A DNA stretch of 39,282 nt, from positions 1 through 39,282 of the forward strand of contig JAQUPA010000004.1 in assembly GCA_028716825.1 (NCBI GenBank), in the 5' to 3' direction. Position 1 is the stretch's first letter. Each line of letters opens with the position of its first letter. Of the stretch, positions 1 through 39,282 are shown piece by piece. A program made the position numbers and the translations under genes. The DNA comes from Candidatus Paceibacterota bacterium (lineage in GTDB: Bacteria; Patescibacteriota; Minisyncoccia; Minisyncoccales; GCA-002788555). The notes beneath the pieces were generated by a model. It saw only the letters and a program-made list of their open reading frames with translations, made no database searches and had not been told where the DNA came from.

Positions 1-2
1 TA

Positions 3-164
3 ACGATATTTACCGTTATTGTTGCCCCACTTACTTTAATTTCTTCTATATATGGTATGAATCTTGATTATCTACCGCTTCGAGGCTTTTGGCCGATTAT
101 GGTAGTTATGGCTATTGCAGCTTTTGTAATGATCGTCTTCTTAAAGGGTAAAAAATGGTTCTAG
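3..164 (+). CDS. corA: CorA-family Mg2+ transporter, C-terminal fragment
   Basis: The frame is open from the left edge to a TAG at 162-164, giving the last 53 residues of a protein that starts outside the window. It contains the CorA signature YGMN between two hydrophobic stretches (TM1 end and TM2) and ends in a short basic tail (KGKKW), the usual CorA C-terminal layout. CorA proteins form homopentameric inner-membrane channels for Mg2+, and the GMN loop is the selectivity filter. A hairpin terminator follows directly. The GMN motif and tail make the family call firm, but the transported ion (Mg, Co or Zn) cannot be decided from the fragment. Confidence 0.88.
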   Translation, partial: TIFTVIVAPLTLISSIYGMNLDYLPLRGFWPIMVVMAIAAFVMIVFLKGKKWF

Positions 165-181
165 TAGAATTGTAACAACTC

Positions 182-209
182 AATCCGTTAAATCTTTGCG
201 GATTTTTTT
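182..209 (+). terminator. Rho-independent terminator after corA
   Basis: AATCCG (182-187) pairs with CGGATT (199-204) around an 11-nt loop and is followed by a run of T. The next ATG begins at 210, so the following gene starts directly on the T-tract. Confidence 0.7.
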
Positions 210-911
210 ATGCAGATTAAAAAGAAAATTTTAGATTTTTTTTATCCTAAATTCTGCTTAATTTGCGGTAAAGAAAGTACATACCTTTGCCCTGATTGTT
301 TTTCGAAAATAGAAATCTTAAAATCGCCTACCTGCTCTTATTGCAATTCTCGTTCTTTTAATGGAACAATATGCAAAAAACATAAAAAAAGAATAAAAGG
401 TATTGTCTCTGCAGTATCTTACGAAAATAAAAACATAAAAAAACTTATTAATGTTTTTAAATACCAATTTGTAAAAGAATTATCAAAAAATTCCGCTTTT
501 TTAATTTTAAAATTTCTAAAAGAAAATCCTGAAATCGAATTTTTCAAAAATCCTTTAGGATTTTTAATAGTTCCTATCCCCCTCCATAAGCGCAGACTTC
601 GATGGAGGGGATTCAACCAAGCAGAAGAAATCGCAAAAGAATTGTCTCCTCTTCTTAAAATTCCAATGGATGCTAAAATTATAATCAGAAAGAAATATAC
701 AAAACCGCAAGCAATATTAAAAGGAAAAAACAGAACTGAAAACATAAAAGGAACCTTTAAAATAGAAAAAAGGAAACTAAAATATATTCAGAAAAAAAAG
801 ATTATTTTATTAGACGATGTCACAACGACGCTATCAACCTTAGAAGAAGCAGCAAAAACACTCAAAGAAAATGGAGTAAAAGAAGTTTGGGGACTAACAT
901 TAGCAAAATAA
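210..911 (+). CDS. ComF-like phosphoribosyltransferase
   Basis: This 233-residue protein matches the ComF architecture. The N-terminal zinc-ribbon-like segment has three CxxC pairs (C16/C19, C27/C30, C42/C45). A phosphoribosyltransferase fold follows, with a PRPP-binding loop near residues 198-210 (IILLDDVTTT; acidic pair D202-D203). In competent bacteria ComF acts in the cytoplasm on incoming single-stranded DNA, but CPR genomes carry ComF homologues whose role is less certain. The ATG is the first codon after the corA terminator and has no visible ribosome site, so initiation may be leaderless. The next gene follows 9 nt downstream, probably in the same transcript. Confidence 0.85.
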   Translation: MQIKKKILDFFYPKFCLICGKESTYLCPDCFSKIEILKSPTCSYCNSRSFNGTICKKHKKRIKGIVSAVSYENKNIKKLINVFKYQFVKELSKNSAFLILKFLKENPEIEFFKNPLGFLIVPIPLHKRRLRWRGFNQAEEIAKELSPLLKIPMDAKIIIRKKYTKPQAILKGKNRTENIKGTFKIEKRKLKYIQKKKIILLDDVTTTLSTLEEAAKTLKENGVKEVWGLTLAK

Positions 912-920
912 AATTTCAAA

Positions 921-1607
921 ATGCAAAAAAAAGAAAATCAAATTTTAAAATTCCTACTATTCCTTTTAATCTTAATTTTGATTGGCATTTTACTTTGGCG
1001 GCCACTAAACAATCTTTTGCAGAACCAAGATAACCTAAGAAACTTTATCTTAAATTTTGACATTTTAGCGCCTATAGTATTAATTTTACTTGTTGTCCTC
1101 CAAATTCTTTTTGCGCCAATCCCTGGTCAAATAGCAGGGCTTGCAGGCGGTTATATCTTTGGACCTATTCTCGGCACTATATACGTCATGACAGGATTTA
1201 TAATTGGTTCTTTCATAGTCTTTACCCTTTCAAGGAGATATGGACGGCCATTTGTTGAAAAAGTAGTGAAGAAAAAAACTATTAAAAAATTTGATAATCT
1301 CGTATCCGATAAGGGTCTTTTCACTTTATTTCTATTATATCTTCTCCCAGTATTTCCTGATGATGCTATATCTTATATAGCAGGACTTTCTAAATTAAAA
1401 ATCAGAGACCTAATTATAATCTCTACAATCGGGAGATTGCCGGGTTTTCTAATTTTAAGTTTAGTTGGCGCAGAAATTGTCTCCCGGGAAAGTAATCTTT
1501 ATTTAGTGCTTTTTGGAATATTAATGATTTTGTCTTTTGTTTTGTATTTAAACAGAGAACGACTTGAGAACTTTATGATTAAGGTTGTAAAATATTTTAA
1601 AAAATAG
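921..1607 (+). CDS. TVP38/TMEM64 (DedA-like, VTT domain) membrane protein
   Basis: This 228-residue polytopic membrane protein has hydrophobic segments near residues 8-27, 40-65, 70-105, 135-155, 160-185 and 190-210. A glycine-rich segment (GLAGGYIFG) and the basic loop FTLSRRYGRPFVEK are typical of the VTT/SNARE-associated family that includes DedA and TVP38. Such proteins are lipid scramblases or flippases, or affect membrane homeostasis; the substrate here is unknown. It follows the ComF-like gene by 9 nt and converges with the flavodoxin gene on the other strand. Confidence 0.8.
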   Translation: MQKKENQILKFLLFLLILILIGILLWRPLNNLLQNQDNLRNFILNFDILAPIVLILLVVLQILFAPIPGQIAGLAGGYIFGPILGTIYVMTGFIIGSFIVFTLSRRYGRPFVEKVVKKKTIKKFDNLVSDKGLFTLFLLYLLPVFPDDAISYIAGLSKLKIRDLIIISTIGRLPGFLILSLVGAEIVSRESNLYLVLFGILMILSFVLYLNRERLENFMIKVVKYFKK

Positions 1608-1619
1608 ACAATATTTAGT

Positions 1620-2057
1620 TTATAATTTTGACTTTATTTCTCTTGCCCAATTTTTTGCTTTTTCTATCTCGCCCGCAAGCAATGGTCCTTCTTTGCCTTT
1701 TACATAAAATGCTTGGGGCTCTACTATAATTTCAGCCCCGGCATCTTTAAGCTTTTTGGATATTTTCTTTGCCGCGTCTCCGTGAATAAAAAGTTTCACT
1801 CTTGTGTCAAAACTTGCAGCTTTAATTCCTTTTAGCTGGTTTTTGGCAAGATTTGCTAAAAATTTATTTATTTTTTCTGTTGGCCTGAATCCATTAATTG
1901 GACTTCCAACAATAAGTAAATTCGTTCCCTCTAAATCTTCAATATCAAAATCGGCAACAGATACCACTTTTGCGTTCTCGCCCATTTCATTCGCAATTAC
2001 CTCTGCAATCTTTTTTGTATTCCCAAAATTTGAATCAAAAATAACTAATGTTTTCAT
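1620..2057 (-). CDS. Flavodoxin-domain protein
   Basis: This 145-residue single-domain protein has a flavodoxin fold. The N-terminal strand is followed by the FMN-phosphate loop SNFGNT (residues 9-14), then alternating strands and helices, with the family-typical stretch LLIVGSPINGFRPT around residues 47-61. The length is close to a short-chain flavodoxin. It probably carries electrons or acts as a small FMN-dependent reductase in the cytoplasm. The aromatic residues that usually sandwich the isoalloxazine are not obvious. Its ATG overlaps the stop of the upstream small gene (2054-2057), so the two are translationally coupled. Confidence 0.85.
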   Translation of the reverse strand: MKTLVIFDSNFGNTKKIAEVIANEMGENAKVVSVADFDIEDLEGTNLLIVGSPINGFRPTEKINKFLANLAKNQLKGIKAASFDTRVKLFIHGDAAKKISKKLKDAGAEIIVEPQAFYVKGKEGPLLAGEIEKAKNWAREIKSKL

Positions 2058-2266
2058 AGTTTTTTATTTATTTTCTTAAATTCTTGTTTCAATTTCTTCA
2101 AATGCGCTTTTGAATCACGGCAATTGCAATTTTTTGCGTGTCCTTCATGCCACTTTATTTTTTCTTTCAAGGATGCATTCTTTGGCATTCTATGCTTTCG
2201 ATGCCACTCTTTATTTACCCCGTTAAATTGAGGTTTCCTTTTGGATTTAATAGGGTTTGTTTTCAT
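2054..2266 (-). CDS. Small basic hypothetical protein (His/Cys-containing)
   Basis: This 70-residue basic protein is not one I recognise. It has a KEWHRKHRMPKN segment, a WHEGHAKNCNCRD segment (two His and two Cys clustered near residues 40-50, a possible metal site) and a lysine-rich C-terminal helix. Its stop overlaps the flavodoxin start by 4 nt, supporting real translation and a shared transcript. The clustered HEGH...CNC residues suggest a small metal-binding or nucleic-acid-binding protein, but this is inference only. Confidence 0.65.
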   Translation of the reverse strand: MKTNPIKSKRKPQFNGVNKEWHRKHRMPKNASLKEKIKWHEGHAKNCNCRDSKAHLKKLKQEFKKINKKL

Positions 2267-2323
2267 AATTTTTATATTTTGACAACCCCGCAGATGTTAG
2301 TAATAGTTTTTGCATGATTGCTT

Positions 2324-3379
2324 TTAGAGGGTTGGGTTGTTTTTTATTGTCTCGATTAAAAATTCTGATTGTTTTCTAATATTATCAAATGAATCATTTT
2401 TATCGTGATTCGAAGACTCAAAAAAAGAATCTTTTAATCTTTTTATAACCGCGATATAGTCATTTAATTTTCCTGGAATTATATATGCACAAGTAAAATC
2501 TCTATGTTCAAATTTGATATCAAGATGAGCACAGGCTTTGTGGCGTAGGGAAAAAGGAAGAATGCTACGAAAAGAATCCGAAATAGAATTTAATTCATCC
2601 TCAAATTTACTAATATCTTCTGTTGGAAATTGATTTTTTCGTTGCCCAATATAATTTTTAATGGTTATTTCATCTTCAGATTGCGAAAGTAATAAACTAT
2701 GCAAAGAAGCAATACCCTTGCAAAAATTTAAATTATAAAAGTAAGGCAGAAAATCTTCTCCTCGTCCTGAGATGATTGGTATAGCTTTACAGATATTAAA
2801 ACAAGCCTCGCTAATTAATATCTGATGAGATATTTCATCTTCTATATCTGAAAGTCTACGCTTTAACTTCGGAAGGGTAAAATTCTTCTTATAATACTTC
2901 TTCATTTCCCCAATCGCGTCCTCGATTTTTTTAATATTGCCTTCTGTTTTTAAGTTTTCTCGAGCATATTCCATGATTGGTTTGACTGATTCAATTTTCC
3001 TTCCAAACTTTTCTTCCATCCAATTATAACGAGGAAAGAGCCAAACATGGAAATGGCTTGAAGTATCTTCTTCTTGAACTAAATAGACAACTTCAATTCC
3101 CAATGCCTCGCGCATCGCTTTTCTTAACTTACACAAAAAATAAATAAAATCTTCTCTTTCTTCATTTGTAAGTTCATCAACACTTTTAAAATGTCTTCTT
3201 GAAGCCAAAATTACAAACCCTGGAATTGGATATTCATAATCCTGCTCGGCCCTAAAATATTTTGTCTCGGCAATTGAACCGCCGGGACTTTGGACTTCAC
3301 CTTTTTGAATGGCACAGCTAAGACAACCAATTTGTTTTTTATTCCCTTTTATATCTTCAATTTCTCTTTCTTTTATCAT
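2324..3379 (-). CDS. HIT-family protein with HEPN-like C-terminal region
   Basis: I place the start at the ATG complementary to 3377-3379 (351 residues). An upstream in-frame extension to 3520 reads through palindromic intergenic DNA and has no domain character. Residues 1-125 form a HIT domain: CLSC (19-22) near the N-terminus and SSHFHVWLFPR (108-117), where H111 would be the nucleophile and the third His of the classical triad is Trp. HIT enzymes hydrolyse or transfer nucleotides. Residues 165-351 are helical and contain LRHKACAH (R279-x5-H285), which fits the Rx4-6H pattern of HEPN/AbiU2-type domains. The fusion could be a nucleotide-hydrolase/RNase pair, but the HEPN call is tentative. 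Confidence 0.75.
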   Translation of the reverse strand: MIKEREIEDIKGNKKQIGCLSCAIQKGEVQSPGGSIAETKYFRAEQDYEYPIPGFVILASRRHFKSVDELTNEEREDFIYFLCKLRKAMREALGIEVVYLVQEEDTSSHFHVWLFPRYNWMEEKFGRKIESVKPIMEYARENLKTEGNIKKIEDAIGEMKKYYKKNFTLPKLKRRLSDIEDEISHQILISEACFNICKAIPIISGRGEDFLPYFYNLNFCKGIASLHSLLLSQSEDEITIKNYIGQRKNQFPTEDISKFEDELNSISDSFRSILPFSLRHKACAHLDIKFEHRDFTCAYIIPGKLNDYIAVIKRLKDSFFESSNHDKNDSFDNIRKQSEFLIETIKNNPTL

Positions 3380-3393
3380 GGTACGGTGTGTAT

Positions 3394-3421
3394 TTGAAAA
3401 AATCCGAACTGATTTTTTCAA
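3394..3421. repeat. Perfect 11-bp hairpin upstream of the HIT gene
   Basis: TTGAAAAAATC (3394-3404) and GATTTTTTCAA (3411-3421) are perfect inverted arms around a 6-nt loop, 15 nt upstream of the HIT-gene start. It could be an attenuator or 5' UTR structure for the leftward gene. There is no direct sign of function. Confidence 0.5.
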
Positions 3422-3482
3422 CTGGCGGTACCTTTTGGTTGAAATTCTAACTTTTTTTGAACAGAATCCAGAATAATGAGGT

Positions 3483-3552
3483 GCGTTTCCGCTTGCCTCC
3501 GCTCCGCTACTGCAAACCAAAGCGGAAACGCTCTATTCTTAATCGCAAAAGG
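3483..3552. repeat. Hairpin plus dispersed 34-nt repeat (copy 1)
   Basis: GCGTTTCCGCTT (3483-3494) and AAGCGGAAACGC (3520-3531) form a perfect 12-bp stem with a GC-rich loop. The segment 3519-3552 is the exact reverse complement of 11272-11305 (34 nt). The loop also resembles the segment around 11411-11433 (GGTTTGC, CGGAGCG and GGCAA blocks in the same order on the complementary strand). This looks like a dispersed palindromic element. Confidence 0.75.
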
Positions 3553-3644
3553 TAGTGGGTTTAAGTTTAAATTACTAAAAAATTCTTATGAGTTAACTCC
3601 TTATATAGTGTATCAAAAATGATAAAAATTTTCAATGCCTATTC

Positions 3645-3755
3645 TTGACAATTTATACTAATTACACTATGATAACAAATCAAGAAAGGTGATATTTCAT
3701 TACTTGTAGTACTTTGAAAACTAAACACACTACAACCTAAAAAAGGAGATAGACG
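3645..3755 (+). promoter_or_regulatory. Consensus sigma-70 promoter and leader of the synthetase-like genes
   Basis: TTGACA (3645-3650), a 17-nt spacer and TATGAT (3668-3673) form a near-perfect sigma-70 promoter, unusual for this window. The leader contains a 7-bp inverted repeat (TTGTAGT 3704-3710, ACTACAA 3729-3735). It ends in a strong Shine-Dalgarno AAGGAG (about 3744-3749) a few bases before the ATG at 3756. There are no T-box features. Confidence 0.75.
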
Positions 3756-5159
3756 ATGAAAACCCCGGTAGATGTAATGCACGCGCCTGCCTCCTGTTTC
3801 TTCGTTCTGAATTCTTCGGGCGTTGAGGAGGCGTTGCCGGTTAACGGCAACTACGAACAGTTCGACCACGGACTCAGCAAGCTTATTATGGCAACGGTCG
3901 GGTCTGACAAGTCCGTCCACTTCGCTCGCCACATGGATATAATCCAAAGGCTCGAATGGGCAGATTATGAACCGGCCAGCGACAAAGGCCACTTCCGATA
4001 CTATCCGAACGGTGCCCTGGTCTACCAACTCCTGGTGGAGTGGTGCGAACAGGTTGCCGTCGATGCTTTCGGAGCGTTACCATTGAGAACGCCGTTTCTG
4101 TATCTCTCGGACAGCCAAGCCGTAAAAGACCAGATAGGAATGTTCGAGAAAAATGTCTACCCTGTTTACGGAGGGCGAAATCACGAAGAGTTTGTTCTCC
4201 GCTTCAACGATGACCTGGGCCTCTTCGCTGTGATGAAAGACTCGCAGCTAACGCACAGGCATCTGCCCTTCAGAATCTACGAACACACGCCGAGCTTCCG
4301 CTACATTCAAAGCGGGACATTGGCCGGGATCAGTAAAGGGAGATATTTCTCTCTGACTGATGTCCATAGTTTCTGCGCAGACATGAAACAGGGATTTGCG
4401 GAGTATGCGGAGATCCAAAAAATTCTGACGGCGGTTGCCAAAGGTGTCGGCATAAACCTTGCGATACACTTCAAAGTGACGCGAGATTTCTATCCGACAG
4501 CCAAAGCCACCATGGTTGCAATGCTGTCCAGTCGGGAAAAAATGCTCGTCGAGATGATTCCCAGTCAGCGTCAGTATTGGGCGATGAAGCACATCGCCTG
4601 CACAGACCATCCGCAGAGATTATTTCACGTTCAGTTTGATCTGGATAATTCAGGGCGTTTCGGTATTAAGTATATCGCGTCCAACGGAAGCCAAAAAAAC
4701 TGCGTCATCATTCACACAGCGCTCGGTACGCCCGAGAGATGGATGGTTATTGCAATTGAAGACGCCCTGAAGAAGGATCCGCCGACTCTGCCGTTGTGGC
4801 TCTCGCCTACCCAGGTGAGAATCATTCCGGTCTCCGAAAAGAAACACATTGACTTCTGCGTCGGAGTTGCCCGCGACTTGAAGCAACACCGAATCAGGGT
4901 CGATGTCGACGAACGGAGCGAGAAGATGGGCTGGCGCATCCGCGCGGCCGAACGGGAATGGATCCCGTACATCGTGGTTTGTGGCGACAAAGAGCAAGAA
5001 GGCGCTCCTCTCTCGATGCGAGTAAGAGGAGGAAAGCAGATCCAGACCAGTGTGTCTGATCTCGCCGACCTGATCCATCGCCAGACTTCCGAAATGCCGT
5101 TCAGATCTTTGCCTGGAATGCTGGTCTCCAAAAGACCCGTGTTCAGGGGCAGGGACTAA
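3756..5159 (+). CDS. Threonyl-type class II aminoacyl-tRNA synthetase homologue, copy 1 (diverged)
   Basis: This 467-residue protein has a ThrRS-like catalytic core followed by an anticodon-binding domain, without the TGS and editing domains that make bacterial ThrRS about 640 residues. Motif 2 is degraded: FRYI at 181-184 lacks the usual Glu. Against E. coli ThrRS the first zinc ligand Cys aligns without gaps to D153, while the His ligands align to H204 (DVHSFC) and the His in VIIHT. Motif 3 keeps ER (GTPERW). From about residue 335 it is identical to copy 2. Shine-Dalgarno AAGGAG and GC-rich codon use differ sharply from neighbours, suggesting transfer. It may be catalytically impaired or have a non-tRNA role. 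Confidence 0.78.
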   Translation: MKTPVDVMHAPASCFFVLNSSGVEEALPVNGNYEQFDHGLSKLIMATVGSDKSVHFARHMDIIQRLEWADYEPASDKGHFRYYPNGALVYQLLVEWCEQVAVDAFGALPLRTPFLYLSDSQAVKDQIGMFEKNVYPVYGGRNHEEFVLRFNDDLGLFAVMKDSQLTHRHLPFRIYEHTPSFRYIQSGTLAGISKGRYFSLTDVHSFCADMKQGFAEYAEIQKILTAVAKGVGINLAIHFKVTRDFYPTAKATMVAMLSSREKMLVEMIPSQRQYWAMKHIACTDHPQRLFHVQFDLDNSGRFGIKYIASNGSQKNCVIIHTALGTPERWMVIAIEDALKKDPPTLPLWLSPTQVRIIPVSEKKHIDFCVGVARDLKQHRIRVDVDERSEKMGWRIRAAEREWIPYIVVCGDKEQEGAPLSMRVRGGKQIQTSVSDLADLIHRQTSEMPFRSLPGMLVSKRPVFRGRD

Positions 5160-5164
5160 AAGAA
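4756..5164 (+). repeat. 409-bp exact direct repeat, copy 1
   Basis: The block covers the end of the catalytic core, the whole anticodon-binding domain, the stop codon and four following bases. By eye it is base-for-base identical to 6225-6633 (offset 1469). The sequence upstream of the block differs substantially between the two genes. Confidence 0.93.
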
Positions 5165-5191
5165 CACCAACAAAACCGAAAGGAGAATCCC

Positions 5192-6628
5192 ATGAAGAAG
5201 ACTCAACGTCAGGAAATATCAGAATCGATCCAATCCAGGTTTATTATCCTTGATGCAGAAGGAAATGAGACCGAAATCTCATCCCCACCGCAGGATCTGC
5301 CCGTTTTGGAACAGAACCCGAGCCTTATGGCTATGGTTCGTGCAGAGATTATAAAAGGATTGACGGGAGTCGAACTCCCGTCAATCCGAGCAATGCAGGA
5401 TCTCGAACTGGTGGACTACGAGCCGGCCAGTGACAAGGGCCATTTTCGCTTCTACCCCAAGGGTGCGTTGATCTTCGATCTGTTGCACCGCTGGGCTGAA
5501 GAGATCGCCCTGGAACGCCTCGAGGCCTACTCCATCGAAACCCCGATCATCTACGATTGGAACGAGCCAGATATCCGTAGCCAAGCGGAGGCGTTCCATG
5601 AGCACCACTACATCGTCCGCTTGCCCGACAAGCCGGAAAAAGAGTTTATTCTCCGATTCGCCGGTGACTTCGGACTTTTCAGGATGATGCGGGATGCTCA
5701 GCTCACTCACAGACATCTGCCTGTCCGGCTCTACGAGTTCGCACCGAGCTTCCGCTACGAATCAAGCGGAAACCTTTCGGGTTTGAAGAGACTCAGGGGC
5801 TTCTGGATGCCCGACATCCACAGCTTCTGCCTCAACCTTGAACAGGGCGTGGCGGAGTATCAGGAACTCTACCGTCGCTACACCGACCTCGCAAACGGGA
5901 CGGGTTGTAGTTATGCGGTCGCCTTCAGGGTGGTGAAGGATTTCTACAAGACTCACAAGACCGAAATCGTCGAGATGATCAAGTACAGTGGCGCTCCGGC
6001 GTTCATTGAGATCCTCTCGGAGATGAAACACTACTGGGTGCTCAAGCACGAAATCAACACCATTGACGGCACCGGCGGCGTCTGCCAAACTTCGACCGTT
6101 CAGCTCGACATAAAAGATGCCTCTCTTTACGGCATCAACTATATCGATCCGTCCGGACAGAAGCATGGCTGCACCATCGTGCACAGTTCGATCGGGTCCC
6201 CCGAAAGGTGGATCTTCTCGATCCTTGAAGACGCCCTGAAGAAGGATCCGCCGACTCTGCCGTTGTGGCTCTCGCCTACCCAGGTGAGAATCATTCCGGT
6301 CTCCGAAAAGAAACACATTGACTTCTGCGTCGGAGTTGCCCGCGACTTGAAGCAACACCGAATCAGGGTCGATGTCGACGAACGGAGCGAGAAGATGGGC
6401 TGGCGCATCCGCGCGGCCGAACGGGAATGGATCCCGTACATCGTGGTTTGTGGCGACAAAGAGCAAGAAGGCGCTCCTCTCTCGATGCGAGTAAGAGGAG
6501 GAAAGCAGATCCAGACCAGTGTGTCTGATCTCGCCGACCTGATCCATCGCCAGACTTCCGAAATGCCGTTCAGATCTTTGCCTGGAATGCTGGTCTCCAA
6601 AAGACCCGTGTTCAGGGGCAGGGACTAA
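5192..6628 (+). CDS. Threonyl-type class II aminoacyl-tRNA synthetase homologue, copy 2
   Basis: This 478-residue protein shares copy 1's domain order but has a better conserved core. Motif 2 is FRYE (187-190) followed by SSGNLSGLKRLRGF, motif 3 is GSPERW (R339), and the putative metal ligands are D159 (in place of the usual Cys), H210 and H331. The D-F-G-L-F stretch and PDIH motif recall archaeal-type ThrRS more than the E. coli type. TGS and editing domains are missing, so it could not proofread by itself. The ribosome site is AAGGAG and the gap to copy 1 is 32 nt, so the two are likely co-transcribed. GC-rich composition suggests horizontal origin. Alternatives are a trans-acting ThrRS-cat or a paralogue used in a non-ribosomal reaction. 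Confidence 0.8.
   Translation: MKKTQRQEISESIQSRFIILDAEGNETEISSPPQDLPVLEQNPSLMAMVRAEIIKGLTGVELPSIRAMQDLELVDYEPASDKGHFRFYPKGALIFDLLHRWAEEIALERLEAYSIETPIIYDWNEPDIRSQAEAFHEHHYIVRLPDKPEKEFILRFAGDFGLFRMMRDAQLTHRHLPVRLYEFAPSFRYESSGNLSGLKRLRGFWMPDIHSFCLNLEQGVAEYQELYRRYTDLANGTGCSYAVAFRVVKDFYKTHKTEIVEMIKYSGAPAFIEILSEMKHYWVLKHEINTIDGTGGVCQTSTVQLDIKDASLYGINYIDPSGQKHGCTIVHSSIGSPERWIFSILEDALKKDPPTLPLWLSPTQVRIIPVSEKKHIDFCVGVARDLKQHRIRVDVDERSEKMGWRIRAAEREWIPYIVVCGDKEQEGAPLSMRVRGGKQIQTSVSDLADLIHRQTSEMPFRSLPGMLVSKRPVFRGRD
5357..5387 (+). repeat. Perfect 13-bp hairpin inside synthetase copy 2
   Basis: GGATTGACGGGAG (5357-5369) and CTCCCGTCAATCC (5375-5387) are perfect inverted arms around a 5-nt TCGAA loop, inside the N-terminal coding region. 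Copy 1 has no such structure at the aligned place, and no T-run follows. Confidence 0.75.
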
Positions 6629-6633
6629 AAGAA
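6225..6633 (+). repeat. 409-bp exact direct repeat, copy 2
   Basis: This is the second copy of the block at 4756-5164. The exact identity across 409 bp between otherwise diverged paralogues points to recent gene conversion or to a recombination-made duplicate. Confidence 0.93.
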
Positions 6634-6653
6634 AGTAGATTGTTCTTTAAAAC

Positions 6654-6690
6654 AAAGGAGATAAGACAAAAGTTTTATCTCCTTTTTGTT
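6654..6690. terminator. Bidirectional terminator between synthetase genes and ABC operon
   Basis: AAAGGAGATAA (6654-6664) pairs with TTATCTCCTTT (6675-6685), with a T-run on the plus side. It separates two convergent transcripts. The left arm closely resembles the ribosome-binding site of synthetase copy 1 (AAAGGAGATAG). Confidence 0.75.
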
Positions 6691-6695
6691 TATTT

Positions 6696-7472
6696 TTAAT
6701 TATGGTAATACTTCCAGGGAACAACCTTTTTTTCTAATAAAGAAATAATCCAAACTATAAAAATGCTTACAACCGTAACCGACAACAGAGCAGCGTACAA
6801 TAATCCTGGCTTCAATTGATATAAGGCTACGGTAATTAATTGTCCTATGCCCGTTCTTACACCAAGCCACTCGCCTATTGTCGCACCTATAATGCTGGCG
6901 GGTATGGCTAATTTTAAAGACGTAAATAAATTTGGTAAAGAGGCGGGCAAAAAAATTTTAGTCAGCATCTGCCTTTTATTTGCATTAAGCACATTCATCA
7001 TTTCAATCGATTCCTTATCTACTTGCTTAAATGTGCTGTCCAGTCCAATTAATATCGGGAAATAGCTTATAAGAGCTGCTATAAATATTATTGAAATCGT
7101 CGAGCCTTGTCCAAACGTAAGAACTATAAGCGGAGCGAAACCGATGACCGGAAAAGAATTAATAGCAAAAGCTAAAGGAAGCAGACCAAATCTTATAGAT
7201 GAGAACAATACGAAAATAAAGAAAAACGAAAAAGCTAAAGCAAGTCCAATTAACAGCCCGATCATTGCTCTAAACAAAGTATGTTTCAATTCCAATACTA
7301 TAATTGATCCGCTAGTTGCGAATGTGTTTATAATGGTCAAAGGCGTCGGCACAAAAGTTTCAATGGACGTCTGATTCTGTGCAATCATTTTTTTGTCTGC
7401 GTTGGTCTCAACTACCTGCCACACCAGCAATATTATCAGCAGTGAAATTATGGTTATGAAGAATTTATTCAT
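6696..7472 (-). CDS. ABC transporter permease, NitT/TauT (SsuC/TauC-like) type
   Basis: This 258-residue polytopic inner-membrane protein has about six membrane segments. The cytoplasmic EAA-like loop appears around residues 155-185 (ESIEMMNVLNANKRQMLTKI, then FLPASLPN), the contact site for the ATPase. The motif GATIGEWLG near residue 195 is characteristic of the nitrate/sulfonate/taurine/pyrimidine-precursor permeases. It is the last gene of a three-gene operon and its start overlaps the ATPase stop by 4 nt (7469-7472). The substrate cannot be told from the sequence. Confidence 0.87.
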   Translation of the reverse strand: MNKFFITIISLLIILLVWQVVETNADKKMIAQNQTSIETFVPTPLTIINTFATSGSIIVLELKHTLFRAMIGLLIGLALAFSFFFIFVLFSSIRFGLLPLAFAINSFPVIGFAPLIVLTFGQGSTISIIFIAALISYFPILIGLDSTFKQVDKESIEMMNVLNANKRQMLTKIFLPASLPNLFTSLKLAIPASIIGATIGEWLGVRTGIGQLITVALYQLKPGLLYAALLSVTVVSIFIVWIISLLEKKVVPWKYYHN

Positions 7473-8251
7473 TTGTTCTGTAAAATTTTTCTTATTTTCG
7501 TTACCTCTTGAAAAAATGCGGGGTCGGATCGCAACGACGAATCTCTTTTGTCCGGAAGAGATATACTCACCACATCAATTATTGTCCCCGGAGTTTCGGA
7601 TAATATAACCACTCTGTTGGATAGAAAAACAGCTTCTTCAATATTATGTGTAACATAAATTATCGTGGATTTTGTAGAATCTTTTATTTTTAAGAGTTCT
7701 TCGTTTAATTTTTCCTTAATCATTTCATCAAGCGAAGCCATCGGCTCATCCATAAGTAATATCTTTGGCTTATATGACAACGCTCGGGCAATTGCAACCT
7801 TTTGCCGCATACCCCCTGAAAGTTGATGAGGATAATAATTTGTATATTTTTGAAGCTCGCAGAGCGAAATTAATTCATCCGATCTCTCGCAGTTCTTAAT
7901 CCTCAAGACTTCTAGAGGCAGCATTATATTTTTGCGCACAGTTCTGAAAGAAAGGAGAGATAGTGATTGTGGGATGTACCCTACCAAACATTTTTGGAGA
8001 GCATAAGAAATGTCGTTATTCTGATATTTTATATTCCCACAATCAGGCTTTATTAAGCCGCAAATTATTTTTAGTATCGTTGTTTTACCGCAACCAGACG
8101 GACCGACCATAGCCACAACCTCTCCGTCATTTATCGAAAAAGATATGTTTTTCAAAACTTCAACAGGGCGTCCTTTCTTTGTATAGCTTTTGCTAATATT
8201 TTTTATGTCGATGACGGGCGCATTCATACTTTTATTTTTCATATATAGCAT
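7469..8251 (-). CDS. ABC transporter ATP-binding protein, NitT/TauT (SsuB/TauB-like) type
   Basis: This 260-residue ATPase has Walker A GPSGCGKT (50-57), Q-loop IPQSLSLL, signature LSGGMRQK, Walker B ILLMDEPMASLD and the H-loop in IIYVTHN. It energises uptake by the neighbouring permease and substrate-binding protein. The longest start overlaps the upstream gene by 20 nt. ATG codons at 8242 and 8227 are equally plausible, and the last would start after the upstream stop. The domain motifs are all intact. Confidence 0.9.
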   Translation of the reverse strand: MLYMKNKSMNAPVIDIKNISKSYTKKGRPVEVLKNISFSINDGEVVAMVGPSGCGKTTILKIICGLIKPDCGNIKYQNNDISYALQKCLVGYIPQSLSLLSFRTVRKNIMLPLEVLRIKNCERSDELISLCELQKYTNYYPHQLSGGMRQKVAIARALSYKPKILLMDEPMASLDEMIKEKLNEELLKIKDSTKSTIIYVTHNIEEAVFLSNRVVILSETPGTIIDVVSISLPDKRDSSLRSDPAFFQEVTKIRKILQNK

Positions 8252-9293
8252 CGAGTATGGAGTAATCTGTTACGTCGCTGACTTGCGGAACGATTGGAAT
8301 CTGCCCGAGTTTTTTATATGCGTTTGCAAAATCCATAATTTGATTTTCGTAAAGCCAGCCAGGTTTTGTTTGGTCAAAAAGTGGTATTGATTTTTGAATG
8401 ACCCAAAGTTCCTGTTCTTTGTTAAATGTGGGTCCGCCGCAACGGCTGTCCAAAATATTTTCCGCTGCTATCTTTGGATTTTCTTGTACAAATTCGGTTC
8501 CTTTAATAGTTGCTTTGAGCCAGCGCTCCAAAACATCTTTTTTCTCTTGCAACACCTTATCAGTTGCTATTGCCACCATAGATTGCTGATTCCATCCTGG
8601 CAATTCCGAAGCACTTAAAAATTTATATTGAATTCCCGCTTTTTCTACTTCATAAACCTGTGTCGTCCAATAACCTGCAAGTGCATCAACTTGTCTTGTT
8701 AAAAGTGGCGTGGTATCAAATCCGACAATAACTATATCTAAATCAGAAACCGGCACATTCAGATAACTAGCTATAGCATATTGAGCAACTGAATCAGCTG
8801 TTACTCCTATTTTATATTTACTTCCGTCAGGTTTCCTTTTAGTAAAATCTTTTATACTGTTCAAACCAGAATCAGACCTAACTATAAAACCATATGGATT
8901 TTGATTCCAAAAAGCAGCGAATGCTTTTACCCTTAATTTTTCACTTTCGTTTTGCTTAGTTACTCCTCTTAGCAACGGCACCGTATCTCCGTCGATTCCC
9001 AGCGTTAAAGAATTATCCTGCGCAACAGCGTTTGTTGCTATTACAAAAGATGCTCCTACAGGACCGCCGGGCACAAGTTCCACATCCAAATTTTGCTCTT
9101 TATAAAAACCATTAACGATAGCTGAACAAACGTTTGCAAATTCTCCATTTAGCAGCCAACCGGCCTGAACTCTTACCTTTTCCATTTTTTGCGATTGTTC
9201 ACTCTTTTTAATTAGTTGATACCCCAAGTAGGCCGCGAAACCGACTAAGACCAACAAAATAATTGTAATAATTGCGATTAATGATTTTTTCAT
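8232..9293 (-). CDS. ABC transporter substrate-binding protein, NMT1/THI5-like (SsuA/TauA/ThiY superfamily)
   Basis: This 353-residue protein has one N-terminal hydrophobic segment (about residues 5-27) with no lipobox Cys, so it is probably membrane-anchored on the outer face. The NMT1-like domain begins with VRVQAGWLLNGEFANV and contains LDVELVPGGP, the typical first lobe, followed by the second lobe with VDALAGYWTTQ. Members bind aromatic sulfonates, taurine, nitrate, hydroxymethyl-pyrimidine or flavin-type compounds. The ligand here is unresolved. It is the first gene of the operon. Confidence 0.82.
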   Translation of the reverse strand: MKKSLIAIITIILLVLVGFAAYLGYQLIKKSEQSQKMEKVRVQAGWLLNGEFANVCSAIVNGFYKEQNLDVELVPGGPVGASFVIATNAVAQDNSLTLGIDGDTVPLLRGVTKQNESEKLRVKAFAAFWNQNPYGFIVRSDSGLNSIKDFTKRKPDGSKYKIGVTADSVAQYAIASYLNVPVSDLDIVIVGFDTTPLLTRQVDALAGYWTTQVYEVEKAGIQYKFLSASELPGWNQQSMVAIATDKVLQEKKDVLERWLKATIKGTEFVQENPKIAAENILDSRCGGPTFNKEQELWVIQKSIPLFDQTKPGWLYENQIMDFANAYKKLGQIPIVPQVSDVTDYSILDAIYEK

Positions 9294-9302
9294 AAGTTTT
9301 TA

Positions 9303-10112
9303 TTAATTGTTTTTAATATTTTGTTGCCACAATTCTAAAAATTTCGGGGTAAAATTATTTAAAAAAGCAAACACCTTTTTTTTGTTACTGATTGGTTTGA
9401 TTGACCATACAAACAACTGCTTCATCTCTTTTTTATATTGGGGATATTCTTTTGTAAAAACAGCATAACATGTTTTTAAATCTTGGGAATAAACGGGTCT
9501 CTTTGTCATTACGACGCCCAACCCCGCTCTTAGTAAAACTCTTGTCGTCCAGATGCACCAAAATTCAGTCGGTCTTTTTTGAAAAAGATATTCCCTATCT
9601 CTTATTTTCCCGGCAAATATATTTTTCAAAATTTCCAATTCTGCCGGCAAATCTCCGTAAAGTTGCATAGCTAATTCTTTGCCCGGAGTAACATCCGGCA
9701 ATTGGGATAAAATATTTTCTCCGTCCAAAAGAAACGACTGGGTTTTAAGATATACTCTAAGGTTTTTATAATTCTTCGATTTTTTCAGCTCTTCTAAAGA
9801 TACGACCGTGAGGTCAAAAAAACCTGCTTTCGGATACTTTTTTTCCAATCTTTTTGACGCCTTGATAATCCACAAAAGTTCCTCTCTGGGTAGTTCTTTT
9901 TTTGTTACGGCGATGCTGTCAATGTCGGAAATTCCAGGCTTTGCTTTGCCCACGCTGACGCTTCCCCTAATATAAATGCTTATCAAATTGCCGCCCAATT
10001 TCTCATTATATAATTTGTTTATTTCCACCAAAATTTTTTTGTAATATGGCTGAACCTTTTTAGGATTAGCTTCATTCACAACAAAACCATTTTTGTCTAT
10101 TTTGTACAGCAT
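9303..10112 (-). CDS. Nucleotidyltransferase-domain protein
   Basis: This 269-residue protein has the polymerase-beta-type nucleotidyltransferase signature RGSVSVGKAKPGISDID (49-65), in which G50-S51 bind the triphosphate and D63/D65 bind metal. A third acidic residue follows in FFDLTVV near residue 99. The helical C-terminal half (after residue 150) resembles that of aminoglycoside adenylyltransferase-like proteins, but antibiotic substrates cannot be inferred. The gene starts directly after the stop of the S51-like peptidase gene with no gap, so they are coupled. Confidence 0.78.
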   Translation of the reverse strand: MLYKIDKNGFVVNEANPKKVQPYYKKILVEINKLYNEKLGGNLISIYIRGSVSVGKAKPGISDIDSIAVTKKELPREELLWIIKASKRLEKKYPKAGFFDLTVVSLEELKKSKNYKNLRVYLKTQSFLLDGENILSQLPDVTPGKELAMQLYGDLPAELEILKNIFAGKIRDREYLFQKRPTEFWCIWTTRVLLRAGLGVVMTKRPVYSQDLKTCYAVFTKEYPQYKKEMKQLFVWSIKPISNKKKVFAFLNNFTPKFLELWQQNIKNN

Positions 10113-10739
10113 TTATTCAATAATTATTACTTCGCCGTCCCGCAGGGACTTAAATGGGATTTTATTTTTTCCCATATATTCAACGGTTTCGTCTACTTTT
10201 GCCGATTCGGGATGGTTAGATTTATAGTGCGGCACTATCGTATAATCCAAAATGCCAACTCCTTCCCAAATAGTTTCTTTTTGATTTTCATATGGCTTAA
10301 CGTTTGGATCATCCACCAATTCCATGCCCTTCAGTGTTGGAGCTAACACACAGATTCCTGCGCTATATCCACCATAAAGAACGCCTTCTTTTTTTAGTAA
10401 ACCTTTCAAAATTTCGTCAAACCCGCTTACTTTCATGGCTTGCCTTAAAACAAAACAATTCCCCCCGCGAACCCAAATTACGCCGAATTCAGAGATTTTT
10501 TTCTCCAACTCGGCCTTCTTGCCAAAATAATCTCTCAAATCTATTTTTTCTATATCGCTTAATCCAACCCCATTCAATTGCCCAATATCAGCTTGTTCGC
10601 TTTGTTTTCTCCTTTCCAAATCGTTTGAAAAATCAAGCGCATTGGAAATATATGCGGTTCTTTTGTTGTTTGTCGAAATCATGGCTTTTAATTTGTCGGT
10701 TTCATTACCGATTTTATAAGATGACAGATAAAATTTCAT
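10113..10739 (-). CDS. Peptidase S51 / class I glutamine amidotransferase-like protein
   Basis: This 208-residue protein looks like the peptidase E / cyanophycinase family. It has WVRGGNCFVLRQ (89-100, the family GGG/GGN loop), the nucleophile elbow GGYSAG (S126) and VPHYKSNH (H171). S51 enzymes are cytoplasmic serine peptidases cutting after Asp or acting on acidic peptides. The Ser-His pair supports hydrolase activity, but the substrate is unknown. It is immediately followed by the nucleotidyltransferase gene. Confidence 0.82.
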   Translation of the reverse strand: MKFYLSSYKIGNETDKLKAMISTNNKRTAYISNALDFSNDLERRKQSEQADIGQLNGVGLSDIEKIDLRDYFGKKAELEKKISEFGVIWVRGGNCFVLRQAMKVSGFDEILKGLLKKEGVLYGGYSAGICVLAPTLKGMELVDDPNVKPYENQKETIWEGVGILDYTIVPHYKSNHPESAKVDETVEYMGKNKIPFKSLRDGEVIIIE

Positions 10740-10797
10740 ATTATTTATTAGATTTAATTAATTGATTAACGAATAAATATGTAACCTTTATAATTTA

Positions 10798-11007
10798 TTA
10801 TTTCATTAAATCGTCCAAAGTAACACCCAACGCCTTGGCGATTTTGCTTGCCGTATCCATTGTCGGACTTTGTATCGCTCCGGACTCAATTTTAATAACT
10901 GTATTGTGCGAAATATCGGCAAGTTTGGACAATTTGTCCTGCGACAAACCCCGTTGCTTCCGTAACTTTTTAATGTTTTTTGCTATTGTTGATTTTTCGT
11001 TTGACAT
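10798..11007 (-). CDS. Small XRE-family HTH regulator
   Basis: This 69-residue protein is almost entirely a Cro/C1-type helix-turn-helix: IKKLRKQRGLSQDKLSKLA (13-31), then SHNTVIKIESGA and a C-terminal ALGVTLDDLM. It would bind DNA as a dimer and probably regulates itself or the genes that follow at 10739-9303. The upstream DNA contains a short GTGA-CTC-TCAC dyad near 11058-11068 as a possible operator. There is no effector domain. Confidence 0.9.
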   Translation of the reverse strand: MSNEKSTIAKNIKKLRKQRGLSQDKLSKLADISHNTVIKIESGAIQSPTMDTASKIAKALGVTLDDLMK

Positions 11008-11226
11008 TGTGGTATGATAGTATTAGTATTAAAATATAATGACTAACCTAAAAGCCGGTGACTCTCACTAACATTATAATACACAATTTAATTTCTTTTG
11101 TCCACAAATGTTCACAAAATTCAAGGGAGTTCCTTGTTGTCGCCCGCGCACGGGTGCGGTGGGGCAAGGGCGACTATTAAATTTAATAATAGCCCGTCTG
11201 CAAAAAAATCGGGCGAAGCCCGAAAA

Positions 11227-11279
11227 GCAAAAGGGCAAAAAGGAAGGGGGTCTGGGGGAAGGAATTTTTGCCCTTTTGC
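11227..11279. repeat. 15-bp perfect inverted repeat with G-rich loop
   Basis: GCAAAAGGGCAAAAA (11227-11241) pairs with TTTTTGCCCTTTTGC (11265-11279). The 23-nt loop has four G-runs (GG, GGGGG, GGGGG, GG), which could allow a two-layer G-quadruplex. Confidence 0.8.
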
Positions 11280-11305
11280 GATTAAGAATAGAGCGTTTCC
11301 GCTTT
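11272..11305. repeat. Dispersed 34-nt repeat, copy 2 (inverted relative to 3519-3552)
   Basis: This is the exact reverse complement of 3519-3552. It partly overlaps the right arm of the 15-bp inverted repeat. The two copies bracket 7.7 kb in inverted orientation. Confidence 0.88.
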
Positions 11306-11320
11306 CCTCTAATTAAGAGG

Positions 11321-11415
11321 AAACCAAAACAGAAAATTTTTCATCTCCTATTAAAAGAAAAAAATGGGGGCAGAAAAAAATAAAAAATTCAATGAAAAAT
11401 TTTCTGTTTTGGTTT
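11321..11415. repeat. 24-bp perfect inverted repeat
   Basis: AAACCAAAACAGAAAATTTT plus TCAT (11321-11344) is the reverse complement of 11392-11415, around a 47-nt A-rich spacer. It has the appearance of small-element ends or a large cruciform. No coding content is visible. Confidence 0.8.
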
Positions 11416-11530
11416 GCCGGAACGGAGCGTGGCAAATCGTTGCAAAATCAACCCTTTCAGCCTCGCCCGCAGGTGAGGCGACCGCACCGCAGGTGCGTAA
11501 AACTTCCGAAAATTCTGAAATTGTAAATTG

Positions 11531-11544
11531 GCGGAAGGGGTGGG
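11531..11544. repeat. 14-nt copy of the tRNA-Ser 3' end (candidate attachment site)
   Basis: GCGGAAGGGGTGGG occurs here and at 11909-11922, where it is the 3' end of tRNA-Ser(GGA) on the minus strand. The two copies are in the same orientation and bracket the GIY-YIG gene. Confidence 0.7.
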
Positions 11545-11553
11545 TCTCCTGCA

Positions 11554-11847
11554 CTAAAGTTTCGGATGACCTTTTCTCCCATTTTCAAAATCCTTCGCTA
11601 AAGCTACTGAAACTAATCTTTTATAAGCAAACGCTTTACCCGAACCCGTTTTTAAATAAAGCTCAAAATCTCTCGCTTGTTTCTCTCCTTCAAAGGCGCA
11701 ATACCATACTAATTTCCAAGGTAAATATGGTTTAGTCGACGGCACCTTGCCAGAATTATGTAATTTTAGTCTATTCTTTAAATTATTAGTAGACCCAAAG
11801 TAGAAAATATGAGATTTTGAGCTTAATAATATATATGTGTAGTGCAT
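11554..11847 (-). CDS. GIY-YIG endonuclease-domain protein
   Basis: This 97-residue stand-alone GIY-YIG domain (UvrC-type/UPF0213-like) has YTYILL (3-8) as the GIY half and FYFGSTNNLKNRL as the YIG half with the catalytic Arg. A later Glu lies in FELYLKTG and the helix ends GKAFAYKRL. Such nucleases cleave DNA with a metal and are often mobile or repair-associated. It lies just downstream of tRNA-Ser and is bracketed by 14-nt copies of that tRNA's 3' end. The last 25 residues are partly encoded by a 17-nt inverted repeat shared with 11892-11908. Confidence 0.85.
   Translation of the reverse strand: MHYTYILLSSKSHIFYFGSTNNLKNRLKLHNSGKVPSTKPYLPWKLVWYCAFEGEKQARDFELYLKTGSGKAFAYKRLVSVALAKDFENGRKGHPKL
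11589..11605. repeat. 17-nt inverted repeat arm shared with 11892-11908
   Basis: AATCCTTCGCTAAAGCT at 11589-11605, inside the GIY-YIG gene end, is the reverse complement of 11892-11908, just beyond the tRNA-Ser 3' end. Confidence 0.75.
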
Positions 11848-11909
11848 GCAATTCCGTAGTCTTTCGCATGATTGCTCCAGAGCAACTCCGAAGCTTTAGC
11901 GAAGGATTG

Positions 11910-11995
11910 CGGAAGGGGTGGGATTCGAACCCACGGGACGCACAAGGCGTCACGGCTTTCCAAGCCGTTCCATTAGGCCACTCTGGTACCCTTCC
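11910..11995 (-). tRNA. tRNA-Ser(GGA)
   Basis: Read on the minus strand, a 7-bp acceptor stem (GGAAGGG/CCCTTCC-type ends) encloses a D arm. The anticodon stem ACGGC/GCCGT has loop TTGGAAA, giving anticodon GGA (complement of 11959-11961). A long variable arm of the class II type follows (GACGC...GCGTC), then a T arm with GGTTCGAATCC. The discriminator is G and no CCA is encoded (GCA follows). Anticodon and long variable arm agree on serine. Confidence 0.93.
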
Positions 11996-12079
11996 AAAAT
12001 TTTCTTCTTGAAATATTATACTAAAGATATACAATAAAACACAGAGAGTTTCAACGAAAATAATCCATACTTTATATAT

Positions 12080-12721
12080 ATGGAAGTTTTAAGTTTAATT
12101 TTTATTATAATAATTTTTTTGTTTTCGGTCATAGTACACGAAGTAGCCCATGGCCTTACAGCAGACTCCTTGGGCGATCCTACTCCACGACTAGCAGGAA
12201 GACTTACTTTAAACCCTATTCCTCATCTTGATCCTATAGGATCATTTATTGTGCCTCTTTTTTTAATCTTAATGAGTATTGGAACTGGCGGAGGATTTGT
12301 TTTTGGATGGGCAAAACCCGTACCAGTCAATCCATACAATTTTCGCGATAAAAAATACGGTGATTTAAAAGTTGGAGCTGCTGGAGTTATTGCAAATCTC
12401 ATTCTTGCCTTAATTTTTGGAATCCCAATAAGATTCTTGCCCCAAAATATTGCATTTTTCCAAAATATAAGCACGTTTTTTGCATATGTTGTTTGGATTA
12501 ATCTCCTATTAGCGGTATTCAACCTCTTTCCTTTACCTCCTTTTGACGGATCACATATTGTAGGCACTTTTTTTCCTGCTTTTAAAAGGAAAATGGAGGC
12601 TAATCCTTCAATTCAGTTTATATCAATCATTGGTGCAGTATTTTTCCTTTTGTATATCGGAGGTCCATTAATTATCGAACCACTTTTTAAATTGATAACG
12701 GGAGCGGGAACTCTTCTTTAG
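12080..12721 (+). CDS. Site-2 protease family (M50) membrane metalloprotease
   Basis: This 213-residue protein has about five or six membrane segments. The zinc site HEVAHG (H20, E21, H24) lies in the first helix, and the third ligand is in NLFPLPPFDGSH (D156). This compact form lacks PDZ and CBS domains and resembles the minimal M50B group common in CPR and Gram-positives. It would cleave substrates within the membrane, possibly anti-sigma factors. dnaG starts one base after its stop, so it heads a site-2 protease/primase/sigma operon. The substrate is unknown. Confidence 0.92.
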   Translation: MEVLSLIFIIIIFLFSVIVHEVAHGLTADSLGDPTPRLAGRLTLNPIPHLDPIGSFIVPLFLILMSIGTGGGFVFGWAKPVPVNPYNFRDKKYGDLKVGAAGVIANLILALIFGIPIRFLPQNIAFFQNISTFFAYVVWINLLLAVFNLFPLPPFDGSHIVGTFFPAFKRKMEANPSIQFISIIGAVFFLLYIGGPLIIEPLFKLITGAGTLL

Positions 12722-12722
12722 T

Positions 12723-14465
12723 ATGCCATCACAAATTGACGAAATAAGAGAAAAACTAGACATAGTACAAGTTCTCTCAGAATATTTGCAGCTCAAAAAA
12801 ACAGGGGCAAATTTCAGAGCCAACTGTCCTTTTCATTCTGAAAAAAAACCGTCCTTTTTTGTTTCTCCTTCAAAACAAATTTTTAAATGCTTTGGATGTG
12901 GAGCAAGCGGAGATGTATTCAAATTTGTAATGCAGATTGAGGGACTTGAGTTTAAAGATGCCCTTCCAATTTTGGCAAGAAAAGCTGGCGTTGAACTTAG
13001 ACGAGAACCTATAAAAGAAAGAACTGAAAGACAAAAAATATATGATATTTGTGAACTTGCGACAAAATTCTTTGAAAAACAAATAGAAAGTAATAAAGGA
13101 AAAAGAGTAAAAGAATATCTTAAAAAAAGGGGAATGGATGATAAAACTATAAAGGAATGGAGGATTGGATACTCCCCCAATACATGGCAAGGACTTTCTG
13201 ATTTCTTAGTAGGAAAAGGATTTAAAAGAGAACAAGTAATTAAAGCTGGACTTGCTATAGATCCAGAAAAAGAAAATAAAACTCCCTACGACAGATTCCG
13301 TGGAAGAATAATGTTTCCAATTTTTGATTTACAAAGCAATCCTGTGGGATTTGGCGGAAGAATATTTGAAAAAGAAGAAGAAACAGATCCCGCAAAATAT
13401 ATAAATACACCAAATACCATAGTTTATGACAAAAGTAGAATTCTTTATGGCCTAAATAAAGCAAAAGTAGACATTAGAAAGAAAGAAAAAGCAATTTTAG
13501 TTGAAGGATACACAGATGTTATTTTAAGCAATAAAGCTGGGGTAACAAATATCGTTTCCTCCTCCGGGACCAGCCTTACTCCCTATCAACTGAAAATTCT
13601 TTCAAGATATACAAAAAATTTAACTTTTGGTTTTGATATGGACATTGCGGGAGAAAGTGCTACAAAAAGAGGAATTGATATTGCGCAGCTTCTTGAATTT
13701 GACATTAAAATAGTTCCATTACCAAAAGAAAAAGATCCCGCTGACGTTATAAAAGAAAACCCAGAAGAGTGGAAAAAATTAACAGAAAAAGCAAAGCCGA
13801 TAATTGAATTTTATTTTGAAAAAGCTTTTTCACAATTTGATAAAAACACTCTTGAGGGGAAAAAACAAATTTCCCAGCTTCTTCTACCCTTCTTTGCTAG
13901 AATTCAAAATAAAATTGAGGAATCTGAATGTATCTCGCGACTTGCAAAAGAATTAAAATTAAAAGAAGAAGCGCTTTGGGAAGAATTAAGAAAAATAAGA
14001 AAAGAACATAAAGAAACATCTAATTTCCAAGAATATACTCTCTCGGAAGAAGTATTGCCCGAAAAAGAAGAAAAAAACCTTAGAACAAGGCAAAGAAAAA
14101 TAGAAGAAAGATTTTTAATGTTGATTCTGAAGGGATTTAAATGTGAGAAAGAAAAATTTCCCTGTAAATTCTCTTTTGACGAGGGACAAAAAATATTTAA
14201 TTGTATTTTGGAAGAAAAAAAGGTACCCAAGGAATTAAAATCATTTTTGAATGAACTAGAACTACAGTTCGAAGTTGAAAAAGAAGAAAAAGGCGAAATA
14301 GACCTTGAGAAAGAAGCTAAATTTTGTATAAATTCTCTTAAGACAATAAAAAAAGAAAGGGAAATTAGGAAAATTACAGAAAAGCTTAAAGATGCCGAAG
14401 AGAAAAAAGATAAAAAGAAAGTTATAAAATTATTAAATCAAATTAAAGAAATACAAAGTATATGA
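12723..14465 (+). CDS. dnaG: DNA primase DnaG
   Basis: This 580-residue primase makes RNA primers at the replication fork. The N-terminal CHC2 zinc finger has C35, H38, C56 and C59 ([12 protein letters not shown] and [10 protein letters not shown]). The catalytic core carries FGGRIF, and the TOPRIM region has [11 protein letters not shown] and [17 protein letters not shown], where the acidic residues bind metal. After residue about 430 the C-terminal part is charged and helical, the expected helicase-binding region. The gene overlaps rpoD by 4 nt (14462-14465). The dnaG-rpoD pairing is the classical macromolecular synthesis operon without rpsU. Confidence 0.97.
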
Positions 14466-15829
14466 AAAAGAAAGACAATAAAAAAAGGACAATAAAAAAA
14501 AGAAAAACGGCAAAGAAAAGGATGATGAAGTCTCCTAAAAAAAGAAGGAAGCCTGTTTCTCGTAAAAAAATGAATGGAAAAAAAACTGTAAAAAGAAAAT
14601 CTCGAAACATAAATAAAAAATCAAAGAAGAAAACAACAAAACTGAAAAAGAAAACGAAAAGAAAAATCGTAGCAAAAAAAACAAAAAGAAAAACATCGGG
14701 GAAGAAAAAAATAATTAAAAAAAGAAAAACCAGAAAAAGAGAAATACTTATCCATACAAGCAAAAAAAGAATTGCGATAAAAGAAAAGGCAAAAAAAGAA
14801 CTACTTGACAGGGGAAAACCAAGGGGTTTTATTACATATCAGGAGGTTTTGAAGTTTTTCCCTCAAGCCGAAGAAGACATACTTGGGCTTGAAGAAATAT
14901 ATCAGTTTCTTGAAAATAAGGGAGTTAAAGTAAAAGAAGCACCAGAACTTTTAAAAGAACCAAAGTTACTGGCAGAAGAAATGTCGCCGGAACATTTAAG
15001 CGAGGTGGACGCTATACAAAATTATCTTAAAGAAATTGGAAAATATCCCCTACTCATCTTTAAAGAAGAAAAAGATCTCGCCCAAAGACTAGCAAAAGGA
15101 GAAAAAGCCGCAAAGAAAAAACTCATTCATTCAAATTTAAGATTGGTTGTGTCTATCGCAAAAAAATACCTTGGAAGAACTCCACATCTTACTCTGTTAG
15201 ATCTGATACAAGAAGGAAATTTTGGACTTTTTAAGGCCGTTGAAAAATATGACTGGCGAAAAGGCTTTAGATTTTCAACTTATGCTACCTGGTGGATAAG
15301 ACAATCAATTACAAGAGCGATTGCTGACCAGGCAAGAACAGTCCGCTTGCCAGTCCACATAGTAGAAAGTCTGTCCAAATACAATAGAACAAAAAGACGA
15401 CTCCTGCAGGAACTTGGCAGAGAGCCGCTGCCAGAAGAAATCGCAACTGAAATGAAAGAAGATGTTGAAAAAATAAAAAATCTTGAACAAGTATCGCAAG
15501 GAACAATTTCTCTGGAACAGCCAATAGGAACTGATGAGAAAGAAAGTAAGCTCGAAGAATTCATTGAGGATAAAAAAACAATCACGCCTTCTGGCTCCGC
15601 AAGCCTTTCAATATTAAAAGAACAAATTAAAGATATTTTAGAAGACTTAACCCCGAGAGAAAGAGAAATATTAAATATGAGGTTTGGGCTTCATGACGAA
15701 ATTCCTCATACATTAGAAGAAGTTGGAAAGAAATTTAATGTTACGAGAGAAAGAGTAAGGCAAATTCAACAAAGGGCTCTTGAAAAGATAAAAGAGCACG
15801 AAAAATCAGGAAAATTACAGGAATATTAA
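14462..15829 (+). CDS. rpoD: Primary RNA polymerase sigma factor (RpoD/SigA)
   Basis: This 455-residue protein has sigma-70 regions in order: region 1.2 ([15 protein letters not shown], from about 185), region 2 ([18 protein letters not shown]...[20 protein letters not shown]...[13 protein letters not shown]), region 3, and region 4 ([16 protein letters not shown]...[19 protein letters not shown]). It directs polymerase to -10/-35 promoters. Residues 1-105 are an unusual, mostly Lys/Arg low-complexity tail ahead of a region-1.1-like helical block (about 110-170). A later start cannot be excluded, but the ATG overlaps the dnaG stop (ATGA), supporting the long form. Confidence 0.96.
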
Positions 15830-15860
15830 AAAATCATAGCAATAAATTGTCTTGATTTTT
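15829..15860 (+). terminator. Possible weak terminator after rpoD
   Basis: AAAAATCA (15829-15836) can pair with TGATTTTT (15853-15860), which ends in T residues. The stem is A/T-rich with a 16-nt loop, so efficiency is doubtful. Confidence 0.35.
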
Positions 15861-15890
15861 CCAGTATTTAATATAAGCTATTATTACCAT

Positions 15891-15965
15891 TCCGGAGTAG
15901 CTCAATGGTAGAGCGGATCCCTGTTAAGGATACGGTTGCAGGTTCGAGTCCTGCCTCCGGAGCCA
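15891..15965 (+). tRNA. tRNA-Asn(GUU)
   Basis: Acceptor TCCGGAG pairs with CTCCGGA (15955-15961). The D arm is GCTC...GAGC, and the anticodon loop CTGTTAA gives anticodon GTT (15923-15925). T arm GCAGGTTCGAGTCCTGC follows. Discriminator G is followed by an encoded CCA (15963-15965). The anticodon stem has one G-A end mismatch. The 3' half is overlapped on the other strand by the end of the serine recombinase gene. Confidence 0.95.
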
Positions 15966-17429
15966 GTTAGAACACTTGTTCGCTTGAAGCATCGTATCAA
16001 ACGGTGTTTTTAAGTTAAATAAAAGCTTTTTACCTTCTAATTTAAGGTTCTGAAGTAGAAAATTGAGAAGCTGGCTTTTTTCTACCACTTCAGAACTTTC
16101 AAAGATTTCTTTGGATCTTTTAGCCAATTTTAGCACCATATTTGCTGTTAAATAGAAGTTTTCGTCGGCATTTGTATATCTTTGCATTTCTTCTTCTATT
16201 TCTGATTGTTTTTCTTTATATTCCTTTAGCTTTTTATCAAACATATCCTTAGTAATACTCGGATCATCAATCCTCATATCAAACATTCTGCTTATTCTTT
16301 GATCAAGTTGGTCGTAATTATTTCTTAATCTTCTTAATTGTTTTTTATGAAAAGCGTTTTTATTTTCATTCAGTTTTTTCAAATCTTCTGTTATTTCTTG
16401 GATCTTTTTATTGGGAACTCTTATTCCTTCTAAAATTTCATAAACTTGTTTCAGTAAATCTTCTTCTCTGATATAAACTCTTTTTTTGTGGACTCTTTTA
16501 TAATTGGTGCAACTGTAGTAAACATGACCCTTTGTTGTCTCTGGCGTTATTGTGCAACCGCATTTTTTACATTTTATAAGACCCCTGAAAATAAATGGCT
16601 TTGAAGCGTATTTAAATGGCTTCTTATGATATCCAGCCATTATCTCTTGGCATTTATCAAATAAATCTTTCTTGATTAACGGTTGATATTTATGAGGGTA
16701 TAATTCGTTTTTAACCCTCATCATGCCGTAATAAAATGGGTTTTGAAGAATATGATGTATAACGCTTTTTGTTAAATACTTAGGAGTTACATTATTGCTT
16801 TTTAATCCTAATTCTTCCATCTTGTCTTTTATTTTAAGCAATGAATAACTACCAGAAGCATACATTTCAAACATTTTAATAATTAAATGGCTTTTAGTCG
16901 AATCAGGCATAATTTCTTTGGTTTCTATTACATTGATATATCCAATAGGAGCTTTACCTATCCATTCGCCCTTTTTAATTTTAGTCTCATAAGCTCTTTT
17001 TACGTTATCACTTATTGCATCAGAATAATATTTTGCCAATCCTAAATTCATTCCAAAATGAAATTTCTCTGTTGCTGATATATTAGGAGTAATAATAAGG
17101 CTATCTGAAGCAAAATGAAGCTCTATTTCATCTTTCATCGCCAATTCATATAAATAAGCTACTCTTTTGTCAAAAACATTACGAGAAAACCTGTCTACTT
17201 TATCGAAGCAGACGACAATTTTTTCCCTAGTAGATTCTAAATATTCTAATGCTCTGTCAAAATCATCTCTTTTCGCCTTATAAGCACTTTCATCAAAACT
17301 AAATACTTCTGCTATCTCAAAATTTTTTTGATTGCAATATCTTTCGAGCCTTTCAGTTTGGGCTGGCAATGAATTCCCGGCCTCTTTTTGTTCTTCGGTT
17401 GAAACTCTAGCTAAAATTATGGCTTTCAT
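15924..17429 (-). CDS. Large serine recombinase (resolvase/invertase family integrase)
   Basis: This 501-residue protein has an N-terminal resolvase domain with catalytic Ser in ARVSTEEQ (S10) and the conserved FDKVDRFSRN block. The recombinase domain spans about 165-290. A zinc ribbon (CKKCGC...YYSCTNY) and a long coiled coil (about 340-440) complete the large-serine-recombinase layout. It catalyses site-specific integration or excision through a Ser-DNA intermediate. Its last 13 residues (WLRRQDSNLQPYP) and the TAA stop are encoded by the complement of tRNA-Asn; the stop is the complement of TTA at 15924-15926 in the anticodon loop. Its start overlaps the res stop by 4 nt. Confidence 0.92.
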   Translation of the reverse strand: MKAIILARVSTEEQKEAGNSLPAQTERLERYCNQKNFEIAEVFSFDESAYKAKRDDFDRALEYLESTREKIVVCFDKVDRFSRNVFDKRVAYLYELAMKDEIELHFASDSLIITPNISATEKFHFGMNLGLAKYYSDAISDNVKRAYETKIKKGEWIGKAPIGYINVIETKEIMPDSTKSHLIIKMFEMYASGSYSLLKIKDKMEELGLKSNNVTPKYLTKSVIHHILQNPFYYGMMRVKNELYPHKYQPLIKKDLFDKCQEIMAGYHKKPFKYASKPFIFRGLIKCKKCGCTITPETTKGHVYYSCTNYKRVHKKRVYIREEDLLKQVYEILEGIRVPNKKIQEITEDLKKLNENKNAFHKKQLRRLRNNYDQLDQRISRMFDMRIDDPSITKDMFDKKLKEYKEKQSEIEEEMQRYTNADENFYLTANMVLKLAKRSKEIFESSEVVEKSQLLNFLLQNLKLEGKKLLFNLKTPFDTMLQANKCSNWLRRQDSNLQPYP

Positions 17430-20029
17430 AATTGTAATTTCTCCCTAAATATTTTATTAAATTCTTGTTTTGTTTGATTTTCATTATAGAATGGTAAACC
17501 AATAAGTTTAAATTTGCCCTTTTCAAACAGGGTTTCAATTCTAAATTCAGATTCCACTTCTTTTAAAAAGTCTTCTTTCCACTTATCTGTATTCAATAAA
17601 TGGCTTCCTTTTGGCTCAATAAATAACTGATAAGATAGATTTTTTTTACTGCCTTTTGATTTAAGGAATAATACAAAATCCGGCTCTATTGCACTGCCAT
17701 CGCTAAATCGGTAAATCTTAAATAGGTTTTCATTTCTTAATAAATAAACGTCCTCGTATTTCTTTTTCAATTCGTCTATGGCTTGATGAATGAATTTTAT
17801 AAGATATTTTTCTTCTGACGTTCCGTAATTTTCATCATACATATACCAGTCCTGTATGCTTAAATCTAAGTTTAAATCATTATTAAGTGTTTGGCTCATA
17901 GCAATACCTCGTTCTTGGTCTTGCTCGCCAAGTAAAATTTCCAACGTCTTTGTTTTTGCTATTACTTTTATAGCGTGTCCGGTAAATTCTTTAGTTCCGT
18001 AAAATTCTTTATTGCTTGATAAAATTTTCTGTGAAAGTTCTTTTAATACGTCTAAGGCAATATCAAATTTATCTTTGTTGTTCAAATTGTCTAACTTTCC
18101 ATTTTTTGCATATAATTCAATTTCAACAAGTCCTAAATAATTATCTGCGGTTATAAATTCAGTAATTGATTTAAGCTTGGGAAAATAGCTTGATAAATTA
18201 TTAAATTGATAAAAGCCTACTTTATCTATTGCCTTTCTTAAAATATGCGGTTCAATAGTGTTTAGCTTTATATTTTTCTTTTTAAAATTGTCTTTAGCTG
18301 TCTGCTGTTTATCATCAAAAATTCCGGACTCAAAAGACTCGCCAGCCATTATTCTATATTTAAACAAAGTATCTTTAATTACATCATCAAGATTTTTTAC
18401 TCCTGAATTATCTTTTGGTTTCCATTCGTTTAAAAATATAAGCCCTTTGCTCCAAAAGGGAGTTTTTTTAATGCTGTCCTTAATTGAAACTGTCATCTCT
18501 TTTTTATTGCTTGCAATTATTCCTGTATTTCTTAATTCATTGGTCAATTCAGCTATATATCTTGAATCTGTTAAACTATGGTAGTGTAATTCTTCTAAAA
18601 CTCTTACCTCATTATCAATGTCTTCATCAAATTTTCTTTTATCTTTTATCTGCCTTGCTTCTGTTATAAAAGGATAATATCTTGCACCTCTACCTATAAG
18701 CTGTGCTTCTGATATTGTTGTGCTTCCGGATATATTATTTTTTGCATCCCTTGTTTCGTAAAGTCTGACAATATCAAATAAATTTAAAACATCCCAGCCT
18801 TCATTGAGCATATTGGTAGTAAAAATTACTCTTATCTCGTTATTATAATCTTCTAAGGTATTGACCTTAATCTGTTTTTCTTCGCTATCTGCCTTACTGT
18901 TTATTATCAAGCATTTTTCTTTAGCAAAATCGGCTTTAATTTCCTTTACTAAATTGGCAGTAGTAATTTTATTGACATTAAAATAATCAAACGCCTTTTT
19001 TATTACATCCTTGCTATTTGCTTCAAGTTTTTTTATGTCTGCAACCGTTAAGCTCCCAATCATTGAGTAGAAAGCCTGTTCAAACGCTTCAGAATCCTTT
19101 ATTTGCTTTGATTTGAATAGAATTACAGGTTTTAGTTGTATCTTGTGCTTATCGGCTATTTTACGCCTGTATTGGCTTAATATAACGGCTTGTAATGCCC
19201 TATCTTTAGCTTCCCAATCTGACTGCAGTAATTTAACATCTTTTGAAAATCCGTCTTCCCTAAAATTGGCTAAGTTATATTGATAAATAATTTTATCTGC
19301 ATATTTCCTTGCAACTGCCGGATGATTCAGCTCAACAGTTGCCGTATATTCTAACATTATGTTGTTTTTGTTTGCGTTAAAAACCTTATCAACTGTCTGC
19401 TCCCAACTTTGCTTTTCTTCAAGTTCTTCCTTATTAAGTTTTGATTTAGTTAAAGCGTTTATATGATGGGCTTCATCAGATAGGAAAACAATTTTCAAAT
19501 CCTTAAAATCTTCATGGGTTATTGTGTTTTCCTGCGGTGTGTTAAGTTTGATATGCAAGCCCTGTATTGTTGTAAAAAGGATATTTATGTTGTTTGAATT
19601 TACGGCTTCAAAATTATCAACTTCCTTAACTTCAATTTCTCTATCGTCAAAAACAATTTTATCAGTAAAAAGATGTTTACTGGCTATTTTATCTAAAAAG
19701 TTGCTCTGCGTTTTTTTAATAATATTTGTGCTATTAACAAAAAATATAAAGTTTCTATATCCTAAAGAATATAGATAAAGAATATCAGTTGCCATTAAAA
19801 GAGTCTTCCCGCTCCCAGTTGCCATATTAAAAAGCAAATGCACCGGCATTTTCTTGCCTTGATAACTGCTTAGATAATGTTCTAATCTTGTAAAAGCCTC
19901 TTTTTGATATTCTCTTATTGGATATTTTGGATTCAAATTATTTACAACGAAATCCGGGATGTCTTTTAAAAGAATTCCTTGTTTAGATAAAATATTAAGC
20001 TCGTCAACAAGTTTAATATTATTTTCCAT
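17426..20029 (-). CDS. res: Type III restriction enzyme, Res subunit
   Basis: This 867-residue protein is the helicase/nuclease of a type III system. Superfamily 2 motifs are Walker A MATGSGKT (69-76), motif II LSDEAHH, motif III YTATVEL and motif VI LIGRGARYYPF. A PD-(D/E)xK nuclease lies at the C-terminus (IEPDFVLFL...QLFIEPKGSH). With Mod it would cut DNA carrying two inversely oriented unmethylated sites after ATP-driven communication. It overlaps mod by 11 nt upstream and the recombinase by 4 nt downstream, so all three are translationally coupled. Motifs are intact and it is likely active. Confidence 0.94.
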   Translation of the reverse strand: MENNIKLVDELNILSKQGILLKDIPDFVVNNLNPKYPIREYQKEAFTRLEHYLSSYQGKKMPVHLLFNMATGSGKTLLMATDILYLYSLGYRNFIFFVNSTNIIKKTQSNFLDKIASKHLFTDKIVFDDREIEVKEVDNFEAVNSNNINILFTTIQGLHIKLNTPQENTITHEDFKDLKIVFLSDEAHHINALTKSKLNKEELEEKQSWEQTVDKVFNANKNNIMLEYTATVELNHPAVARKYADKIIYQYNLANFREDGFSKDVKLLQSDWEAKDRALQAVILSQYRRKIADKHKIQLKPVILFKSKQIKDSEAFEQAFYSMIGSLTVADIKKLEANSKDVIKKAFDYFNVNKITTANLVKEIKADFAKEKCLIINSKADSEEKQIKVNTLEDYNNEIRVIFTTNMLNEGWDVLNLFDIVRLYETRDAKNNISGSTTISEAQLIGRGARYYPFITEARQIKDKRKFDEDIDNEVRVLEELHYHSLTDSRYIAELTNELRNTGIIASNKKEMTVSIKDSIKKTPFWSKGLIFLNEWKPKDNSGVKNLDDVIKDTLFKYRIMAGESFESGIFDDKQQTAKDNFKKKNIKLNTIEPHILRKAIDKVGFYQFNNLSSYFPKLKSITEFITADNYLGLVEIELYAKNGKLDNLNNKDKFDIALDVLKELSQKILSSNKEFYGTKEFTGHAIKVIAKTKTLEILLGEQDQERGIAMSQTLNNDLNLDLSIQDWYMYDENYGTSEEKYLIKFIHQAIDELKKKYEDVYLLRNENLFKIYRFSDGSAIEPDFVLFLKSKGSKKNLSYQLFIEPKGSHLLNTDKWKEDFLKEVESEFRIETLFEKGKFKLIGLPFYNENQTKQEFNKIFREKLQL

Positions 20030-21938
20030 AGAATTGCTTGTTTATCTTTTTATCTTCAATTGAAACTTTATAAGTAGCATCGTCTATCTCGCTGTAATTT
20101 ACATACAAATGATTTTTATCTAAACATTCCATTAAAACCTGCTTTTGGTCTTTAAGTTCTAATTTTGAAAAGTCTTTTTCATCAAATTTACTTAAATCAA
20201 TCTCGTATCTAAAAAACGCTTCTTTCTGCATTTTTTTATAAATATTAGCCAGTTCTTTGGGAGTCTTGGCTTCTTGTATATTTTGCATATATTCTTCATT
20301 CCATTTTTTTATTTCAAAGTATTTAAAAGCACCATCTCCGTTCCACCCGAATGATTTTGAAATACCGCTTTGATCACCATTAATAACATTTTTTAATCTC
20401 GCCCTTGCACTGTTTTTTCCATATTCTAGTTGTTCAATGCCAATATATTGTCTTCCCATTTTATGAGCAACAGCACAAGTTGTTCCGGTTCCTGCAAAAA
20501 AATCCATCACAATATCATTATTATCATTCGTTGACATATTAATGATTCGTTCCAATAATCTTTCTGGTTTTTTTCCTTTTTTTAATGTTACACCCCCCTC
20601 TTTAGCTATGCCGTCCCAATTTATATCAGTCCAAATATCACTTAAGTATTTTACAGAAACTTCTTCGTTGTTAATCACTTTTACTTTGTTTGAAAAAAAT
20701 ACAACCTCTCCATTTTTCCATAATATTTTAGATTTTTTTGCTTTTTTAAGGACAATAAATTTATTTTTATTTTTACTAAAATATTTTTCCTTTAGTAACT
20801 TTGAAATATCTCTGACTGAGAAGATATTATTTTTATATTTAATTTGAAAACTATACAATTTTTCTTCAGAAATTTCTTTATCTTTTTTAATCTCAAAAAA
20901 TTTCTCTTTAATATTGAAAATTTTCCATGTGTTTGGATTATCATCTGGATTATCTACAAAATAACTATAGTTAGAGTCATAATTTCCGTCGATAACGAAC
21001 TGTCTATTATATTTCCAATCAGGTGATTTAGAATAACATAATATAGTTTCTTTAACTCGAACTGGTTTGTTCGCAGTAACTTTCACACCGCTTTCCGAAG
21101 TTACTTTAACAGCGATAGTAGTTATGCAATTTTCTATTCCAAATAATTCATCGAGTATTACCTTTAGATAAGCTAAGCCGTCGTCATCTATCTGAATGAA
21201 AATAGCTCCATCTTTAGACAAAAGATCTTTAGCAACTTCTAGTCTGTTCTTTATAAAAACGCACCAAGAGGACAGTTTAAAATTTGTATTATAATTAAAG
21301 CTATCCTCTTTTTTATTCTCGTGAAAGTAATATGGTGGATCAATATATATAAGTTTTATCTTTCCGGCATATTTCTTTTTTAGGGAATGCAAAGCCAACA
21401 AGTTATTGCCTTTTATAATCAAATTATCCTGTTCCGTTATTGAATCAACCTTATGCTCGCCAGACTTATCAATTTTTTTAAATTTAGTTAAAACTTTCGG
21501 TTCAAATAACCGGTCAATTTCATCTGGAGCAAGAATTTCATTGTAAAAAATCTCATCTCTTTTTACATCTTCTTTGTCTTGCCCACCCTCTAAAACGCAA
21601 TCTTTATAAGCCCAAGCTAAAACAACTTTTCCATTATCTTTTATATATTCATTGTTTTCGGTTAAGCCTATTTGATTTTTAAAAGTAGTAAACGAATCCG
21701 GTAAAAATTCTTTATTATTTATGAATTTAATAAATTTATCTTGGTCAAAAACTAAAGCCTTATTGGTTTCAATAAAGAAATGGTCTTTCATCTGCTTATC
21801 TTTCAAAAGCAAATCCAGCAAATCTCTATCCAGCTTAAAAGCCAGTTCAGAAACTTTATTTTTCAGCATCTTGCCATCGGTAAAAACTCGCTCATCTTTT
21901 TCTAATATTTTAGCTAAATCTTCGTATAAATTTTGCAT
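20019..21938 (-). CDS. mod: Type III DNA adenine methyltransferase, Mod subunit
   Basis: This 639-residue beta-class N6-adenine methyltransferase has catalytic motif IV DPPY (200-203) before the S-adenosylmethionine motif MDFFAGTGTT and the following GRQYIGIEQ. The region between them (about 270-440), lower in conservation and rich in Lys/Asn, should be the target-recognition domain that sets the methylated site for the Res-Mod complex. The recognition sequence cannot be predicted. It starts one base downstream of the small HTH gene and overlaps res. I see no long simple repeat of the kind that causes phase variation in other mod genes. Confidence 0.95.
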   Translation of the reverse strand: MQNLYEDLAKILEKDERVFTDGKMLKNKVSELAFKLDRDLLDLLLKDKQMKDHFFIETNKALVFDQDKFIKFINNKEFLPDSFTTFKNQIGLTENNEYIKDNGKVVLAWAYKDCVLEGGQDKEDVKRDEIFYNEILAPDEIDRLFEPKVLTKFKKIDKSGEHKVDSITEQDNLIIKGNNLLALHSLKKKYAGKIKLIYIDPPYYFHENKKEDSFNYNTNFKLSSWCVFIKNRLEVAKDLLSKDGAIFIQIDDDGLAYLKVILDELFGIENCITTIAVKVTSESGVKVTANKPVRVKETILCYSKSPDWKYNRQFVIDGNYDSNYSYFVDNPDDNPNTWKIFNIKEKFFEIKKDKEISEEKLYSFQIKYKNNIFSVRDISKLLKEKYFSKNKNKFIVLKKAKKSKILWKNGEVVFFSNKVKVINNEEVSVKYLSDIWTDINWDGIAKEGGVTLKKGKKPERLLERIINMSTNDNNDIVMDFFAGTGTTCAVAHKMGRQYIGIEQLEYGKNSARARLKNVINGDQSGISKSFGWNGDGAFKYFEIKKWNEEYMQNIQEAKTPKELANIYKKMQKEAFFRYEIDLSKFDEKDFSKLELKDQKQVLMECLDKNHLYVNYSEIDDATYKVSIEDKKINKQFYGK

Positions 21939-21939
21939 A

Positions 21940-22125
21940 TTATTTTGTTTTTACTTTATTTAAAAACTTATTGAATTCTTTTTTATCAATTCTAAATTCT
22001 TTGCCTATTTTATAGGCCTTTAGCTTACCTGCTTTAATATAGCGGTAAATTGTCATTATATTAACCCTCAGTTTATCTGCTAATTCTTCTGCTGTATAAA
22101 AGTCTATTTGCTTTTTGCTTTTCAT
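21940..22125 (-). CDS. Excisionase-like helix-turn-helix protein
   Basis: This 61-residue protein is a compact MerR/Xis-type DNA-binding domain. FYTAEELADKLRVN (9-22) is followed by MTIYRYIKAGKLKAYKIG and FRIDKKEFNKFL, the classic excisionase-family layout. It may act as recombination directionality factor for the serine recombinase or as a regulator of the mod-res operon, whose first gene begins one base after its stop. Its promoter and first 21 codons are duplicated in tandem upstream. Confidence 0.88.
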   Translation of the reverse strand: MKSKKQIDFYTAEELADKLRVNIMTIYRYIKAGKLKAYKIGKEFRIDKKEFNKFLNKVKTK

Positions 22126-22237
22126 AAATAGTATCTATTCTATAGTATTACCCTCAGTTTATCTGCTAATTCTTCTGCTGTATAAAAGTCTATTTGCTTT
22201 TTGCTTTTCATAAATAGTATCTATTCTATAGTATTAC
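22064..22237. repeat. Two-copy tandem repeat, period 86 bp
   Basis: 22064-22149 is repeated exactly as 22150-22235, and the match continues 2 nt into a third copy. The unit contains the start of the excisionase-like gene and its upstream region. It is a recent tandem duplication, or an assembly artefact to be excluded. Confidence 0.93.
22140..22211 (-). pseudogene. Truncated 23-codon duplicate of the excisionase-like gene
   Basis: The second copy of the 86-bp repeat supplies an ATG (complement of 22209-22211) and the first 21 codons of the HTH gene. It then runs into two new codons and TAG at 22140-22142. It cannot encode a functional HTH, but it could act as a leader peptide upstream of the intact gene. 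Confidence 0.75.
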
Positions 22238-23389
22238 TTAATTATATGATACTTTACAATAGTTTACAAGGCTTTTTGGCTTAATAATCTTAAATTTATC
22301 ATGTTCAGCTCGCAGAAAATCAATTAAATTAGGCGTATTTCCGCTTATTGTGCCTAGCTCTTGCAGTATTAAAGCAATCTCTTTCTTTTTTCTTACAATG
22401 CTACCTCCTTTATATTTCCTTTTTAATTCTGCCCAAGTTCCAGCTATTCCATTTTTAGTAGCCATTCGCACCCAGTAGAATAGGTCTTGTTGCCTCTTTT
22501 GGCTCAATCCTGAGTTTTCTAAATAAGCCCATAATTTGTTTTCTTCCATTTCTGATAAACTTATTAAACCTACTGCAATTCCTTCAAAAACAGAATCAAA
22601 AGCTTTTAAAAGTATATCTTTTGATAATTCTAACTTGAAAATATCTTCTAGGCAAAAATCTTTTTTCTTATTGCCCTCAAAACGAGCTCTCATTGCTTTT
22701 TCAAAGCTATCTTTTCGGTTATAAGATAATTCAAACTTTAAGGCGTTTCTTTCCATTTCTCCTAACCGCACTGATTTTATTATTGCTTTTTCTATCTTAG
22801 TATAGCCCTTTGAAAATATTTCTCCTACCTTATCGTAAATAGTGTATTTTTGTGTAGTATTGCCAAACCTAATAAGATTTCCAAGTCCTTCTTGATAATT
22901 AAAAAAATTAAACTCAGAACAAGGTTTATAGTTAAAGCCTAAAAGTTTTAAAATAACTTCATTCGCTCTTCCTAGATAAGTAGGAAGAGTTATCATTTTT
23001 GAAAAATCAGCTTTTCTTACTATTGCTTGTCTTAATTCATTTATTGAGGTTTCAATTTCAGCTATTTTTAGTAAATGAACCGTTCTTTGATAAATTTGAT
23101 TAATATTTTCTTCATTTGTCTCAAAAGCATTACTCCCATACAAGGCCTTACCCAAAGAAATCTGTATATTTAATATTTCGGGACATTCTTTCAAACCTCT
23201 CCTAGCTGTTGTTATATCAAGCATAGGGAAATAAATTCCTTTTTTCTTTAATTGGTCTGCGTATCTTTTACAGAAAATAGTTCTACCACTAAAACCTATA
23301 ATCTTTTGTGTTTTAACACCATCAAACTTATTGACTCTCAATAACTTAAATTGATCCTTATTAAGTTGCCAGTTAATACTATCCATCAT
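22238..23389 (-). CDS. Putative plasmid/phage replication initiator-like protein
   Basis: This 383-residue protein resembles filamentous-phage gpII/RstA-type and related plasmid initiators. The block TIYDKVGEI (about 198-206) is followed by the ALKFELSYNRKDSFEKA stretch (about 230), the order seen in those proteins (YDK, then an R/K-x-E strand and a basic segment). No unequivocal nicking Tyr or HUH motif is recognised by eye, so the role is inferred. If correct, the element replicates after excision. It overlaps the small upstream gene by 11 nt. Confidence 0.55.
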   Translation of the reverse strand: MMDSINWQLNKDQFKLLRVNKFDGVKTQKIIGFSGRTIFCKRYADQLKKKGIYFPMLDITTARRGLKECPEILNIQISLGKALYGSNAFETNEENINQIYQRTVHLLKIAEIETSINELRQAIVRKADFSKMITLPTYLGRANEVILKLLGFNYKPCSEFNFFNYQEGLGNLIRFGNTTQKYTIYDKVGEIFSKGYTKIEKAIIKSVRLGEMERNALKFELSYNRKDSFEKAMRARFEGNKKKDFCLEDIFKLELSKDILLKAFDSVFEGIAVGLISLSEMEENKLWAYLENSGLSQKRQQDLFYWVRMATKNGIAGTWAELKRKYKGGSIVRKKKEIALILQELGTISGNTPNLIDFLRAEHDKFKIIKPKSLVNYCKVSYN

Positions 23390-23555
23390 GTTTATTGTTT
23401 CTTTTATATTTTTCTGGATGATTCCTCCTGTCTATTTTCAAAAGTAAATCAAAAAACCCGAGCAAATTTTGTTTTGCTTCAAATTCTAAGTTGCTTCCAG
23501 AAAGTTCTTTTTTCAAAAACTTTTCTTCCTTTTGATATTTCGGTTCTTCAGCCAT
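23379..23555 (-). CDS. Small hypothetical protein coupled to the Rep-like gene
   Basis: This 58-residue frame starts at the ATG complementary to 23553-23555, directly after a hairpin, and ends in TAG overlapping the Rep-like start by 11 nt. The product is charged and helical, with GFFDLLLKIDRRNHPEKYK near residues 33-51. I do not recognise it. The overlap and coding-like composition favour translation. It could be a copy-control or accessory protein of the replicon. Confidence 0.6.
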   Translation of the reverse strand: MAEEPKYQKEEKFLKKELSGSNLEFEAKQNLLGFFDLLLKIDRRNHPEKYKRNNKHDG

Positions 23556-23582
23556 AAAAAAATAACCTTTAGTTAAGGTTAT
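23556..23582 (-). terminator. Hairpin terminator or attenuator between the unknown gene and the replicon genes
   Basis: On the minus strand ATAACCTT (complement of 23575-23582) pairs with AAGGTTAT (complement of 23562-23569), followed by seven T residues and then the ATG at 23555. It would terminate transcription from 23618-24670 or attenuate readthrough into the Rep-like genes. Confidence 0.65.
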
Positions 23583-23617
23583 CTTTTATATGGTTCAAAA
23601 CAGTTTAAACTATTTGA

Positions 23618-24670
23618 TTAGAGATATTTTGGATTGATTTTGACTGATTGTTTAGTAGTTATAAAGAAATCTTTTATTCCTGTTTCTTTAGCAATTTTAT
23701 TATTCAATGCGTATGCAACATTATAAAGACTTTCCCAGTCTTGTTGAAAATCAATGATTTCCATTATTTCTGAATATTGCCAATCCATCTTCTTGCTATA
23801 ATCATCCTTAAAAATTACTTTTAACATATTATATTGATTGCTAAACTTAGTTGTTTTTATTCTTTTGTCTCCTATAAACAATACTCCTTTTGATTCATCA
23901 AAAGTCATAGAATGACCAATGTCTCTGCCCGTTTTTGAGTATCCAGCAAGTTCCTTGGCTAATTCATAATTTAACATTTGTATTTCTGCACAAACATTAT
24001 CTTTTTCAAACCAATCTGGCTTAAACTCACCTGAATCATTTAATGTCGCATCGTTACGAAGTTCTTTAATCCTTATAATATTTTCTTTTTCAAGTCCAAG
24101 GATAACTTTAATAAAACTAATTTTAGTTTTTTTAAAGTCATTAAACCAAGTAATTATTTTGTTACCAGGATCATAAGTTCTTAATATTTTTTGCAGGAAT
24201 AACCCCTTTTGAACTTCATAGCTCATACTTGTTTTGGGGAGAGGAAAAATCCCTTGAGGCATTAATATTCTGTCATTTATAAAATCTTCAATGATTACAT
24301 CTAACCTGTTTTTTAATTTAGATAGATTAATAACTTCAATCTCAAAAAAGAACCATTTGGGAATTAATTTATGATCTCTATCCATTTTTTTTGCTTTCAC
24401 GAAATCTAGGGGAAGATTTTCCTTTTCATTGAATAATATCTCAGGCGAGGTGTTCGGTAATATATTAATAATTTTATCTATTTCAAGAACGTTTAAAACA
24501 TTACAAATATCTTCAATCTTATCTCTATTTAAGGATAGCTCTTTTACGGAAAAACCAAGATCATCTCTTATTTCGTGATACATCAAAATCATCTTTAACA
24601 TATAAGCTTCTGGATCAGATCTTTGATAGCAAGACAAATATTGATCATCCTCTTCGTATTCTTCTTCCAT
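23618..24670 (-). CDS. Hypothetical protein with possible C-terminal winged-helix domain
   Basis: I do not recognise this 350-residue protein. It begins with an acidic stretch (MEEEYEEDDQY), then a helical N-terminal half. After about residue 260 (TFDESKGVLFIGDKRIKTTK) comes a compact segment ending ITTKQSVKINPKYL, whose strand/helix alternation resembles a winged-helix DNA-binding domain seen at the C-terminus of other CPR hypothetical proteins. A role as element regulator is speculative. It is divergent from the NYN gene, sharing an 87-bp promoter region. Confidence 0.7.
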   Translation of the reverse strand: MEEEYEEDDQYLSCYQRSDPEAYMLKMILMYHEIRDDLGFSVKELSLNRDKIEDICNVLNVLEIDKIINILPNTSPEILFNEKENLPLDFVKAKKMDRDHKLIPKWFFFEIEVINLSKLKNRLDVIIEDFINDRILMPQGIFPLPKTSMSYEVQKGLFLQKILRTYDPGNKIITWFNDFKKTKISFIKVILGLEKENIIRIKELRNDATLNDSGEFKPDWFEKDNVCAEIQMLNYELAKELAGYSKTGRDIGHSMTFDESKGVLFIGDKRIKTTKFSNQYNMLKVIFKDDYSKKMDWQYSEIMEIIDFQQDWESLYNVAYALNNKIAKETGIKDFFITTKQSVKINPKYL

Positions 24671-24757
24671 AAATTGAATTCTTTCTTAAAATTATATAAT
24701 CTTATCATATATTTCATTTATTTGGATAATTATTTAAAATTTTTACAACATGAATAT

Positions 24758-25371
24758 ATGCAAAATTCAAAGAAAAAATTACTAAGAAAAAGTAGAAAAA
24801 TTTTTGCTTTTATTGACGGCGAAAATGTCAGAAATTCTGCCCAAGAAGCTGGATATAAAGACTTAGATTATGAAAAGGTGTATGAATGGCTTACGAAAAA
24901 AAAGGATGTTTTAAGGATTTATTTATATGTAGCAGTTAGAAAAAAAATAAAGAAAGATTTAAGTATTTTCAATTATTAGAGAAAAAATATAGTAATTTTT
25001 TCGTGTGTATTAAAGAAGTGAATGACTACAAAGACATGAAGAGGATAGAAGTAAAATGCCCTTTTTGCGAAAAAGACTTTATAAAGCGTTATTGGGCAAA
25101 GAAATCTAAAGGAAATTGCGATGCTGAGTTAACTTTGGATATTATCCGCTTTGGTGTAAGAAAAAGATACAAAGGGATTATAGTTTTTTCTGGAGATGGA
25201 GACTTCGCTAGAGTTTATGAATATGTTTCTAAAGAATTAAGAAAAAAGGTTATAATCTATGCACCGAAAAAGAAAAGAACCTCTGTAAAATTAAAAAAGC
25301 TATTTGAACAAAAGATAATAACGCTTGAAGGACTAAATCCTCTTTTCCCTTATTATGGCAAGAAGAATTAA
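24758..25371 (+). CDS. NYN-domain (LabA/DUF88-like) ribonuclease, split by a frameshift at a slippery A-run
   Basis: Frame one starts at ATG 24758 with FAFIDGENVRNS (first catalytic Asp) and stops at 24977-24979. The rest of the NYN domain continues in the next frame to 25371, with NCDAELTLDIIRFG and IIVFSGDGDFARVYEYV (remaining acidic residues). A Cys pair (CPFCEKDF) resembles a zinc knuckle. At 24940-24947 an A8 run lies in the phase A-AAA-AAA, so one extra A or a -1 ribosomal slip restores a continuous 204-205-residue protein. NYN proteins are Mg-dependent RNases. This is either a fresh pseudogene, a sequencing error or a recoded gene. A GTG start at 25003 for the second half is unlikely. 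Confidence 0.78.
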
Positions 25372-25399
25372 AAAAAGACCCCCCGAAGGTGGTCTTTTT
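25372..25399 (+). terminator. Strong terminator after the NYN gene
   Basis: AAAAAGACC (25372-25380) pairs with GGTCTTTTT (25391-25399) around a C/G-rich top, directly after the stop at 25371. It is the best intrinsic terminator in the window and may mark the right part of the tRNA-Asn element. Confidence 0.85.
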
Positions 25400-25556
25400 G
25401 ATTGATATATTATATTGTATTAAATTTTTCTATTTTTGTCAAGAATAATTTTTTGACGAGTATACCGTTATTGCAAGTAGAGAACAAAATACCATTGGAA
25501 ATGAAGGTCTAAAATCATATTACTTGCTATGAGGGGAGACTTGTCAATTTTTTTCA

Positions 25557-25666
25557 TTACACTAAGATTTCTTTGTTCAAAAAGTATTTTATGTTGAAAT
25601 TAGTCATTTCTTCCTTGATTTTGTTCCAATCAATGGTTCTGAACGTGTCCAGTAGGGGGAGATTTT
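25557..25666 (-). pseudogene. Degenerate coding scar, copy A
   Basis: The 25400-25720 gap has no full gene. A minus-strand frame of about 35 codons (stop 25557-25559) reads LLDTFRTIDWNKIKEEM and on to KEILV. The part at 25601-25666 is similar to 27729-27791 with one 3-nt indel, the pattern left by coding ancestry. The T-I-D/N-W-x4-E-E-M block vaguely recalls the N-terminus of IS5/IS1182-like transposases, but that is only a guess. Confidence 0.5.
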
Positions 25667-25699
25667 AAAAAGCCCAAGATTATTTCTTGGGTTTTTATT
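25667..25699 (+). terminator. Terminator/attenuator just upstream of the copper ATPase
   Basis: AAAAGCCCAAG and CTTGGGTTTTT form a 9-bp-plus stem with a 7-nt loop and T-runs on both sides. It ends about 20 nt before the ATPase ATG, leaving no room for a promoter between, so it may attenuate or insulate the gene. Confidence 0.7.
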
Positions 25700-25720
25700 T
25701 TTAAATGTTAAAATATTTAT

Positions 25721-27697
25721 ATGAATCACCAACAACATCATAATAATCATCAATCAAAAATGCTAATAGATTTTAAGCGGAGATTTTTCGTTTCACTAAT
25801 TATTTCTTTCCCAATTTTAATACTTTCACCGATAATTCAAGACTTATTGAATCTAGAAATTAAATTCACAGGAAGTAATTATGTTCTGCTTTTATTATCA
25901 TCTTTTGTATTTTTTTATGGTGGCTGGCCATTTTTAAAAGGCCTCTTCGACGAATTAAAGAAGAGGTCTCCAGGAATGATGACATTAATTGGCTTGGCAA
26001 TATCTGTTGCTTATTTTTATAGCACTGCTGTTATTTTTGGCTTAAAAGGTGAATTTTTTTTCTGGGAACTTGCAACGTTGGTTGACATCATGCTTTTAGG
26101 ACACTGGATAGAAATGAAATCTGTTATAGGAGCTTCAAAGGCACTTGAAAAATTGGCCCAACTTATGCCAGACAAAGCACATCTTCTCAAGAATAGTAAT
26201 ATTTTGGAAGTTAAAACAAAAGATTTATCAGTAAATGATGAAATATTAATAAAACCTGGTGAGAAAATTCCTTCAGATGGGATTATTTTAAAAGGAGAAA
26301 GCTATGTTGACGAATCAATGCTTACAGGAGAATCAAAGCCTGTTTTGAAGAGAAAAGGAGACAAAGTAATTGGTGGCTCTATAAACGGAGATGGGTCGCT
26401 CGAAGTAAGAATTGAACACACAGAAGAGAGTTCCTATCTTTCAAAAGTTATTGATTTAGTGAAAAAAGCCCAGGCATCAAAATCAAAAACCCAACGATTG
26501 GCAGATAAAGCAGCGTTTTGGCTTACACTTTTTGCTCTAACAATAGGACTTATCACTTTAATTACTTGGTTGGTGTTAGGAAAAGGTATCACATTTGCAA
26601 TAGGAAGAATGGCAACAGTAATGGTAATAGCTTGCCCTCATGCTCTTGGTCTTGCGATACCTCTTGTTGTAGCTGTTTCTACCTCTTTATCTGCAAAAAA
26701 TGGTTTGCTCATTAAAAACAGAACTGCTTTTGAAAATTCCAGGAAGATTACAACAATTGTTTTTGACAAAACAGGAACCCTGACTAAGGGAGAATTCAGT
26801 ATTAGCTCTGTACACTCTTTTGATAAAGACTTCAACCAAAATAAAATAATTCAACTCGCAGTTTCTTTAGAAAAAAATTCTGAACATCCAATAGCTACAG
26901 GGATTATAAAAAAAGCAAAAGAATCTAAAGTAGAAACGTTAGAAGTTTTAAATTTTAAAGCTAACAAGGGTAAGGGCGTTGAAGGAATTATAAATGGGAA
27001 AAAAATTGAAGTTGTGAGCCAAAATTTTTTAAAAGAGAAAAAAATAACATTACCGAAAGAATTAAAATTAAACAAGGTAGGCACAGTAGTATTTGTCTTG
27101 GCAGATAATAAATTAATAGGTTCTATTACTTTATCTGATAAAATCCGAGAAGAGTCTTATGAGGCAATTAAGCAGTTGAAGAAAATGAATATAAGATGTT
27201 GGATGCTTACAGGAGACAACAAAGAGATAGCTTCTTTAGTAACAAATGAGCTAAAACTTGATGGGTATTTTGCTGAGATTTTACCTCACGAAAAACAAGA
27301 AAAAATAAAAGAACTTCAATCAAAGGGAGAATTTGTTGCGATGGCAGGAGATGGAGTTAACGATGCTCCGGCTTTAGCTCAAGCTGATATTGGAATTGCA
27401 ATTGGTTCTGGGACTGATATTGCTGCAGAAACATCTGATATTATTCTTGTAAATAGTAATCCTGTTGATATTATGTCACTTATAATTTTTGGTAGAGCTA
27501 CTTATAAAAAAATGGTTCAAAATCTTTTTTGGGCAACAGGATACAATATTTTCGCTATTCCGTTGGCTGCAGGAATTTTATATAGCGCAGGAATAATAAT
27601 CTCCCCTGCAGTTGGAGCGGTTTTGATGTCTTTAAGCACAGTAATTGTGGCCATAAACGCAAGAATGTTAAAGATTAAAAATAGCAACAAGTTCTAA
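25721..27697 (+). CDS. Copper/silver-exporting P1B-type ATPase (CopB-like, CPH motif)
   Basis: This 658-residue P-type ATPase has intact motifs: TGES (phosphatase loop), DKTGT with phosphorylated D349, HP (SEHPIATG), MLTGDN and the hinge [16 protein letters not shown]. The ion site in the transmembrane helix is C305-P306-H307, the signature of the P1B-3/CopB group that exports copper or silver, rather than CPC of CopA. No HMA domain precedes it; the N-terminus is short and His-rich ([11 protein letters not shown]), typical of CopB. It acts at the cytoplasmic membrane for metal detoxification. There is no nearby CsoR or CopY regulator. Confidence 0.94.
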
Positions 27698-27728
27698 CGT
27701 CCTACAATAGAAAATATTGGATTCAGTT

Positions 27729-27791
27729 TAGCCATTTCTTCCCTCACCCTCCCCCAATTAATGGTTTAAGTATGTTTAGCAAGGAGATTTT
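27729..27791 (-). pseudogene. Degenerate coding scar, copy B
   Basis: 27729-27791 aligns with 25601-25666: AGCCATTTCTTCC, CCAATTAATGGTT and GGAGATTTT blocks are conserved, with a 3-nt deletion. The minus-strand reading gives TINWxxVREEMAKLN but contains a stop. It lies in the short gap between the ATPase and the FAD reductase. Confidence 0.45.
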
Positions 27792-27804
27792 TGGTGAAAA
27801 AAGC

Positions 27805-28842
27805 TTAAAACCTAAAAATTGAAGTGGGTTTATCTTGATCTAGTTTTTGTCGAGTCCTGATTAAAGATAAACCAATTTTTTTTGCAAAATTTGGCAATGA
27901 ATAAAATTTTCTAAATAAATCCCCTGTTCTTATTTCTTTCATTAAAAATTTTCTCCATTTCTTTTCATATTCCTCAAGATTTGGATTTTCAAAATTGTCT
28001 ATAGTATTTGAGGCAATTTTCGCACAAGAAAATCCATATACTAATCCTCCTCCTGTATAAGGCTTAATTTGTCCTGCAGAATCTCCACAAAGAAATACTC
28101 TTTTTGTTATAGTTTTTTTAATTGGGAAATAAGGAATTAATGCGGCTTTTATATCTTTATAAGGAATTTTTTTTTCTTTTAAAAATATTTCTAACTTTTC
28201 TCTTGGATTTTTATCTTTTTTTAAAGCTATGCCCCATTCAACTGATTTTTTTCTTGGTATTTTCCACGCAAAAAAACCTGAAAATTTTTTTGAAAAGAAA
28301 AGCTCAACAAAATCTTCTTTGACATCTTTCTTCTTTTCGGAAAAAACGATTAATCCTAATAATAATTTTTTTTGTTGTGGTAAATTTACATTCCTAGCTA
28401 TTAAAGAAACCGCTCCATCACAGCCAGCAAGAATTTTCCCCCTAAAAATACTGCCTGTAGTAGATGAAATTTCTACAAAATCTTCTTTCTCAGAAATATT
28501 TGAAATGCTTTCCTCTGTTAATATTTTAACACCATATTTTTCTGCTTCTTCTTTTAAATAAATGTCAAATTTATTTCTATCAAAAAGAAACGCCTTACCC
28601 TTAAAAAAGAAGGGAGATTTTTCTATCCATAATTTTGCTCCGTTTATTTCCTTCTCAAGAAAAAATCCAAAGTCGTCTTTGGGAATATAATTTAAAATAT
28701 TAGAAGAAACAAGTCCCGAACAAAGCTTTTGTCCAATTTCTTTTTTTCTCTCAAGAAGTAAAACAGATTTACCTTTTTTGGCAAATTCTTTAGACAAAAA
28801 AAGACCAACAGCTCCTCCGCCAACAACAATAAGATCATGCAT
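27805..28842 (-). CDS. FAD-dependent oxidoreductase, geranylgeranyl-reductase family
   Basis: This 345-residue flavoprotein has an N-terminal Rossmann FAD site VVGGGAVG (6-13), KLCSGLVS (the family CSG motif), GCDGAVSLIAR in the middle and the second FAD motif LCGDSAGQIKPYTGGG (about 248-263). Members reduce isoprenoid double bonds or act as related monooxygenase-like reductases. In a CPR cell with few lipid genes, the true substrate is uncertain. It is the last of three leftward genes after fpg and the DUF3048 protein, with a 10-nt gap upstream. Confidence 0.85.
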   Translation of the reverse strand: MHDLIVVGGGAVGLFLSKEFAKKGKSVLLLERKKEIGQKLCSGLVSSNILNYIPKDDFGFFLEKEINGAKLWIEKSPFFFKGKAFLFDRNKFDIYLKEEAEKYGVKILTEESISNISEKEDFVEISSTTGSIFRGKILAGCDGAVSLIARNVNLPQQKKLLLGLIVFSEKKKDVKEDFVELFFSKKFSGFFAWKIPRKKSVEWGIALKKDKNPREKLEIFLKEKKIPYKDIKAALIPYFPIKKTITKRVFLCGDSAGQIKPYTGGGLVYGFSCAKIASNTIDNFENPNLEEYEKKWRKFLMKEIRTGDLFRKFYSLPNFAKKIGLSLIRTRQKLDQDKPTSIFRF

Positions 28843-28852
28843 AATGACTTAC

Positions 28853-29890
28853 TTAGAATTTATGTGTAATTTCTATCCATATTGGACCTGGAATAAATTT
28901 AATATCTTTTCCGTTCTTGTCATAAAAAGAAAGTTTGCCCGATGAAGATCTTTTACGCCATTTGCCGTCTACCACTTTTCCAGATTTATATATTTTTGCA
29001 CTACCGCTCCCAATAACTTTTGCATCAGCCACGCCTGGAGAAAGAACTCCTATTTTTGTTTTCATTAAAACAACATTTTTAGCATAAGCTTGTTTTCCGG
29101 TATTTGCATCAATTGCTTTTTGTCCTCGCCAAGACCTTAAATAATTGCCTGTTTTATAGTCATAAACATATTCTACTGTGTAATTATAATTGATTTTAAT
29201 AGATTGCTTTGTTTTACGATTCTTAACTTTTCTTTGCCAAAACTCATAACCGCTAAATCTATTTCTCCTCCTCATTTTTTTATCCCTCATTGCTAATCGC
29301 AGCTTATGAATTGTTGAAAAACCATTATGAGGAGCATATCTGCCATATTTTCTAAAAAAAGCTCCGGAAGGATTTACCATTGCATTAAGCCAGTCTAGGC
29401 CAATCTTTTCTATTCTTTCAAAAGCTGATCTAGATCCTCCCCACGACGCTAACACTACATCAAAGCCAAGTGCAATATCGGCCATATAAGGCCTAACAGA
29501 TCTTATGGATCCTACCTCCTTTGGAGATTTACATTGAAAAATAGCAAGAAGTCTTGTAACTCCTCCGGCATTTGCTACAGGCCACTCTATCACAATATCT
29601 GCTTCAGAAATTCCCGATAAAGGCATTGTCTCTGGATATTGAGCAAGGATTACACCAACTGCTCTTTTCTTATTATTTTCACAGGATATCCCAGAGAAAG
29701 GACTAATGTTCTTTTCCCTCACTTCTTCTACTACTAATTTAGTTTCTTTTCCAATAGAAGAAAAATCTTTACCTTGCTTAAAATAAACAAAAAAGGCAAA
29801 AGATATAAAAACTAAAATAATACCAAAACCACCTAAAATCTGTGTTTGTTTTCTTGAGAAACGATAAAAAAGTATTTTTTTTATATTCAT
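28853..29890 (-). CDS. DUF3048-domain protein (YerB-like)
   Basis: This 345-residue protein has one N-terminal membrane segment (about 17-36) and a large external domain. RAVGVILAQYPETMPLSGISEADIV starts the N-terminal DUF3048 region, GGVTRLLAIFQ and GSIRSVRPYM are hallmark blocks, and the last 100 residues match the C-terminal DUF3048 region with GPIWIEI. The family is widespread in Gram-positives and CPR; YerB of Bacillus is a lipoprotein of unclear function. No lipobox is visible here. It follows fpg by 3 nt. Confidence 0.9.
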   Translation of the reverse strand: MNIKKILFYRFSRKQTQILGGFGIILVFISFAFFVYFKQGKDFSSIGKETKLVVEEVREKNISPFSGISCENNKKRAVGVILAQYPETMPLSGISEADIVIEWPVANAGGVTRLLAIFQCKSPKEVGSIRSVRPYMADIALGFDVVLASWGGSRSAFERIEKIGLDWLNAMVNPSGAFFRKYGRYAPHNGFSTIHKLRLAMRDKKMRRRNRFSGYEFWQRKVKNRKTKQSIKINYNYTVEYVYDYKTGNYLRSWRGQKAIDANTGKQAYAKNVVLMKTKIGVLSPGVADAKVIGSGSAKIYKSGKVVDGKWRKRSSSGKLSFYDKNGKDIKFIPGPIWIEITHKF

Positions 29891-29893
29891 GAA

Positions 29894-30760
29894 TTAAATT
29901 TTTTGGCAAGTGGGGCAAAAATGCGCCGAACGACCACCTATTTTTTCTCTTTTTATTTTACCATTACATTTAGGGCATCTCTCGCCCTCCCTTCTATAAA
30001 CTTTTCTCTTGCTATCAAAATTTCCTTTTTTACCACTAGGTATTCTGTAATCTGAAAAACTCTCGCCTTTTAATTTAACGCCTAATTTTAAAATTTTTTT
30101 TGTAGAATTAAAAATTCTCCTTAATTCATCCTCTTCCAATTCTACACTATTTTTAAAAGGATTAATTTTTGCGTCAAACAATATCTCATCTGAATAAATA
30201 TTACCAATCCCAGAAATAATTTCTTGATTCATTAAAACCTGTTTTATCTTACCTTTCTTACTTTTAATTTTTTTATTAAAATCTCTAAAATTAACTGCTA
30301 AAGCATCGGGACCTAATTTTTTAAGTTCCTCAAGGGAATTAATTTCTTCTTTTGTACCAAAAATCACTTTAGCAAACTTTCGTAAATCAGATAAAGCAAC
30401 CATGCCTCCATTTTCAAGAAAAAAAAATAAATGGATAAACCTATTCATCGGATCTTCAAGGTGCTTATTTTTAAATGGGATCCACGATTCTTTTTCTTTT
30501 TTCCATTCTCCGAATAAAAGATGCCCTGTCATTTTCTGATGAATTAAAACAGCTCGATTTTTATCGAGCTCAATTATAATATTCTTTCCTTTTCTTGTAA
30601 TATTTCTTATTTTCCTCTGTTTTATATTCTTTTTTAAAAGAGAGAAACTCGGTCTTTTAATTATCTTTGGCGTATCAGTCCAAACATCAATAATCTTTTT
30701 TCCTATAATCTTTTTTTTCAATTCTCTAACCGTTGTTTCAACTTCCGGCAGTTCTGGCAT
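29894..30760 (-). CDS. mutM: Formamidopyrimidine-DNA glycosylase Fpg/MutM
   Basis: This 288-residue bifunctional glycosylase/AP lyase removes oxidised purines such as 8-oxoguanine. The N-terminus PELPEVETT supplies catalytic P2 and E3. A conserved Lys is in IHQKMTGHL, the H2TH region carries NQEIISGIGNIYSDEILF, and the C-terminal zinc finger has CPKC and CPTC pairs (CPKCNGKIKR...HFCPTC). The length is family-typical. It begins a leftward group after the signalling operon, separated by 58 nt, and may be co-transcribed with the two following genes. Confidence 0.97.
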   Translation of the reverse strand: MPELPEVETTVRELKKKIIGKKIIDVWTDTPKIIKRPSFSLLKKNIKQRKIRNITRKGKNIIIELDKNRAVLIHQKMTGHLLFGEWKKEKESWIPFKNKHLEDPMNRFIHLFFFLENGGMVALSDLRKFAKVIFGTKEEINSLEELKKLGPDALAVNFRDFNKKIKSKKGKIKQVLMNQEIISGIGNIYSDEILFDAKINPFKNSVELEEDELRRIFNSTKKILKLGVKLKGESFSDYRIPSGKKGNFDSKRKVYRREGERCPKCNGKIKREKIGGRSAHFCPTCQKI

Positions 30761-30818
30761 AACTAATTTAGTTTATAAAAAACTGCAAAATTAAAAAACA
30801 TTTCGGATGTCCTGGTTT

Positions 30819-31181
30819 TTATAGATACTTTTTAATTTTGTCGAATATTTCTTCAAGCGTAAAGTTCGCTTTTATCAAATAATCCTTTGCGCCAAGAGAC
30901 AAAGCTCTTTCTACGTCTTCCTTCTGCCCGAGATTCGAAAGCACGATAACAGGGACTTCACTGGTTTTTGGATTCTCTTTTATCTTTTTCAAAACATCAA
31001 ACCCGTTAATTCCTGGCAATATAAGGTCAAGCAACATTAAATCAGGCATTTCTTCTCCGGCTTTTTTAACTCCTTCTTCGCCGTCCACCGCTGAAACAAC
31101 CGTTAAATTTTCGTCTTGTAATTTTCTTGAAAGTAAATCTCTTAAAAATTTGTCATCTTCGACAATTAAAATCTTTGCCAT
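30819..31181 (-). CDS. Stand-alone CheY-like response regulator receiver 1
   Basis: This 120-residue protein is a receiver domain only. The acidic pair is E8-D9, the phosphoacceptor D52 (LLLDLILPGING), the switch S82 (VIVLSN) and K104 (DYLIK). With no output domain it must act by protein-protein contact, like CheY or Spo0F. It lies 20 nt after receiver 2 and is the last gene of the signalling operon, so the histidine kinase at 33082-34407 is the obvious phosphodonor. Confidence 0.93.
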   Translation of the reverse strand: MAKILIVEDDKFLRDLLSRKLQDENLTVVSAVDGEEGVKKAGEEMPDLMLLDLILPGINGFDVLKKIKENPKTSEVPVIVLSNLGQKEDVERALSLGAKDYLIKANFTLEEIFDKIKKYL

Positions 31182-31201
31182 AAGATTATTGACTTTTTTT
31201 A

Positions 31202-31573
31202 TTAACTACTTAATTGTTTTTTAACTTTTTCTATAACTTCATCAGGGTCAAACTGGGTTTTAATTAAATAATCCTTTACTCCGAGATCTAGCGCTCTTGA
31301 AATTTCAACTGGCTGTCCAGAATTTGAAATTATAATCACTGGTATTTTTTTTAATTCTGGCTCTTTCTGCATATCTTCTAAAACCTCAAATCCTCCCTTC
31401 CTTGGCATTATTATATCAAGCAGAATTAAATCTATCTTTTCTGCTTTCATCTTTTCCATCCCTTCCTGACCATCGTAAGCAAGAGCTGTTTCAAAACCTA
31501 CTTCTTTGAGTTTTTTATCCAGAAGCCCGGAAAGTATCTTTTCGTCTTCTATTATTAGAATTTTCTTTGCCAT
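31202..31573 (-). CDS. Stand-alone CheY-like response regulator receiver 2
   Basis: This 123-residue receiver domain is paralogous to the next gene. It has E9-D10, phosphoacceptor D53 (LLLDIIMPRKGG), S83 (VIIISN) and K105 (DYLIK). No DNA-binding or enzymatic output is present. The pair of receivers may compete for one kinase, one serving as output and the other as phosphate sink, a common arrangement in chemosensory systems. The 79-nt gap upstream is the largest in the operon and could hold an internal promoter, although no clear one is seen. Confidence 0.93.
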   Translation of the reverse strand: MAKKILIIEDEKILSGLLDKKLKEVGFETALAYDGQEGMEKMKAEKIDLILLDIIMPRKGGFEVLEDMQKEPELKKIPVIIISNSGQPVEISRALDLGVKDYLIKTQFDPDEVIEKVKKQLSS

Positions 31574-31652
31574 AATAAAGATTTTTAGACTTTATAAATT
31601 ATAATACTTTTAAAAAATACATCAACCTTTCGCGGGAAATAATCTCCGCGTA

Positions 31653-32363
31653 TTATTCTCGATCAGTAGCAGAATAAGTTAGAATAATAATCATTGCTAA
31701 AATCAAATAAAATATAAAATAGGTAAATTCCGAATAAAGTGGATTTAATTTAAATGCTGGTAATATAAAAAAATCAAGAAAACCAGGGATAAACACTATT
31801 GCCATTGCAGAAGCCATACCAATTGCTCTTATTTTTACTTTTTTAACTTCAGCTGATCGAGCTTCTTTGAAAAAGACTATAATACCAGGTATTAATATCG
31901 AAACAATCATAAGAAAATTCAAAATAGAGGCAACCAAAGGAGGATTTTCCCATATTAAAACCCCTTTCTCACTAACAAATGTCGTTGGAGGATTAATGAT
32001 AAAGCCTACCATAACAACAATCGAAATAAAAATGAAAAAAATAGTAATTTTTTTAACATATTTTGGAAATTTAACAAAATAAATAATATATCCTAAAATG
32101 ACTAATCCAAGCAATAAAAAGAACCTTTCAATTAGCTCAAAAATTATCCACGCATTTTGGTTCTTAAGAAAAAAAAGACTCGGAAAGCCCAGAAAAAATC
32201 TGCTTAAAGCAATAAAGAAAAAACCATAGCCAAAAAACTTACCGATAATGTTATCTTTGGATTCTCCATATCTTAAAAATCTAAATGCCAAAAAAAACAT
32301 TACAAAAAAACCAAAAATATGAATAATCCCACTAATTGGCAATACCGTATTAAAAAGCGTCAT
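31653..32363 (-). CDS. Seven-helix membrane protein B of the signalling operon
   Basis: This 236-residue protein has about seven hydrophobic segments spread over its whole length and only short loops. It has no catalytic motif. The segment GKFFGYGFFFIALSRFF near residues 41-57 resembles AKIFGFGLFFIALAILF in the preceding gene, so the two are likely paralogues. It overlaps the upstream gene by one base at 32363. A sensor or transporter-like 7TM receptor role is inferred from context; I do not recognise the family. Confidence 0.72.
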   Translation of the reverse strand: MTLFNTVLPISGIIHIFGFFVMFFLAFRFLRYGESKDNIIGKFFGYGFFFIALSRFFLGFPSLFFLKNQNAWIIFELIERFFLLLGLVILGYIIYFVKFPKYVKKITIFFIFISIVVMVGFIINPPTTFVSEKGVLIWENPPLVASILNFLMIVSILIPGIIVFFKEARSAEVKKVKIRAIGMASAMAIVFIPGFLDFFILPAFKLNPLYSEFTYFIFYLILAMIIILTYSATDRE

Positions 32364-33049
32364 TAAATTTTTATTTTAAATGCTTTATATATTAAAATTG
32401 CTCCTAATAAATATCCTATTCTGGCGAATACTGGAGATACAAGGGCGCAAATAATCATTGGAGCTATTAAAAACCATGCACCAAGCCCGTAAAGTAGCCC
32501 CTTTATTTTAAGAATCTTTTCTTTTTCTCTTAAAGAATTAAATAAAATTACACCCAAGATTAGTACTGATATAAGAATAATAAGACCATAAAGAATTAAA
32601 ATGCCACTTGGGTCAAAAACATAGTTTCTAACCACTAAATAATGAAAAGGTTCTAATGGGGCTTGTTGTATTTCACTTGCTAACTTAAAAACTTTTCCTG
32701 ATAGAAAAAGTCCAAATGCTATCATAACAAAACCAAATAAAACATAGAATAGATATTTAAAATAAGATCTTGGTCCAAATTCTTTGCTTACAAACCACAA
32801 AATTAAATATGCTCCGACAATGTGTATTAGCCCTCCTATTATTAAAAATTTTGTTTGGAGGCCATAAAGACTAAATTGGACTAATATATCTCTTACAGCA
32901 TAAAATAAAATTGCAAGAGCGATAAAAAACAATCCAAAACCAAATATCTTAGCAGAAAAATATTTAGTCTTCTTTGATCTCCCCAAAAATTCATATCCCA
33001 ACCAACAAAGCAAAAAAATTGTACTTATCATTACGATTTGTGTAATCAT
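32363..33049 (-). CDS. Seven-helix membrane protein A of the signalling operon
   Basis: This 228-residue polytopic membrane protein has about seven hydrophobic segments, an extracytoplasmic-looking loop around 120-150 and a short basic C-terminus. It has no enzymatic motif and I do not recognise it by family. It follows the histidine kinase gene by 32 nt and precedes its probable paralogue, so it may be a membrane receptor passing signals to the soluble kinase. Confidence 0.72.
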   Translation of the reverse strand: MITQIVMISTIFLLCWLGYEFLGRSKKTKYFSAKIFGFGLFFIALAILFYAVRDILVQFSLYGLQTKFLIIGGLIHIVGAYLILWFVSKEFGPRSYFKYLFYVLFGFVMIAFGLFLSGKVFKLASEIQQAPLEPFHYLVVRNYVFDPSGILILYGLIILISVLILGVILFNSLREKEKILKIKGLLYGLGAWFLIAPMIICALVSPVFARIGYLLGAILIYKAFKIKI

Positions 33050-33081
33050 AATTTTATTTATGGTTTAAATATTCTATTATT

Positions 33082-34407
33082 TTAAAACTCTTCTAAGAAT
33101 TTACCAAACTTTTCTTTGTTGACCGGAAGAGTAAAGTAAAAAATTGTCCCTTTGCCTTCTTCTGAATCAAACCAAACCTTTCCCCCGTGTGATTCAATGA
33201 CGTTTTTTGTGATAAAAAGTCCAAGACCCGAACCTTCTGTCTCCATGCGCATAACATTCTCTGCTCGAAAAAACTTAGTAAAAATTCTTTTCTGTTGGAT
33301 TTTTGGAATACCAACACCATCATCTTTAATAGTAAATAAAATTTCACTTCTTTTTTTATTATAATCTATCTTGAATAATATTTTACCCCCTTCTTGTGTG
33401 TAATGAGTAGCATTTTCTGCTAAATTTTGAATTGCAAGGCTAATTTTTTCATTATCAACTTTTACTTGAGGCACTTTTTCTTTAGGAAGAATAAACTTAA
33501 ATTCAACTTTTTTCTTTTTTGCCTCTTCTCTTGCAGACTGTATGCTTTTTTTAGTTATTTCTAATATATCTTTTGATTCAAGTTCATAAACATATCTTCC
33601 TTCTTCGATGCGGCTTACGTTCAAAAGATCATTAACAAGACTTATCATTCTATCATTTGATTGAGCACATTTTTCTATCAATTCTTTACTGTCTTCTTTG
33701 GATAAATTTTCTTCTTTTAATAAGGATATACTCCATCTTATAGCAGATAAGGGGGTCCTTAGTTGATGTGCGGCAACTGAAACAAATTCTGTCTTAAGCC
33801 TTTCGACCATTTTTTCTCTTGAAATATCATGAAAAACTATCAAGTGCCCAAAATTTTCTTCCTCGTCTTTCAAAGATATTGTTGTAACCTCCATTGTAAC
33901 TTCTTTTTTAGGCGAGAATTCTCCTCTGTCTATTTCTTTAACGCTACCATTTTTAAAAAATAATTCTAATGCACCTGCAAGGGGAACGTTCTTCTTTAAT
34001 TCCTGAATGTTTTTCCCTTTTATCTCTTCCTTTTTTAAATCAAAATAATCTTCCGCAGCGGGATTTACTAATTCTAAATTATTATTTTTATCAACTATTA
34101 TAAGACCATCAATAAAACTATTTATAACAGATATTGTTTTATCTCTTTCTCGCACCGCTTCTAACCTTGTCTCTTCGACATCTTCCAAAATATTCATTAA
34201 TGCTCTTCTTGAATCGTCAGCCTCCTTAGCTTTTGCTTCTATCTCTTGAGTTCTTTTGGAAATCTTTTGTTCTAATTCTTCTTTTCCCTTAGCAAGATCC
34301 TTGATTTTAATTTCCAGCCTTTCTGTGGCTCTTTTTATAAAGGCGTCTAATTCCTGACTTGAAATTTCAAGTAAAGGCTTTCTATTTTTTGTAATTTCTT
34401 CTTGCAT
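33082..34407 (-). CDS. Soluble PAS-containing sensor histidine kinase
   Basis: This 441-residue kinase has no membrane segment. Residues 15-90 form a coiled coil (signalling-helix-like), 92-197 a PAS domain (SFIDGLIIVDKNNNLELVN), then HisKA with phosphorylated H214 (VAAHQLRTPL). The HATPase domain has N box (AIQNLAENATHY), G1 (IKDDGVGIP), F box (FTKFF) and G2 (GSGLGLFITKNVIESHGG). It autophosphorylates and should pass phosphate to the two receivers downstream. It is the only kinase among a dozen signalling genes, so the PAS and membrane proteins upstream probably feed into it through coiled coils. Confidence 0.95.
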   Translation of the reverse strand: MQEEITKNRKPLLEISSQELDAFIKRATERLEIKIKDLAKGKEELEQKISKRTQEIEAKAKEADDSRRALMNILEDVEETRLEAVRERDKTISVINSFIDGLIIVDKNNNLELVNPAAEDYFDLKKEEIKGKNIQELKKNVPLAGALELFFKNGSVKEIDRGEFSPKKEVTMEVTTISLKDEEENFGHLIVFHDISREKMVERLKTEFVSVAAHQLRTPLSAIRWSISLLKEENLSKEDSKELIEKCAQSNDRMISLVNDLLNVSRIEEGRYVYELESKDILEITKKSIQSAREEAKKKKVEFKFILPKEKVPQVKVDNEKISLAIQNLAENATHYTQEGGKILFKIDYNKKRSEILFTIKDDGVGIPKIQQKRIFTKFFRAENVMRMETEGSGLGLFITKNVIESHGGKVWFDSEEGKGTIFYFTLPVNKEKFGKFLEEF

Positions 34408-34409
34408 TT

Positions 34410-34673
34410 TTATTGTATTTCTTTTATTTTTTGAGAAATTTCTTCTGCCTCTGATTCATCTAAGAATAGAAGTAAACTGACTTTCATATTGTCAGCGAAG
34501 ATATTTAATTTATCTTCTGTAAGCTCATCGGGATTAATTCCCATTCTTTGGCAATTTACTCTTATTGACGAAGAAGCAATAACTTCTCCAATCTTTGGAT
34601 AAAGTATCTCTTGAACTTTTTTTAAAATTTCTTTTTCGGCCCCAAAGCCTTTTTTTGTGCTTGGATTTTTCAT
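34410..34673 (-). CDS. Small helical hypothetical protein of the signalling operon
   Basis: This 87-residue, predominantly helical protein is 3 nt from the ligand-domain gene upstream and 2 nt from the kinase gene downstream. A central CQRMGINPDELTEDKL segment could be a short helical turn, but no known motif is seen. Position and tight spacing suggest an adaptor or kinase modulator. I do not recognise it. Confidence 0.65.
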   Translation of the reverse strand: MKNPSTKKGFGAEKEILKKVQEILYPKIGEVIASSSIRVNCQRMGINPDELTEDKLNIFADNMKVSLLLFLDESEAEEISQKIKEIQ

Positions 34674-34676
34674 TTT

Positions 34677-35762
34677 TTATTTTGGTAAAACTTTAAATAT
34701 TACAGAATTTTCTTTTTCTTTTTTCCATTTAATATTCCCTTCTCTATTCTCTATAGCTTCATAACAACCAAGAATTAAGCCGCCTATTATTATTTCATTA
34801 AAAGGATTATCTACGTGGACTACTAAATTATTGTTCTCTTTTTTTACAGCAACAAAATTACCCCACCCCTTAAGTCCGAATTCTTTAACGTTTAATGTTT
34901 CTCTGTAATCTTCAGTGTTATTATTGCTGGAGAAAATAAGATTTTCTTTTATGTACTTTTTTTCTGCATTTAATATTATATCTTTAATATCATCTCCTAA
35001 TTCTTTTATAAGAAGATTAAAGATAGCCTCAATTGCATATCTTGTAAAAAGTAAATAATCTTTCTTTGTGTTTTTATGGATTATCTTTCCCCCTGACATG
35101 TCCCATTTATAACGATCGGAAAATTCTTTCGGTACTTTGCAGTTTGGACACAAATTATAATTAATATTACCTGGTAAAAATTCCGATTTCGAGGCGGGTG
35201 CTGGATTCTGAATATATTTTGCTAGCTCTGATTCTTTATCCTTTGGTTCTATTTTAGTCTCAAGAGTGCCGTCTTTTTTCTGAGAAGTAATTTTTACTGA
35301 TTCTAATCTAAACATATATTGAACAATACCTCCTATTGCTCCTTCTATTAAAGCAATGGATGGGTAATTTCTGAACTTGAAAGACGCTTTTTTTTCTTTG
35401 TAATTTAATTTAACTTCGTCGCAAACACCCCACCCTATAGATGAAGTAAGTTTTTTATTTAAAGTATTTTTAAGCATGTTACCATTAACCAGTCTTAAAC
35501 GAACTAAAAATCTCATAAAACGGCCTAAAAACTCCTCATCTACAACATTTATCGTAACAATTCTTTTAGCAAGAGTAATTAATTTATCTATAGGACGACC
35601 TAATTGCCTTTCTATCTCTTTAAAAATATTAAGTAATTCTTCTTTCCCAATAAAAACCAAAAAGAGCCCTCCTTTTTTACCCCATGTTCCATTTGGATAC
35701 CAAACATACCCTCTTTTAGTTATAAATTCCATTTCGCAAAATTTACATTTTTCTTTGCTCAT
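34677..35762 (-). CDS. Possible tandem ligand-binding (V4R-like) protein with Cys pairs
   Basis: This 361-residue soluble protein has CKFC near the N-terminus and CPNC near residue 210, a possible zinc site. Two similar-sized halves follow a V4R-like pattern: a GWG segment, a strand, then a long helix-strand pair (SIGWGVCDE...IALIEGAIGGIVQYMF in the first half, KGWGNFVAV...NEIIIGGLILGCYEAIE in the second). V4R and related domains bind small hydrophobic or aromatic ligands in bacterial regulators. The call is tentative. It lies 15 nt after the PAS gene. Confidence 0.5.
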   Translation of the reverse strand: MSKEKCKFCEMEFITKRGYVWYPNGTWGKKGGLFLVFIGKEELLNIFKEIERQLGRPIDKLITLAKRIVTINVVDEEFLGRFMRFLVRLRLVNGNMLKNTLNKKLTSSIGWGVCDEVKLNYKEKKASFKFRNYPSIALIEGAIGGIVQYMFRLESVKITSQKKDGTLETKIEPKDKESELAKYIQNPAPASKSEFLPGNINYNLCPNCKVPKEFSDRYKWDMSGGKIIHKNTKKDYLLFTRYAIEAIFNLLIKELGDDIKDIILNAEKKYIKENLIFSSNNNTEDYRETLNVKEFGLKGWGNFVAVKKENNNLVVHVDNPFNEIIIGGLILGCYEAIENREGNIKWKKEKENSVIFKVLPK

Positions 35763-35777
35763 ATTGTCTGATTATTT

Positions 35778-36356
35778 TTATAAATTATTTTTTTTGAACT
35801 TTGCAATTTCTTCTTTAAGCTCTATCATTTTTAATTCCCTCCCTACTGCTATTTTATGAAATGCTTCAAGTTCTTCTACTTTTTCTTGAAGCTCTCTTGT
35901 TTTTTTATCTACTTCTTCCTGAAGCTTTTCCTGAAAATTTACAGTTTCTGTAAGATCAACAATCGACAAAAAATAACCAATCACCTCACCTTCTTCGCTT
36001 TTTCTTGCCATAGCAGAAATGCTTACCGGAATTTCTTTTTTATCTTTCGTTAAAAAATTTATTCTTTTAACGGGAGCTGATTCTTCTTTTAATATTTTCT
36101 TTTTCAAATCTTCAATCTCGGTGTTTTCTTTAAATAAAATCTTAATGTCTTCTCCAACTATTTCCGTAGATTTATAACCAGAAAAATTAACAAGACAATC
36201 ATCTACATCTAAAATATTGTGAACAGGATTAATATAGCAAATTGGCAAAGGCAAAAAACGCCAAAAATCTTGGATATAAGATTCGAGCTCTCTTAAATCT
36301 TGCTCTAAGGCATCTACTATTTCTTCTTCCGGACTTAATTTTTTATCTACTACCAT
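35778..36356 (-). CDS. PAS-domain protein with C-terminal coiled coil, no kinase
   Basis: This 192-residue protein has an N-terminal helix, then a PAS domain at about 30-138 (PICYINPVHNILDVDDCLVNFSGY...VIGYFLSIVDLTE). A long coiled coil (140-190) ends in FHKIAVGRELKMIELKEEIA. In ordinary sensor kinases this linker leads to another PAS or to HisKA; here the protein simply stops. It has no membrane segment. A similar C-terminal coil occurs in the two six-helix membrane proteins of the operon, suggesting heterodimerisation. It begins one base after the stop of the upstream gene. Confidence 0.85.
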   Translation of the reverse strand: MVVDKKLSPEEEIVDALEQDLRELESYIQDFWRFLPLPICYINPVHNILDVDDCLVNFSGYKSTEIVGEDIKILFKENTEIEDLKKKILKEESAPVKRINFLTKDKKEIPVSISAMARKSEEGEVIGYFLSIVDLTETVNFQEKLQEEVDKKTRELQEKVEELEAFHKIAVGRELKMIELKEEIAKFKKNNL

Positions 36357-36357
36357 A

Positions 36358-36951
36358 TTACCATTGAACTAAATATTCATTAAAAGAATCACCTCTGAAA
36401 ATACATTTTATTTCTTTACAAGTAACATCCCCCTTTAAAGCGAGTTCTCCTACTCCTTGAAAATAACCCTCAAGATACAAACAAACAAGGGGATGAATTT
36501 TAAAATTTTTTAACGCTAAAGATAATTTCTTACCCTCATTATCAAAATTAACAACTTCTAACTTCCCAATATTGTATTGCATTTTATAATAATCAGATAT
36601 TCGTTCGACCAGCTTTTCAATAGAGGCAAAAAATCTAACAAAGAGCTTAATAATAAAAGAAAATTTTGCCGCCATTCTACCCATTTCTCTTATTTGTTTA
36701 TCATTATATCCAAAAACATCCTTTATTAAAAGAAGAGAAATAGGCCTTAAACCCGCATCATACCATTCCATGGCTTTTGCGTTCCTATAATCTAAAGAAT
36801 AATTACCTACTTCTTTTACTTTTTCTTCAAGTCTCAAAAGACCCTCTTCTCCTTCATTTTCAATAATGTATTTTGCGTCTGTTTGTAAAAAAACTCCTTT
36901 AATTTTGCCCTTTAATTTTAATAACTTTTCTAATTCTTCTTTTTTAATCAT
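36358..36951 (-). CDS. V4R/heme-NO-binding-like sensor-domain protein A
   Basis: This 197-residue soluble protein is clearly paralogous to the next gene upstream. Shared blocks are a start with KEELEKLLKLKGKIKGVFL, the AKFSFIIKLFVRFFASIEK helix, HPLVCLYLEGYFQGVGEL, and the ending C-x-F-R-GDS-x2-EY-x-VQW. That order (helical N-half, then strands ending in a Cys-Gly-Asp block) recalls V4R, HNOB-like and TIGR02265-type sensor domains. The ligand is unknown. The CxF(R)GDS ending is the strongest shared element. Confidence 0.55.
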   Translation of the reverse strand: MIKKEELEKLLKLKGKIKGVFLQTDAKYIIENEGEEGLLRLEEKVKEVGNYSLDYRNAKAMEWYDAGLRPISLLLIKDVFGYNDKQIREMGRMAAKFSFIIKLFVRFFASIEKLVERISDYYKMQYNIGKLEVVNFDNEGKKLSLALKNFKIHPLVCLYLEGYFQGVGELALKGDVTCKEIKCIFRGDSFNEYLVQW

Positions 36952-36954
36952 AAA

Positions 36955-37560
36955 TTAACCCCATATTATCTTAAATTCTTCATAAGAATCTCCCCTAAAA
37001 AGACATTTTGTATGTTCTACCTTCACTTTCTTTTCTGCAATCATAATTTCGGCTATCTTTTGAAAATATGCTTGATGATAAATACAAATCAAAGGATGAT
37101 ATTTATGAAAATTTTTTATTCGAATTATTCCATATTTTTCTTTTTCATTGAAACCAACTGTCTCCATCTCTGAAAAATCAAAATGCTGACGCCAATATTT
37201 TGGCGCCATCTTAAAACTTTTTTCTATTTTAGCAAAATGCTGCATTAATAATTTGACTATAAAAGAATATTTAGGAGCTTCATGAGCCATTTTAAAAACA
37301 TCCTGCTCCTCCCACTTAAACAGCTCGGCTGCGACAAGCACCACTAAACACGCTAAACCCTCTGAATACCATCTTATTTTGTCAACGTCTTTTTCTTTAA
37401 TCGGATAACCTAATTCTTTTATCCTTTTCTCGACTTCTCCAACCCCTCCTTCCCCTTTTAAATCTTTAATATATTCAAAATGGCCTTTTAATATTGCTCC
37501 TTTTACATTCCCCTTAAGCTTCATCAACCTATCAACTTCTTCTTTGGTAAGTTTTATCAT
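36955..37560 (-). CDS. V4R/heme-NO-binding-like sensor-domain protein B
   Basis: This 201-residue paralogue of the preceding protein has TKEEVDRLMKLKGNVKGAIL at the start, APKYSFIVKLLMQHFAKIEK in the middle, YHPLICIYHQAYFQKIAEI, and the end CLFRGDSYEEFKIIW. Unlike its partner it has several His in the core (FHKYHPLICIYHQ), which could contact a metal or heme, but this is speculative. It starts one base after the upstream gene's stop. Probably a cytoplasmic ligand sensor. Confidence 0.55.
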   Translation of the reverse strand: MIKLTKEEVDRLMKLKGNVKGAILKGHFEYIKDLKGEGGVGEVEKRIKELGYPIKEKDVDKIRWYSEGLACLVVLVAAELFKWEEQDVFKMAHEAPKYSFIVKLLMQHFAKIEKSFKMAPKYWRQHFDFSEMETVGFNEKEKYGIIRIKNFHKYHPLICIYHQAYFQKIAEIMIAEKKVKVEHTKCLFRGDSYEEFKIIWG

Positions 37561-37561
37561 T

Positions 37562-38398
37562 TTAGGTCTTTATTTTTTTTAATTCTTTAATTTCTTTTTT
37601 CAACTCTAACATCCTTAATTCCCGCTTTATGGTTTGTTGATTAATTCCTTGAAGTTCCTTAAATTTCTCTTTTAACTCTCTTGCCTTTTTTTCAGCTTCT
37701 GAATCTAATTTTTTTGTAAGTTCCTCAAGTTCTTTTTTCCGAGCACGCACCCTGATTTCTAATCCATCCTTTATCTCTTGAGTCTCTTTTGCTCTCTCTT
37801 TTAAAAGATTATTTTTTTCTCTTATGCTCCCAGCAAAAAAATTCAACGTTATGGCCACAGATACGATCAGTCCAAAAAAAGCAGAAAGAGTAGCCAAAAC
37901 ATATTTAAAATTATTATAAAGATCAAAACTTGCAAACATTGAATGGTGGTTTAAAATCCCAAAATATTCAAGAATTACTAATCCATTCACCATTAATAAT
38001 AAAAAAAATGTCAGAAAAAAGGCTTCTGTGCGAGGAAGAACAATATAGGCAAAGGCTAAAGCACCTACATATAAAAAAGGAATTATCCAACTTATCCCGC
38101 CTCCATAATGCATTAAAAACGCGATAAAAGAAAAGTCTAAAATAATATGCAAAAAATTTAATTCATATATTCTTTTTTCTTTTTTTTGTTTTCTTATAAG
38201 GAAATTTAGAATACCAATTATTATTAAATAACCAACAAAAATAAAAACAAATCTTAAAATAATGTCGGAGTTAAGCTTTAAAGTATTAGCTATTAAGGGG
38301 AAGATTATAATGCCCCCTCCCACAATCAAAAGTCTAAATCGTGATCCAATACGACTTTGACGAATTAAATCTTTTATTTCTTGCTCCTTAACTAACAT
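37562..38398 (-). CDS. Six-helix membrane sensor with C-terminal coiled coil, copy 2
   Basis: This 278-residue protein has about six membrane segments (residues 22-190), with HYGGGISWIIPFLYV between helices, a motif common in membrane sensor halves of histidine kinases. A cytoplasmic coiled coil (about 195-278) ends INQQTIKRELRMLELKKEIKEL. No kinase, cyclase, GGDEF or methyl-accepting domain follows. The end is similar to the PAS protein's. It is probably a separated input module. It is paralogous to the upstream gene. Confidence 0.82.
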   Translation of the reverse strand: MLVKEQEIKDLIRQSRIGSRFRLLIVGGGIIIFPLIANTLKLNSDIILRFVFIFVGYLIIIGILNFLIRKQKKEKRIYELNFLHIILDFSFIAFLMHYGGGISWIIPFLYVGALAFAYIVLPRTEAFFLTFFLLLMVNGLVILEYFGILNHHSMFASFDLYNNFKYVLATLSAFFGLIVSVAITLNFFAGSIREKNNLLKERAKETQEIKDGLEIRVRARKKELEELTKKLDSEAEKKARELKEKFKELQGINQQTIKRELRMLELKKEIKELKKIKT

Positions 38399-38410
38399 AT
38401 TAAAATTAAA

Positions 38411-39244
38411 TTAAACTCTTTTTGTAGAATAAAGAGAAGTTTTAATCCTCTCTGCCTCTTTTTCTAATTCTACTAATTTTTCTTCTCTCCCTTTTGTGAG
38501 GTGGCTAAATTTTTCTAACTCTTTTATTCTTTTCTCAAGATTTGCCGTTCTTTCAGAAACCTTATTTTCTAATTCATTTGCGAAATCTCTTGTTTCCCTA
38601 GTTCTTGCGTTTACTTTAACTTCAAGAACCATTTTTTCTTCTTCTGTTTGATCCATAGCTAGTTCAATTTCTTTTTTCTTTTTTTTCAAAGCGCTTGAAA
38701 AAACACCCAAAACTCCCGCCAGGAACATTAAAAAAAAGTCTGTCATAAAAAGTGTTGATGCTACATATAAAATATCGTTATGAGGTTTCGTCCCAAATGA
38801 AGAAAAATGCGGTATTATGTTAAAAAATTCCAACATAACAAGTCCGTTAAAGAAAATAAAAACTGCAATTAACGTTAAATTTGTTGCTTTTTTACGCGGA
38901 AGCATAAAATGAGCAAAAATAATTGTTATTGAATAAAAAATACCTCCCCACCAAGAAATTCCTCCTATATAGTGAATACCTATAGTTAAAAAAAGACACT
39001 CAAGAACAAAATAAAGAAAGTTAGCATTTTCTATTGATTTTTGTTCCTTTATTTTCTTTAAGGCGATTTCAAAAGGAAAAGTAGTTAGAAGCCAAAAAAT
39101 CAACCATACAATAAACGCCCAAGGAATATTTACTAAATTTGTTTTAATTAAAACAATGCCCAAAATTATAAAAGCGCCTATAATTAATCTTCTTATAAGC
39201 ATAATAAAATTAGATTCTCTCTGAAGTTCTTCTTCTTTTGTCAT
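38411..39244 (-). CDS. Six-helix membrane sensor with C-terminal coiled coil, copy 1
   Basis: This 277-residue paralogue of the next gene has about six membrane segments with HYIGGISWWGGIFYS in the corresponding place. A long coiled coil (about 190-277) carries SERTANLEKRIKELEKFSHL and ends TKGREEKLVELEKEAERI. It too lacks any effector domain. It overlaps the upstream partial gene (ATGA, 39241-39244), so the operon extends beyond the window. Confidence 0.82.
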   Translation of the reverse strand: MTKEEELQRESNFIMLIRRLIIGAFIILGIVLIKTNLVNIPWAFIVWLIFWLLTTFPFEIALKKIKEQKSIENANFLYFVLECLFLTIGIHYIGGISWWGGIFYSITIIFAHFMLPRKKATNLTLIAVFIFFNGLVMLEFFNIIPHFSSFGTKPHNDILYVASTLFMTDFFLMFLAGVLGVFSSALKKKKKEIELAMDQTEEEKMVLEVKVNARTRETRDFANELENKVSERTANLEKRIKELEKFSHLTKGREEKLVELEKEAERIKTSLYSTKRV

Positions 39245-39282
39245 TTTCTAAAAAAATAGTTCTTTTTAAAAAAGTTTACCAT
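39241..39282 (-). CDS. Partial C-terminus of an upstream gene in the operon
   Basis: A minus-strand frame open from the right edge encodes 13 residues (MVNFFKKNYFFRK). It ends in TGA overlapping the start of the first membrane sensor. Too little is seen to name it. The overlap suggests a further operon member. Confidence 0.4.
   Translation of the reverse strand: MVNFFKKNYFFRK

Follow-up and report, generated by a model that had tools for sequence, protein, structure and literature searches.

In CPR bacteria, an archaeal-type TyrRS and a TrpRS-A accompanied by a co-evolving protein, ORF1, have been described, with heterodimer formation and antibiotic resistance under discussion; archaeal threonyl-tRNA synthetase (ThrRS) lies outside those cases (PMC5370408). 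The locus we report here resembles them in that a rare archaeal synthetase sits beside a second, synthetase-like protein, but differs in that the enzymes are class II and concerned with threonine, that the partner is a recognisable paralogue with an exactly shared anticodon domain, and that no tRNA gene travels with them. Two ThrRSs in one genome, one of them impaired, and heterodimers are likewise known from Anabaena, where T1 and T2 are bacterial-type enzymes that retain the editing domain, interrupted by an insert in T2; in those parts of the report that are accessible, no exact shared domain is mentioned (PMC4787780). Extra synthetases in or near biosynthetic genes include AcmD (PMC12945691) as well as SerRS2 and TrpRS1 (PMC9437257), which confer self-resistance in natural-product clusters. 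For SbzA and the AcmD/AcmF pair, cluster synthetases go together with the supply or transfer of an amino acid. Unlike AcmD, SbzA, SerRS2 and TrpRS1, the pair described here lies outside any cluster. With regard to the proteins themselves, archaeal full-length ThrRSs with an Asp zinc ligand (from Methanomethylicota, Hadarchaea, Nanohalarchaeota and others) have the same catalytic core, FAGDFGLF motif and anticodon domain, the nearest two being 53-54% identical; however, these enzymes possess their own N-terminal D-aminoacyl-tRNA-deacylase-like editing domain, and the patescibacterial genes start after it. The crenarchaeal ThrRS-cat/ThrRS-1 of Aeropyrum pernix also combines catalytic and anticodon domains without editing in cis, but Aeropyrum has a protein that edits in trans, of a family (PF08915) with no member found in our host; the Aeropyrum structure 3a31 gives a weak sequence match to our pair.

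The locus lies in a window of 39,282 nucleotides (the whole stretch analysed, contig C4) from an AT-rich patescibacterial genome of 648 kb in 34 contigs, estimated to be 98% complete, and consists of two ThrRS-like genes arranged head to tail on the forward strand. A sigma-70-like promoter (TTGACA-17-TATGAT, 3645..3673, recognised by its match to the consensus at 11/12 positions) precedes copy 1 (3756..5159, 467 aa), which is followed by copy 2 (5192..6628, 478 aa) and a terminator-like hairpin (6654..6685, an inverted repeat of 14 pairs with a T-rich tail) that closes the unit; judging from these sequence features, one promoter and one terminator serve both genes. Each start is preceded by an AGGAG Shine-Dalgarno sequence (3744..3748 and 5181..5185). 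GC content is 0.52 in copy 1 and 0.54 in copy 2, and GC3 is 0.63 and 0.69, compared to 0.16-0.37 in 23 other genes of the window. GC-rich codons foreign to the neighbourhood, ribosome-binding sites and a consensus promoter, all claimed in a preliminary description of this DNA, are indeed present. Tentative links to regulatory RNAs or to phages and plasmids came to nothing: no Rfam match reached the gathering threshold in the window or in L029, tRNAs excepted, DNA searches against phages and plasmids returned no match, and protein searches returned distant ThrRSs, the sole viral match (L113) being a full-length enzyme of the other archaeal clade.

Both copies belong to the archaeal ThrRS family. 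The NF003068 profile (archaeal ThrRS, PRK03991) scores them at 365.1 and 450.7 bits, far above TIGR00418; neither reaches the full-length cut-off of 484 bits, and the alignments begin at model position 154 or 143, leaving at least the first 142 positions absent. Profile searches of both proteins detected no TGS, bacterial editing or archaeal editing domain, which bears out the earlier statement that both proteins lack them, so that each protein comprises a catalytic and an anticodon domain but no editing domain. A search for a stand-alone editing partner, covering PF08915, yielded no match anywhere in the host genome.

We scanned 84,980 genomes with an alignment-based pattern; a single-protein scan of the genome collection had given no match. 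Apart from one close patescibacterial relative (L033, in genome G271) the pattern recovered almost exclusively archaeal ThrRSs, most of them about 620 aa long with the N-terminal part present. The FAGDFGLF motif, in which Asp replaces the Cys that ligates zinc, is common to 44 relatives outside the window, 43 of which are archaeal. The substitution singled out in the preliminary description is therefore real but no peculiarity of these genes: being found clade-wide in archaea, it is an inherited trait. This matters for one alternative, namely that the pair is a stress back-up for zinc or threonine shortage that exploits the Asp ligand, perhaps forming mixed dimers. In Anabaena, low zinc induces the second ThrRS, T2, which is defective in editing and enters into heterodimers (PMC4787780), but an Asp ligand that is the archaeal norm in this clade is no zinc-saving change, and the Cys and Thr contents of the proteins are ordinary. 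We regard a back-up role as highly unlikely. The same ordinary contents led us to reject avoidance of Thr or Cys by analogy with the Trp-free TrpRS-A.

Trees built on the catalytic part alone unite copy 1, copy 2 and L033 in one clade inside archaeal ThrRS (support 95/81, and 93/86 in a second tree), apart from the bacterial enzymes, in agreement with the earlier proposal of a transferred archaeal-type ThrRS that has duplicated and diverged. Divergence is strikingly uneven, with a terminal branch of 1.7-1.9 changes per site for copy 1 versus about 0.2 for copy 2. In the best tree copy 1 falls outside copy 2 and L033, so the duplication may predate the split between those two; note that sisterhood of copies 1 and 2, while not the best tree, is not firmly rejected (AU p = 0.053).

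The uneven divergence stops abruptly within the genes. Positions 4756..5164 and 6225..6633 are identical over 409 bp without a single mismatch, an exactness that may have been sharpened by assemblers, which can merge near-identical repeats and with them small differences. The block comprises the end of the catalytic part, the anticodon-binding domain and the stop codon and extends 5 bp beyond both stops; immediately 5' of its edge, identity drops to about 17-63% per 30 bp. The contrast between divergent N-terminal two-thirds and a base-identical anticodon domain is thus as first described, and the sudden edge, previously read as gene conversion, does look conversion-like. Which copy was the donor? 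Pairs of Asp-type enzymes with catalytic identities of 0.70-0.75 have a mean anticodon-domain identity of 0.53. Compared with L033, the catalytic identity of copy 2 is 0.73 and that of copy 1 is 0.45, and the anticodon domain stands at 0.52 for both, as predicted from the catalytic part of copy 2. The ratio of domain identities hence suggests that copy 2 is the likelier donor; conversion in the opposite direction was considered and dropped because the shared domain matches the history of copy 2 (0.73/0.52) instead.

Could the pair have been created by the assembly itself? In a short-read assembly the 409-bp repeat would form one node, through which the path from copy 1 to the repeat, copy 2 and again the repeat is a natural one; the tandem is credible, and the number of copy-2 units in it could exceed one. 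The copies have distinct flanking sequences and disagree over their first two-thirds, which a simple duplication by the assembler would explain poorly.

The two copies differ in the state of their active sites. Of the catalytic columns that are nearly invariant, 65 in all, 22 are broken in copy 1, eight in copy 2 and six in L033. Copy 2 retains the Asp/His/His ligands, motif 2 (SFRYE, 5747..5761) and motif 3. Copy 1 also retains Asp/His/His and the Arg residues of motifs 2 and 3, but its motif 2 reads SFRYI (4293..4307), which departs from the fRxE expected of a class II ThrRS and confirms by sequence comparison the reported loss of the motif-2 Glu, here to Ile; further changes are R200K, T302H and 19 others, and two deletions are among the changes of this copy. 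AlphaFold2 models have a mean pLDDT of 90.1 for copy 2 and 83.9 for copy 1, with the motif-2 loop of the latter (residues 185-195) below 50, and the predicted model of copy 1 matches ThrRS structures over its whole length, consistent with a retained ThrRS fold.

One might argue that a foreign pair brought in by a mobile element is simply drifting. The family is distributed sporadically, a transposase-like remnant, recognised by eye, lies upstream of the relative in G271, and the branch of copy 1 is very long. Yet the frames of 467 and 478 codons are intact, despite more than one change per site in copy 1, and motifs, promoter and ribosome-binding sites have been kept. We consider mere passage to be quite improbable; two intact frames in the face of heavy change instead lead us to infer that copy 1 is under selection as a protein.

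How widespread are such genes in Patescibacteria? At high stringency the host genome alone matched among 247 genomes of its order, G271 and the host were the archaeal-type matches among 380 genomes of the phylum, and 55 genomes of G271's class contained no further match, while 384 genomes of the host's class yielded matches in G814, G826, G763 and G723. An editing-less archaeal-type ThrRS family in Patescibacteria is thus rare but real; in the literature searched, with subscription papers covered in part, we found no description of it. Most likely, lateral transfer brought in the window pair as a self-contained unit of two genes, members of a family that occurs sporadically in these bacteria.

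The copy in G271, a distant patescibacterium, is single, 64% identical, equipped with its own promoter and terminator, and located 266 bp upstream of an intact bacterial thrS. A stand-alone gene adjoining an intact thrS has the look of a resistance gene. This arrangement also bears on the idea that the archaeal-type enzyme has displaced the native ThrRS; copy 2 alone would then threonylate tRNA, and copy 1 would be a duplicate in decay or of reduced function. No bacterial-type thrS was found in the 98% complete host genome, although it is present in 57/60 relatives, so that its absence from the host is possible. The pair has a strong promoter and ribosome-binding sites, and all three tRNA-Thr genes of the host specify G1-C72, C2-G71 and U73 and can, on these elements, be acceptable to an archaeal-type enzyme; of these, U73 serves as a determinant in Haloferax, unlike in Aeropyrum, and in other organisms position 73 has little influence (PMC9976931). 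However, two members of the same family have thrS after dnaE, immediately adjacent in one case and at a distance of two genes in the other. In the host, dnaE extends to the very start of contig C8, where its C-terminus is truncated; the neighbour of miaB, on C22, is a different one. The gap beyond C8 may hold the native gene: with the expected locus at a contig end, its loss cannot be claimed. Moreover, G271, the closest relative, carries both genes together, and GC-rich, unadapted codons speak for a recent arrival. Replacement of the housekeeping enzyme is accordingly unlikely.

The relatives within the class keep distinctive company. In G814 and G763 the gene order is an amidohydrolase (PF04909), an editing-less ThrRS (477 aa), a radical-SAM/SPASM protein, a second radical-SAM/SPASM protein and a 50-aa ORF; in G826 amidohydrolase, ThrRS and radical-SAM/SPASM gene are seen before the contig ends. 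The 50-aa ORF encodes a Cys peptide with the motif EFVTSCSTCMGKEG (KGFTLQEFVTSCSTCMGKEGLL versus RGFSLREFVTSCSTCMGKEGML between the two genomes), and in its conserved block 10 codon changes are synonymous and 4 nonsynonymous. Since the cluster enzymes are 38-66% identical between genomes, the gene order is old and has been kept. The cluster-borne ThrRSs keep their catalytic motifs and hence, judged by sequence, can be active. The enzyme in G723 also adjoins a radical-SAM gene and has no editing domain, but it belongs to the other archaeal clade, that with a Cys ligand; grouping it with the rest in one clade is rejected (p about 1e-12), which marks this editing-less archaeal ThrRS as an independent acquisition. 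In total, a radical-SAM gene adjoins 4/4 relatives from the class but at most 5/81 other loci have any such motif nearby, a comparison that ignores relatedness among loci. In the literature searched (again with subscription papers covered in part), a cluster of amidohydrolase, two radical-SAM/SPASM proteins and Cys peptide with a synthetase was undescribed.

This cluster context, which resembles the gene sets for peptide antibiotics, suggests that the relatives of copy 2 have a role in resistance to a compound or in making one, which lends real support to two ideas in the preliminary description, a resistance allele and a paralogue serving another pathway. Consider the latter first. The pair might supply Thr-AMP or Thr-tRNA to a pathway encoded elsewhere in the host, with copy 1 as a transferase-like or binding partner. 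A cluster order kept in three genomes, two independent captures of archaeal ThrRSs next to radical-SAM genes and the precedents of SbzA and AcmF all fit, and elsewhere in the host, on contig C2, there is a radical-SAM peptide locus of the FibroRumin type that includes ThiF-like and acyltransferase genes. Against this, we recognised neither a peptide aminoacyl-tRNA ligase nor any other transferase among the cluster genes, the stand-alone loci end in terminators of their own and are not surrounded by pathway genes, and the C2 locus is of a different type as well as on a different contig. Biosynthetic use thus strikes us as improbable.

The best explanation, to which we would give somewhat less than an even chance, is that copy 2 is an inhibitor-insensitive accessory ThrRS and copy 1 its diverged, probably non-activating partner. 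Copy 2 would charge the host tRNA-Thr while withstanding small-molecule inhibitors of bacterial ThrRS, and so act as an immunity or resistance synthetase, just as, in radical-SAM peptide clusters elsewhere in Patescibacteria, a member of the same family would provide the producer's self-protection. Copy 1 would be a paralogue of long standing that has kept its fold through the decay or alteration of its active site and has recently received the anticodon-binding domain of copy 2; both would then bind the same tRNA, copy 1 perhaps as the non-activating half of a heterodimer. Archaeal ThrRS is reported to be borrelidin-resistant, most contact residues being different; the replacements include Met for Gln and Ser for Ala (PMC4389257). 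At these two aligned positions, the ones compared, copy 2 and its cluster-borne relatives have Met and Ser. 

Several observations count against immunity. Neither a radical-SAM gene nor a precursor-like peptide of the cluster type was found beside the pair in the window, whereas the relatives L160-L162 do lie in a putative producer cluster. The relatives found in clusters branch with full-length archaeal enzymes as a subclade of their own, although one common clade is not rejected (AU p = 0.13). We know of no inhibitor for these organisms, and an editing-less ThrRS would yield Ser-tRNA-Thr unless another enzyme clears it. Keeping these points in mind, a bolder version, possible but rather doubtful, would have amidohydrolase, editing-less ThrRS, two radical-SAM/SPASM proteins and the 50-aa EFVTSCSTCMGKEG peptide constitute a new radical-SAM peptide system whose product hits ThrRS or uses Thr-tRNA, with the window pair a mobile immunity module in which a dead paralogue is held in register by conversion of the anticodon domain.

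CPR bacteria/Patescibacteria are believed to combine minimal genomes with a life on other cells. A foreign, dedicated synthetase present in several of their lineages and tied to peptide-modifying genes would, if this is true, suggest threonylation as a target of chemical warfare or of signalling. The pair itself offers a testable case of synthetase transfer across domains, of the loss of proofreading and of what may be a dead paralogue that conversion of the tRNA-binding domain keeps in register.

Three loci from Patescibacteria of the same class as the window's organism, each carrying an editing-less archaeal-type ThrRS relative, are RiPP-like islands: L160 (G814:C17, 41-5090), L161 (G826:C47, 1863-5233) and L162 (G763:C37, 384-12230). 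Along with the ThrRS gene they hold an amidohydrolase and radical-SAM/SPASM proteins on which we recognize, by eye, a PqqD-like N-terminus; a conserved 50-aa peptide is found in L160 and L162, and L162 additionally contains more radical-SAM genes, a PP-loop ATPase and a methyltransferase. The window's own genome has a FibroRumin-type radical-SAM maturase locus on another contig (L169, G000:C2, 3407-7702), with a Cys-rich 58-aa ORF upstream of the maturase and, nearby, foreign-looking ThiF-like and FeeM-like acyltransferase genes (GC3 0.46-0.54).

In G271, a distant Patescibacterium, the region upstream of the normal thrS (L029, 1780-1940) resembles a T-box leader by eye, carrying TGGGATGGAACCG and then a hairpin with a T run; Rfam made no call for such a leader there at its gathering threshold. 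In another Patescibacterium, the gene directly after dnaE codes for a bacterial-type ThrRS that is just 408 aa long and lacks the N-terminal editing part (L031, G242:C2, 1471-2697). On a 3.7-kb contig, a ThrRS gene is broken into at least two frames (L116, G057:C6, 918-1803).

Back in the window, the coding sequence of copy 2 includes an inverted repeat (5357-5387) whose 14-bp arms match perfectly around a 3-nt loop; read on the minus strand, it is terminator-like. The adjoining NMT1/THI5-type ABC transporter (6696-9293), a second accessory block beside the ThrRS pair, has raised GC3, and its permease is without a close homologue in 20 relatives (a single match, 22% identity). Further downstream, a tRNA-Asn has a serine recombinase plus a type III restriction-modification pair abutting it (15891-21938), and the whole looks like an integrated island.
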